A DNA stretch of 40,457 nt. Origin: Microcaldota archaeon. GTDB taxonomy: Archaea; Micrarchaeota; Micrarchaeia; Micrarchaeales; CABMGC01. Made by a program: the position numbers and the translations under genes. Each line of letters opens with the position of its first letter. Position 1 is the stretch's first letter. The stretch is from positions 1 to 40,457 of the forward strand of contig JAJZND010000014.1 of assembly GCA_021848025.1 (NCBI GenBank). Direction: 5' to 3'. The notes beneath the pieces are model-generated. The model ran no database searches, was not told where the DNA came from, and saw nothing but the letters and a program-made list of their open reading frames with translations. Positions 1-40,457 of this stretch are shown piece by piece.

Positions 1-2
1 AT

Positions 3-83
3 GGCAGGGCAGCAGTGAAGGTTGCAACAAACTATTTCTGCAGAAGCTTCGGCGATATCTTCGAAGAAAATGAGCGCAAGTGA
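3..83 (+). CDS. C-terminal fragment of a CDS truncated by the window start (…GRAAVKVATNYFCRSFGDIFEENERK*), function unknown
   Basis: Open frame from the window edge to TGA at 81-83; too short to assign. Confidence 0.4.
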   Translation, partial: GRAAVKVATNYFCRSFGDIFEENERK

Positions 84-193
84 GGAAGCCGTTTATGCCT
101 GACTTGCTTTCTACGCTTTTATGATTAAAGATGCATGCATTTGGAGCGGAGCACTATATCCGTGGTTTGCAAATTCTCTTAACGCTTTCATTC

Positions 194-523
194 TTATCCG
201 TATTCCACTTTTATGGCATAAATCGTAGGTTCCTCGTACGGATGTACTTTGCGTATTGCATTGCAGACTGCCCTTACTTTTCCGTTAGGGCAGGTCATTT
301 CTATCCGCACAGAAGGTACTTTTGATACGCTGCCAATCTTTCCTATGCTTGGGTGCGCGCCTTTTTCAGACTTCCATGTGCCATAGCCTCGCGTCACAAC
401 TGCGCCTCTGCTGTAATTTTTATATCTGCCCGCGCCTGCCTTGGATGCCTCATCAAGTATCTTATCTATCAGGATTTCCTTATCCGGGCAATCAAATACA
501 ATTATATATCCCATATTGCTCAA
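194..523 (-). CDS. NIF3/YqfO-insert-like (CutA-like fold) small protein
   Basis: 109 aa; GAGRYxxY…G.WK…G.HP..G..G…V.S.R.E…..HPYEEPTIY pattern typical of the YqfO/NIF3-type domain. Confidence 0.7.
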   Translation of the reverse strand: MSNMGYIIVFDCPDKEILIDKILDEASKAGAGRYKNYSRGAVVTRGYGTWKSEKGAHPSIGKIGSVSKVPSVRIEMTCPNGKVRAVCNAIRKVHPYEEPTIYAIKVEYG

Positions 524-689
524 TCTTATGATTATTTGCGTTCAAATTAAAAATTTGCGCTATGGCCTGATAGAATAACACCTTGTTTTAAATACCTTGC
601 AGTAGCATATAATTTAGGATATCCTATACATAGCATGCGCCAAGTGTATCGACCCGAAAATAAATTTTAAACCTCCCACCCTGAGATCT

Positions 690-2117
690 ATGTCAGAAGC
701 AAAACCTGTTCATGAGAATATAATACTTGCAGTCATACTCGTAGCCGTGCTGATGGCTGCGATAGACTCTACCATAGTTCTGCTCGCGTTCCCATCCATA
801 GTAACTTCACTGCATTCGAACCTTGCAACAATAATATGGGTTATACTGATATACATGCTGGTTAGCGCGGTTGCAACTACGCAGTTCGGCAAGGTGGGAG
901 ATATATATGGGAGAGCTCGGATATTCATGGCCGGTCTTGCCGTATTTACTGTATCATCATTCCTTTGCGGCATAGCCCCTACAGACGTGTCACTGATTGC
1001 ATTCAGGATTTTGCAGGGAGTGGGAAGTGCGATGATATCGGCAACAAGCGGTGCCATAATAGCAGATACATTTGAGAGACACAGAATAGGAAGAGCGTTC
1101 GGCTTTACTTCCATGGCGTACAACATAGGAGCCATACTCGGCATAGTCCTTGGCGGGATAATAACCACATTCATAGGCTGGCAATATATATTCTTCATAA
1201 ACGTACCAATCGGCATAGTTGCATTGGTCCTTGGAATAAAGTATATATCAGACAAGCAGACTTATGCTGCTAAGCTGGATCTCTCTGGCATGATTACGCT
1301 GGCAGTGGCACTGTCCCTGCTATTGTATGGTGGGATAGGCTATTCTTCTTCAGGCGCTACAGCAGTCAATATCGGGGCGGCCATATCAGGTTTGGTGCTT
1401 CTTATACTCTTTTATTTCATGGAAAAGAAAAGCGAGAGCCCAACAATCCCATTTGATATGTTCAACAACAAGATTTTTCGTAATTCCATATTTGCCGCAC
1501 TTCTGCAGGGTCTTGGATTTCTCGGAGTAGTCTTCATGCTGATAATGTATCTGCAGGGTGTGCGCGGTTTGACACCATTTTATGCTTCTCTGCTCCTTGT
1601 GCCAGGCTATGTTGTCAGCGGTTTAGTTTCTCCATATATGGGCAGGATGTCAGATAGGCATGGCGCCCGGATAGTAGCTACGGCAGGCATAGCACTGCAA
1701 ATACTAGGAGTACTAGTATACTTCTTCCTGAACACATCGTCATCACTATACATCGTCATATTGGGATCACTTATAACCGGAATTGGAGGTGCGATGTTCT
1801 GGCCTGCAAACAGCAGCGCGATTATGGCTCATGCTGAACAGCGCAGATTCGGCATAGCCTCCGGTCTCTCAAGGCTCTTCTCCACGATGGGAATGATGGG
1901 CAGCTTCATAGTTGTATTTGTAGTAGCTTCGCTTTCAATATCGCGTTACCAGGCATTTGAGATTTTTGCCGGCACTTCGGCCAAGCTGACTGGCAGCATT
2001 GCGAATGCATTTGTAGTAGGAATGCATTATTCCTTCGTAGCTATGATAGCAATACTTGCCGTAGCAGGCATAATCTCACTGGCCAGGGGGAAAGAAAATA
2101 GAGCAAATAAAATGTAG
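690..2117 (+). CDS. MFS multidrug efflux transporter (EmrB/QacA-like)
   Basis: 475 aa polytopic protein with MFS motif A-like G(K/R)xGDxxGRxR and the D-S-T-I-V-L TM1 motif. Confidence 0.85.
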   Translation: MSEAKPVHENIILAVILVAVLMAAIDSTIVLLAFPSIVTSLHSNLATIIWVILIYMLVSAVATTQFGKVGDIYGRARIFMAGLAVFTVSSFLCGIAPTDVSLIAFRILQGVGSAMISATSGAIIADTFERHRIGRAFGFTSMAYNIGAILGIVLGGIITTFIGWQYIFFINVPIGIVALVLGIKYISDKQTYAAKLDLSGMITLAVALSLLLYGGIGYSSSGATAVNIGAAISGLVLLILFYFMEKKSESPTIPFDMFNNKIFRNSIFAALLQGLGFLGVVFMLIMYLQGVRGLTPFYASLLLVPGYVVSGLVSPYMGRMSDRHGARIVATAGIALQILGVLVYFFLNTSSSLYIVILGSLITGIGGAMFWPANSSAIMAHAEQRRFGIASGLSRLFSTMGMMGSFIVVFVVASLSISRYQAFEIFAGTSAKLTGSIANAFVVGMHYSFVAMIAILAVAGIISLARGKENRANKM

Positions 2118-2466
2118 CTGCATTGGCCAAATTTACTGAGAAGGCAAGGATACGCGGAGCAGATTTCACAGTAATTCTAGCATATTCCTATTTACCTTAC
2201 CATTTCTTCAGAATCGGCAAGAAGTCTTCGCATAATATACTACAGAGAGCATACTTTTCAATAAAGCTGCTTTAAAAATTGAGTGCTGCACTTGAATCTA
2301 TTTAGACACGCATATATTATTTTGCAATGTAGGACTATATATTCAGATAGAGCATCACTATGAATAAGAAAATAATACAAACTTTATAATATGGAAAGGT
2401 GAAACTACGGCCGAAAAGAAGACTAATGAAAATCTAATACTTCTTATAATAGTAATAGGCACACTG

Positions 2467-3885
2467 ATGGCTTCAATAGATTCGACCATAGTCTTACTCG
2501 CATTTCCCGCTATAACAACAGCACTGCATTCCAATATCTCAACCATAATATGGGTAATATTGATTTACATTATAGTTGTAGCTGTTCTTTCAACACAGCT
2601 TGGAAGGATTGGAGACATTTTCGGCAGATCTAGGATGTTCAATCTGGGTTTTGCGACATTTACTATTGCTTCCTTCCTCTGCGGCATAGCTCCTACCGAC
2701 ATAACCCTCATAATATCCAGGGCACTTCAAGCAGTAGGAGGGGCGCTAATCTCTTCAAACAGCGGTGCCATAATAGCAGATACGTTTGAGAGACACAGGA
2801 TAGGAAGAGCATACGGATTTACAGGAATGAGCTGGAATATAGGCGCGCTTCTTGGAATTGTACTGGGGGGATTTATAACAACATTCATAGGATACAGATA
2901 CATCTTCTTTATAAACGTTCCAATAGGCATAGTTGCAGTTATACTTGGAATAAGATATCTTAAGGATACAGTAAAATCAAAGAAAAATTTTGACCTTTTT
3001 GGAATGAGTACTCTGGGGATTGCAATAGCTTTGATTTCGTACGCAGGAGTAAGCTATGCTTCTGTAGGGCTAAATGCATTAAACATGGGACTCCTTTTGG
3101 TTGGAATAATCTCAGGAATATTATTTATATTTATAGAGAAAAAAGTAAAACTCCCCACTGTTAATTTTTCTATGTTTAAAAATAGGATCTTCAGAAACTC
3201 GCTGATGGCTTCCCTTTTCCAGGGATTAGGCTTTATGGGCGTGACATTCTTGCTGATAATGTATCTTCAAGGAGTAAGAGGATTCACTCCGCTTTATGCT
3301 TCTCTTCTGCTTCTTCCAGGATATGTAGTAAGCTCAATACTCTCTCCCATAATGGGGAGGTATTCTGATAGATATGGGGCTAGATTGCTTTCTACAATAG
3401 GCATAGTTTTTATGATAGCCGGTATTCTTTTTTATATAATGCTTTTAGGGGTATCATCGCCCGTTTACTATATTCTGATAGGTACTATGATAACTGGCTT
3501 TGGAGGCGCGATGTTCTGGCCGGCGAACAACAGCGCAGTTATGGCAAATGTCAGTAACGAAGTCAGAGGCGCAGCTTCAGGAACCCTGAGACTTTTTGGG
3601 AATATGGGCCTTATAGGCAGCTTTGTGATAGCATTTGTAGCGGCTTCCTCTGCAGTTCCGCGATATGTAGCATTTGAGATATTTGTTGGCACATCAAAAG
3701 TCATAGGAGGAATAGGAGGCTCCTTTGTTTATGGAATGAAGATAGCCTTTGTTTCTCTGATAGCGATGCTCTTAATTGCAGGGGTATTCTCGTTAACACG
3801 AGGCAAAGAAGACAGGCACATGCAGCAAGAGCAATCAAGGCAGAAGGAAGGGAAAGGTAAGAGATATAGTAATACGCAAAATTGA
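2467..3885 (+). CDS. MFS multidrug efflux transporter, paralog of the preceding gene; true start probably upstream of 2467
   Basis: High similarity to the 690-2117 product throughout; in-frame coding (…KKTNENLILLIIVIGTLM) continues upstream of the first ATG. Confidence 0.83.
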   Translation: MASIDSTIVLLAFPAITTALHSNISTIIWVILIYIIVVAVLSTQLGRIGDIFGRSRMFNLGFATFTIASFLCGIAPTDITLIISRALQAVGGALISSNSGAIIADTFERHRIGRAYGFTGMSWNIGALLGIVLGGFITTFIGYRYIFFINVPIGIVAVILGIRYLKDTVKSKKNFDLFGMSTLGIAIALISYAGVSYASVGLNALNMGLLLVGIISGILFIFIEKKVKLPTVNFSMFKNRIFRNSLMASLFQGLGFMGVTFLLIMYLQGVRGFTPLYASLLLLPGYVVSSILSPIMGRYSDRYGARLLSTIGIVFMIAGILFYIMLLGVSSPVYYILIGTMITGFGGAMFWPANNSAVMANVSNEVRGAASGTLRLFGNMGLIGSFVIAFVAASSAVPRYVAFEIFVGTSKVIGGIGGSFVYGMKIAFVSLIAMLLIAGVFSLTRGKEDRHMQQEQSRQKEGKGKRYSNTQN

Positions 3886-4024
3886 AATCCAGATAGTCGC
3901 TGCCAGATATATACCTGCAGTTATACCCTTGTTTTAGTATATACATTTGGACAGGCAGTTTGCAGGAAAAGTTTTTATATACGCTAGATGCACCTTACAC
4001 TGAATAAAATTCGCCTGATGCCCA

Positions 4025-4444
4025 ATGAATCTGCAGCGTAGAAATAGTGCAGTAAATGCCATTCGTATGAGCATCAGAGGTCCAGATTCGGAACTTCGTA
4101 AAGCACCTGACTCAAGCGGCAATGCATGGGAATTGCGCAGATGCTCGAATAGAATAGCATGGAGTGTCTTCACTGCTGATGGAAGCAGAATATCTGGAAT
4201 TCCTCTGGAAGCCAGCATAGAAGGAATCAGATTTATTTCAGGACTGGTGCCCTTCGTTAAGAAAGTTGGAGATAGGCAAATTGAATGGATAAAGCGCATA
4301 CAGGATGCAGCAGGATCGGTATTTTATGAGGAAAGCATGCCTTCATTGTACTTGCTCGTGAATAGGAACAAAATAGAGATGGAAAACTCAGAAGCAGATA
4401 GTAAGGCAAACGAACTTCGTGCAAATCTGAGATCTGTTTCCTGA
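4025..4444 (+). CDS. hypothetical protein
   Basis: 139 aa ORF in an otherwise non-coding gap; TATA-like tttttatata upstream at ~3991. Confidence 0.45.
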   Translation: MNLQRRNSAVNAIRMSIRGPDSELRKAPDSSGNAWELRRCSNRIAWSVFTADGSRISGIPLEASIEGIRFISGLVPFVKKVGDRQIEWIKRIQDAAGSVFYEESMPSLYLLVNRNKIEMENSEADSKANELRANLRSVS

Positions 4445-4451
4445 TGCCCAG

Positions 4452-4522
4452 TGGGCCCGCGGAGAATCGGACTCCGGTCTCTACCGTGTGAGGGTAGCGT
4501 CTTACCATTGGACTACGAGCCC
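4452..4522 (-). tRNA. tRNA-Val (anticodon CAC)
   Basis: Reverse strand folds: acceptor GGGCTCG/CGGGCCC, anticodon arm CTACC-CTCACAC-GGTAG, T-loop with TTCGA-type sequence (GTCCGATTC). Confidence 0.93.
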
Positions 4523-4545
4523 ATCAATTAGCAACAAATAACGCA

Positions 4546-5004
4546 TTATACATTAAAATACTCTTTGAATTTAGTTGTCGTTTCAACTTTTTTGCTTCTC
4601 TTGAAGCGCGTTGTCTTGACAAACTCATTTTCAAGAAGTTCTTTCATGTAGTCGTAAGTCGAGGTGCCGAAGATCTTTACAAGCTCGCTCTGCATGACTC
4701 CATTGTTTTTGTTAACATATGCAAGTATCTTCAGGGCGCCCTTGCTTATGTCAGGGCCTGATGCCAGACTGTTTACCTTGGTAGCGTAGGGCTCCTTTAG
4801 ACCGAACATGTACTTATTGTCTATTTTAAGTATCTGAAGAGAAGTCTTCTCGCTCTTGTAGTCCTCCACAAGGGAATTTAGCAGGGATTCCAGTGTGCCG
4901 ATAGTTGCTATTCCGGTTATGCCTGAAATATCCGCAACAGAAAGTGCCTTTGGCGACATGAAGAGCGCGGCCTCTATCAGTTTCTTGTATTCTAGGTTAT
5001 CCAT
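4546..5004 (-). CDS. scpB: ScpB-like segregation and condensation protein (SMC partner)
   Basis: 152 aa double winged-helix pattern (IEAALFMSPKALSVADISGITGI…LKILAYV); overlaps scpA-like gene. Confidence 0.82.
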   Translation of the reverse strand: MDNLEYKKLIEAALFMSPKALSVADISGITGIATIGTLESLLNSLVEDYKSEKTSLQILKIDNKYMFGLKEPYATKVNSLASGPDISKGALKILAYVNKNNGVMQSELVKIFGTSTYDYMKELLENEFVKTTRFKRSKKVETTTKFKEYFNV

Positions 5005-5722
5005 ATTCGTCTTCCATCCTTATTATTATTTCATCGAAGAACTTCTCCTGGATAAGCGCAATGGTGCCTTTGTTTGCAAGGAAAATCAGGGGGATGAAAA
5101 TTTCAATAAGCACATCGTTAAATTGCATGTCCTTCAGAAGATATGAAAAGGTTGTCATCTTCTCTTTGTCCAGCCTCCTTGCTATCTCTTCCTTGAGCCG
5201 CTCCTCGGCCGCTTCTATATCTACAGGATTTATCTTTATCTGAAGCTCGGGCACATACGCATCGCGGCCTGATTCCTTTGCCTGCTTCAGCTTCATCGCC
5301 TCGTCAAGAGCTTCTATGAGTTCGTTAAGAGAGACTCTGCTGTGCAGCGGCTTCCTGAGCCTAACTGACAGCCCTTCCACGTAGATGTCTGGTCGTGCCA
5401 ATATCTCCTGAGCATCCTGCACTTCGTCTCCTGCTTCTTCGAAGTCCAGCATCTCGCTCTTTAGCCTGAGAAGCACCGCAGCTGCGAGTATTATATTTGC
5501 AGGGATCCTGAGATCCATTACCTTGAGCGATTTTACAGTCTCTATGTACTTGTCGACTACTTCCACCAGGTCCACGTTCCATGGATCTATCTTGTTTTTC
5601 TTTACAAGATTGAAGAGAAGATCCTTCCATGTAGCCTCCTTTACCAGATTAGCCAGATTAAGATCTGAATTGGCAGGGAAGCTCTCTTCCTGTATCTCTA
5701 CTGTCGCCATGATTATACTCAC
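4997..5722 (-). CDS. scpA: ScpA-like kleisin
   Basis: 241 aa; LFNLVKKNKIDPWNVDLVEVVDKYIE…AAVLLRLKSEML motif typical of ScpA. Confidence 0.88.
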   Translation of the reverse strand: MSIIMATVEIQEESFPANSDLNLANLVKEATWKDLLFNLVKKNKIDPWNVDLVEVVDKYIETVKSLKVMDLRIPANIILAAAVLLRLKSEMLDFEEAGDEVQDAQEILARPDIYVEGLSVRLRKPLHSRVSLNELIEALDEAMKLKQAKESGRDAYVPELQIKINPVDIEAAEERLKEEIARRLDKEKMTTFSYLLKDMQFNDVLIEIFIPLIFLANKGTIALIQEKFFDEIIIRMEDEYG

Positions 5723-5801
5723 TCACTTAGGAATAAATAGTTTACGCCGATAAAGACTTCCTTCTCTAATTATTATATACTTTGTAGTTGGGTAGGTATA
5801 A

Positions 5802-7427
5802 GTGATACTTATGGCAGAATTCAAGAATGAATTTACCTATAGGAAATTCCTCGAGGTTGGAGACGAGAAGGGTTTTGACTTTCTCTTTGATGATGCGGTT
5901 AATACTGTGAAGAAGGGATTGCTTGGAAAAAGGCATCCCATGTATATTGGAGGGAAGGAAAGGTATGCAAATGAGGAGTTGCGGGAATATTCGCCCATAG
6001 ACCATACGCTGGTAGGCATATTTCCGAAAGGTACTAGAGAACACGCATTCTCTGCAGTACAGGCAGCGAAGAAGGCATTTGCCGAATGGTCTGAGACAGA
6101 TTACCGGGACAGGATAGCAATTATCAGAGGCGCGGCTGCGCTCTTTGCGAAGCACAAATTTGAGATAGCGGCCATAATGAGCATAGAGAATGGAAAGACG
6201 CGCTATGAATCGATAGGTGAAGTTGATGAGGCGATAGATTTCCTTAATTACTATGCGCTTGATATGGAAAGGAATAAGGGTTACAAAACAAGGGCGCTCC
6301 TTGGCGGCACCAAGGCTGCTGTGTCCGCAGGTTTCCAAGGCGCGCCAGGCAGGGAAGAGATTGTGACTATAGCGATGAAGCCGTATGGCGTCTTTGGAGT
6401 TATAGCTCCGTTCAATTTCCCTATTTCCATATCAGTAGGCATGAGCACAGGGGCCCTGATAACTGGCAATACCGTTGTCTTCAAGCCTTCTTCTACAGAC
6501 AACATGACAATGCTTACCGGATTGAAGATCTATGAAGTATTCAAAGATGCAAAGATGCCTGAGGGAGTATTCAACTATGTGACAGGACCAGGCTCGGAGG
6601 TTGGAGATGAGCTTTTGAAGAACAAAGATGTGAGCGGCATAGCCTTCACAGGATCTAAGTCGACAGGAATGAATATGCTTGCGGCTACTTATTCTGCAGG
6701 GAATCCAAAAACGTTTGTAGTGGAGATGGGAGGCAAGAATGCGGCCATAGTTTCAAAACATGCAAACATAGAAGATGCTGCTGTCGGGATAGCCAGCGCT
6801 GCGTTTGGATACGCAGGGCAGAAGTGCAGTGCCTGCTCAAGAGTATATGTGAATGAGGATGTCAAGGAAGAATTTATCAGCAAGCTGGTGGAGATAACCA
6901 GCGGATACAAGATAGGGGATCCGCTGCTCAAGGAGAATTATGTAGGTCCGTTAATCAGCAGCGGAGCCTTTGAGAAATATAATAAGGCTGTAGCCGAAGC
7001 AAAAAAGGAAGGCCGGATAATATACGGAGGCAGGGTGGTTTCTTCTGAGAAAGGTTTCTATGTGGAGCCGACAATAGCTGAGATTAAGCATGGAAACAGG
7101 CTGATGCATGATGAATTGTTCCTGCCGTTTCTCTCGGTAGATACTTACAAGGACTTTCACGAAGCCATAGCCAAGGCAAATGACATTGAATACGGGCTTA
7201 CCGGAGGCCTTTACAGCGAAAACAGGAAAGAAATAAGCGAATTCATGGAGAAGATGCAGGCAGGCGTCCTTTACGTGAACAGGAGAACCAGTGCAACTAC
7301 AGGAGCCATAGTCGGCTTCCACACATTTGTAGGCTGGAAGGGAAGCGGCCTCACAGGGAAAGGTACCGGCAGCAGATTCTACCTGCAGCAGTTTATGAGA
7401 GAGCAAAGCCAGGCAATAGTCAAATAG
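5802..7427 (+). CDS. aldehyde dehydrogenase family protein (1-pyrroline-5-carboxylate dehydrogenase-like)
   Basis: PFNFPI, FTGSKSTG, VEMGGKNAAIV, and catalytic GQKCSACSR motifs. Confidence 0.88.
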   Translation: MILMAEFKNEFTYRKFLEVGDEKGFDFLFDDAVNTVKKGLLGKRHPMYIGGKERYANEELREYSPIDHTLVGIFPKGTREHAFSAVQAAKKAFAEWSETDYRDRIAIIRGAAALFAKHKFEIAAIMSIENGKTRYESIGEVDEAIDFLNYYALDMERNKGYKTRALLGGTKAAVSAGFQGAPGREEIVTIAMKPYGVFGVIAPFNFPISISVGMSTGALITGNTVVFKPSSTDNMTMLTGLKIYEVFKDAKMPEGVFNYVTGPGSEVGDELLKNKDVSGIAFTGSKSTGMNMLAATYSAGNPKTFVVEMGGKNAAIVSKHANIEDAAVGIASAAFGYAGQKCSACSRVYVNEDVKEEFISKLVEITSGYKIGDPLLKENYVGPLISSGAFEKYNKAVAEAKKEGRIIYGGRVVSSEKGFYVEPTIAEIKHGNRLMHDELFLPFLSVDTYKDFHEAIAKANDIEYGLTGGLYSENRKEISEFMEKMQAGVLYVNRRTSATTGAIVGFHTFVGWKGSGLTGKGTGSRFYLQQFMREQSQAIVK

Positions 7428-7442
7428 TTACGCGGCGTACGC

Positions 7443-7853
7443 ATGGTCTTCACCTGGCTTCTTTACAAGACATTGAAATTCAGGCAACAGGACATATTTT
7501 ACAATAAACTGGCTCTACATGTTGACCTGGCGGATTCGGTATTTAAGAAAAGCCTTGGGCTGATGTACAGGGAAAGGCCTGGAAATGACGGCATGCTCTT
7601 TATTTCGGATCATGATGAGCGGTATGGGATATGGATGCTGAACATGAAATTCGCCATTGATATCCTGTGGCTTGACAAATCCGGCACCGTTATATCGATT
7701 AAAGAATCTGCCCGGCCCTGCACCTCGATCTTCAATTGTGAAGTCTACAGGCCGGACAAGAAGGCAAGATATGTCTTGGAGCTGGCTTCAGGCGCGTGTA
7801 AGAGATATGGCATAAGGAAAGGCTCAAAGTTCCTTCTGCACCAGATTTCATAG
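7443..7853 (+). CDS. DUF192 family protein
   Basis: GLMYRERPGNDGMLFISDHDERYGIWMLNMKFAIDILWLDKSGTV pattern diagnostic of DUF192. Confidence 0.85.
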   Translation: MVFTWLLYKTLKFRQQDIFYNKLALHVDLADSVFKKSLGLMYRERPGNDGMLFISDHDERYGIWMLNMKFAIDILWLDKSGTVISIKESARPCTSIFNCEVYRPDKKARYVLELASGACKRYGIRKGSKFLLHQIS

Positions 7854-8729
7854 TCCGCCCAACCACCTGGCAACCTCTCTGCACAGGATCTCTTCATGGA
7901 AGTGGAATGCATGGTCTGCGCCATCTATAATAACGCATCTGAAATTTGGCGATCCTGCCTTCATTTCTAATATATTGCGGCATTCGCCAGGCGGTTTGGT
8001 AGCCCATTCATCTTTCGCGCCTAACGCCACAAAGACAGGTAGTCGGATACTTCCAAATTCTTTTAGTTCTCCATCAAAATTGAAGAGCCTGCCCTCTGCC
8101 CTTTCCGGATCTGCGATTGAAAGGAATCTTTCGGCTGAGAATCCGATGTCATCCAGACCCACAATCTTATCTAGTGGCGCTCTGAGAGCCTTTACTATCA
8201 TCCCATGCATCTTTTTTCCGTACCTCTTTCTTGCCGCGTTATAGTCATCTCCAGGAGCGAGAAAGACCATCGCAGAGACGTTGGTGCTGCGAGTTTTTAG
8301 CTGATAGTACAGAATCTTCTGGCAGCCTGTGCTGTGGCCGCAGAGGATTATCTTGGAGTAACCTTCGTCCTCAAGGAACTTTATTGCGCCGCCTATATCG
8401 TACTTTGAATCCTCAAATTTCTCGTATCGCGTGCCAATCCTTATGCTTTCTTCCTTTCCATTCCTAAGCTTCTTGCCCCAGCTTTCTATGTCGTGGCCTC
8501 GCGTGTTTATAATCAATGTGGAATAGCCTTCATTTTTTAAACTATCTGCAAGCGCAAATGGGAGTATTCCTGAATAGAAACTGCTCGTCATGCCATGCAC
8601 GAAGACCATGCATCCTATGCTTTTCCGCGCCTCCGCGAAGAAGCCTGCCAGGACGAGGCCATCGGTAGCGAGGAATTTGACTAGCCGTCCTTTCTCTGAT
8701 TTAGGGTATTTTGGCTCTATCTTGGCCAT
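7848..8729 (-). CDS. alpha/beta hydrolase
   Basis: FVHGMTSSFYS oxyanion region, nucleophile elbow GHSTGCQ, late DGADHAF histidine. Confidence 0.85.
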   Translation of the reverse strand: MAKIEPKYPKSEKGRLVKFLATDGLVLAGFFAEARKSIGCMVFVHGMTSSFYSGILPFALADSLKNEGYSTLIINTRGHDIESWGKKLRNGKEESIRIGTRYEKFEDSKYDIGGAIKFLEDEGYSKIILCGHSTGCQKILYYQLKTRSTNVSAMVFLAPGDDYNAARKRYGKKMHGMIVKALRAPLDKIVGLDDIGFSAERFLSIADPERAEGRLFNFDGELKEFGSIRLPVFVALGAKDEWATKPPGECRNILEMKAGSPNFRCVIIDGADHAFHFHEEILCREVARWLGGL

Positions 8730-8863
8730 AGTATTAACCTTGTTGAAAGTAGATTCACGATTGTAAGCGTGGGATTTATATTCTTTTAGAAGTATGCTTA
8801 TGCGAGTGTTTACATGCTTGGCGAGTTTTTACCAAGCCCTGCTAGAGATCTACTTTTCCATCG

Positions 8864-9973
8864 GTGATGTTTTGCATGTCTGAGAATCAAGCATATCTCT
8901 ATCTAGAAGACGGCACAGTGATAGAAGGCGCAGGTTTTGGTGCAAGGACGCACAGATATGGGGAGCTGGTCTTCTCTACATCAATGAACGGGTATCCTGA
9001 AAGCATGACAGATCCTTCTTACAAGGGGCAGGTGCTTATTTTCACCCATCCGCTTATAGGAAATTATGGCATACCGGAGATGATATCTGAGAACGGGATA
9101 CTTGAGAATTTTGAATCAGAGGGCATAAAGACGGAGGGGATTGTGGTAAGCGAAGCAACTTCAGGCAGGAGATGGAACGGAAAGCTCACGCTTGATGAAT
9201 GGCTGCGTAATGAAGGCATACCTGGAATCTCAGGCATTGACACGCGCGAACTTACAAAGAGAATAAGGGAGGGAGGCGTGCTAAGTTGTGTAATCTCAAA
9301 CGCAGGCAAGATGGATGACCCTTTCACGGACCTCTCCAGGAAATACGACACAAATACCGGACTCATCGGGTCAGTTTCCATAGAAAAGGCCATAGTTTAC
9401 AGGGGAAGGAGCAATAAGACGATAGCGCTTGTTGACCTGGGTGTCAAGCATGGAATACTTAGGAACTTATTAAAAAGTGGATACACGCTCGCCAGGCTAC
9501 CGCATGACTGTACGGCAGACGAGATAATGAGCTATGATCCAGTTGGTGTTGTATACAGCAACGGGCCAGGCAATCCGAATACAATGAAGGTAGAATCGGA
9601 CAGCCTTGCTGCGGTGCTTGAGTACAAGCTGCCTGTGCTTGGAATCTGCCTTGGCCATCAGCTTAGCATAGCTGCGCTTGGAGGCAGAATAACGAAGATG
9701 AAGTATGGGCATAGGGCGGTAAACAAAGCAGTGGTAGATATGAAGACAGGGAGAGGATATATAACAACGCACAACCACGGCTATGCATGCTATACTCAGG
9801 ATATGCCTGCGGGAATTGAGCCGTGGCTTGTCAGCCCTGACGACAGGGTAGTTGAGGGCATTAGGCAGGAGAAACTATTAAGCGTGCAATTCCACCCTGA
9901 ATCTAGGCCAGGGACAAATGATACGCACTTCATATTCAGCGAATTCGAAAAGATGGTCAGGAATGGAACATAG
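8864..9973 (+). CDS. carA: carbamoyl-phosphate synthase small subunit
   Basis: YLEDGTVIEGAGFGA start, GICLGHQ glutamine amidotransferase motif, QFHPESRPG; likely start 8876. Confidence 0.95.
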   Translation: MMFCMSENQAYLYLEDGTVIEGAGFGARTHRYGELVFSTSMNGYPESMTDPSYKGQVLIFTHPLIGNYGIPEMISENGILENFESEGIKTEGIVVSEATSGRRWNGKLTLDEWLRNEGIPGISGIDTRELTKRIREGGVLSCVISNAGKMDDPFTDLSRKYDTNTGLIGSVSIEKAIVYRGRSNKTIALVDLGVKHGILRNLLKSGYTLARLPHDCTADEIMSYDPVGVVYSNGPGNPNTMKVESDSLAAVLEYKLPVLGICLGHQLSIAALGGRITKMKYGHRAVNKAVVDMKTGRGYITTHNHGYACYTQDMPAGIEPWLVSPDDRVVEGIRQEKLLSVQFHPESRPGTNDTHFIFSEFEKMVRNGT

Positions 9974-12900
9974 GAAGGTGCTGGTAATAGGCTCAGGAGC
10001 AATAAAGATAGCTGAGGCAGCGGAATTTGACTACAGCGGAAGCCAGGCGCTGAAGGCACTTAAGGAAGAAGGCATAGAAACAGTGCTCGTAAATCCGAAC
10101 GTGGCAACGGTCCAGACAAGCCATATAATGGCTGACAGGATATACATGATTCCATTGGTTCCAGAATATATTGAAAAAGTTATAGAGAAGGAGAGGCCGG
10201 ATGGCATCTTCCTCGGATTCGGAGGGCAGAGCGCGCTCAATGCAGGGGTAGATCTGCATTCGAAAGGCGTGCTTGAAAAATATAATGTCAAGGTGCTTGG
10301 GACTCATCTAGAAGGAATAGAGAAGGCGCTGAGCAGGGCTGAATTCAAGAAAGCTATGGAAAAGATAGGGTTGGAAACCCCTCCGAGCGTTAATGCAACG
10401 GGTATAGATGGGGCAATTAAGATAGCAAAGACTTTGGAATACCCAGTAATACTCAGAGTAAGCTTCAATCTGGGCGGAAGAGGATCGATAATTGCCTGGA
10501 ATGAGGATGAATTGGTAAAAGGCCTTGATAAGGCATTTGCGCAGAGCAAGACAAAGGAGGTGCTCATTGAGAAGCACCTGCGCGGCTGGAAGGAGATTGA
10601 GTATGAGGTCGTCAGAGATTCGCTTGGCAACTGCGCAGTGACAGCCTGCATAGAGAATCTTGATCCAATGGGAGTGCATACCGGTGAATCGGTTGTAGTG
10701 ACACCCGCACAGACGCTTGACAATCGCGAGTACCAGGAGATGAGGAGCGCAGCCATAAAGGTTGCTGAATGCATAAATCTAGTTGGAGAGTGCAATGTCC
10801 AATTTGCACTGGATCCCAAGAGCTACAGATTTTATGTCATCGAGACAAATCCGCGCATGTCTAGATCAAGTGCTCTGGCGAGCAAGGCAACAGGATATCC
10901 CCTTGCATACGTAAGCGCAAAGCTTGCGCTTGGCTATAAACTGCACGAAGTGAAGAACAGCGTATCGAAGGTCACTACGGCCTTCTTTGAGCCAAGCCTG
11001 GACTACATAACGATAAAGATGCCGAGATGGGACCTGGAGAAGTTTGAGCTGGCATCTGCTTCCATAGGAACCGAGATGAAGAGCATAGGAGAGGTGATGA
11101 GCATAGGCAGGAATTTTGAGGAAGCGTTCCAGAAGTCGATACGCATGCTGGATATAGGCGAGCCGGGATTAACCTGCGGAAGCGTGTACAATTCAGGGAT
11201 GAAAAGGAATGAGCTTGAGATCGCGCTTAAGGAAAAGCGCCCGTACTGGTTCCTTTACGCAGCCAAGTGGTTCAAGGAGGGATACCCGCTTGAAGAGCTC
11301 TTTGAGATACTCCATGTGGATCGCTTCTTTCTTGGCAAGATAAAGAACATTGTTGAAGCGTATGAAGAGTATATGAAAGAGGATGACCCAGGAATGGAGA
11401 AGTACACTGCGATGAAGAAGCTTGGCTTTTCCGATCATCAGCTAGGAAACAGGAGGGGGCACACTGAGCCGTTCTTAAAGCAGATAGACACACTGGCAGG
11501 AGAATGGCCAGCTAGGACCAATTACCTCTACGCTACGTATAATGGCTCTGCAGACGACAAGAAAAGTGCGGAAAATGGAAATCGTCTGCTTGTCATCGGC
11601 GCAGGATGCTTCAGGATTGGCGTCAGCGTTGAATTTGACTGGAGCGCCATCTCTCTGGTAGAGAGCGCAAGGAAGCATTTTGATTCGATAGCGCTGATGA
11701 ACTGCAACCCTGAGACCGTCTCCACTGACTGGGACTCTGCCTCAGAGCTCTATTTCGAGGAGCTCAGCAGTGAGAGCATACTCAGCATTTATAGGAAAAT
11801 GAGGTTCAGCAGGATAGCGATTTTCGCATCAGGCCAGATAGGGAATAATATAGCTGAAGAGCTGGAAAACGGCGGTGCGAAGCTGTTCGGAAGCAGCGCT
11901 AAGAGCATCGGAGGCGCTGAAGACAGGGATAGATTTGCAACCATCGTTGACAGGCTCGGAATAAAGCAGCCCAGATGGACAAGCGCCAAATCCATCTCTG
12001 AGATCAAAAAGTTCATAGACGAGGTTGGCTTTCCAGTCCTGATAAGGCCAAGCTATATACTCAGCGGGGCTGCAATGAAGGTAGCCAACAACGCAGAGGA
12101 ATTTGAGAGGTTCATGGAGAGAGCTGCGGTTGTCTCACGCAGGTATCCAGTAGTGATATCCAAATATTTCGATTCTAGCGTAGAAGCCGAGATGGACTGC
12201 GCAAGCGATGGAAAGAATGTAATAGGAGTCAGCATGCAGCATATCGAAGAGGCAGGGGTGCACAGCGGAGATTCTACAATAATAACCCCTTTCTTCCATG
12301 AAAAAGGCGTGAAGAAGAAGATGAATGAAGCTGCGCTCTCTCTCGCGCGCGAAATGGAGATTAGAGGCCCTTTCAATATACAGTTTCTGATTAAAGATGG
12401 CGACCCTTATATAATAGAACTGAACCTTAGAGCCAGCAGGTCAATGCCATTCAGCTCGAAGTCAGTAGGAATAAACATGGTTGATTATGGAGTGAAGGGC
12501 ATTACCGGAAGATTTGATTGGAGCGAATTTTATGAACCTGATCATAAATCCTACGCAGCAAAATCAGCGCAATTTTCATGGAGCCAGATAAAGGGCGCGT
12601 ACCCTCTTCTTGGGCCTGAGATGAGAAGCACAGGGGAAGCAGCGTCGATGGGAACCAGCCTGAATGATGCATTGCTTAAGAGCTGGCTCTCGATAAATCC
12701 GAACAGGATTCCCGAGAAGGCAATCCTGCTTTATGGAAGTCCAGGAAGAAAGGATGTGGAAGATTGCGCGAGGAGCCTCTCGGATTTCGATCTGCTGACC
12801 TTGAAAGGCGCTGAAGCAAGCAATGTAGAAGTAAAGTCCGCTGAAGAGGCGATTGAAGCTATGAGAGAAGGAGAAGTGGGCATGCTCGTTACTCAGGATG

Positions 12901-13046
12901 ACATGCGAAGCACCGATTATTCTGTAAGGAGAACCGCTGCCGACCTGAATATACCTATGGTGCTCAACTTTAGACTTGCACAGACGCTTGCGGCTGCATT
13001 CAAAGACAGGCATATTAGCGTAAAGGAATTGAGGGAATACTGGTAA
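9963..13046 (+). CDS. carB: carbamoyl-phosphate synthase large subunit
   Basis: Duplicated ATP-grasp domains, VLVIGSGAIKIAEAAEFDYSGSQA, MGS-like C-terminus; overlaps the carA end. Confidence 0.95.
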   Translation: MEHRKVLVIGSGAIKIAEAAEFDYSGSQALKALKEEGIETVLVNPNVATVQTSHIMADRIYMIPLVPEYIEKVIEKERPDGIFLGFGGQSALNAGVDLHSKGVLEKYNVKVLGTHLEGIEKALSRAEFKKAMEKIGLETPPSVNATGIDGAIKIAKTLEYPVILRVSFNLGGRGSIIAWNEDELVKGLDKAFAQSKTKEVLIEKHLRGWKEIEYEVVRDSLGNCAVTACIENLDPMGVHTGESVVVTPAQTLDNREYQEMRSAAIKVAECINLVGECNVQFALDPKSYRFYVIETNPRMSRSSALASKATGYPLAYVSAKLALGYKLHEVKNSVSKVTTAFFEPSLDYITIKMPRWDLEKFELASASIGTEMKSIGEVMSIGRNFEEAFQKSIRMLDIGEPGLTCGSVYNSGMKRNELEIALKEKRPYWFLYAAKWFKEGYPLEELFEILHVDRFFLGKIKNIVEAYEEYMKEDDPGMEKYTAMKKLGFSDHQLGNRRGHTEPFLKQIDTLAGEWPARTNYLYATYNGSADDKKSAENGNRLLVIGAGCFRIGVSVEFDWSAISLVESARKHFDSIALMNCNPETVSTDWDSASELYFEELSSESILSIYRKMRFSRIAIFASGQIGNNIAEELENGGAKLFGSSAKSIGGAEDRDRFATIVDRLGIKQPRWTSAKSISEIKKFIDEVGFPVLIRPSYILSGAAMKVANNAEEFERFMERAAVVSRRYPVVISKYFDSSVEAEMDCASDGKNVIGVSMQHIEEAGVHSGDSTIITPFFHEKGVKKKMNEAALSLAREMEIRGPFNIQFLIKDGDPYIIELNLRASRSMPFSSKSVGINMVDYGVKGITGRFDWSEFYEPDHKSYAAKSAQFSWSQIKGAYPLLGPEMRSTGEAASMGTSLNDALLKSWLSINPNRIPEKAILLYGSPGRKDVEDCARSLSDFDLLTLKGAEASNVEVKSAEEAIEAMREGEVGMLVTQDDMRSTDYSVRRTAADLNIPMVLNFRLAQTLAAAFKDRHISVKELREYW

Positions 13047-13053
13047 TAGTACT

Positions 13054-14157
13054 TTATTCCTTTGAGATGCTTTGCAATAGGCGCTTTTTTACTTCAAGCG
13101 CAAATGTTGGTCTTGAAACTGCCGCTGCGGCAGATTCGACTGCATCTGCGCCCATGCTGAGTCTTTCCAGGACATCTCCAGGAGTAACTACGCCGCCAAC
13201 ACTGAAGATCTTGAAATTATAACCTGTCTCCTTTCTTACCTTGAGCAACTGCCTGAGCGCGTCTTTTGCATATGGTTTTAGTGGCTTGTAAGAAATGCCT
13301 GCCTTCTGCCTGTTGCTTCCGAACGCATATGATCCGTCCCTGTTCCTCACTACCGCTGGCTTTGAGTTTATAGCGACAATGCCGCCCCTGCCGCTCAGAA
13401 GCGGAGCGACTACAAGGGCAAACGTTTCAAGGTTTTCCCTATACCCTATCTTGACAAGTATTGGTATGCCTAGCTTGCGGGTAAGCTCCTTTAATATCTC
13501 TCCGGTAAATGCAGCATCGTCCTGTATATCCTTTGAGTTTCCTGCCATCTCGTTTGGACAGGAGATATTGATTTCGTATGCATCTGCGCCTATCTTTTCT
13601 GCTTTTTTGCCTATCTCCACATATTGCCCTATTATCTCATCATGGGATTTGGCCTGGGTTATTACCCCGCTTATAATAAGCGGCACAGTGCGGTTCTCTC
13701 CTTTGAAAGCGGCAAGTTCAGGTTCCCAGATCTGCGGACCTAGACAATGCATCCCGAATGAATTGGCCATCATTTCCGTAGGCTTGCTGCTTGTCACAAA
13801 TCCTTTCTCAAAGCTGCCTTTGCTGAGATAAAACGAATGCGGCATTGGATTTGCCTCCCATCTCCTATCCCTTACTGTCTTCTGAGTCAGGAAGCCGTAG
13901 CCGAGCTCTTTGTATATGCTAAGAAATCTTCCGCCATAGGCTGCCCCAGATGCAATGCCAAAGGGCATCGACGCCTTGAAATTAGGAAAAATATTTTTGC
14001 CTAGCAATAATCCCGTGGGATCCAGACGGGCTATCTCTTTTTTTAGCTTATTGATCGTTGCGTACTCAGTGCGGGTCAGCATTCGCGGACCACGCCTGTA
14101 ATTCTCAAAAAAGTGTATTTTGTTGTTATATAAAGGCGCCAGCCTCGAAATTGCCAT
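13054..14157 (-). CDS. pyrD: dihydroorotate dehydrogenase family protein
   Basis: MPFGIASG, YEINISCPN, ILVKIGY, FKIFSVGGV…GADAV FMN-barrel motifs; convergent with carB. The true start may be downstream of 14157. Confidence 0.85.
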   Translation of the reverse strand: MAISRLAPLYNNKIHFFENYRRGPRMLTRTEYATINKLKKEIARLDPTGLLLGKNIFPNFKASMPFGIASGAAYGGRFLSIYKELGYGFLTQKTVRDRRWEANPMPHSFYLSKGSFEKGFVTSSKPTEMMANSFGMHCLGPQIWEPELAAFKGENRTVPLIISGVITQAKSHDEIIGQYVEIGKKAEKIGADAYEINISCPNEMAGNSKDIQDDAAFTGEILKELTRKLGIPILVKIGYRENLETFALVVAPLLSGRGGIVAINSKPAVVRNRDGSYAFGSNRQKAGISYKPLKPYAKDALRQLLKVRKETGYNFKIFSVGGVVTPGDVLERLSMGADAVESAAAAVSRPTFALEVKKRLLQSISKE

Positions 14158-14559
14158 TTCTTACCCTGGATTTTATACTTTATTAATAGGTTGCTATTTA
14201 TTGCTTTCGCAACCAGCGCATAAAATAAACGATTGCGGCCAGCAACGGCTTATTATAATATTTATTGCTCTTGCTGGGCCGCATCTGGCTGCTTCACCTT
14301 CTATTCAGCTCCTCTTCCCAGAGAACATTTCCACCACCACTTCATTATAATGGCCTTTCTGTATTTAAAGATTGGCAGGTCTCTTTGAATAGCGGAACTT
14401 CCAGAAGTCCAGCTCAGAATATAAGATAGGCTGTTTGGATGCAGTAGTTTAAAGCTTATTCCAACAATTACAGCAACTTTATCTATGCACCATGGCATCA
14501 TGAATCGGAAAAATACTGAAGCCGTAGAAGCAGGTGAACCCTGCAGAATTTGGATGAAT

Positions 14560-14631
<72 letters not shown>

Positions 14632-14692
14632 TTATACACTACATATATTGGAATATATTTAAGTATCTCTGCTTCCCCTTAATTTGCCATCT

Positions 14693-16033
14693 TTAGAGCG
14701 TATGTGCAGAATGCGCCATTACGGATGCGTGCTGAGGCCGCTCAGGAATTGTATGTTTGTTAGGATTCAGTATCGCCTTAAGTGGATATATGCTTGCGAA
14801 GATCAGAAGCGCAGCAGTTATATAGAAAAGAGTGAATCCTTCTACAAGAATTACACCTGCGAAGATTGCACCGGACAGGTAACCGACCCATCCTATACCA
14901 TTATATATGCCAAGGGCATTTCCCCTGCCCCTATCGCCTATGGACTTGAAGAGTATGGAATATGATGAAGTGTAATATATAGGATAGGAGAAGCCTGCAA
15001 AGAGCGCATATAGGAATATGTTTGCTGCAAAGAACCAGACGCCTATGATTAGGAAGCTCATGCCTATCATTACATAAGAAATGCCCCGCACTGCAATCAT
15101 GCTTGCCATTGTATATTCAAGCCGGTCTTTGTTTAGCATCCTATGTACATAGTAAAAAAGGGCTGTCTGGATGATCATGGCTAACAGTATTACCATGAAT
15201 ACACCTGATTCTGCGACCCCGTGTACATTAAGTGAGGCAGGATACTCTGCGTTGACCATGCTCATGCCGATATTGAATATGAGCCAGGATATGCAGAGAA
15301 GCGCGAACGTACTGTGCATGCGTTTTGACAAATGCAGATTTCTTACTATCCCGAGCACCTTCTTAGGCTCTGGAAGCCTGACAAACCTTAACGGATATGA
15401 AAGCAGGGAGAAGATGTTGACAAGATGCTTTCCCACCTCCTCCTCCTTCTTTACCGAGATATTGGGCTCTATTATAACAAAATATGCGAAGACCGTTGAA
15501 ACTAGGGATGAGATTCCGAACAGAAGTATGATTACCTTGAGAGAGGAGAAGCCAGCCACTATAGCAGCTATAATAAGGCCAATTACCATGCCTATCCCTG
15601 AAACAGTCTGCAGGCTGGAGAAGTTCTTTGACCAGTTTTCCCGCCTGTCCGTCTCCATTACCAGCAAATTGTAAGCAGTTGGATTCGCCTGCTGGAAGAG
15701 CCCTATGCCTGAATAAAGCAGGATGAGCTCTAGGACATTGCTTGAGAAGTACATCAAGAAGAGAAGCGCAGTTACCCCGATATAAGATATAAGTATGAAT
15801 TGCTTCCGCTTACCGGCCATGTCGGTCAAACGACCCCAGAAGAAGGAAAAGAGCGTGGAAACTGCATTGAAGGCTGTTGCTGTAAGCGCAACATCGACTA
15901 GGTTGCCTCCCAAGGCAAGCACATAAAGAGGTACAAGCGTAGCTAAAGGGGCGTATGCAAGGTTCGCAGGAATCGTTGCAAGCATCCATCTAGTATAGCT
16001 AGTCAGGGCTAGCAGTTTAGGATTTTTATGCAT
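14693..16033 (-). CDS. MFS transporter
   Basis: 446 aa, 12 TM-like segments, GRLTDMAGKRKQ motif. Confidence 0.82.
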   Translation of the reverse strand: MHKNPKLLALTSYTRWMLATIPANLAYAPLATLVPLYVLALGGNLVDVALTATAFNAVSTLFSFFWGRLTDMAGKRKQFILISYIGVTALLFLMYFSSNVLELILLYSGIGLFQQANPTAYNLLVMETDRRENWSKNFSSLQTVSGIGMVIGLIIAAIVAGFSSLKVIILLFGISSLVSTVFAYFVIIEPNISVKKEEEVGKHLVNIFSLLSYPLRFVRLPEPKKVLGIVRNLHLSKRMHSTFALLCISWLIFNIGMSMVNAEYPASLNVHGVAESGVFMVILLAMIIQTALFYYVHRMLNKDRLEYTMASMIAVRGISYVMIGMSFLIIGVWFFAANIFLYALFAGFSYPIYYTSSYSILFKSIGDRGRGNALGIYNGIGWVGYLSGAIFAGVILVEGFTLFYITAALLIFASIYPLKAILNPNKHTIPERPQHASVMAHSAHTL

Positions 16034-16139
16034 GCGGGGTCTCTTGTTTTAGGATTATGAGATAAAGACAATTAATACTCTCTAGCAAACATTATAAATA
16101 TTGCGCGGAAGGCAGAATAGCGGAATAACAGCGCATTGA

Positions 16140-17093
16140 TCATCTCCGCATGGCGCTTACCGCACCTGGCCATGGTCTTTTGACTATCAGTAACTCTATC
16201 CTGTCAACATTTGAAAGGCCAAGAAGCTTCGTTGGTGCATCTGCTGCTTTAACGCCGCCCGAAATTATGCTATCTGCCAATCTGTTTGCTATGACAGAAT
16301 ATTCCACATCAGATGCATTTCGTGAATTGAGTTTTTCTATATCTTGCGCAAATTTCCTGAAAGCAGGCTCTCCACGCACCCTCCACATCTCGGTCCACGG
16401 CTTTAATGCAGACTGCAGGCTTTCAATTCCAGTGTTGTCGTTTTCAGCGGCAAGGCCGTTAGCCTCGCAGAAGCCATTGAGACCAAGCTCATATCTTATC
16501 TCTTTAACACTAGGCATCCTGCCGTAGAGCATGCTGAAATCTGTTACGGCTATAACTGTCCGGAGCATGCTCCGGGCCCTGTTCTTGTACCACCAGTCCG
16601 GGGGTGCGCGGGATAAGATCCCAAATGACTCTACTTTTCCGGAGCGTAAGCTATCCTGAAACTGCGAAGGTATAGACACCATCTGCGATGCCGGATGGCC
16701 GTCAGACATCTTGCCTCCGGCATTCACTGCCCATTCCTTGAAACCCATCGCTTCGTATAGGCTTTCTATAGGGTATCCTCTCCCACCACGCCGCAACATC
16801 TGTTTGGACATGTCTGCTAGCAATGGATCTACATGATTAAATTCGATAGCATTTGGTAGCCTGTTGTTGCTTTTTACAAAATTGAGTACTTTTTCCCTTG
16901 CCTGATGCCATTTTACGCTTAGATTTGGCCCAAGAGACAGCCGTATATATTCAGTGATCGGCTTTGGTTTACATACTACCAGCCACCTTACTGTCTCCTC
17001 TTCTGTGATAGGATGCCTTCTAATAGCAGAGGCATCTGGATTTTTACCATTGCCTGTTCGATATGATGTCTTGTCTGCGACTTTTACCTCCAT
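16140..17093 (-). CDS. hypothetical protein
   Basis: 317 aa ORF, no family recognised; divergent from the GNAT gene. Confidence 0.6.
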   Translation of the reverse strand: MEVKVADKTSYRTGNGKNPDASAIRRHPITEEETVRWLVVCKPKPITEYIRLSLGPNLSVKWHQAREKVLNFVKSNNRLPNAIEFNHVDPLLADMSKQMLRRGGRGYPIESLYEAMGFKEWAVNAGGKMSDGHPASQMVSIPSQFQDSLRSGKVESFGILSRAPPDWWYKNRARSMLRTVIAVTDFSMLYGRMPSVKEIRYELGLNGFCEANGLAAENDNTGIESLQSALKPWTEMWRVRGEPAFRKFAQDIEKLNSRNASDVEYSVIANRLADSIISGGVKAADAPTKLLGLSNVDRIELLIVKRPWPGAVSAMRR

Positions 17094-17164
17094 TGGAATC
17101 TACCGCTGCATCTGCTTAATTCAATTTCTTTATCTTAAGTTTGATTCTTAAGGCTTTCGGAAAA

Positions 17165-17226
17165 ACTGGTTTTGTTGAAAAAGCCAAATTTTGTTTATAA
17201 AGCCGGACTTAATCAACAAAGCCAGT
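17165..17226. repeat. Repeat R1: inverted-repeat element (ACTGGTTTTGTTGA … TCAACAAAGCCAGT)
   Basis: Arms 17165-17178 and 17213-17226, 13/14 complementary; resembles the R2 element at 19129-19181. Confidence 0.7.
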
Positions 17227-17276
17227 GGAGATGTTAAGTTTAAATATGAGGAAATAAACAGGTAATACTGATTAAC

Positions 17277-18041
17277 ATGACAACGAACGTTAGAAGCAGA
17301 CGTACTGCTCCCGAAGTGGAGGTGTTCAATAATCGGAATGGAGATGGGCTCCTGATCAACAAGGAAGTGATGGAAAGGCTTGCAGATAAGGCATTCAGAA
17401 GGTTCAATGGAACCGATTCTACAAGCAAGGTCTGGTTCCCCTACCAATGGAATATGTCAGTGCAGGAATCAAGGAAGGAGTTCACAAAGCTCGTAGCCGC
17501 AGTACTTGCAAGTTCAGAAGGGAGAGTAGTAACTGCGACGGTAAAAGGAGAACCTGCAGGATTCAGCATTGTCACTGGAATGAGCATATTCACAGAATCC
17601 ATCAGAGCGATGAAAGAAGGGAAGCTCGAGAAGGTAGAGGATTATACTGACGTGGTAAGGCAGCTCAAGACTTACGAAAAGATAGCTGATAAATTTAATA
17701 CCCTTCTAATAAATTTCGGCTACTTTGCAGATATCGCTGTAGCAAAGAAACTTGAGGGTAAAGGAGTAGGCAAAGTCCTGGTAAGAACCTCTATAGAGGA
17801 AGTAACAGGGTTAGGAAAAGATGCAGCAATGGCATGGACCGTAAACCCAGTAATGGGTCACCTCCTTAAAACGTTTGGCGCCGTGAAGGTGCCCGGCATC
17901 GGCAGGACAGGAAGAGGCATAGATTTTGCTGTGCAGGAAAGTACCGGACTGATAGTGCCTACCGTCTCGGCACCGGAAGAAGGATTCGGCAAGGTTAATG
18001 CAAAGCACTATGTTTTAACTGAACTGCAGAGAGCCAAGTAG
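17277..18041 (+). CDS. GNAT-family N-acetyltransferase-like protein
   Basis: KLEGKGVGKVLVRTSIEEV acetyl-CoA-binding-loop-like motif; TATA-like tttaaata ~35 bp upstream. Confidence 0.6.
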   Translation: MTTNVRSRRTAPEVEVFNNRNGDGLLINKEVMERLADKAFRRFNGTDSTSKVWFPYQWNMSVQESRKEFTKLVAAVLASSEGRVVTATVKGEPAGFSIVTGMSIFTESIRAMKEGKLEKVEDYTDVVRQLKTYEKIADKFNTLLINFGYFADIAVAKKLEGKGVGKVLVRTSIEEVTGLGKDAAMAWTVNPVMGHLLKTFGAVKVPGIGRTGRGIDFAVQESTGLIVPTVSAPEEGFGKVNAKHYVLTELQRAK

Positions 18042-18066
18042 GAAGAGCGGTTCTCTGCGGCCCGGG

Positions 18067-19026
18067 TTGAGCTATCTAAGTGAGCTTGTGTTTAGGCACA
18101 AAAAAGTTGCAGGAGTGGATCGTGCCGAATTACGCTTGGTTGATTCTGCAGAAACGACCGTAAAGAGAAATGCATTTAAAACGGTTTCAAGGCGTTACGA
18201 AGAGATCAAGGGTGACCCCAAGGCAAGGCTTTCCGTTGTCATGGCGGAGTTCCTTGCAATACCTGGTGCAATAACCGCATCGATTGTCACAAAAGATCCG
18301 AACATATCTGGAGGAGTTGCCACGGCAATTACCGGCCTGCTTGTTTATCCGCCGATGACCCATAAAATATTATCTACTAAGCAGGGCATTGGTCCGTCAA
18401 TACCAGCATATGGCGCAGATACCATCGTAACTTCTACTTTTACCGTGGTTGGTTTCGATACGCATTCGCTTCCATTGATTCTTGCAGATCTGGGTTGCAT
18501 TGTTTTTTCGGCTCCCGGAATCCCATTGGTATTCAGCCAGCAGCTGCATGCTGCAAAAGAGAAAAGGGAGGCCTTGAAGGCAGTACAACCCATAGAAGCC
18601 AGTAGGTTCAAAAGATTAGCATCGGATCCTGTTGTCAGATTCTACGCGGCTTCGATGACCCCGTTTGCGATAGCAGCCGGAGCAATTGCAGGATCAATAG
18701 TTGCGCGTGCTCCATCGGACATCCCTGGAGCGATAGGAACCATCGCAGCACCATTCGTCTACTTAGCGCAGAGCAGGAGATCCGCAAAGTTAATGAAAAC
18801 TGGGGGTCTGGAGGCTGCAACAAGCGGCATCTCTCCGGCAGCATATTCATTGGATGCGTCAGCACAAAGCAATTGGCTTGCATATGCCGCAATGAAGAAC
18901 ATTCCTACGCTAGTCACCGTCCAAGTGGCTATAATGGCAGGGTGGGCTTATCCATTCAGCCTAGCAATGAAGAAGATGGTAAGGGACGTAAAAGGCAAGG
19001 TCACCCACAAAGAGGGAGTGCAGTAG
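18067..19026 (+). CDS. hypothetical membrane protein (TTG start)
   Basis: 319 aa with several hydrophobic segments; 25 bp downstream of the GNAT gene. Confidence 0.6.
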   Translation: MSYLSELVFRHKKVAGVDRAELRLVDSAETTVKRNAFKTVSRRYEEIKGDPKARLSVVMAEFLAIPGAITASIVTKDPNISGGVATAITGLLVYPPMTHKILSTKQGIGPSIPAYGADTIVTSTFTVVGFDTHSLPLILADLGCIVFSAPGIPLVFSQQLHAAKEKREALKAVQPIEASRFKRLASDPVVRFYAASMTPFAIAAGAIAGSIVARAPSDIPGAIGTIAAPFVYLAQSRRSAKLMKTGGLEAATSGISPAAYSLDASAQSNWLAYAAMKNIPTLVTVQVAIMAGWAYPFSLAMKKMVRDVKGKVTHKEGVQ

Positions 19027-19128
19027 CTCAACGGCTTCTTACCCATTTTAATTAGCTTTTTATCATGCATGCTAAAGTTTGTTCTCAAAAGTGCTTCGGC
19101 TTCAGGCGACAGAATAAGGCCGATTCAT

Positions 19129-19181
19129 TTTTGTTGATAAAGTAATAAAAATGTTGATAAAACTAGACTTAATCAACAAAA
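19129..19181. repeat. Repeat R2: second copy of the R1-type element (TTTTGTTGAT … TGTTGATAAAAC … ATCAACAAAA)
   Basis: Perfect 10-bp inverted arms (19129-19138 / 19172-19181) plus an internal direct TGTTGATAAA copy; shares ACTTAATCAACAAA with R1. Confidence 0.7.
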
Positions 19182-19247
19182 CCGGAAAAACTGCATCCAG
19201 ATAAAGTTTTAAGTTATTATCCTTTGCCAGTTTGACCGATTATTATG

Positions 19248-19352
19248 TGCAGGGGGTGAGATTTGAACTCACGAAGGCGCTAAGCCACAGGATCTTAAGT
19301 CCTGCGCATTTTCCGTGGCTTAAGAAGCCATTCCAGGCTCTGCCACCCCTGC
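19248..19352 (-). tRNA. tRNA-Leu (anticodon TAA) with ~20-nt insertion in the D-loop (possible intron)
   Basis: Acceptor GCAGGGG/CCCCTGC, anticodon arm CAGGA-CTTAAGA-TCCTG, T arm GTGAG-TTCAAAT-CTCAC; 105 nt total, extra TGGCTT-CTT-AAGCCA hairpin at 19313-19332. Confidence 0.9.
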
Positions 19353-19368
19353 ATGGATCTCTATCTGC

Positions 19369-20157
19369 TTATGCGTACATGGAAGGGCCTGCGCTCTCTT
19401 CTGCGTTTGTATAATTCTGATGCGAAGTCTTTACCTTCTTCAGTATGTCCCTTATCTTTGCCTCGACCTCCTTGGCTTCCTTGTCCAGCTCGCTTAAATC
19501 TATGTTTGTATCGAAGAGCTTATTCACTCCGGTTATCGCGAGTTCCGCATATCTAGGATCCATTATGGATGGGTTTACTTCGACCAGTATCTCCAGCGAA
19601 GGTATATTATATTCCTGCGATTTCACTATAAGCGATGCGCTTACCCCTGCTACGACACCTTCGGTTATGGGCTTGATTCCTTTTGCCTGAGCCTTCTTCA
19701 GTATGTCAGGGTTCGAGGACGCCACATACACCGTATCTGACAGCTTCTGGGCAGGCATGCCCCCCACAGAAATTATCTTGGCTATGCCATATTTCCTTGC
19801 AAAAGCAAGAACTTCATCTGCAAGCGGATTTACCAGTTGCGAAGGTATGGTGAATTCGGAAAGGAATATTATCAGTTTTGTCTTCTCGCTTTTGTATATT
19901 CTTGCGGGAGACATGGGCTTTGAATTGTGTATGGCAGCTATCGGCGGAAACTGCTCGCTCTCTATTTTGCCTATGTATTCCATTCCCAGTTTCTCTATAA
20001 TGTAGCTGCTTGCCATAGGGCCTACTAAGCCCGCTCCTGGAAAACCCTCTATGAGCGTATAGCCTTTTAGTGCCTGCTCCTTGAAAAGCTTTATCTCTAT
20101 CATATTATCACTTATCTTATTGCAATCGAAGCCTTTAATAAGCTGATTTGTCAGCAA
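19369..20157 (-). CDS. PAC2 family (proteasome assembly chaperone-like) protein
   Basis: LIEGFPGAGLVGPMASSYIIEKLGMEYIGKIESEQFPP typical PAC2 N-terminus; start probably internal (MIEIKLF…). Confidence 0.88.
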   Translation of the reverse strand: MLTNQLIKGFDCNKISDNMIEIKLFKEQALKGYTLIEGFPGAGLVGPMASSYIIEKLGMEYIGKIESEQFPPIAAIHNSKPMSPARIYKSEKTKLIIFLSEFTIPSQLVNPLADEVLAFARKYGIAKIISVGGMPAQKLSDTVYVASSNPDILKKAQAKGIKPITEGVVAGVSASLIVKSQEYNIPSLEILVEVNPSIMDPRYAELAITGVNKLFDTNIDLSELDKEAKEVEAKIRDILKKVKTSHQNYTNAEESAGPSMYA

Positions 20158-20325
20158 GGCATTCAGACAGACATTTTCCTGACGTAAATCACGAATATTT
20201 ATGCAGAATATATATTATGACTTAATGTAAAGACTACCTTCGAGGAAATTGTCTCCTATATTTTAATGTCGATGCTTCGAGAATAACTATAAAAAGATAT
20301 CGGTCGTAGTATTACCGGTGAATCG

Positions 20326-20565
20326 ATGGCAGAAAGAGTAACAAAAGAAAGAGTAGACAGAGAAGACGGCTATCTTTATTTCTTAGGTAAGGATGGCTAC
20401 GTATGGAAAACGCCCATGAAGAACAATCCGAGAGGCAGGAAGGCTAAAGTAGGCCAGGAGAGAGTCTCTAGGCAGGAAGGATTCCTTTACTTCATAGACA
20501 AGAGTGGCTATGTCGCAAGGACAAAGATGAACAGGAAGGGCAGAATAAGCAGGAAACGAAGGTAA
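20326..20565 (+). CDS. small basic protein with internal tandem duplication
   Basis: 79 aa: ERVDREDGYLYFLGKDGYVWKTPMK…GRKAKVG / ERVSRQEGFLYFIDKSGYVARTKMN…GRISRKRR; TATA-like actataaaaag upstream. Confidence 0.85.
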   Translation: MAERVTKERVDREDGYLYFLGKDGYVWKTPMKNNPRGRKAKVGQERVSRQEGFLYFIDKSGYVARTKMNRKGRISRKRR

Positions 20566-20577
20566 ATCCTAAAACAA

Positions 20578-20635
20578 TTTTTGCTTTTTTTATTTTAATT
20601 TTGTATTTATTTCTTTTTGCTTTTTTTATTGTTTT
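20578..20635 (+). terminator. T-rich archaeal intrinsic terminator region
   Basis: Several T5-T7 runs directly after the stop codon, including a perfect 17-bp direct repeat TTTTTGCTTTTTTTATT (20578-20594 and 20614-20630). Confidence 0.75.
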
Positions 20636-20652
20636 AATCCGTTATAGCGTGC

Positions 20653-21225
20653 ATGCTGGAGAGTGGTTTTATTTCAAGGAATAAAAGGATACGTAAGGCA
20701 TATATTGAGGAAAAGGCGACGCAGCACAGAACTGAACCTGTTCCGGCAGATAAGAAAAAGAAAAACCTGCCGTATAGGGTCGGCTTTGCCCTTATTGTCT
20801 TAGGTGCTGCATTTTTAATAATAGGATCTCTCGCGGTTTTTTACAACTTAAATTCCTTTGTTGCTAAAGCGGTTCCTGATACAATAAATGTTATAGGTGC
20901 AAACGCCTTCAATGCAAGGCTTAAGCTTTACAATATTACCGAAACACAGTATCAGAGCGAAGTTGGTTCGTTCCTGGCCTTTGAAGGTGGCATAAATCTG
21001 ATTTTTGGACTTCTGGCTGTTGCGGCAGCTTATATGTTTTTCGTAAGGAAAAGCACCACCAAGACCGGGAAGACTATCTGGATAGTAGTAAGCATCTTTA
21101 CCGGGATACTAAGCATTTTACTTAATGGTTTGGATGTAGGACTGGCCGGCCCGCTGTTCATATTAGCAGGAGGCATCCTGGCTTTAGTAGGCTTTACAAG
21201 GCAGGAAAAAACTGGTGGCAGTTGA
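20653..21225 (+). CDS. hypothetical membrane protein
   Basis: 190 aa; basic N-terminus and about four hydrophobic segments. Confidence 0.65.
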   Translation: MLESGFISRNKRIRKAYIEEKATQHRTEPVPADKKKKNLPYRVGFALIVLGAAFLIIGSLAVFYNLNSFVAKAVPDTINVIGANAFNARLKLYNITETQYQSEVGSFLAFEGGINLIFGLLAVAAAYMFFVRKSTTKTGKTIWIVVSIFTGILSILLNGLDVGLAGPLFILAGGILALVGFTRQEKTGGS

Positions 21226-21326
21226 ACCTTTCACTTGACTCGTAACAAGCCATGGTTGCGGAAATTCCGGCTGCTTTTAGCTTGGAAATTGAGAAAAGAG
21301 TAGAACACAGGGGAACGCGCCTGAAC

Positions 21327-22466
21327 TCAGAAAGTTTCGATTCTTGGCCAGTCCACATCTGATGGCTTGGTCTGTGAGAACATTTCCGAAGTATCGGCTA
21401 CATCTGCCCTTGTCAAGGACATCACACCCATATTTACCAATGCCAGTATGCTCGTTGCGAGCAGATATGTAGTATATGTATATAGGTACTCATAGCTAAG
21501 CAGTACAAATGCAACGACCGCTACTATCGCAGAGAACTTGAACGTCTTTGATGAAGGTCTGAGTATTATTAATGCTGAGACAAAATCAAGTACAACGATA
21601 GCCAGGTTGGCGCCAGAAGTATAATAGCTATAATTGTTGCTGAACAGGAACTGCTGGAAGCCGTTCTTCATTACATATGAGGTAAAGAATGAGAACTGTT
21701 GAAATGAGAAGTACAGGAGGATGCTTCCCGCAATTATCGACAGGACTGAAGAAACGTATACAAACTCATTATATTTCATCTTGAGCTGAATCGGCGATAT
21801 CCTGCTTACAGTATCTATATCCTCAAGGCAGTACTCTGCGCCATTATATTCTATCAGGTCAGAGTAGCAGAACGGCCTTTTGCAGTAGTTGCATATTGAA
21901 TATGCCGGGCGCCATGGGTGCGTAGAACAGGATTTGCCCTTTGCCAGCGCCATGTTTTGTCTGGCATTCTTTGTAGCAGAGATGCTCTTTTTCTCGCTTA
22001 TTTCAGGAGCGTAATACTCACTTGCCACATTTTCCGGTGCAACGTTTGGCGGTACGTTAGGAACAGGCACTTCTTGAACAGGTTCAGGCTGTTTGAGCAC
22101 CGGCTGCTGTACCTGTTTCGCATGCTGCATTGCCTTCTGCTGTGGTATGGGCTTTGGCTGCTGCAAGATCAGTGTGCTTGGCAGTGATTCTGATGTAGTA
22201 ATAATCTCGTGGGATGCAGGATGCGCCTGCTCTTCCTGCAATGACGATGTCTGCACCGGCTTCCTTTTTTTGCTAAATGCGCCGGAGAGTGAGGCTAGAA
22301 AACCCTTTTTCTTCGCTTTAGCAGCATTCTGCTGTACGGTTTGAGCCCCCAGGGCAGTGCTAGGTACAGCAGACCCAATATCAGATCCTTTGTCAGTAAC
22401 GCTCCCCTTATTGCTTACATAGCCTCTTTTCTTGAAAATTAGGAGGCCATTTGGGTCTACGCTCAA
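21327..22466 (-). CDS. B-box-like zinc-finger plus transmembrane protein
   Basis: CSTHPWRPAYSICNYCKRPFCYSDLIEYNGAEYCLED B-box-like Cys/His pattern, P/Q-rich linker, C-terminal hydrophobic segments. Confidence 0.65.
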   Translation of the reverse strand: MSVDPNGLLIFKKRGYVSNKGSVTDKGSDIGSAVPSTALGAQTVQQNAAKAKKKGFLASLSGAFSKKRKPVQTSSLQEEQAHPASHEIITTSESLPSTLILQQPKPIPQQKAMQHAKQVQQPVLKQPEPVQEVPVPNVPPNVAPENVASEYYAPEISEKKSISATKNARQNMALAKGKSCSTHPWRPAYSICNYCKRPFCYSDLIEYNGAEYCLEDIDTVSRISPIQLKMKYNEFVYVSSVLSIIAGSILLYFSFQQFSFFTSYVMKNGFQQFLFSNNYSYYTSGANLAIVVLDFVSALIILRPSSKTFKFSAIVAVVAFVLLSYEYLYTYTTYLLATSILALVNMGVMSLTRADVADTSEMFSQTKPSDVDWPRIETF

Positions 22467-22483
22467 AAAACCACTTCTTTTCT

Positions 22484-22735
22484 CTAGAACTTTTTATTGC
22501 TATTAGAGAATCTCATGGCTTCCTCCTTCTTCTTCTCGAATATGCCCCTGTGCTTTGCGCAACTTATGCAATAGTAGATCTTTCTCTTTGACATGAACCG
22601 CACGTTATTTCCGCCCATGTTCGGGTCTGTGCCGAAACGTATGGTCTTTTCATATGCTACTGCCTTATTTCTAGGCATTGATCTACCGCAGTTGTCGCAA
22701 GTTACCAGTGGTTCTCGTCCTCTCAGCACCAACAC
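22484..22735 (-). CDS. rps26e: ribosomal protein eS26 (S26e)-like
   Basis: CDNCGRSMPRNKAVAYEK…KIYYCISCAKHRGI matches the eS26 two-CxxC architecture. Confidence 0.75.
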   Translation of the reverse strand: MLVLRGREPLVTCDNCGRSMPRNKAVAYEKTIRFGTDPNMGGNNVRFMSKRKIYYCISCAKHRGIFEKKKEEAMRFSNSNKKF

Positions 22736-22992
22736 CTCTTTTACTTATTACCTTTACTTATAAAGATTAATAGACTTATGTCTTTCGCAAGGCTGCCATC
22801 AGCTGACGTTAATCAGCGTTGCTGCAAACGCTCTTTGGCTGATTTGATGACTGTTTGTGCAGTTTTAGGCCAATAGAAATATTTAAATATCTATCTAGCC
22901 ATAATAATATTGCTCATTTTAGAAAGATTTAAAAATTTAATTATAGAAAAGCCCGAAGCTAGCATGCTGAAGGCAGAGCAGATGGCATTTAA

Positions 22993-24048
22993 GTGGTTAT
23001 AATGGAGAAAACTACGAAAAAATCAAAATCAAAGCAAATAAGCAAGGTTAGGGATAGCGAGACCGAGGAAGTCTTTGATGATGCACCGCAGGCGAAGCAG
23101 CCCGTAGCTGTGAGGGCAGTGCAAGCGCCGCAAGGCGGTGCAGAGATAAAGAAGTGCCCAAGCTGCGGCAGTTTAGACGTTATCTTCGACAATGAACGAG
23201 GAGAGTATATCTGCAACAACTGCGGCTTGGTAATAGAGGAGAATGTTACCGATGTAGGGCCGGAGTGGCGCGCATTTGACTCTGACCAGAGGAACGCAAG
23301 GGCGAGGACAGGCGCTCCGATAAAGTACATGAAGCCCAACAAAGGGCTGGTCACTGAGATAGACATGTATAATAAGGACATACGTGGCACCAAGCTGCCT
23401 TCTAAGAGACAGGCACAGCTCTACAGAATGAGGAAGTGGCACAAGAGGGCAAGCATAGCGAGCTCAAGCGAGAGGAACTACCTGGTGGCGCTGCCTGAAC
23501 TCAACAGGGTAGCAAGCTACCTGGGCCTGCCGGACAATATACGCGAGCAGACCGCACTTCTTTACAGGCAGTGCGTGAAGAATAATCTTATAAGGGGAAG
23601 GCCTATAGAAACAGTAGTAAATGCAGCGCTATATGCAACATGCAGGAGCGCAGGAATGCCCAGGACCCTTGATGAGATCTCCCAAATCTCAAATGTCTCG
23701 AAAAAAGAGATAGGCCGCACATACCGCATAATAGCGCATGAACTTAATCTTAAGATACCGCTGACGGATCCTTCAAGCTACGTGCCAAGGTACGTTGCTG
23801 CGCTGAAGCTGAGCGGCGAAGCACAGGAGAAGGCCATGTTACTGCTTAAGCAGGCGATGAAGAAAGGCCTGATAAGCGGAAGAAGCCCTACAGGCGTGTC
23901 TGCAGCAGCAGTTTATATAGCAGGCGCACTGGTTGGCGAGAGGAGAACCCAGAAGGAAGTGGCTGACGTGGCAGGAGTAACAGAAGTTACCATAAGAAAC
24001 AGGTACAGGGAGCTCAAGCAGGAGCTCAGCATAGATGTGAACCTTTAA
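22993..24048 (+). CDS. tfb: transcription initiation factor IIB (TFB)
   Basis: Zn ribbon CPSCG…YICNNCG, B-finger WRAFDSDQRNARARTG, two cyclin-like repeats. Confidence 0.95.
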   Translation: MVIMEKTTKKSKSKQISKVRDSETEEVFDDAPQAKQPVAVRAVQAPQGGAEIKKCPSCGSLDVIFDNERGEYICNNCGLVIEENVTDVGPEWRAFDSDQRNARARTGAPIKYMKPNKGLVTEIDMYNKDIRGTKLPSKRQAQLYRMRKWHKRASIASSSERNYLVALPELNRVASYLGLPDNIREQTALLYRQCVKNNLIRGRPIETVVNAALYATCRSAGMPRTLDEISQISNVSKKEIGRTYRIIAHELNLKIPLTDPSSYVPRYVAALKLSGEAQEKAMLLLKQAMKKGLISGRSPTGVSAAAVYIAGALVGERRTQKEVADVAGVTEVTIRNRYRELKQELSIDVNL

Positions 24049-24056
24049 GTGGTCTG

Positions 24057-24473
24057 ATGCGCATTGAAGCGGCCCTTGTGGCCGTTTCCTTTCTTTTATT
24101 TTCAGGCTTAGCTTTTGCACAGCATCCCACCGGCATAAGCACTTCAGGCTACAATGCCTTGCAGGCCAGGGAATATGTTGCCAATGCAACGGCATATGTG
24201 AAGAGCGTGAACGAGAGTGCCTACCTCATTTTCTACCCTAATTTGACCACAGCGTATTCCTACCTTTCTAAGGCCGGGAGTTATAGCAACTCATCGCCTT
24301 CTACTGCAGTTTCTTTTGCATACAAGGCTAGGCAATCTGCAAGGAATGCGTACCAGAACATACAGGTTTACAAAACCGACTCTCTCGCAGTTGTAACGGC
24401 ATTTACCATTGCTACGGCCCTGGTCTTATATATGTATATGAAGCGCATTGATAGAAAGAAGAGAAAAGCTTAG
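24057..24473 (+). CDS. hypothetical secreted/membrane-anchored protein
   Basis: 138 aa; signal-peptide-like N-terminus, C-terminal TM followed by KRIDRKKRK. Confidence 0.6.
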   Translation: MRIEAALVAVSFLLFSGLAFAQHPTGISTSGYNALQAREYVANATAYVKSVNESAYLIFYPNLTTAYSYLSKAGSYSNSSPSTAVSFAYKARQSARNAYQNIQVYKTDSLAVVTAFTIATALVLYMYMKRIDRKKRKA

Positions 24474-24490
24474 CACCGCAGGGTAATCTT

Positions 24491-25753
24491 ATGATAAATA
24501 AAGAGGGCGTACTTGAAGCCCATAAACGCAATGGAGGCAAGGTAGGTACGATAGGCAAAGTTGCGATTTCAGGCATGGATGACCTGTCAGTCTATTATAC
24601 GCCTGGCGTTGCTTACGTCTGCGAGGCCATAAAGGCAGACAAAATGCTTGCTTATGAATACACCAGCAAGTCGAACACCGTAGCAATTGTTTCTGATGGC
24701 ACTAGAATCCTTGGCCTGGGAGATATAGGTCCTGAAGCCGGCATGCCGGTGATGGAGGGCAAGGCATTGCTTTTCAAGAAATACGGTGGCGTTGACGCCG
24801 TGCCTCTCTGTCTGGACACAAAGGATGAGAATGAAATAATTAAAGTGGTAAAGGCAATAGGGCCCAGCTTCGGCGCCATTAACATAGAAGATATAGAATC
24901 GCCGAAGTGTTTCAGGATCGTGGATCGCCTGAGCAGGGAGCTCAGCATACCCGTATTCCACGATGACCAGCAGGGCACTGCCGTAGTGGTGCTTGGGGCG
25001 CTAGTCAATGCATTGAAGCTTGTCGGGAAAGATAAAAAAGCGAGGATAGTGGTAAACGGCGCGGGTGCCGCAGGACTGGGCATCATACGACTGCTGAGCT
25101 TTGCAGGTTACAAAAACTTGTATTCGCTTGACAGGAATGGCATAATATACAAAGGCAGGGAGGATCTTAACGATTTCAAAAAGGAGATAGCGCTAAAGAC
25201 AAACAGCGAAGGGCTTTCTGGAGGGATAGAAGAGGCGGTAAAAGGCTCGGATGTGCTTATAAGTGCATCCAAGAAGGGCGCGTTTGGAAAGGAGATAATA
25301 GGCTTGATGGCCGAGAAGCCTATAACATTTATGCTGGCGAACCCCGAACCCGAGATAAGTTACCTAGAAGCTAGGGAAGGCGGTGCTTACATCGCAGCTA
25401 CAGGAAGAAGCGATACCCCGAACCAGATAAATAACCTTGTCTCTTTTCCGGGCATAGTTAAGGGCATACTCGAAGTCAGGGCAAGTGGCGTCAACTACGA
25501 GATGCTTTATGCTGGCGCAATTGCCATCTCGAAGAGTGTGAGCGGCCGGCTGTCTCAGGAGAATATAGTGCCGAGTGTGCTTGACCCGAAGGCTGCTTCC
25601 AAGGTAGCCTCGAATGTGGCTGGCGCAGTTGCCGAAGCCGCAGTGAAAACCGGGCTGGCAAGCGTGAAGAGGACCAAGCAGGAAGTAAGCAAGGATACAA
25701 AACAGGCAATAAAGAACTACTCCAAGCTAGAGAAAAGGATACCGAACCTTTAG
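24491..25753 (+). CDS. malic enzyme (NAD(P)-dependent, decarboxylating)
   Basis: YYTPGVAYVCEAI, SDGTRILGLGDIGPEAGMPVMEGKALLFK, FHDDQQGTA motifs. Confidence 0.93.
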   Translation: MINKEGVLEAHKRNGGKVGTIGKVAISGMDDLSVYYTPGVAYVCEAIKADKMLAYEYTSKSNTVAIVSDGTRILGLGDIGPEAGMPVMEGKALLFKKYGGVDAVPLCLDTKDENEIIKVVKAIGPSFGAINIEDIESPKCFRIVDRLSRELSIPVFHDDQQGTAVVVLGALVNALKLVGKDKKARIVVNGAGAAGLGIIRLLSFAGYKNLYSLDRNGIIYKGREDLNDFKKEIALKTNSEGLSGGIEEAVKGSDVLISASKKGAFGKEIIGLMAEKPITFMLANPEPEISYLEAREGGAYIAATGRSDTPNQINNLVSFPGIVKGILEVRASGVNYEMLYAGAIAISKSVSGRLSQENIVPSVLDPKAASKVASNVAGAVAEAAVKTGLASVKRTKQEVSKDTKQAIKNYSKLEKRIPNL

Positions 25754-25834
25754 CTGCGCACGCAGGTAGATTTACTATAACTGCTAAGCAGTTGCACCGT
25801 TTGCGAAACATGTGACCAGCAGCTGCGTCTGAAA

Positions 25835-26950
25835 TCATGAAAATTTGGAATTAAGCCTCTTTAGTATCTTGTACTTTTCGCCCTTCTCTATTCTTGCTGC
25901 ATCTATTATGTGATTCATTGTTTCTATCAGCTCATCGTACCCTTTTCGGTTTATCTCGAATGGTATCTTGTCCTTTCCACCGACATTGTACGCAAACGTG
26001 ACTGGATCGCGATATGCAAGCTCCTTTCCGTAAATAAGGCTGGAAACGAAGGCAAGGGAGCGGATTGTGGCTCTACCCACCCCTTTTATCAGAAGAAGGT
26101 CTCTGTAATCCTTAGGGTCCAGCTCTTCGGCCTTCTTTATAACCTCAAGCCCCCTCCTGCCTACATCCACTTTTGCAACTATCCCATGCCTCTCCGGATA
26201 GCTGATCTTTTTCACTATTTTATCATAATCTTTCAGCGCTTCTATGCTCGCCTTTTTTACCCATCCATTCTGGGAATATGTAAGATCCATGGAATTTACA
26301 TGGAGTTCTGAAGAAACGCTTGTATGCGGTTCATTGGTTATGTCGGAGGCGTTTACTGATCCGCTGAACCATTGGAAGCGTATGGCTTTGTTTCCCTCCC
26401 GCGGCATGGCCTGCTGCACTACGGACCACTTCTTGTCGCTGGAGAAAATAAATGAATGATGGTATATGCCTATGTTATCGTATATCATAGACGAATCTAT
26501 CTTGGCAGCGAGGCGGCTGCATTCAGCAAACCTTTCATCCTCTCCCGGGATTGACAGTACATCAGTGCCTGCCTTTATCTCTTCTGGCGTCTTAAGCCCG
26601 GCTTTTCCCTTTCCTCCGGCTATGTATATCGAGCCTGTTGAATTAAGTGCTTCTTTCAGTGCGCCCATGGTCACTGTCGTAGTGCCGCTGCTGTGCCAGT
26701 CATATCCAATCGCGCAGGCAAGCGCCTGAAACCAGTTGCTGTCGCTTAGCCGTGCAACAAGCTCGCCAGGGCCATATTCATCAATTATTACTGTGCATAT
26801 TGCATTGCCAAGCTTTACCATCCTTTGGAAAAGCCATCTGGGCGCTTTGCCTCCATGAAGAGGAAGTTCAGTTGCATAGTGCATGATAGTGACACCGTTT
26901 AGGGCTGAATGTGATTGCTCCGCCTGAATTTGCATGCTTCTTCCCAGCAT
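25835..26950 (-). CDS. DUF763 family protein
   Basis: LPLHGGKAPRWLFQRMVKLG…RHGIVAKVD…LLLIKGVGRATIRSLAFVSSLIYG, characteristic of DUF763; start probably internal. Confidence 0.85.
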   Translation of the reverse strand: MLGRSMQIQAEQSHSALNGVTIMHYATELPLHGGKAPRWLFQRMVKLGNAICTVIIDEYGPGELVARLSDSNWFQALACAIGYDWHSSGTTTVTMGALKEALNSTGSIYIAGGKGKAGLKTPEEIKAGTDVLSIPGEDERFAECSRLAAKIDSSMIYDNIGIYHHSFIFSSDKKWSVVQQAMPREGNKAIRFQWFSGSVNASDITNEPHTSVSSELHVNSMDLTYSQNGWVKKASIEALKDYDKIVKKISYPERHGIVAKVDVGRRGLEVIKKAEELDPKDYRDLLLIKGVGRATIRSLAFVSSLIYGKELAYRDPVTFAYNVGGKDKIPFEINRKGYDELIETMNHIIDAARIEKGEKYKILKRLNSKFS

Positions 26951-27074
26951 AGCAAGAACCGCCCATTTATGCTTTACATCTCATTCTTGACGCCTCTTTT
27001 GGACAGGCTTTTCATATCCTGATTACATGAACCGCACATATTGGATTTATACGCATATGGATCCTGAATCTTGT

Positions 27075-28109
27075 TTATGCCTGTACCAATGATTCTTGCA
27101 TGTTATATTCATATAGTGGTGAAGCATTGTATCCCAGATTCTGCAGTTCTCTAGCAAACCTGTGCGCCTCAGCGGCCCTTCCTCTTGTGTATATGACTTT
27201 TGGATTGCAGGCATCTATGTACTCTCTTGCCTGCTTGAAATCCGCATGGTCGCTTAATGCAAATTGCGCATCGACATCGAAGCGCATCGTCTTTGCAAAC
27301 CCAGTAGCGACAGAAGTGAATATTCTTTTCTTGAGCCTGGATGAAAGGCTTGCACCAATTTTGTGCAAGCTCGAAGGGTCCGCAATTGCCATGAAGTTTC
27401 CTTTGATAAGCAGGTTGCGGTCTTCCCAATTATAATCTGTTGACGCATAATCCAGATCAACTCCGAATTTGCAATATACTTTATTTATCCGGCTTATTTT
27501 ACTGCCAACGACAGGTACGACGCCTACCTCATTGGCGATCTTTATGAGTTCCTGGGATTTTCCAAGCGAGTATGCACCAAATAGGACTATGCCCTTTTCA
27601 AGCTTCGCTTCTATGAATTTTTGTATGCAGGCTATCACTTCGCTGCGATCATCAAACACAACATCTTTTTCAGGATATGTGGAATCGATAATGAGCGTAT
27701 CTGCCTGCTTTAGCTCTATTTTCTCAGCAGCATAGGAATCCTGCATCTGATAATCGCCGCTGTAGAGTATTGTGCCTCCTTCAATAGCACCGTATAGCTG
27801 CCTTGAGCCTAGCACATGCCCTGCATTTAGAAGCTTTATCCCATCCAAGCTCTCGGCTGCATTTATGGTCTTGCTGCACCTTGCTTCGACAAGCTCCTTT
27901 GTAGGCTGGCTTAAGATGCATGGCTTTCCTTTCCTTATGCCGGACATGTGGTCATAATGGGCATGTGATACAAAGCTATACTCTGTTTCAGGATCGTGCT
28001 TGTCCAGAGCTATGCTATAATTGCTAAACCTTAATCCCATAATGTCGCCCTGATAGCAACTTCTACAATATAAAAGTTTATATACATCTAATGCGTTATT
28101 TATTATCAA
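27075..28109 (-). CDS. metallo-beta-lactamase-fold exonuclease-like protein (beta-CASP/CPSF-like)
   Basis: FVSHAHYDHMSG, YSGDYQ, DSTYPE, LSDHADF motifs; likely start ~28040. Confidence 0.82.
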   Translation of the reverse strand: MIINNALDVYKLLYCRSCYQGDIMGLRFSNYSIALDKHDPETEYSFVSHAHYDHMSGIRKGKPCILSQPTKELVEARCSKTINAAESLDGIKLLNAGHVLGSRQLYGAIEGGTILYSGDYQMQDSYAAEKIELKQADTLIIDSTYPEKDVVFDDRSEVIACIQKFIEAKLEKGIVLFGAYSLGKSQELIKIANEVGVVPVVGSKISRINKVYCKFGVDLDYASTDYNWEDRNLLIKGNFMAIADPSSLHKIGASLSSRLKKRIFTSVATGFAKTMRFDVDAQFALSDHADFKQAREYIDACNPKVIYTRGRAAEAHRFARELQNLGYNASPLYEYNMQESLVQA

Positions 28110-29065
28110 ATTACACGGTGGATGCTTTGGCTGAAAAACTCATTATAATCGGCGCAGGTCCGGCAGGCCTTTCTGCTGCCATATACGCATCTAGAGAGGG
28201 ATTCGAACCATTAGTGGTAGGAGGGATGGGCGGAGGGCAGCTTGAGCTAACTAGCATAGTTGAGAACTACCCGGGCTTTCCTGAAGGGATAGACGGCCCA
28301 AAGCTCATAAGCGATCTGAAAAGGCAGGCTGAGCGCTTCGGCGCCAGATTCGTATATGAATTCGTAAATAAGGTGGATTTCAACACAAAGCCTTACAAGA
28401 TATTCACAGATGGAAATGCATATGAGGCTGATGCAGTTATAGTAGCTACCGGTGCGGATGCGAAATGGCTGGGTATTGAATCAGAGAAAAGATTCCGCGG
28501 GAAGGGCGTCTCAAGCTGCGCCACATGCGACGGCGCATTTTTTAAGGGGGCGGATGTAATAGTGGTTGGAGGCGGGGATACGGCAATGGAAGATTCTCTT
28601 TTCCTGACCAGATTTGCCAAGAGCGTGACAGTTGTGCACCGGAAGGATGAGTTTAGAGCCAGCAGGATAATGCAGGAAAAGGTCCTCCACAATGATAAGA
28701 TAAACGTTATATGGAACAGTACAGTAGAAGAGATAAAAGGGGATGCCAGAGTCAATGGGGTTGTATTGAAGGACGTTTTGACCGGTCAGACGCAGAAACT
28801 GAAAATTGATGGTGTTTTCATAGCCATAGGATACACGCCAAACACAAAACCATTCGTAGGAAGTCTGCCGCTTGACAAACAGGGTTACATTATAACTAAG
28901 GATGAGGTACTTGTAGATGGGAAGGATGGCATTTTCATAGCCGGTGATGTCGCCGATCACTATTATAGACAGGCAGCAACGGCTAGCGGAAGCGGGGTTA
29001 AATGCGCCCTCCGGGCAAGGGAATACTTATCAAATCTTTATTATGAAGAAAAAGGAGGGAAGTGA
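28091..29065 (+). CDS. trxB: thioredoxin reductase
   Basis: IIGAGPAGLSAAIYASR, CATCDG redox motif, GGGDTAMEDSLFLT, FIAGDVAD; actual start perhaps GTG at 28118. Confidence 0.92.
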   Translation: MRYLLSNYTVDALAEKLIIIGAGPAGLSAAIYASREGFEPLVVGGMGGGQLELTSIVENYPGFPEGIDGPKLISDLKRQAERFGARFVYEFVNKVDFNTKPYKIFTDGNAYEADAVIVATGADAKWLGIESEKRFRGKGVSSCATCDGAFFKGADVIVVGGGDTAMEDSLFLTRFAKSVTVVHRKDEFRASRIMQEKVLHNDKINVIWNSTVEEIKGDARVNGVVLKDVLTGQTQKLKIDGVFIAIGYTPNTKPFVGSLPLDKQGYIITKDEVLVDGKDGIFIAGDVADHYYRQAATASGSGVKCALRAREYLSNLYYEEKGGK

Positions 29066-29083
29066 CAGTAGCAATTCAGCACA

Positions 29084-30640
29084 TTAGTCTGCTATTCCTG
29101 TTTCTCTGCCTGAAATCGCATCAATAGTGAAGATACGCACTTTGCCACCTCCCCTGAGGGTTATTTTATACAGGGGCAGCGAAACCGGCTCGATGCTTAT
29201 TATCGATGATCCAGGGTATAAGTTTGATATGAACTTTTTGACATCCTGCTCTTTTGGCTGATTGCCTATTATCTGTTGTTTGGATACCTTCTTCTCTTCA
29301 AGCAAGGGTTTTTCTCTGATTAAATATCTTCTGTAATCATATGAAACCACGTTATCCTTGATTTCGGTGATGAAGCCTTTGCTCTCCAGCCCGATTATGG
29401 CTTTATCAAATGCCTCGTCATCTAGCTTTGACTGCTTTTGTGCTTTTCTTATGTTGGCTTTCCCTCGTGCTGCAATAACATATAATAACCTGGCCTCGTT
29501 CTCATTTAGCCGTGCATTGCTCTTAAATTTAGGTCTGATGAGTTCAAGTTTTTTATTTACGTTAAGGATACATCCGCTGCTGTTGATTAATACACCGTAT
29601 TCTTTATACTCATTGCGTCTTCCAGTCCCAATCCTGATAGAGCATAATGCCATCTGCAGATACCTGCTCTCTATTGAATCCAAAGACTCTGCTTCCCCTC
29701 CGAATAAAACGAACCTCTTTTTCAGCATCTTTCTGGCGAATGATTCTGCATCCTGCTGTGAAACTTTTGGGAATATCGCATTGACTTTGGTGCTGGCTCC
29801 TATTTCTTTAGGCGTTCTTGGCAGAGTAGGCACTTTATTTTTTTTCTCGAGCTGCTCTACTATGGTACTCATCATTTCACTTGGAGCTTTGTATGTGCCT
29901 ACCAACGGAGTCGAGCCGATGTGTTTGACTAATCTGCTTTTAACAGAAAAAACGCCTTGGTAATCTATGCCAAATGGTATGAACTCCCCTACTTTAAGGT
30001 TTACCAGTTTATTGAGTTCCTGCTTGTTTTCAAATAGTATGTCTACAGCTTTTACATCGTTATTTATGGTAAGTTTACCTATAAAGCCATAGGAGCACTG
30101 GGCAAGAACATTCTTGCTTATATTAGCAGGCCTTTGAGTGGCCACAATAAGGCCTATCCCTCTCTTCCTGCCCCTCACGCTTATCTCTTCAAGCATATTC
30201 CTGGATTTATGCACAACCTGAGGCGCAAGCTTGTCCGCCTCTTCAACTATAACAAGATATGGCCTCCTTACCGCGCTTTCTAATTCATACAGTGAATTCA
30301 ATGCCCTGTCTACCAGATCTTCTTTATCCAAAGCGTCAGATATGTCTAAGACTACAGGGATGTCATTTTGAATGCTTGATGAGAAGAGTTTAGCAAAATC
30401 TATATCGGTTTTTATATCGCCAGTAGTTCCTACAACCAACACTTCAAACATGCTCTTGAGAGAGGAATATTCTCCCTCGGTATCTATAATGCAGAATGGC
30501 GCATGGAGCCGGCAGAGCTCTTCTGCTATAACTCCTATAAGGAACGACTTTCCTGAACCGCTTTGTCCTATCACGCACCCCCTCCCGGTCATAACAGACT
30601 GCAGATCCACATTTACATCTGTTCCGATGTTAAGTTGCAT
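29084..30640 (-). CDS. HerA/DUF87-like ATPase (HerA-FtsK superfamily), divergent from the T4SS-like operon
   Basis: Walker A GQSGSGKSF, IIDTEGEYSSL, Walker B YLVIVEEADKL, RGRKRGIGLIVATQRPANISK sensor segment. Confidence 0.87.
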   Translation of the reverse strand: MQLNIGTDVNVDLQSVMTGRGCVIGQSGSGKSFLIGVIAEELCRLHAPFCIIDTEGEYSSLKSMFEVLVVGTTGDIKTDIDFAKLFSSSIQNDIPVVLDISDALDKEDLVDRALNSLYELESAVRRPYLVIVEEADKLAPQVVHKSRNMLEEISVRGRKRGIGLIVATQRPANISKNVLAQCSYGFIGKLTINNDVKAVDILFENKQELNKLVNLKVGEFIPFGIDYQGVFSVKSRLVKHIGSTPLVGTYKAPSEMMSTIVEQLEKKNKVPTLPRTPKEIGASTKVNAIFPKVSQQDAESFARKMLKKRFVLFGGEAESLDSIESRYLQMALCSIRIGTGRRNEYKEYGVLINSSGCILNVNKKLELIRPKFKSNARLNENEARLLYVIAARGKANIRKAQKQSKLDDEAFDKAIIGLESKGFITEIKDNVVSYDYRRYLIREKPLLEEKKVSKQQIIGNQPKEQDVKKFISNLYPGSSIISIEPVSLPLYKITLRGGGKVRIFTIDAISGRETGIAD

Positions 30641-30713
30641 GTATCCTACTAAGAGTCAAACATCTTTAAGCGTTACTCGGCGCTTTTATGATGCGGATGC
30701 CTCAAAAACGCAA

Positions 30714-30735
30714 GCTTTAAATATTTATTTAAGTA
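30714..30735 (+). promoter_or_regulatory. TATA-like promoter region of the T4SS-like operon
   Basis: gctttaaatatttatttaag ~35-55 bp before the pilin-candidate ATG, in the divergent intergenic region. Confidence 0.4.
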
Positions 30736-30768
30736 TATAATCTTTTACTAAAGTAAATAGTTGGTAAT

Positions 30769-31101
30769 ATGAGTATAAACATATCTACTGGAAATCGGCA
30801 GCTTTATGCGTTTGCCCTATCTTTAGGATTAGTCGCCCTAAACGTCATAAACACGCTTAATTATATACAGAGGGTGCTGGTAAATGTTGGGCCTGTACTG
30901 AGCGCAGTACTTTTTATTCTGGCCGGAGTCTTTTATGCTGTAGGGCAATTATTTCCTTCGACCAAAAGGGCTAATTTCCACAGTGCTGCTATAGATATAA
31001 TAGTTGGAGCGATAGTGGTTGCAGTATTATCTGTAGCATCGACAAGCCTAGCTGTCGCTTCGACTCAGCTTTTAACTAATGTCACAGCTAACACGGTGTA
31101 A
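30769..31101 (+). CDS. VirB2/TrbC-like (CedA1/TedC-like) pilin candidate
   Basis: 110 aa: hydrophobic signal-like segment, TM helix, short basic loop (FPSTKRANFH), second TM helix; first gene before a VirB6-like protein. Confidence 0.55.
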   Translation: MSINISTGNRQLYAFALSLGLVALNVINTLNYIQRVLVNVGPVLSAVLFILAGVFYAVGQLFPSTKRANFHSAAIDIIVGAIVVAVLSVASTSLAVASTQLLTNVTANTV

Positions 31102-31103
31102 AA

Positions 31104-32147
31104 TTGAGTTTCTTGAGTTTCCAGGAGTATTCAATAGTTACATCATTAATAGCAATAATGCTTGCAGTTAGCGGGATATCCTTGGGTTTAGGCTATGCAT
31201 TAAATGAAAAGCGGCTTAAGGATTTTGGAAGGGACTGGATCATCGAATCAGTATTGAATGGCGCCTTGGTAGGGGGGCTAATAATATTATTTTCAAATGG
31301 AGGGATAATAAGCAATATAATATATTCAATCACTGTAAGCAATGGGACAAGTATAAGTTGCCAGAATTTTATGCAAAATAATGCCGCCTTGTGCCTTGCT
31401 TACGACTATTTAGTTGGTACGGGCAGCTATACAGTATTTGGAGTGCAGCATAATTCTGTTCTTACAAGTACAGCAACATTGACAACAGGGCTGTTAGGCA
31501 TAAATGTACTATTGGGTATTATCGGGTCCTTAAACATAGGTTTTGGATTTGTTAATATCTCGTTTAGCTCCCTCGTGATGCCGCTTATGAATGAAATACA
31601 GTACTTTATAAAATTATTAACAACGATTATGATAGGCATAACTGTCCAAGCGGCATTGCTAATAGCCGTATCTACTGCCACTTTGACGCTTATATTGCCT
31701 GCGGGAATAATTGCCAGGTCTTTTTATCCTACAAAAAAAGTCGGAGCATTCCTGCTGGCGCTAGGAATCGGATTATATACTGTTTTTCCACTATCTTATC
31801 TTTTTGATGCCGTATTGGCGAATAATTTATCTTTAAACGTAGAGAGCAGCAGCATTATTCAAATAACAGGCCAGGCGCAAAACCTGCAAAATAGCATGAC
31901 ACAGGCAACAGAATATAGTAATCAAAGCCATGTCGGCACATACATTCAGCCGATAATTAACGCGGCTTCAACTTTAGGCGATTCTATATCAAATATATTG
32001 AGTGGGCTGATTTTAGATGTTTCATACTTCATAATTTACTCCTTTGTCCTTCCAGCATTTAGCTTGGTGGTTACAGGAATTTCAGTTAGGGAGCTTACAC
32101 AGGTTTTAGGAGCAGATGTAAATTTGAACTGGCTTAGCATGCTGTGA
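31104..32147 (+). CDS. VirB6/CedA-like polytopic membrane protein
   Basis: 347 aa, multiple TMs; central TLILPAGIIARSFYPTKKVGAFLLALGIGLYTVFPLSYLF resembles the CedA-type core as I recall it. Confidence 0.55.
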   Translation: MSFLSFQEYSIVTSLIAIMLAVSGISLGLGYALNEKRLKDFGRDWIIESVLNGALVGGLIILFSNGGIISNIIYSITVSNGTSISCQNFMQNNAALCLAYDYLVGTGSYTVFGVQHNSVLTSTATLTTGLLGINVLLGIIGSLNIGFGFVNISFSSLVMPLMNEIQYFIKLLTTIMIGITVQAALLIAVSTATLTLILPAGIIARSFYPTKKVGAFLLALGIGLYTVFPLSYLFDAVLANNLSLNVESSSIIQITGQAQNLQNSMTQATEYSNQSHVGTYIQPIINAASTLGDSISNILSGLILDVSYFIIYSFVLPAFSLVVTGISVRELTQVLGADVNLNWLSML

Positions 32148-32151
32148 CGTT

Positions 32152-32871
32152 ATGGCTGATGAACAATTTGGTAGAAAGGTTTACTCTTATATTTTCTATG
32201 TATTTGCAATTATAGTCTTCTTTACATGCTTGCTTTTAAATCATACGTGGCTTGTTCTGGTATCTTCTGCATTGCTTTTATTAGCTGCCTTATACTTTAA
32301 TAGCGGGCACATAATAAACAATCTTCTAATTAGAAAGTCAAAAATAGTTGAGGTGGCGGGGACACTTAAACTAAGTACAGAAACCAAATCAGTGTTTAGG
32401 AAATTGGGCAGTAAATACGTAAGTTATTCGGTGGCTATTCTCTCTTATGATAGAGGATATAATTTTTCTCAGGAAGCCTTTGCATCCTTTATAAGGAGTA
32501 TAGATGAGCCATTCGAGTTTTCTATAGCACTAGAACAACTAGATACACAAAAACTAATGGAAAACGTTGAGACAAAAATTAGAATGAAGGAACTTAGCCT
32601 AAAGAAAATAGGCTCTGCAAAATATGACCAGATTTCCAGGATAAAGAGAGACATTGACGTATTAAATAATGAACTAGGCCGCCTGCGCGATAATCACAAA
32701 AATTTCAATTTGATCATAAGGCTGAAATCTTATGCAGAATCATACAGCGGCCTTGAGGCTGCAAGAGCTTCTATAAGAAACCTAGAAAAACTATGCATTT
32801 CTTTCTCTTCGTCTTTAGGCGTGAGTTACAGGATAGTGGAGGGAGAAGAACTTTTATGGGTTGCCTGGTGA
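32152..32871 (+). CDS. VirB3-like 2-TM segment plus VirB4 N-terminal-domain-like protein
   Basis: 239 aa: N-terminal TM pair, then FASFIRSIDEPFEFSIALEQLD…RDIDVLNNELGRL…NLIIRLKSYAES…LEKLCISFSSSLGVSYRIVEGEELL, matching VirB4/TraE NTD layout. Confidence 0.55.
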   Translation: MADEQFGRKVYSYIFYVFAIIVFFTCLLLNHTWLVLVSSALLLLAALYFNSGHIINNLLIRKSKIVEVAGTLKLSTETKSVFRKLGSKYVSYSVAILSYDRGYNFSQEAFASFIRSIDEPFEFSIALEQLDTQKLMENVETKIRMKELSLKKIGSAKYDQISRIKRDIDVLNNELGRLRDNHKNFNLIIRLKSYAESYSGLEAARASIRNLEKLCISFSSSLGVSYRIVEGEELLWVAW

Positions 32872-33994
32872 ATATATGGCAAATATTAGTTCTGGAATCT
32901 CCGATATATCAAAATTCTTCGATGTACCTATACTTCAGGAGCCAGATTGCATGCAGTACAGCAAGAATAGCTTACTGTTAGGTTTCTCAGAAGCATTGGC
33001 TGCTCCCATATTCTTGGACTTGAAATCAAAAAATAATCCGCACATCTTTGTAACTGGGATGAGCGGCTCAGGGAAAACATATTTGATGAGAAGTCTTATC
33101 TGCAGGCTTAATCTCATGCTTGATTGCCTCGTCGTTGTTATCGACTTTACAGGAGAATACATGGATCTGGTGTCGTATCTGGGCGAAGTGGAGGCGGGTT
33201 CGGAGAACAGCGAATTTATAGAAAAGGCCGATTCAGGAATTGTTTATTTTAACCTAAGGCAATTTAAAGAAGCTGAAAAAATATTGAAGTGCAAGTTTTT
33301 AATACAGAAACTTCTGGAAAAAATGAGGTCTAGGGCCATTAATGAAGAAAGGCAAATGTTTATACTACTTGATGAGGCTTGGAAGATTTTGGGGGAAGAT
33401 GGAGTACTTGAAGCGATAATTAGAGAGGGCAGGAAGTACAATGTTGGGATAATTTTAGCATCTCAGATAATTGAGGATATTGAGGTTTCTGTGCTATCCA
33501 ATATGGCTACACTCTTTATTTTTAGAATTCAGAATCAAGATAGCTTAAAGCGTCTTTCCAATAACTATGGCATAAGTAAAGCTATGCTCCAAAAAATTCA
33601 GAACTTTTCTGTGGGCCAGTGCCTGCTTATTCATCTGGCGAAGAATGGGGACATCGATTTATTGCCTATCAGGAGGATTTTCGGCATTGATATTCACAGT
33701 ACTTTTAAAATTTGTTTTGGTGATGGAAAAATGGATGTGGTAATTGATGATTTCTGCAAGGAAATCTCTAATCTGTGCAAGAAGGATACCTCTGATCTTG
33801 TTTCTAAGATAAGGAAGGAGAAGTCAATAGGCCTGAGTGAACTAATAAAGGAGTTGTTAACATTGAATGCGGAAAGATATGACTTACTGGCTTACCTTAG
33901 GCAGTTAGGCATAAGTGATTCAGACATAGCAGATGGCTTTTCTATGGCGGTAGAGGGTATTTTAAATGAGAATCGTAAGCTATTCCAAGTTTAA
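32861..33994 (+). CDS. VirB4/CedB-like ATPase (ATPase domain only)
   Basis: Walker A GMSGSGKTYL, VVIDFTGEYMDL, Walker B MFILLDEAWKIL, REGRKYNVGIILASQ; overlaps the preceding ORF. Confidence 0.75.
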   Translation: MPGEYMANISSGISDISKFFDVPILQEPDCMQYSKNSLLLGFSEALAAPIFLDLKSKNNPHIFVTGMSGSGKTYLMRSLICRLNLMLDCLVVVIDFTGEYMDLVSYLGEVEAGSENSEFIEKADSGIVYFNLRQFKEAEKILKCKFLIQKLLEKMRSRAINEERQMFILLDEAWKILGEDGVLEAIIREGRKYNVGIILASQIIEDIEVSVLSNMATLFIFRIQNQDSLKRLSNNYGISKAMLQKIQNFSVGQCLLIHLAKNGDIDLLPIRRIFGIDIHSTFKICFGDGKMDVVIDDFCKEISNLCKKDTSDLVSKIRKEKSIGLSELIKELLTLNAERYDLLAYLRQLGISDSDIADGFSMAVEGILNENRKLFQV

Positions 33995-34649
33995 ACTGTA
34001 TTCGAGGATAAGAATCGATGCAAAATTAACCATAACGCAGGATAAGCTCAGGGAAGAGATTGATTTCTTTCCTTACATGAAATCATTGAAATCTAGAGGG
34101 GAGCTGACGTATTCGATAGAGGTAGCTGGAGCTAGTGATCATGCGTATTTCATAGATTTCCAGAATGATTATATAGAATTCTTAATTTTTTCAGAATCAA
34201 CTCCCCAATTCTTTCTGAGAGATGCCATAATAAAGGTGATTTTGATTTTATCAAACCTGAAATCAGTTTATTCCATAGACTATTCAACTTTACTCCCATA
34301 TATACAGCAGACATTATCCGCCGAACAGATATCTGAAGCTAGGAAAATGGCGGGCAGGTCATCTAATTGCAATAGAGACCTTGATCTGGCCTTTTCTAAG
34401 AGAATAATAGAACTGAAAAGACAAAATTCCGCAGCTATGGAATCATTGCTTTTATCAAATAAGAAAGTGGCAAAACTGTTCTCCGAATTTATAATCCAGA
34501 AGAGCGGCAGCGGGTTTTCTCTAGACTCTGCTGCAAAAGAAAACAATTTAAATGAGGCTGAATTGAATGAAGCAGTTGCATATCTGGAAAGCCGTGGATA
34601 CAAAATTTCTAAGCACGGAAACGATCGTATAAATCTGGTGAAAGCATGA
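33966..34649 (+). CDS. T4SS-operon protein of unknown function, winged-helix-like C-terminus
   Basis: 227 aa, overlaps flanking genes at both ends; no recognised family. Confidence 0.6.
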   Translation: MRIVSYSKFKLYSRIRIDAKLTITQDKLREEIDFFPYMKSLKSRGELTYSIEVAGASDHAYFIDFQNDYIEFLIFSESTPQFFLRDAIIKVILILSNLKSVYSIDYSTLLPYIQQTLSAEQISEARKMAGRSSNCNRDLDLAFSKRIIELKRQNSAAMESLLLSNKKVAKLFSEFIIQKSGSGFSLDSAAKENNLNEAELNEAVAYLESRGYKISKHGNDRINLVKA

Positions 34650-35245
34650 TGCTTATATTCCTACCTTTTGCAAAAGAGTTTTTGATACTAGGGGCGGGTT
34701 TACTTTTGATGTTCGTAACAAGAAAATTATCCAAAAGGGCACAGAAATTTGCCATATATGTGGACACCGATACGCTATTTTATAATGATAATCATCTCTT
34801 AATTCAGGAAGGCAGCTATCCGCTGCCTGCTAGATACAATGAATTGACTCTTGGCGGGTTAGATGGTAAATCCGAGATTTTAGGCGCAGATATCTTAGAT
34901 ATTGCAGATATGAAAGTTGATGAGCAGGTATGGAATGGATATTTTTTGAAAAGCGACTTGTTCTACAATGCCGTTTTTGAAAGAATTGCTAGAGACATGT
35001 TGATAACAAAAGGAAAGTTAAATAGGACACATTTAACTGGGGATGGGAAGTTGCAGAAACTTCCAAAAAAAGTTAGTATTTATAACATCTCCCAGATTCA
35101 CATGCTAAAGTTGGACGAAAACGATAAGGTATCTATTCTTCCGAGTAGCTTTGACCTGTTCTTGGAGAAACTGATTTTTTGTGGCAAGTCTTCAATTATT
35201 AATTGGTATTTTTACTCTGTTCAAGGAACGTTTTTGAATGGTTGA
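34646..35245 (+). CDS. single-TM protein with soluble domain, T4SS operon
   Basis: 199 aa, N-terminal TM then RKLSKRAQK (positive-inside), ATGA overlap with the upstream gene. Confidence 0.6.
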   Translation: MMLIFLPFAKEFLILGAGLLLMFVTRKLSKRAQKFAIYVDTDTLFYNDNHLLIQEGSYPLPARYNELTLGGLDGKSEILGADILDIADMKVDEQVWNGYFLKSDLFYNAVFERIARDMLITKGKLNRTHLTGDGKLQKLPKKVSIYNISQIHMLKLDENDKVSILPSSFDLFLEKLIFCGKSSIINWYFYSVQGTFLNG

Positions 35246-35250
35246 TTTTG

Positions 35251-35451
35251 ATGGGACTGGTGCTTGACTTTTTATTGCTAATTATCAGGATAAGCGGGGT
35301 GCTTTCCAGCTTTATAATAGACCTTTTGATTGTGGGCTATTTTATTTCAAGGCCAAAAAATGTTAATCCGATATTGATTAGGTCCCTTTACGGGTTTCTT
35401 GCTCTCTTTTTGGTAACAATATGCACTATGGTGATTTTACCTCTAAAATAG
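35251..35451 (+). CDS. small two-TM membrane protein
   Basis: Hydrophobic ORF; start set at the downstream ATG to reduce overlap (longest ORF starts 35203). Confidence 0.5.
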   Translation: MGLVLDFLLLIIRISGVLSSFIIDLLIVGYFISRPKNVNPILIRSLYGFLALFLVTICTMVILPLK

Positions 35452-35717
35452 ATATAATTTATAGAAGGAGCTTCCGGGTAAACAATGCATTTTACAGTGC
35501 CATTGCGTCTGCAGGAATTGCAGCTTCCATTGCCACAACAATAATAGCATTAGGTGTATCTGCGTATTATGCAATAGAATTATTTTGTATATGGAGTCTA
35601 GTATTTTCACTTGTTTTATTCTATTTTTCGAGATTTTTTATAGCCGAAAATAGAATTATGCTACTGTGCCTTGTCAATATTCTCATAGCATTATTTAGCG
35701 TGCGCATTTTCTGGTGA
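35421..35717 (+). CDS. small membrane protein (VirB3-like candidate)
   Basis: 98 aa, about three hydrophobic segments, directly upstream of the second VirB4/HerA-like ATPase. Confidence 0.5.
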   Translation: MHYGDFTSKIDIIYRRSFRVNNAFYSAIASAGIAASIATTIIALGVSAYYAIELFCIWSLVFSLVLFYFSRFFIAENRIMLLCLVNILIALFSVRIFW

Positions 35718-35730
35718 TCGTACGGATTGT

Positions 35731-37905
35731 TTGATTCCTTATAAAATAATTTCAATACCGGAAAATCTCGATAAAAGGCTTTTCTTAGAATCGATGCTGT
35801 CAGATGGATTTTTACTATATTACGATTTCTTTAACTCAAGCTTGCTGATCTTTGTACGTGATAAAGAGGAGATATCCAGACTAGCAAAGGCATTTGATGG
35901 GTTACTATTTGAAATAGCAGATTGTGAGCCCGAATTGTCAGATTTGGAATATATTACATTTTACGGATCTTCTGAAGATGTACTAGGCACAAGTAATATT
36001 TGTAGAATATTTGAAGGATTTAAAGGGGGCTTATTTTTATCATTCTCCAGAGCGGACTCTATGCACATAAGGCAGATAAAATCAAAAATTGAAAAGCTTA
36101 TGAGCGATAAAGGGGTTAGAATCACCAAAAATGCTGATAGGAATATTTTAGGGTATGGTGGCCATTCTGAACAAAAGGACCTTTATTACGATTCGGAAGA
36201 AAGAAAGATTTACCTTTCAATACTTGATAATCTGGATGAAATATCTTTGAGCAACGGTTTGTCATATAAGGTTTCGATAATATTAAACGGAAATATAGAG
36301 AAATCGATAAGGTACCTCGAGTCTAGGTCTTTCATATTTGAGCACTTTAAGATAACTGCAAGAGATATTGCTTCTCTATTTGACATTGCAAAGAAGACAG
36401 ATGCAATGCCTTTTTCGTATAACTTGGCAGCTGGGTTTTGGGGCTTTCCTGAATCAGTAAAGAGAGAGCACATTATAGAAACGTATAATAAAAAATATGA
36501 AGGCGACTTGCTATTAGGAAAGTGCTTGCACAATTCAGCAAATGAGACTGAAAATAGCTTCTTATTGAGCAGTTCTACGCTAAATTTAGGCACTCTTATG
36601 ACAGGGATGCCTGGAACCGGTAAGACAATGGCTGCAATGAACCTTATATTGCAGATTAAAATGCATGCCTGTAAGCATGTAATAATAGTGTCTCCTACAG
36701 AGGAGTGGTCTGCATTTGGAGCGGAAAATGGAATACAAGTAGTGAACTTGTCCGATGAAAGGCTGAGGATAAATTTCTTTAAGTGCGAGAAGGAACATGA
36801 TATAATTAGATTTTATGAAAATCTGGCAATGCTCTTATCCTCTGCCTCTGATGCCGGACCGTATAAAAGTTCGATGGAGAAGTGCTTACTAGATGCTTTT
36901 AGCAGAATTTATAATGACAATCCAGATCCGGATCCCCAGGAGGTTTATTTTGCAATAGAAGAATCAGTAATAGAACAACATGGGAAAAAGACGCATACAG
37001 GAGTAAAATACACAAAGCATGGAGAGAATATAAAAGCGGCACTGGAAAGCCTCAGACTTATGCTTTTAAAACCACAATTTGCTTATAATGGGGGCTTAAA
37101 TTTTAGCGAGCTGATGAACGAGGGGGTTATTTTTGATCTTTCGCATGTAAGCAACACCATGAAACCATTCTTTTACGCTATGATACTTAATAAGATATAC
37201 GAATTTAGCGATTCATTGGATGTTTATGGTGATAGCAAGCTAAGAATGGTTATAGGGATAGAGGAAGCGCAGTTGATTTTTGAGAATAGCGAAAAATCCG
37301 CTGCGACTACCGACTTAAAGCAGAGAATTCAGGATTTCAGGAAAAAAGGGGTGGGATTGCTATTGATTACCCATGCCGTAACTGACATAAATGTGAGCAT
37401 ACGTAGACTATGTCAAACTAAGTTTTATTTCAGACAGAGCGCAGAGACAGCGAAAGCTGCAGCATCGGACCTGATCTTCAATGAAGACAGATTAGACCAG
37501 GTTATCGATAAGTTGAAGACCATGGGGCAGAAGATCTGTGCGGTAAATTGCATTATCGAAACTCTGGCCGGTAAAACTCCTGACAACTCAGTCTTCATTA
37601 AAACTTCAGATTTCCAGGTTCCTGTAGTAGATTTACAAAAAACGTATAAAAAACATAAAAGAAGAATGGGAAATACAATAGTTAAGATACTTATCCAGAA
37701 TATGCCTGCCAGTGGCATTAAGGCTGAAATCAGATATATAGGTATGCCCATCTTTAAAGGGGAAACAAGTATAGGAGGTATTATATCCACTAACAGGCCG
37801 CTGAAAGACAAGAAGCTTGAATTTATCATATTGAAAGAGAGGGCAAAGGATTGTAAGCATTTTAATATAGTGGGAGGCAGCGAGAGCATAATAAAGATGG
37901 ATTAG
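35731..37905 (+). CDS. second VirB4/HerA-like ATPase (TTG start)
   Basis: 724 aa; Walker A GMPGTGKTMAAM, VIIVSPTEEW, Walker B RMVIGIEEAQLIF, IQDFRKKGVGLLLITHAVTDI; ~250-aa N-terminal domain. Confidence 0.77.
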   Translation: MIPYKIISIPENLDKRLFLESMLSDGFLLYYDFFNSSLLIFVRDKEEISRLAKAFDGLLFEIADCEPELSDLEYITFYGSSEDVLGTSNICRIFEGFKGGLFLSFSRADSMHIRQIKSKIEKLMSDKGVRITKNADRNILGYGGHSEQKDLYYDSEERKIYLSILDNLDEISLSNGLSYKVSIILNGNIEKSIRYLESRSFIFEHFKITARDIASLFDIAKKTDAMPFSYNLAAGFWGFPESVKREHIIETYNKKYEGDLLLGKCLHNSANETENSFLLSSSTLNLGTLMTGMPGTGKTMAAMNLILQIKMHACKHVIIVSPTEEWSAFGAENGIQVVNLSDERLRINFFKCEKEHDIIRFYENLAMLLSSASDAGPYKSSMEKCLLDAFSRIYNDNPDPDPQEVYFAIEESVIEQHGKKTHTGVKYTKHGENIKAALESLRLMLLKPQFAYNGGLNFSELMNEGVIFDLSHVSNTMKPFFYAMILNKIYEFSDSLDVYGDSKLRMVIGIEEAQLIFENSEKSAATTDLKQRIQDFRKKGVGLLLITHAVTDINVSIRRLCQTKFYFRQSAETAKAAASDLIFNEDRLDQVIDKLKTMGQKICAVNCIIETLAGKTPDNSVFIKTSDFQVPVVDLQKTYKKHKRRMGNTIVKILIQNMPASGIKAEIRYIGMPIFKGETSIGGIISTNRPLKDKKLEFIILKERAKDCKHFNIVGGSESIIKMD

Positions 37906-37949
37906 GTTATGCATATACCCGGTTATAAAGCTGGAAGAGGCAAAATCAT

Positions 37950-38022
37950 TAGTCCCGGCCAGATTCGAACTGGCGTACACGGGTCCAAAGCCCGTGGTCC
38001 TTGGCCACTAGACGACGGGACT
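37950..38022 (-). tRNA. tRNA-Gln (anticodon TTG)
   Basis: Reverse strand: AGTCCCG/CGGGACT acceptor, anticodon arm ACGGG-CTTTGGA-CCCGT, T arm GCCAG-TTCGAAT-CTGGC. Confidence 0.93.
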
Positions 38023-38064
38023 GCAGAAGGACATTATAGTATTTACGTTGCTTGATTATTAAAG

Positions 38065-38126
38065 GTGACATTCTCCCACCCGTAAGCGGTGTGGGCTTCC
38101 TCTACATCATGGATTCCACTCCTTTG
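38065..38126 (-). mobile_element. Probable decayed right end of an IS200/IS605 (IS1341/TnpB) element
   Basis: Reverse strand GGAAGCCCACACCGCTTACGGGTGGGAGAATGTCAC with hairpin CCCAC.CCG-TAAG-CGG.GTGGG resembles TnpB-element right ends; preceded by GVESMM*/EEAH-like coding remnant. Confidence 0.5.
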
Positions 38127-38193
38127 ATGCAGAGCATATTTTCATATCGTCATCCATGTTTATATGCCTTTTTTGCTGTTTTGCGGTTCGCTC

Positions 38194-38724
38194 TCATTCC
38201 ATCCTTGAAGGGCGCGGAATTTCTCGCTCCCCTTTGCTAAAATTGCGCCGCTTGCGCTCCATTATTCTGTATGCTTTTTTGTGCGTGCCACCCTTCAGCA
38301 AAACATTAAGGGCAGTAACAGCTATATCTATTTGCTCGACTGTGCCTATCACTCCAATGGTATTCCCGTATATTGAAATTGATGCACCGCTCACTTCCTG
38401 CATATACTCTTTTGTCCTGCCATTTCTACCTATAACCCTTGCTTTTATTCTTCTTATCTGCGCCTCGTTTCTGAACAAATCCTTCAGATATACATACTTT
38501 GAGAAGTAGTCTTCCAGCAGCAGCTTTTCAGCTACCTTCATCTCGAATCCTCTTCCAAACGCCTGAATCACATTCTTCGCGTTGTATTCTTCATATCCCG
38601 GTCCATTTATCAGCACAAGGTTCTCTTCCTTGAGCTCTATTTTGCATCCGAGAGACTTGCTAACATCATGCAGGATACCTGCAAGCTCTTTTGCCCTTTT
38701 GTGAGGTATCAATATTTGCTCCAT
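38194..38724 (-). CDS. KH-domain RNA-binding protein, PNO1/Dim2-like
   Basis: 176 aa; RIKARVIGRNGRTKEYMQEVSGASISIYGNTIGVIGTVEQIDIAVTALNVLLKGGTHKKAYRIMERKRR. Confidence 0.9.
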   Translation of the reverse strand: MEQILIPHKRAKELAGILHDVSKSLGCKIELKEENLVLINGPGYEEYNAKNVIQAFGRGFEMKVAEKLLLEDYFSKYVYLKDLFRNEAQIRRIKARVIGRNGRTKEYMQEVSGASISIYGNTIGVIGTVEQIDIAVTALNVLLKGGTHKKAYRIMERKRRNFSKGEREIPRPSRME

Positions 38725-38925
38725 TAAACCACAGGATTAGAGACAGTTTTATTATTGAAGCAAACTTCTTTATACATTATGCATCCTCGCTTTACTTTAC
38801 AGAGGTTTTATTGTAGCTTAGAAGGATACGAATGCTTTGATGCGTCACCACGAACGGCAGTACTTATAGTCAGGCATATCTCTCATGCCAGATGACGTAT
38901 CGATGCCCGGGGCCAATCCAATAAA

Positions 38926-39537
38926 CTACGGCGGGCTCTTTAAATGCACAGGCAAAGCTGCTGATGCGGTATAAAGCGCAACTGCACTTGCCAAGAAGAT
39001 AAAGATTGAGAAAAGAATCACAAGCAGTATCCACGCAGGGCTTTTATTCTTTACCTTTGCCTCTGCCCTGTCTACCATTATTGTCAGCGGCCATCCTAAT
39101 ATACCGGATATGCCGAACAGGAGAAAAAGGCCGAGCACGCCTAGTGGAGACTGTGAGAGGTGCAGATTGTATGCGTTCGTGCCGTATATTATTGACATTA
39201 TGCCCAATAAAAATCCCAGGAAGCCGATGTACTGTATCTTCATGCCCTTGTATATGGACCATGCACCTCCCAGAAAGAGGAGGCCCACCAGTACGAATAT
39301 ATCATAATAAAGGATATTATAGCTGCCAGGCAGTGGCCATGTGAACTGACCGTAAAGGCTCGAGATGAAAGCATAAAAGCCCAGGAGTGCGAGCGGAATT
39401 GCGCCGGAGCTTATTGCTGCCTCAGCGGATTTGCCTTTTCTGTACAAAAATATGCCGTGTATTACTATGTATAGAAGCGTGAGACCCATGAAGCCGAGCG
39501 CAAAGAGTTGCGAAGTCAGAATGTCAATGTATGCCAT
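38926..39537 (-). CDS. DUF981-like membrane protein
   Basis: 203 aa, about seven TMs; WPLPGSYNILYYDIFVLVGLLFLGGAWSIYKGMKIQYIGFLG pattern. Confidence 0.65.
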   Translation of the reverse strand: MAYIDILTSQLFALGFMGLTLLYIVIHGIFLYRKGKSAEAAISSGAIPLALLGFYAFISSLYGQFTWPLPGSYNILYYDIFVLVGLLFLGGAWSIYKGMKIQYIGFLGFLLGIMSIIYGTNAYNLHLSQSPLGVLGLFLLFGISGILGWPLTIMVDRAEAKVKNKSPAWILLVILFSIFIFLASAVALYTASAALPVHLKSPP

Positions 39538-39817
39538 AAAGAAGTAATGACTTAAAGCTTTAAAAAGCTTAGCCAGCTAAGCGCTATCTTACATAACAGA
39601 GTTATTACCTACAACTGCAAAAATCGGCTGTAACAATTGGCGCATGCGCCGTAATCGCAAAGTCTGGTTATACAGCCGGCATGCGATTGTGGATCTGTAA
39701 GCAATAATAAAAATTCTTACCGTTTGAAATCAAGTCCAATGAGGCCGTTCTTGCAGGTTATGACTTCTGCCCGACCATCCATCACTTATTACATAGGTCC
39801 ATGCGTATTGAGAAAGA

Positions 39818-39825
39818 TTTAAATA
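39818..39825 (+). promoter_or_regulatory. BRE/TATA-like promoter
   Basis: gagaaagatTTTAAATActttt just upstream of the 11-bp repeat lattice. Confidence 0.5.
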
Positions 39826-39838
39826 CTTTTTCATTCAT

Positions 39839-39926
39839 ATTATGATTCAATCATGATTCTTTCATGAAGTGTCCCTGTAAGGTTCATGGATGCTTCATGA
39901 AATGTTCATGTATGTGTCATGAAGGA
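39839..39926. repeat. 11-bp-periodic TTCATGA(A/T) repeat array
   Basis: TCATGA-like hexamers begin at 39840, 39851, 39862, (39873 degenerate), 39884, 39895, 39906, 39917, exactly 11 bp apart. Confidence 0.9.
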
Positions 39927-40457
39927 TTGTTGCTGGATGATAAAATGGCTAGGCGGGGGGGACAGATAGAAAAGGAAATCAGGCACCTTAGAGAGGAGAT
40001 ACAGAACCTCGCCACAAGAAAAAATACTATAGAACAGGTAGCTGAATCCGAAAGCGTACCTTCATCGCTTATAAAGTACATGACCGAGGAGCGAGAGAGG
40101 ACAAACAAGCTGCTGGCAAGTATAATGGAAAAAGTGAATACTCTGCAAAAAGAGCTTGATACGCTGTACAGCGGAGAGGCGCAAGAACAGCAGTATGCCG
40201 AACAAATGCAGGATAGCAGGGAGATACCGCTCTCTGAGCTTGACACAAAGATCTTGAATTTTGTCCAGTTGAAAGGGATGGTCTGCGCAGATGACGTTAG
40301 AACTTTCATGAAGTATAACGGTAGAAATGCGGCATGCGCAAGGCTGAACAAGTTGCATAAAGATGGGCTTGTGGACAGGATTCAACTAGGTCACAAGGTT
40401 TATTACAAATATGATGCTGGCAAGACGACCAATACGCTCATTATATCACCTCCACAG
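39864..40457 (+). CDS. coiled-coil plus C-terminal winged-helix protein, truncated by the window end; possible Cys-rich N-terminus
   Basis: Open from ATG 39864 (MKCPCKVHGCFMKCSCMCHEG…) or ATG 39945 (MARRGGQIEKEIRHLREE…) to the window edge; wHTH-like LDTKILNFVQLKGMVCADDVRTFMKYNGRNAACARLNKLHKDGLVDR. Confidence 0.75.
   Translation, partial: MKCPCKVHGCFMKCSCMCHEGLLLDDKMARRGGQIEKEIRHLREEIQNLATRKNTIEQVAESESVPSSLIKYMTEERERTNKLLASIMEKVNTLQKELDTLYSGEAQEQQYAEQMQDSREIPLSELDTKILNFVQLKGMVCADDVRTFMKYNGRNAACARLNKLHKDGLVDRIQLGHKVYYKYDAGKTTNTLIISPPQ

Follow-up and report, generated by a model that had tools for sequence, protein, structure and literature searches.

The micrarchaeal operon described here probably encodes a small relative of type IV secretion systems (T4SS) built around a four-gene minimal core, in which VirB4 is, according to structure prediction, cut into a membrane-anchored N-terminal domain (NTD) and a free ATPase. 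In our explanation, which as a whole we consider correct with a probability of about three in four, a VirB2/TedC-like pilin would form a pilus or conduit and a polytopic protein would act as membrane channel or platform. A 239-aa protein combining a VirB3-like hairpin with a piece of the VirB4 NTD would anchor the separate VirB4/CedB-like ATPase to this channel, so that VirB3-VirB4 would be remade from two polypeptides. A second ATPase of 724 aa may feed or pull the substrate together with a 227-aa protein carrying a probable helix-turn-helix (HTH). We infer that the substrate is most likely DNA and that transfer would take the form of an exchange with kin or with a partner (host) archaeon. 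A four-gene core illustrates how few parts may suffice for such a machine.

Organization and conservation of the operon

The window, by which we mean the whole stretch of 40,457 nucleotides that was analysed, contains the operon on the + strand at 30769-37905 with every predicted ORF in place (Table 1). The tight overlap described in an earlier sequence-only reading of this DNA was confirmed, as the genes are separated by gaps of 2, 4 and 13 bases or overlap by 11, 29, 4, 43 and 31 bases. The same reading had asked whether the synteny extends to other Micrarchaeota, and a comparison of 36 loci, which belong to two families within a single micrarchaeal order, revealed the core order pilin, polytopic protein, 2-TM protein and P-loop ATPase in all 36, which is far beyond chance. 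The 227-aa gene comes after the ATPase in 30 of these loci and an ortholog of the 724-aa ATPase is present in 22. Furthermore, all nine operon genes are under purifying selection (dN/dS 0.06-0.36 versus the congener).

Table 1. Features of the operon and its divergent neighbour in the window
Feature	Position	Strand	Basis
Divergent HerA-like ATPase, 518 aa, with TrmB-like HTH	29084..30640	-	DUF87 8.1e-12, TrmB 8e-4
VirB2/TedC-type pilin, 110 aa	30769..31101	+	signal-like N-terminus, two TM helices, basic loop between (PSTKRA)
Polytopic membrane protein, 347 aa, VirB6/CedA position	31104..32147	+	founding query for family B6
Two N-terminal TM helices (VirB3-like position) and VirB4 NTD-like fold, 239 aa	32152..32871	+	predicted structure
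VirB4/CedB-like P-loop ATPase, 377 aa, without own VirB4 NTD	32861..33994	+	Walker A GMSGSGKT
Soluble protein, 227 aa, variable N-terminal domain, probable C-terminal HTH	33966..34649	+	weak HTH matches
Protein with one N-terminal TM, 199 aa	34646..35245	+	no Pfam/NCBIfam match
Small multi-TM protein, 82 aa	35203..35451	+	size/position
Small multi-TM protein, 98 aa	35421..35717	+	size/position
Second large P-loop ATPase, 724 aa, HerA/VirB4/CedD superfamily	35731..37905	+	Walker A GMPGTGKT

The T4SS-like interpretation given earlier stands for the pilin, the VirB4 NTD, the ATPases and the synteny, but not for the divergent HerA-like ATPase, which had been counted as a component. Its divergent position is kept only in one congener and not beyond the genus, so that the gene adjoins the operon without being a conserved part of it. 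On the other side of the operon, the archaeal DNA-repair-associated gene Nre is located downstream in convergent orientation in 11 loci of both families, and the flanks examined contained nothing that names a substrate. Strong matches to the 347-aa protein (E<1e-15) were found in 91 of 119 related genomes, its own genome included. The machine is not essential everywhere, because it is missing from about a quarter of the genomes of the order.

Pilin and putative split VirB4

The 347-, 239-, 227- and 199-aa proteins had hardly any matches in single-protein scans with Pfam and NCBIfam, and family-wide scans were needed for them. The pilin-like protein with two helices noted earlier turned out to be of VirB2 type by Pfam matches in most homologs, and thereby a member of the VirB2-family pilins of T4SS: 27 of 37 match PF04956 (TrbC/VirB2, best 4.1e-5) and 26 of 37 match PF18895 (T4SS_pilin, best 4.1e-7). 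The window copy by itself matches Pfam weakly (0.0079, below the gathering cut-offs), and in an hhalign comparison with nine VirB profiles VirB2 ranks best, with only 11%. A hydrophobic N-terminal segment precedes TM1 in 33 of 37 pilins and, judged by eye, many of these segments end in A-x-A-like motifs. The pilin family is present in 217 of the 303 genomes of the phylum. A kinship of the type reported for CedA/CedA1 (and VirB2/VirB6), sought between pilin and polytopic protein, was not found.

The AF2 model of the 239-aa protein (pLDDT 83, pTM 0.60) was compared with the PDB by Foldseek, and the top 12 matches all come from the R388 T4SS, as chains of its TrwK/VirB4 complexes (best E 3.4e-4, prob 1.00); no fold other than VirB4 matched significantly. 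This agrees with the 2-TM protein with a VirB4-NTD-like domain postulated from the sequence. Judged from the predicted fold, the protein consists of two TM helices, which provide the membrane link, and a VirB4 NTD encoded apart from its ATPase. The hairpin may be equivalent to VirB3, a likeness that sequence profiles (hhalign) did not reveal. The family occurs in 268 of the 303 phylum genomes, and no recognisable sequence relatives were found outside the phylum.

ATPases and accessory proteins

Both P-loop ATPases had been noted as parts of a layout that parallels VirB cores and the Ced/Ted systems, and NCBIfam models and hhalign support their likeness to CedB, CedD and VirB4. Among the homologs of the 377-aa ATPase, all 37 match CedB (best 1e-22), 34 of 37 CedD (7.9e-27) and 36 of 37 the VirB4 model TIGR00929 (VirB4_CagE), which places them among the VirB4-type ATPases; the window copy stays far below the equivalog cut-offs (65 bits for CedB, cut-off 700). 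The hhalign comparison with the ATPase region of plasmid VirB4 reached 97.9%, and the protein also matches the Thermococcus nautili plasmid 33-3. In PDB sequence searches it matches HerA (8e-24) and the VirB4-like 4ag5 (4.6e-13), and the HerA family is comparably close to it as VirB4.

The 724-aa ATPase is related to the 377-aa ATPase (hhalign, P=97.8%) and to VirB4 (93.2%), shows weak matches to CedD and CD1110-VirB4, and belongs to a group of 23 members that are 29-92% identical to the window copy. Its N-terminal ~260 aa are unclassified; NTD sharing in the style of CedB/CedD was looked for, and this region does not match the 239-aa protein. The protein is a candidate second motor or coupling ATPase and could be VirD4- or CedD-like.

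The HTH matches in the family of the 227-aa protein, a possible DNA-binding adaptor, are weak and scattered over a few homologs. The protein matches neither the 239-aa protein nor the N-terminus of the 724-aa ATPase. Conservation of the 199-aa protein is largely confined to family f1 (18 loci), and basic residues after its TM suggest a cytoplasmic domain (topology assigned by eye). The 82- and 98-aa sequences are conserved only within the genus, and small TM ORFs of similar size occupy their position in several loci. Neither a relaxase (Pfam/NCBIfam scans) nor VirB11 was recognised among the operon proteins, and a comparison with VirB8 by hhalign gave no match.

Polytopic protein and the six-gene arrays of its paralogs

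The polytopic protein had been set in parallel with VirB6, and the likeness holds for its position and topology only: Pfam, NCBIfam, PDB sequence and Foldseek searches indicated no VirB6 homology, and hhalign of the family against eight plasmid VirB6 sequences gave no support. The homology of TedA and CedA, too, was seen only by deep profile-profile comparison (PMC9905601). A profile search, with paralogs included, detected the family in 265 of the 303 phylum genomes, and R218, R224, G227 and P242 (model numbering) are kept in 95-99% of 196 members.

Across the phylum there is a larger locus in which six tandem genes encode paralogs of the window's polytopic protein. It also contains a relative of the 227-aa protein, and the window operon is its small paralog. 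Each of the 30 arrays examined, from 16 families, showed six polytopic genes, with one array cut by a contig end, and whole arrays are often duplicated. The array members are six different genes in an order that is always the same, and 178 of 179 nearest neighbours from another family come from the same array position (30 expected). A tree of nine arrays had misplaced positions 1 and 6 of family f1, probably due to long branches, an effect that vanished with 30 arrays. The fixed order across families implies what is probably an ancient set of six non-interchangeable subunits, and the six proteins possibly form a hetero-hexameric pore. The ATPase of this paralogous locus matches 2,711 plasmid records, of which 2,421 are conjugative. 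Tentatively, and with slightly less than even odds in our judgement, these data can be combined into a T4SS-derived machine with an obligate hetero-hexamer channel of six ordered paralogs and a split VirB4, of which the window operon would be the compact version with one channel gene. We found no published description of the micrarchaeal machine or of the six-gene arrays.

Possible functions and inheritance

The genomes of these archaea are small (0.5-2 Mb), and the near-universal presence of the machine in them argues that it is central to their lifestyle. This bears on how host-dependent DPANN archaea swap DNA, proteins or metabolites with their neighbours. It is a serious possibility, if not the one we favour, that this T4SS relative serves mainly host attachment, protein delivery or metabolite uptake rather than DNA exchange. 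ARMAN/Micrarchaeota depend on Thermoplasmatales cells, which they touch via pili-like structures (PMC5498576), and the near-universal occurrence of the kit in the phylum is what a lifestyle trait would show. A similar use has been proposed for Patescibacteria, small-genome episymbionts that have a T4SS in most genomes and whose growth as epibionts requires virB6 and prgI (PMC12102498), a functional precedent beside the Ced/Ted DNA-import systems (PMC9905601, PMC11868833). However, both ATPases are nearest to the DNA-moving HerA/CedB/VirB4 motors, the probable HTH protein belongs to the operon and Nre often adjoins it. A membrane-anchored HerA-type defence or DNA-repair complex that is not a transporter seems improbable: the 377-aa ATPase finds its best PDB sequence matches among HerA structures, some of them anti-phage, and a HerA-like gene upstream and Nre downstream would suit such a complex, but the ATPase is always accompanied by the VirB2-family pilin, the polytopic protein and the VirB4-NTD membrane protein, and among the operon proteins Pfam and NCBIfam scans recognised neither a NurA-type nuclease nor a nuclease partner of another kind.

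In the concatenated tree family f1 is monophyletic (support 0.92) and the tree follows the families. Together with the common Nre neighbour in both families this indicates vertical, chromosomal inheritance, which fits domestication. A recent mobile element (a conjugative plasmid, ICE or virus remnant) is very improbable in spite of the lower GC content of the operon (37.4% versus 45.4% elsewhere in the window) and a tRNA-Gln gene 45 bases downstream. We dropped this reading since both families share the chromosomal site and the tree is family-congruent; the purifying selection, the lack of a recognised integrase or relaxase and a search of viral contigs and plasmids that found no relatives of the polytopic protein also speak against it. 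A viral contig scan with the 724-aa ATPase was empty as well. For the favoured T4SS-like machine, its near-universal presence provides a testable target in micrarchaeal co-cultures.

Comparison with known systems

The HerA-NurA repair and defence ATPases share the P-loop domain superfamily, whereas the operon adds membrane and pilin partners in place of a recognised nuclease. The T4SS of Patescibacteria (CPR) is likewise near-universal in an ultrasmall, host-dependent lineage and has VirB2-like pilins, but it is bacterial, with a VirB4 nested in the MPF_FATA clade, and the sections of its description used here mention neither a split VirB4 nor a six-gene polytopic array (PMC12102498).

Archaeal T4SS relatives in the literature cited here come from Thermoproteota and a few plasmids. 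The Ted system of Thermoproteales (TedC/TedA/TedB) is also chromosomal, has a VirB2-like signal-peptide pilin directly before a polytopic membrane protein and a VirB4-type ATPase in the locus, with HerA genes commonly nearby (PMC9905601). This likeness is one of layout, and the micrarchaeal operon differs in its phylum, in its second large ATPase and in its divided VirB4, with the NTD on a 2-TM protein and the ATPase encoded on its own. With the Ced system of Sulfolobales (CedA, CedA1, CedB, CedD, CedE) it has the presence of two ATPases in common, and among named HMMs those of CedB and CedD fit the ATPase best. VirB4 NTD pieces are shared between proteins in Ced as well (PMC11868833), but CedB and CedD each fuse the NTD to the ATPase, whereas the micrarchaeal NTD is a protein of its own.

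The VirB/Trw system of R388 provides the VirB4 fold that matches the 239-aa model, and in its structure the TM hairpin of VirB3 rests on the NTD of VirB4 (PMC9259494), an arrangement that the 239-aa fusion suggests here too. No VirB5, 7, 8, 9, 10, 11 or relaxase was recognised in the operon. Furthermore, VirB6 of R388 is a homopentamer (PMC9259494), in contrast to the six different genes of the phylum-wide paralogous locus. If the arrays build one ring, their six subunits would match the six-fold ATPase, unlike the five-fold VirB6, and would preserve a rare trace of the evolution of a homo-oligomeric pore into a hetero-hexamer.

Gene content and conservation of the operon

The window is contig C5 in full (40.5 kb), from a genome of 1.05 Mb. 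It contains an operon of nine close-packed plus-strand ORFs, which are separated by 2, 4 or 13 bases or overlap by 4-43 bases, and a HerA-like ORF lies upstream in divergent orientation. Compared with the congener, dN/dS is 0.06-0.36 for all nine genes, and most of these values resemble those of neighbouring genes. The GC content is 37.4% in the operon and 45.4% in the remaining window.

The 347-aa polytopic protein has matches with E<1e-15 in 91 of 119 related genomes, and in all 36 fetched loci (families f1 and f2) pilin, 347-aa family, 239-aa family and P-loop ATPase follow one another in this sequence, which bears out the operon proposed by the sequence-only reading. The same reading had added a divergent HerA-like ATPase sharing the upstream region, but among these loci its place is kept in the congener only. 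The 227-aa family comes next after the core in 30 of the 36 loci, the large ATPase is present in 22 and the 199-aa family in 18. Scarcely anything beyond the four-gene core, which we take as the minimum of the system, is found in some loci, for example three of one genus (L037-L039) and the divergent L067. Furthermore, the archaeal Nre gene lies convergently and immediately 3' of the operon in 11 loci of both families, and f1 is set apart on the concatenated tree (support 0.92). The operon locus is old, chromosomal and vertically inherited, and has been lost at times.

Relationship to type IV secretion components

The proposed pilin is supported, as Pfam TrbC/VirB2 is matched by 27 of 37 family members and T4SS_pilin by 26. 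A hydrophobic N-terminal segment is present in 33, in many with an A-x-A-like ending (judged by eye), as likewise in TedC and VirB2. In L187, L188, L192, L193 and L195 a short pilin (81-91 aa) accompanies a polytopic gene, and an adjacent 239-aa gene was undetectable.

The VirB4/Ced-like placement of the 377-aa P-loop ATPase is also supported: every member matches the CedB model and nearly all match VirB4_CagE, CedD and also HerA models, with the window copy scoring well under the equivalog cut-offs. Using hhalign against plasmid VirB4, 97.9% was obtained across the ATPase region.

Sequence searches with the 239-aa protein gave no match. Its AF2 model (pLDDT 83) combines a pair of TM helices with an alpha/beta domain, and the 12 top-ranking Foldseek matches from the PDB all belong to complexes of R388 VirB4 (E 3.4e-4 for the best, probability 1.00; TM-scores modest, 0.32-0.41 of the query), in agreement with the VirB4-NTD-like domain noted before. 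The best alignment of the pooled family, weak and collinear, covers VirB4 residues 236-355, directly N-terminal to the ATPase (1.5%, alone not significant). As a two-TM hairpin of VirB3 wraps the VirB4 NTD in R388 (PMC9259494), we read the protein as a VirB3-NTD fusion with a presumed VirB3 half.

For the 347-aa protein as VirB6, position and topology fit, whereas homology was unsupported in every test run. The assignment rests on these two features and on the company of neighbouring genes; the AF2 model is only fair (pLDDT 75).

A phylum-wide locus with six-gene arrays

Of 303 phylum genomes searched with profiles, 265 gave matches to the polytopic family, 268 to the 239-aa family and 217 to the pilin. 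Many of these matches come from a second locus with pilin-like and polytopic genes, one or two 239-aa paralogs and a VirB4-like ATPase of ~480-530 aa, often also ~100-aa and ~135-aa proteins, a 227-aa-like HTH protein and a two-TM protein of ~780-880 aa. The latter, without Pfam match in the copy of the window's genome, is a candidate adhesin or tip. In this genome the locus is L055, whose ATPase has matches in 2,711 plasmid records, 2,421 of them conjugative. Each of the two T4SS-like loci has a topoisomerase VI gene nearby.

Features of the window and of related loci
Feature	Location	Remarks
Major-facilitator-type transporter genes	window:690-3885	two adjoining, alike (475 and 472 aa); apparently duplicated in tandem
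Topoisomerase VI subunit A	window:25835-26950	near operon; label by eye
Nine-gene operon	window:30769-37905	plus strand
tRNA-Gln gene	window:37950-38022	opposite strand, 45 bases 3' of operon; no integration signs found
Six tandem paralogs of the 347-aa protein	L055:1446-8919 (G000:C31)	also L239-L258, L191, L200-L203, L205, L224; same order throughout the phylum
Two-TM protein, ~780-880 aa	L055:13921-16335	also ends of L215, L217-L222, L224; last gene of the phylum-wide locus in many families
Topoisomerase VI subunit B	L055:16432-18141	PF09239 4.8e-48; adjoins six-gene locus
Pilin-like genes	L219:6822-8053; L220:292-1551	three in tandem, directly 5' of 239-aa/ATPase genes

The polytopic genes of this locus stand in tandem, six per array in 30 arrays from 16 families (27 by direct count; in L224 and L244 the overlap filter had removed one gene, which was put back; L240 has five genes plus a sixth match truncated at the contig end). 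In families other than f1, f2 and f15 the array frequently stands as a locus of its own, and two arrays occur in many genomes. In a tree of 179 members, the nearest neighbour in another family occupies the same array position for 178 (mean 30, maximum 49 in 1,000 within-array label shuffles). Positions 1, 2, 5 and 6 each form a single clade that takes in all sampled members (positions 2, 5 and 6 with support 0.855, 0.587 and 0.97; position 1 without value), positions 3 and 4 are each divided into two clades, and the single-copy genes, including that of the window, form one clade among the array positions. The same-position neighbours and the position clades indicate that the six-fold set is older than the split between the sampled families. 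In the arrays seen, none of the six has been lost or exchanged, and R218, R224, G227 and P242 (model numbering) show 95-99% conservation across all 196 members. In a second array type (L242, L244, L246, L248, L250, L252, L254, L258) the third gene is far bigger (664-1,351 aa), probably due to a big inserted domain.

Possible function and comparison with known systems

We favour a domesticated T4SS-type translocator. The most probable substrate would be DNA, given that the two ATPases are members of the DNA-motor superfamily, that an HTH-like protein accompanies them and that the nearest functional relatives, Ced and Ted, move DNA. A serious alternative is a role in host interaction as in Patescibacteria, whose epibiotic growth depends on the T4SS genes prgI and virB6 (PMC12102498), and such a role may coexist with DNA translocation. 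In the PMC literature, without subscription papers and preprints, we found no description of the operon or the six-gene arrays, and the single paper there that mentions both Micrarchaeota and a T4SS deals with something unrelated. The nanohaloarchaeal giant proteins with VirB4-like domains (PMC10266531) are a different case. The six array proteins may form one hetero-hexameric ring, in contrast to R388, in which VirB6 is a homopentamer.
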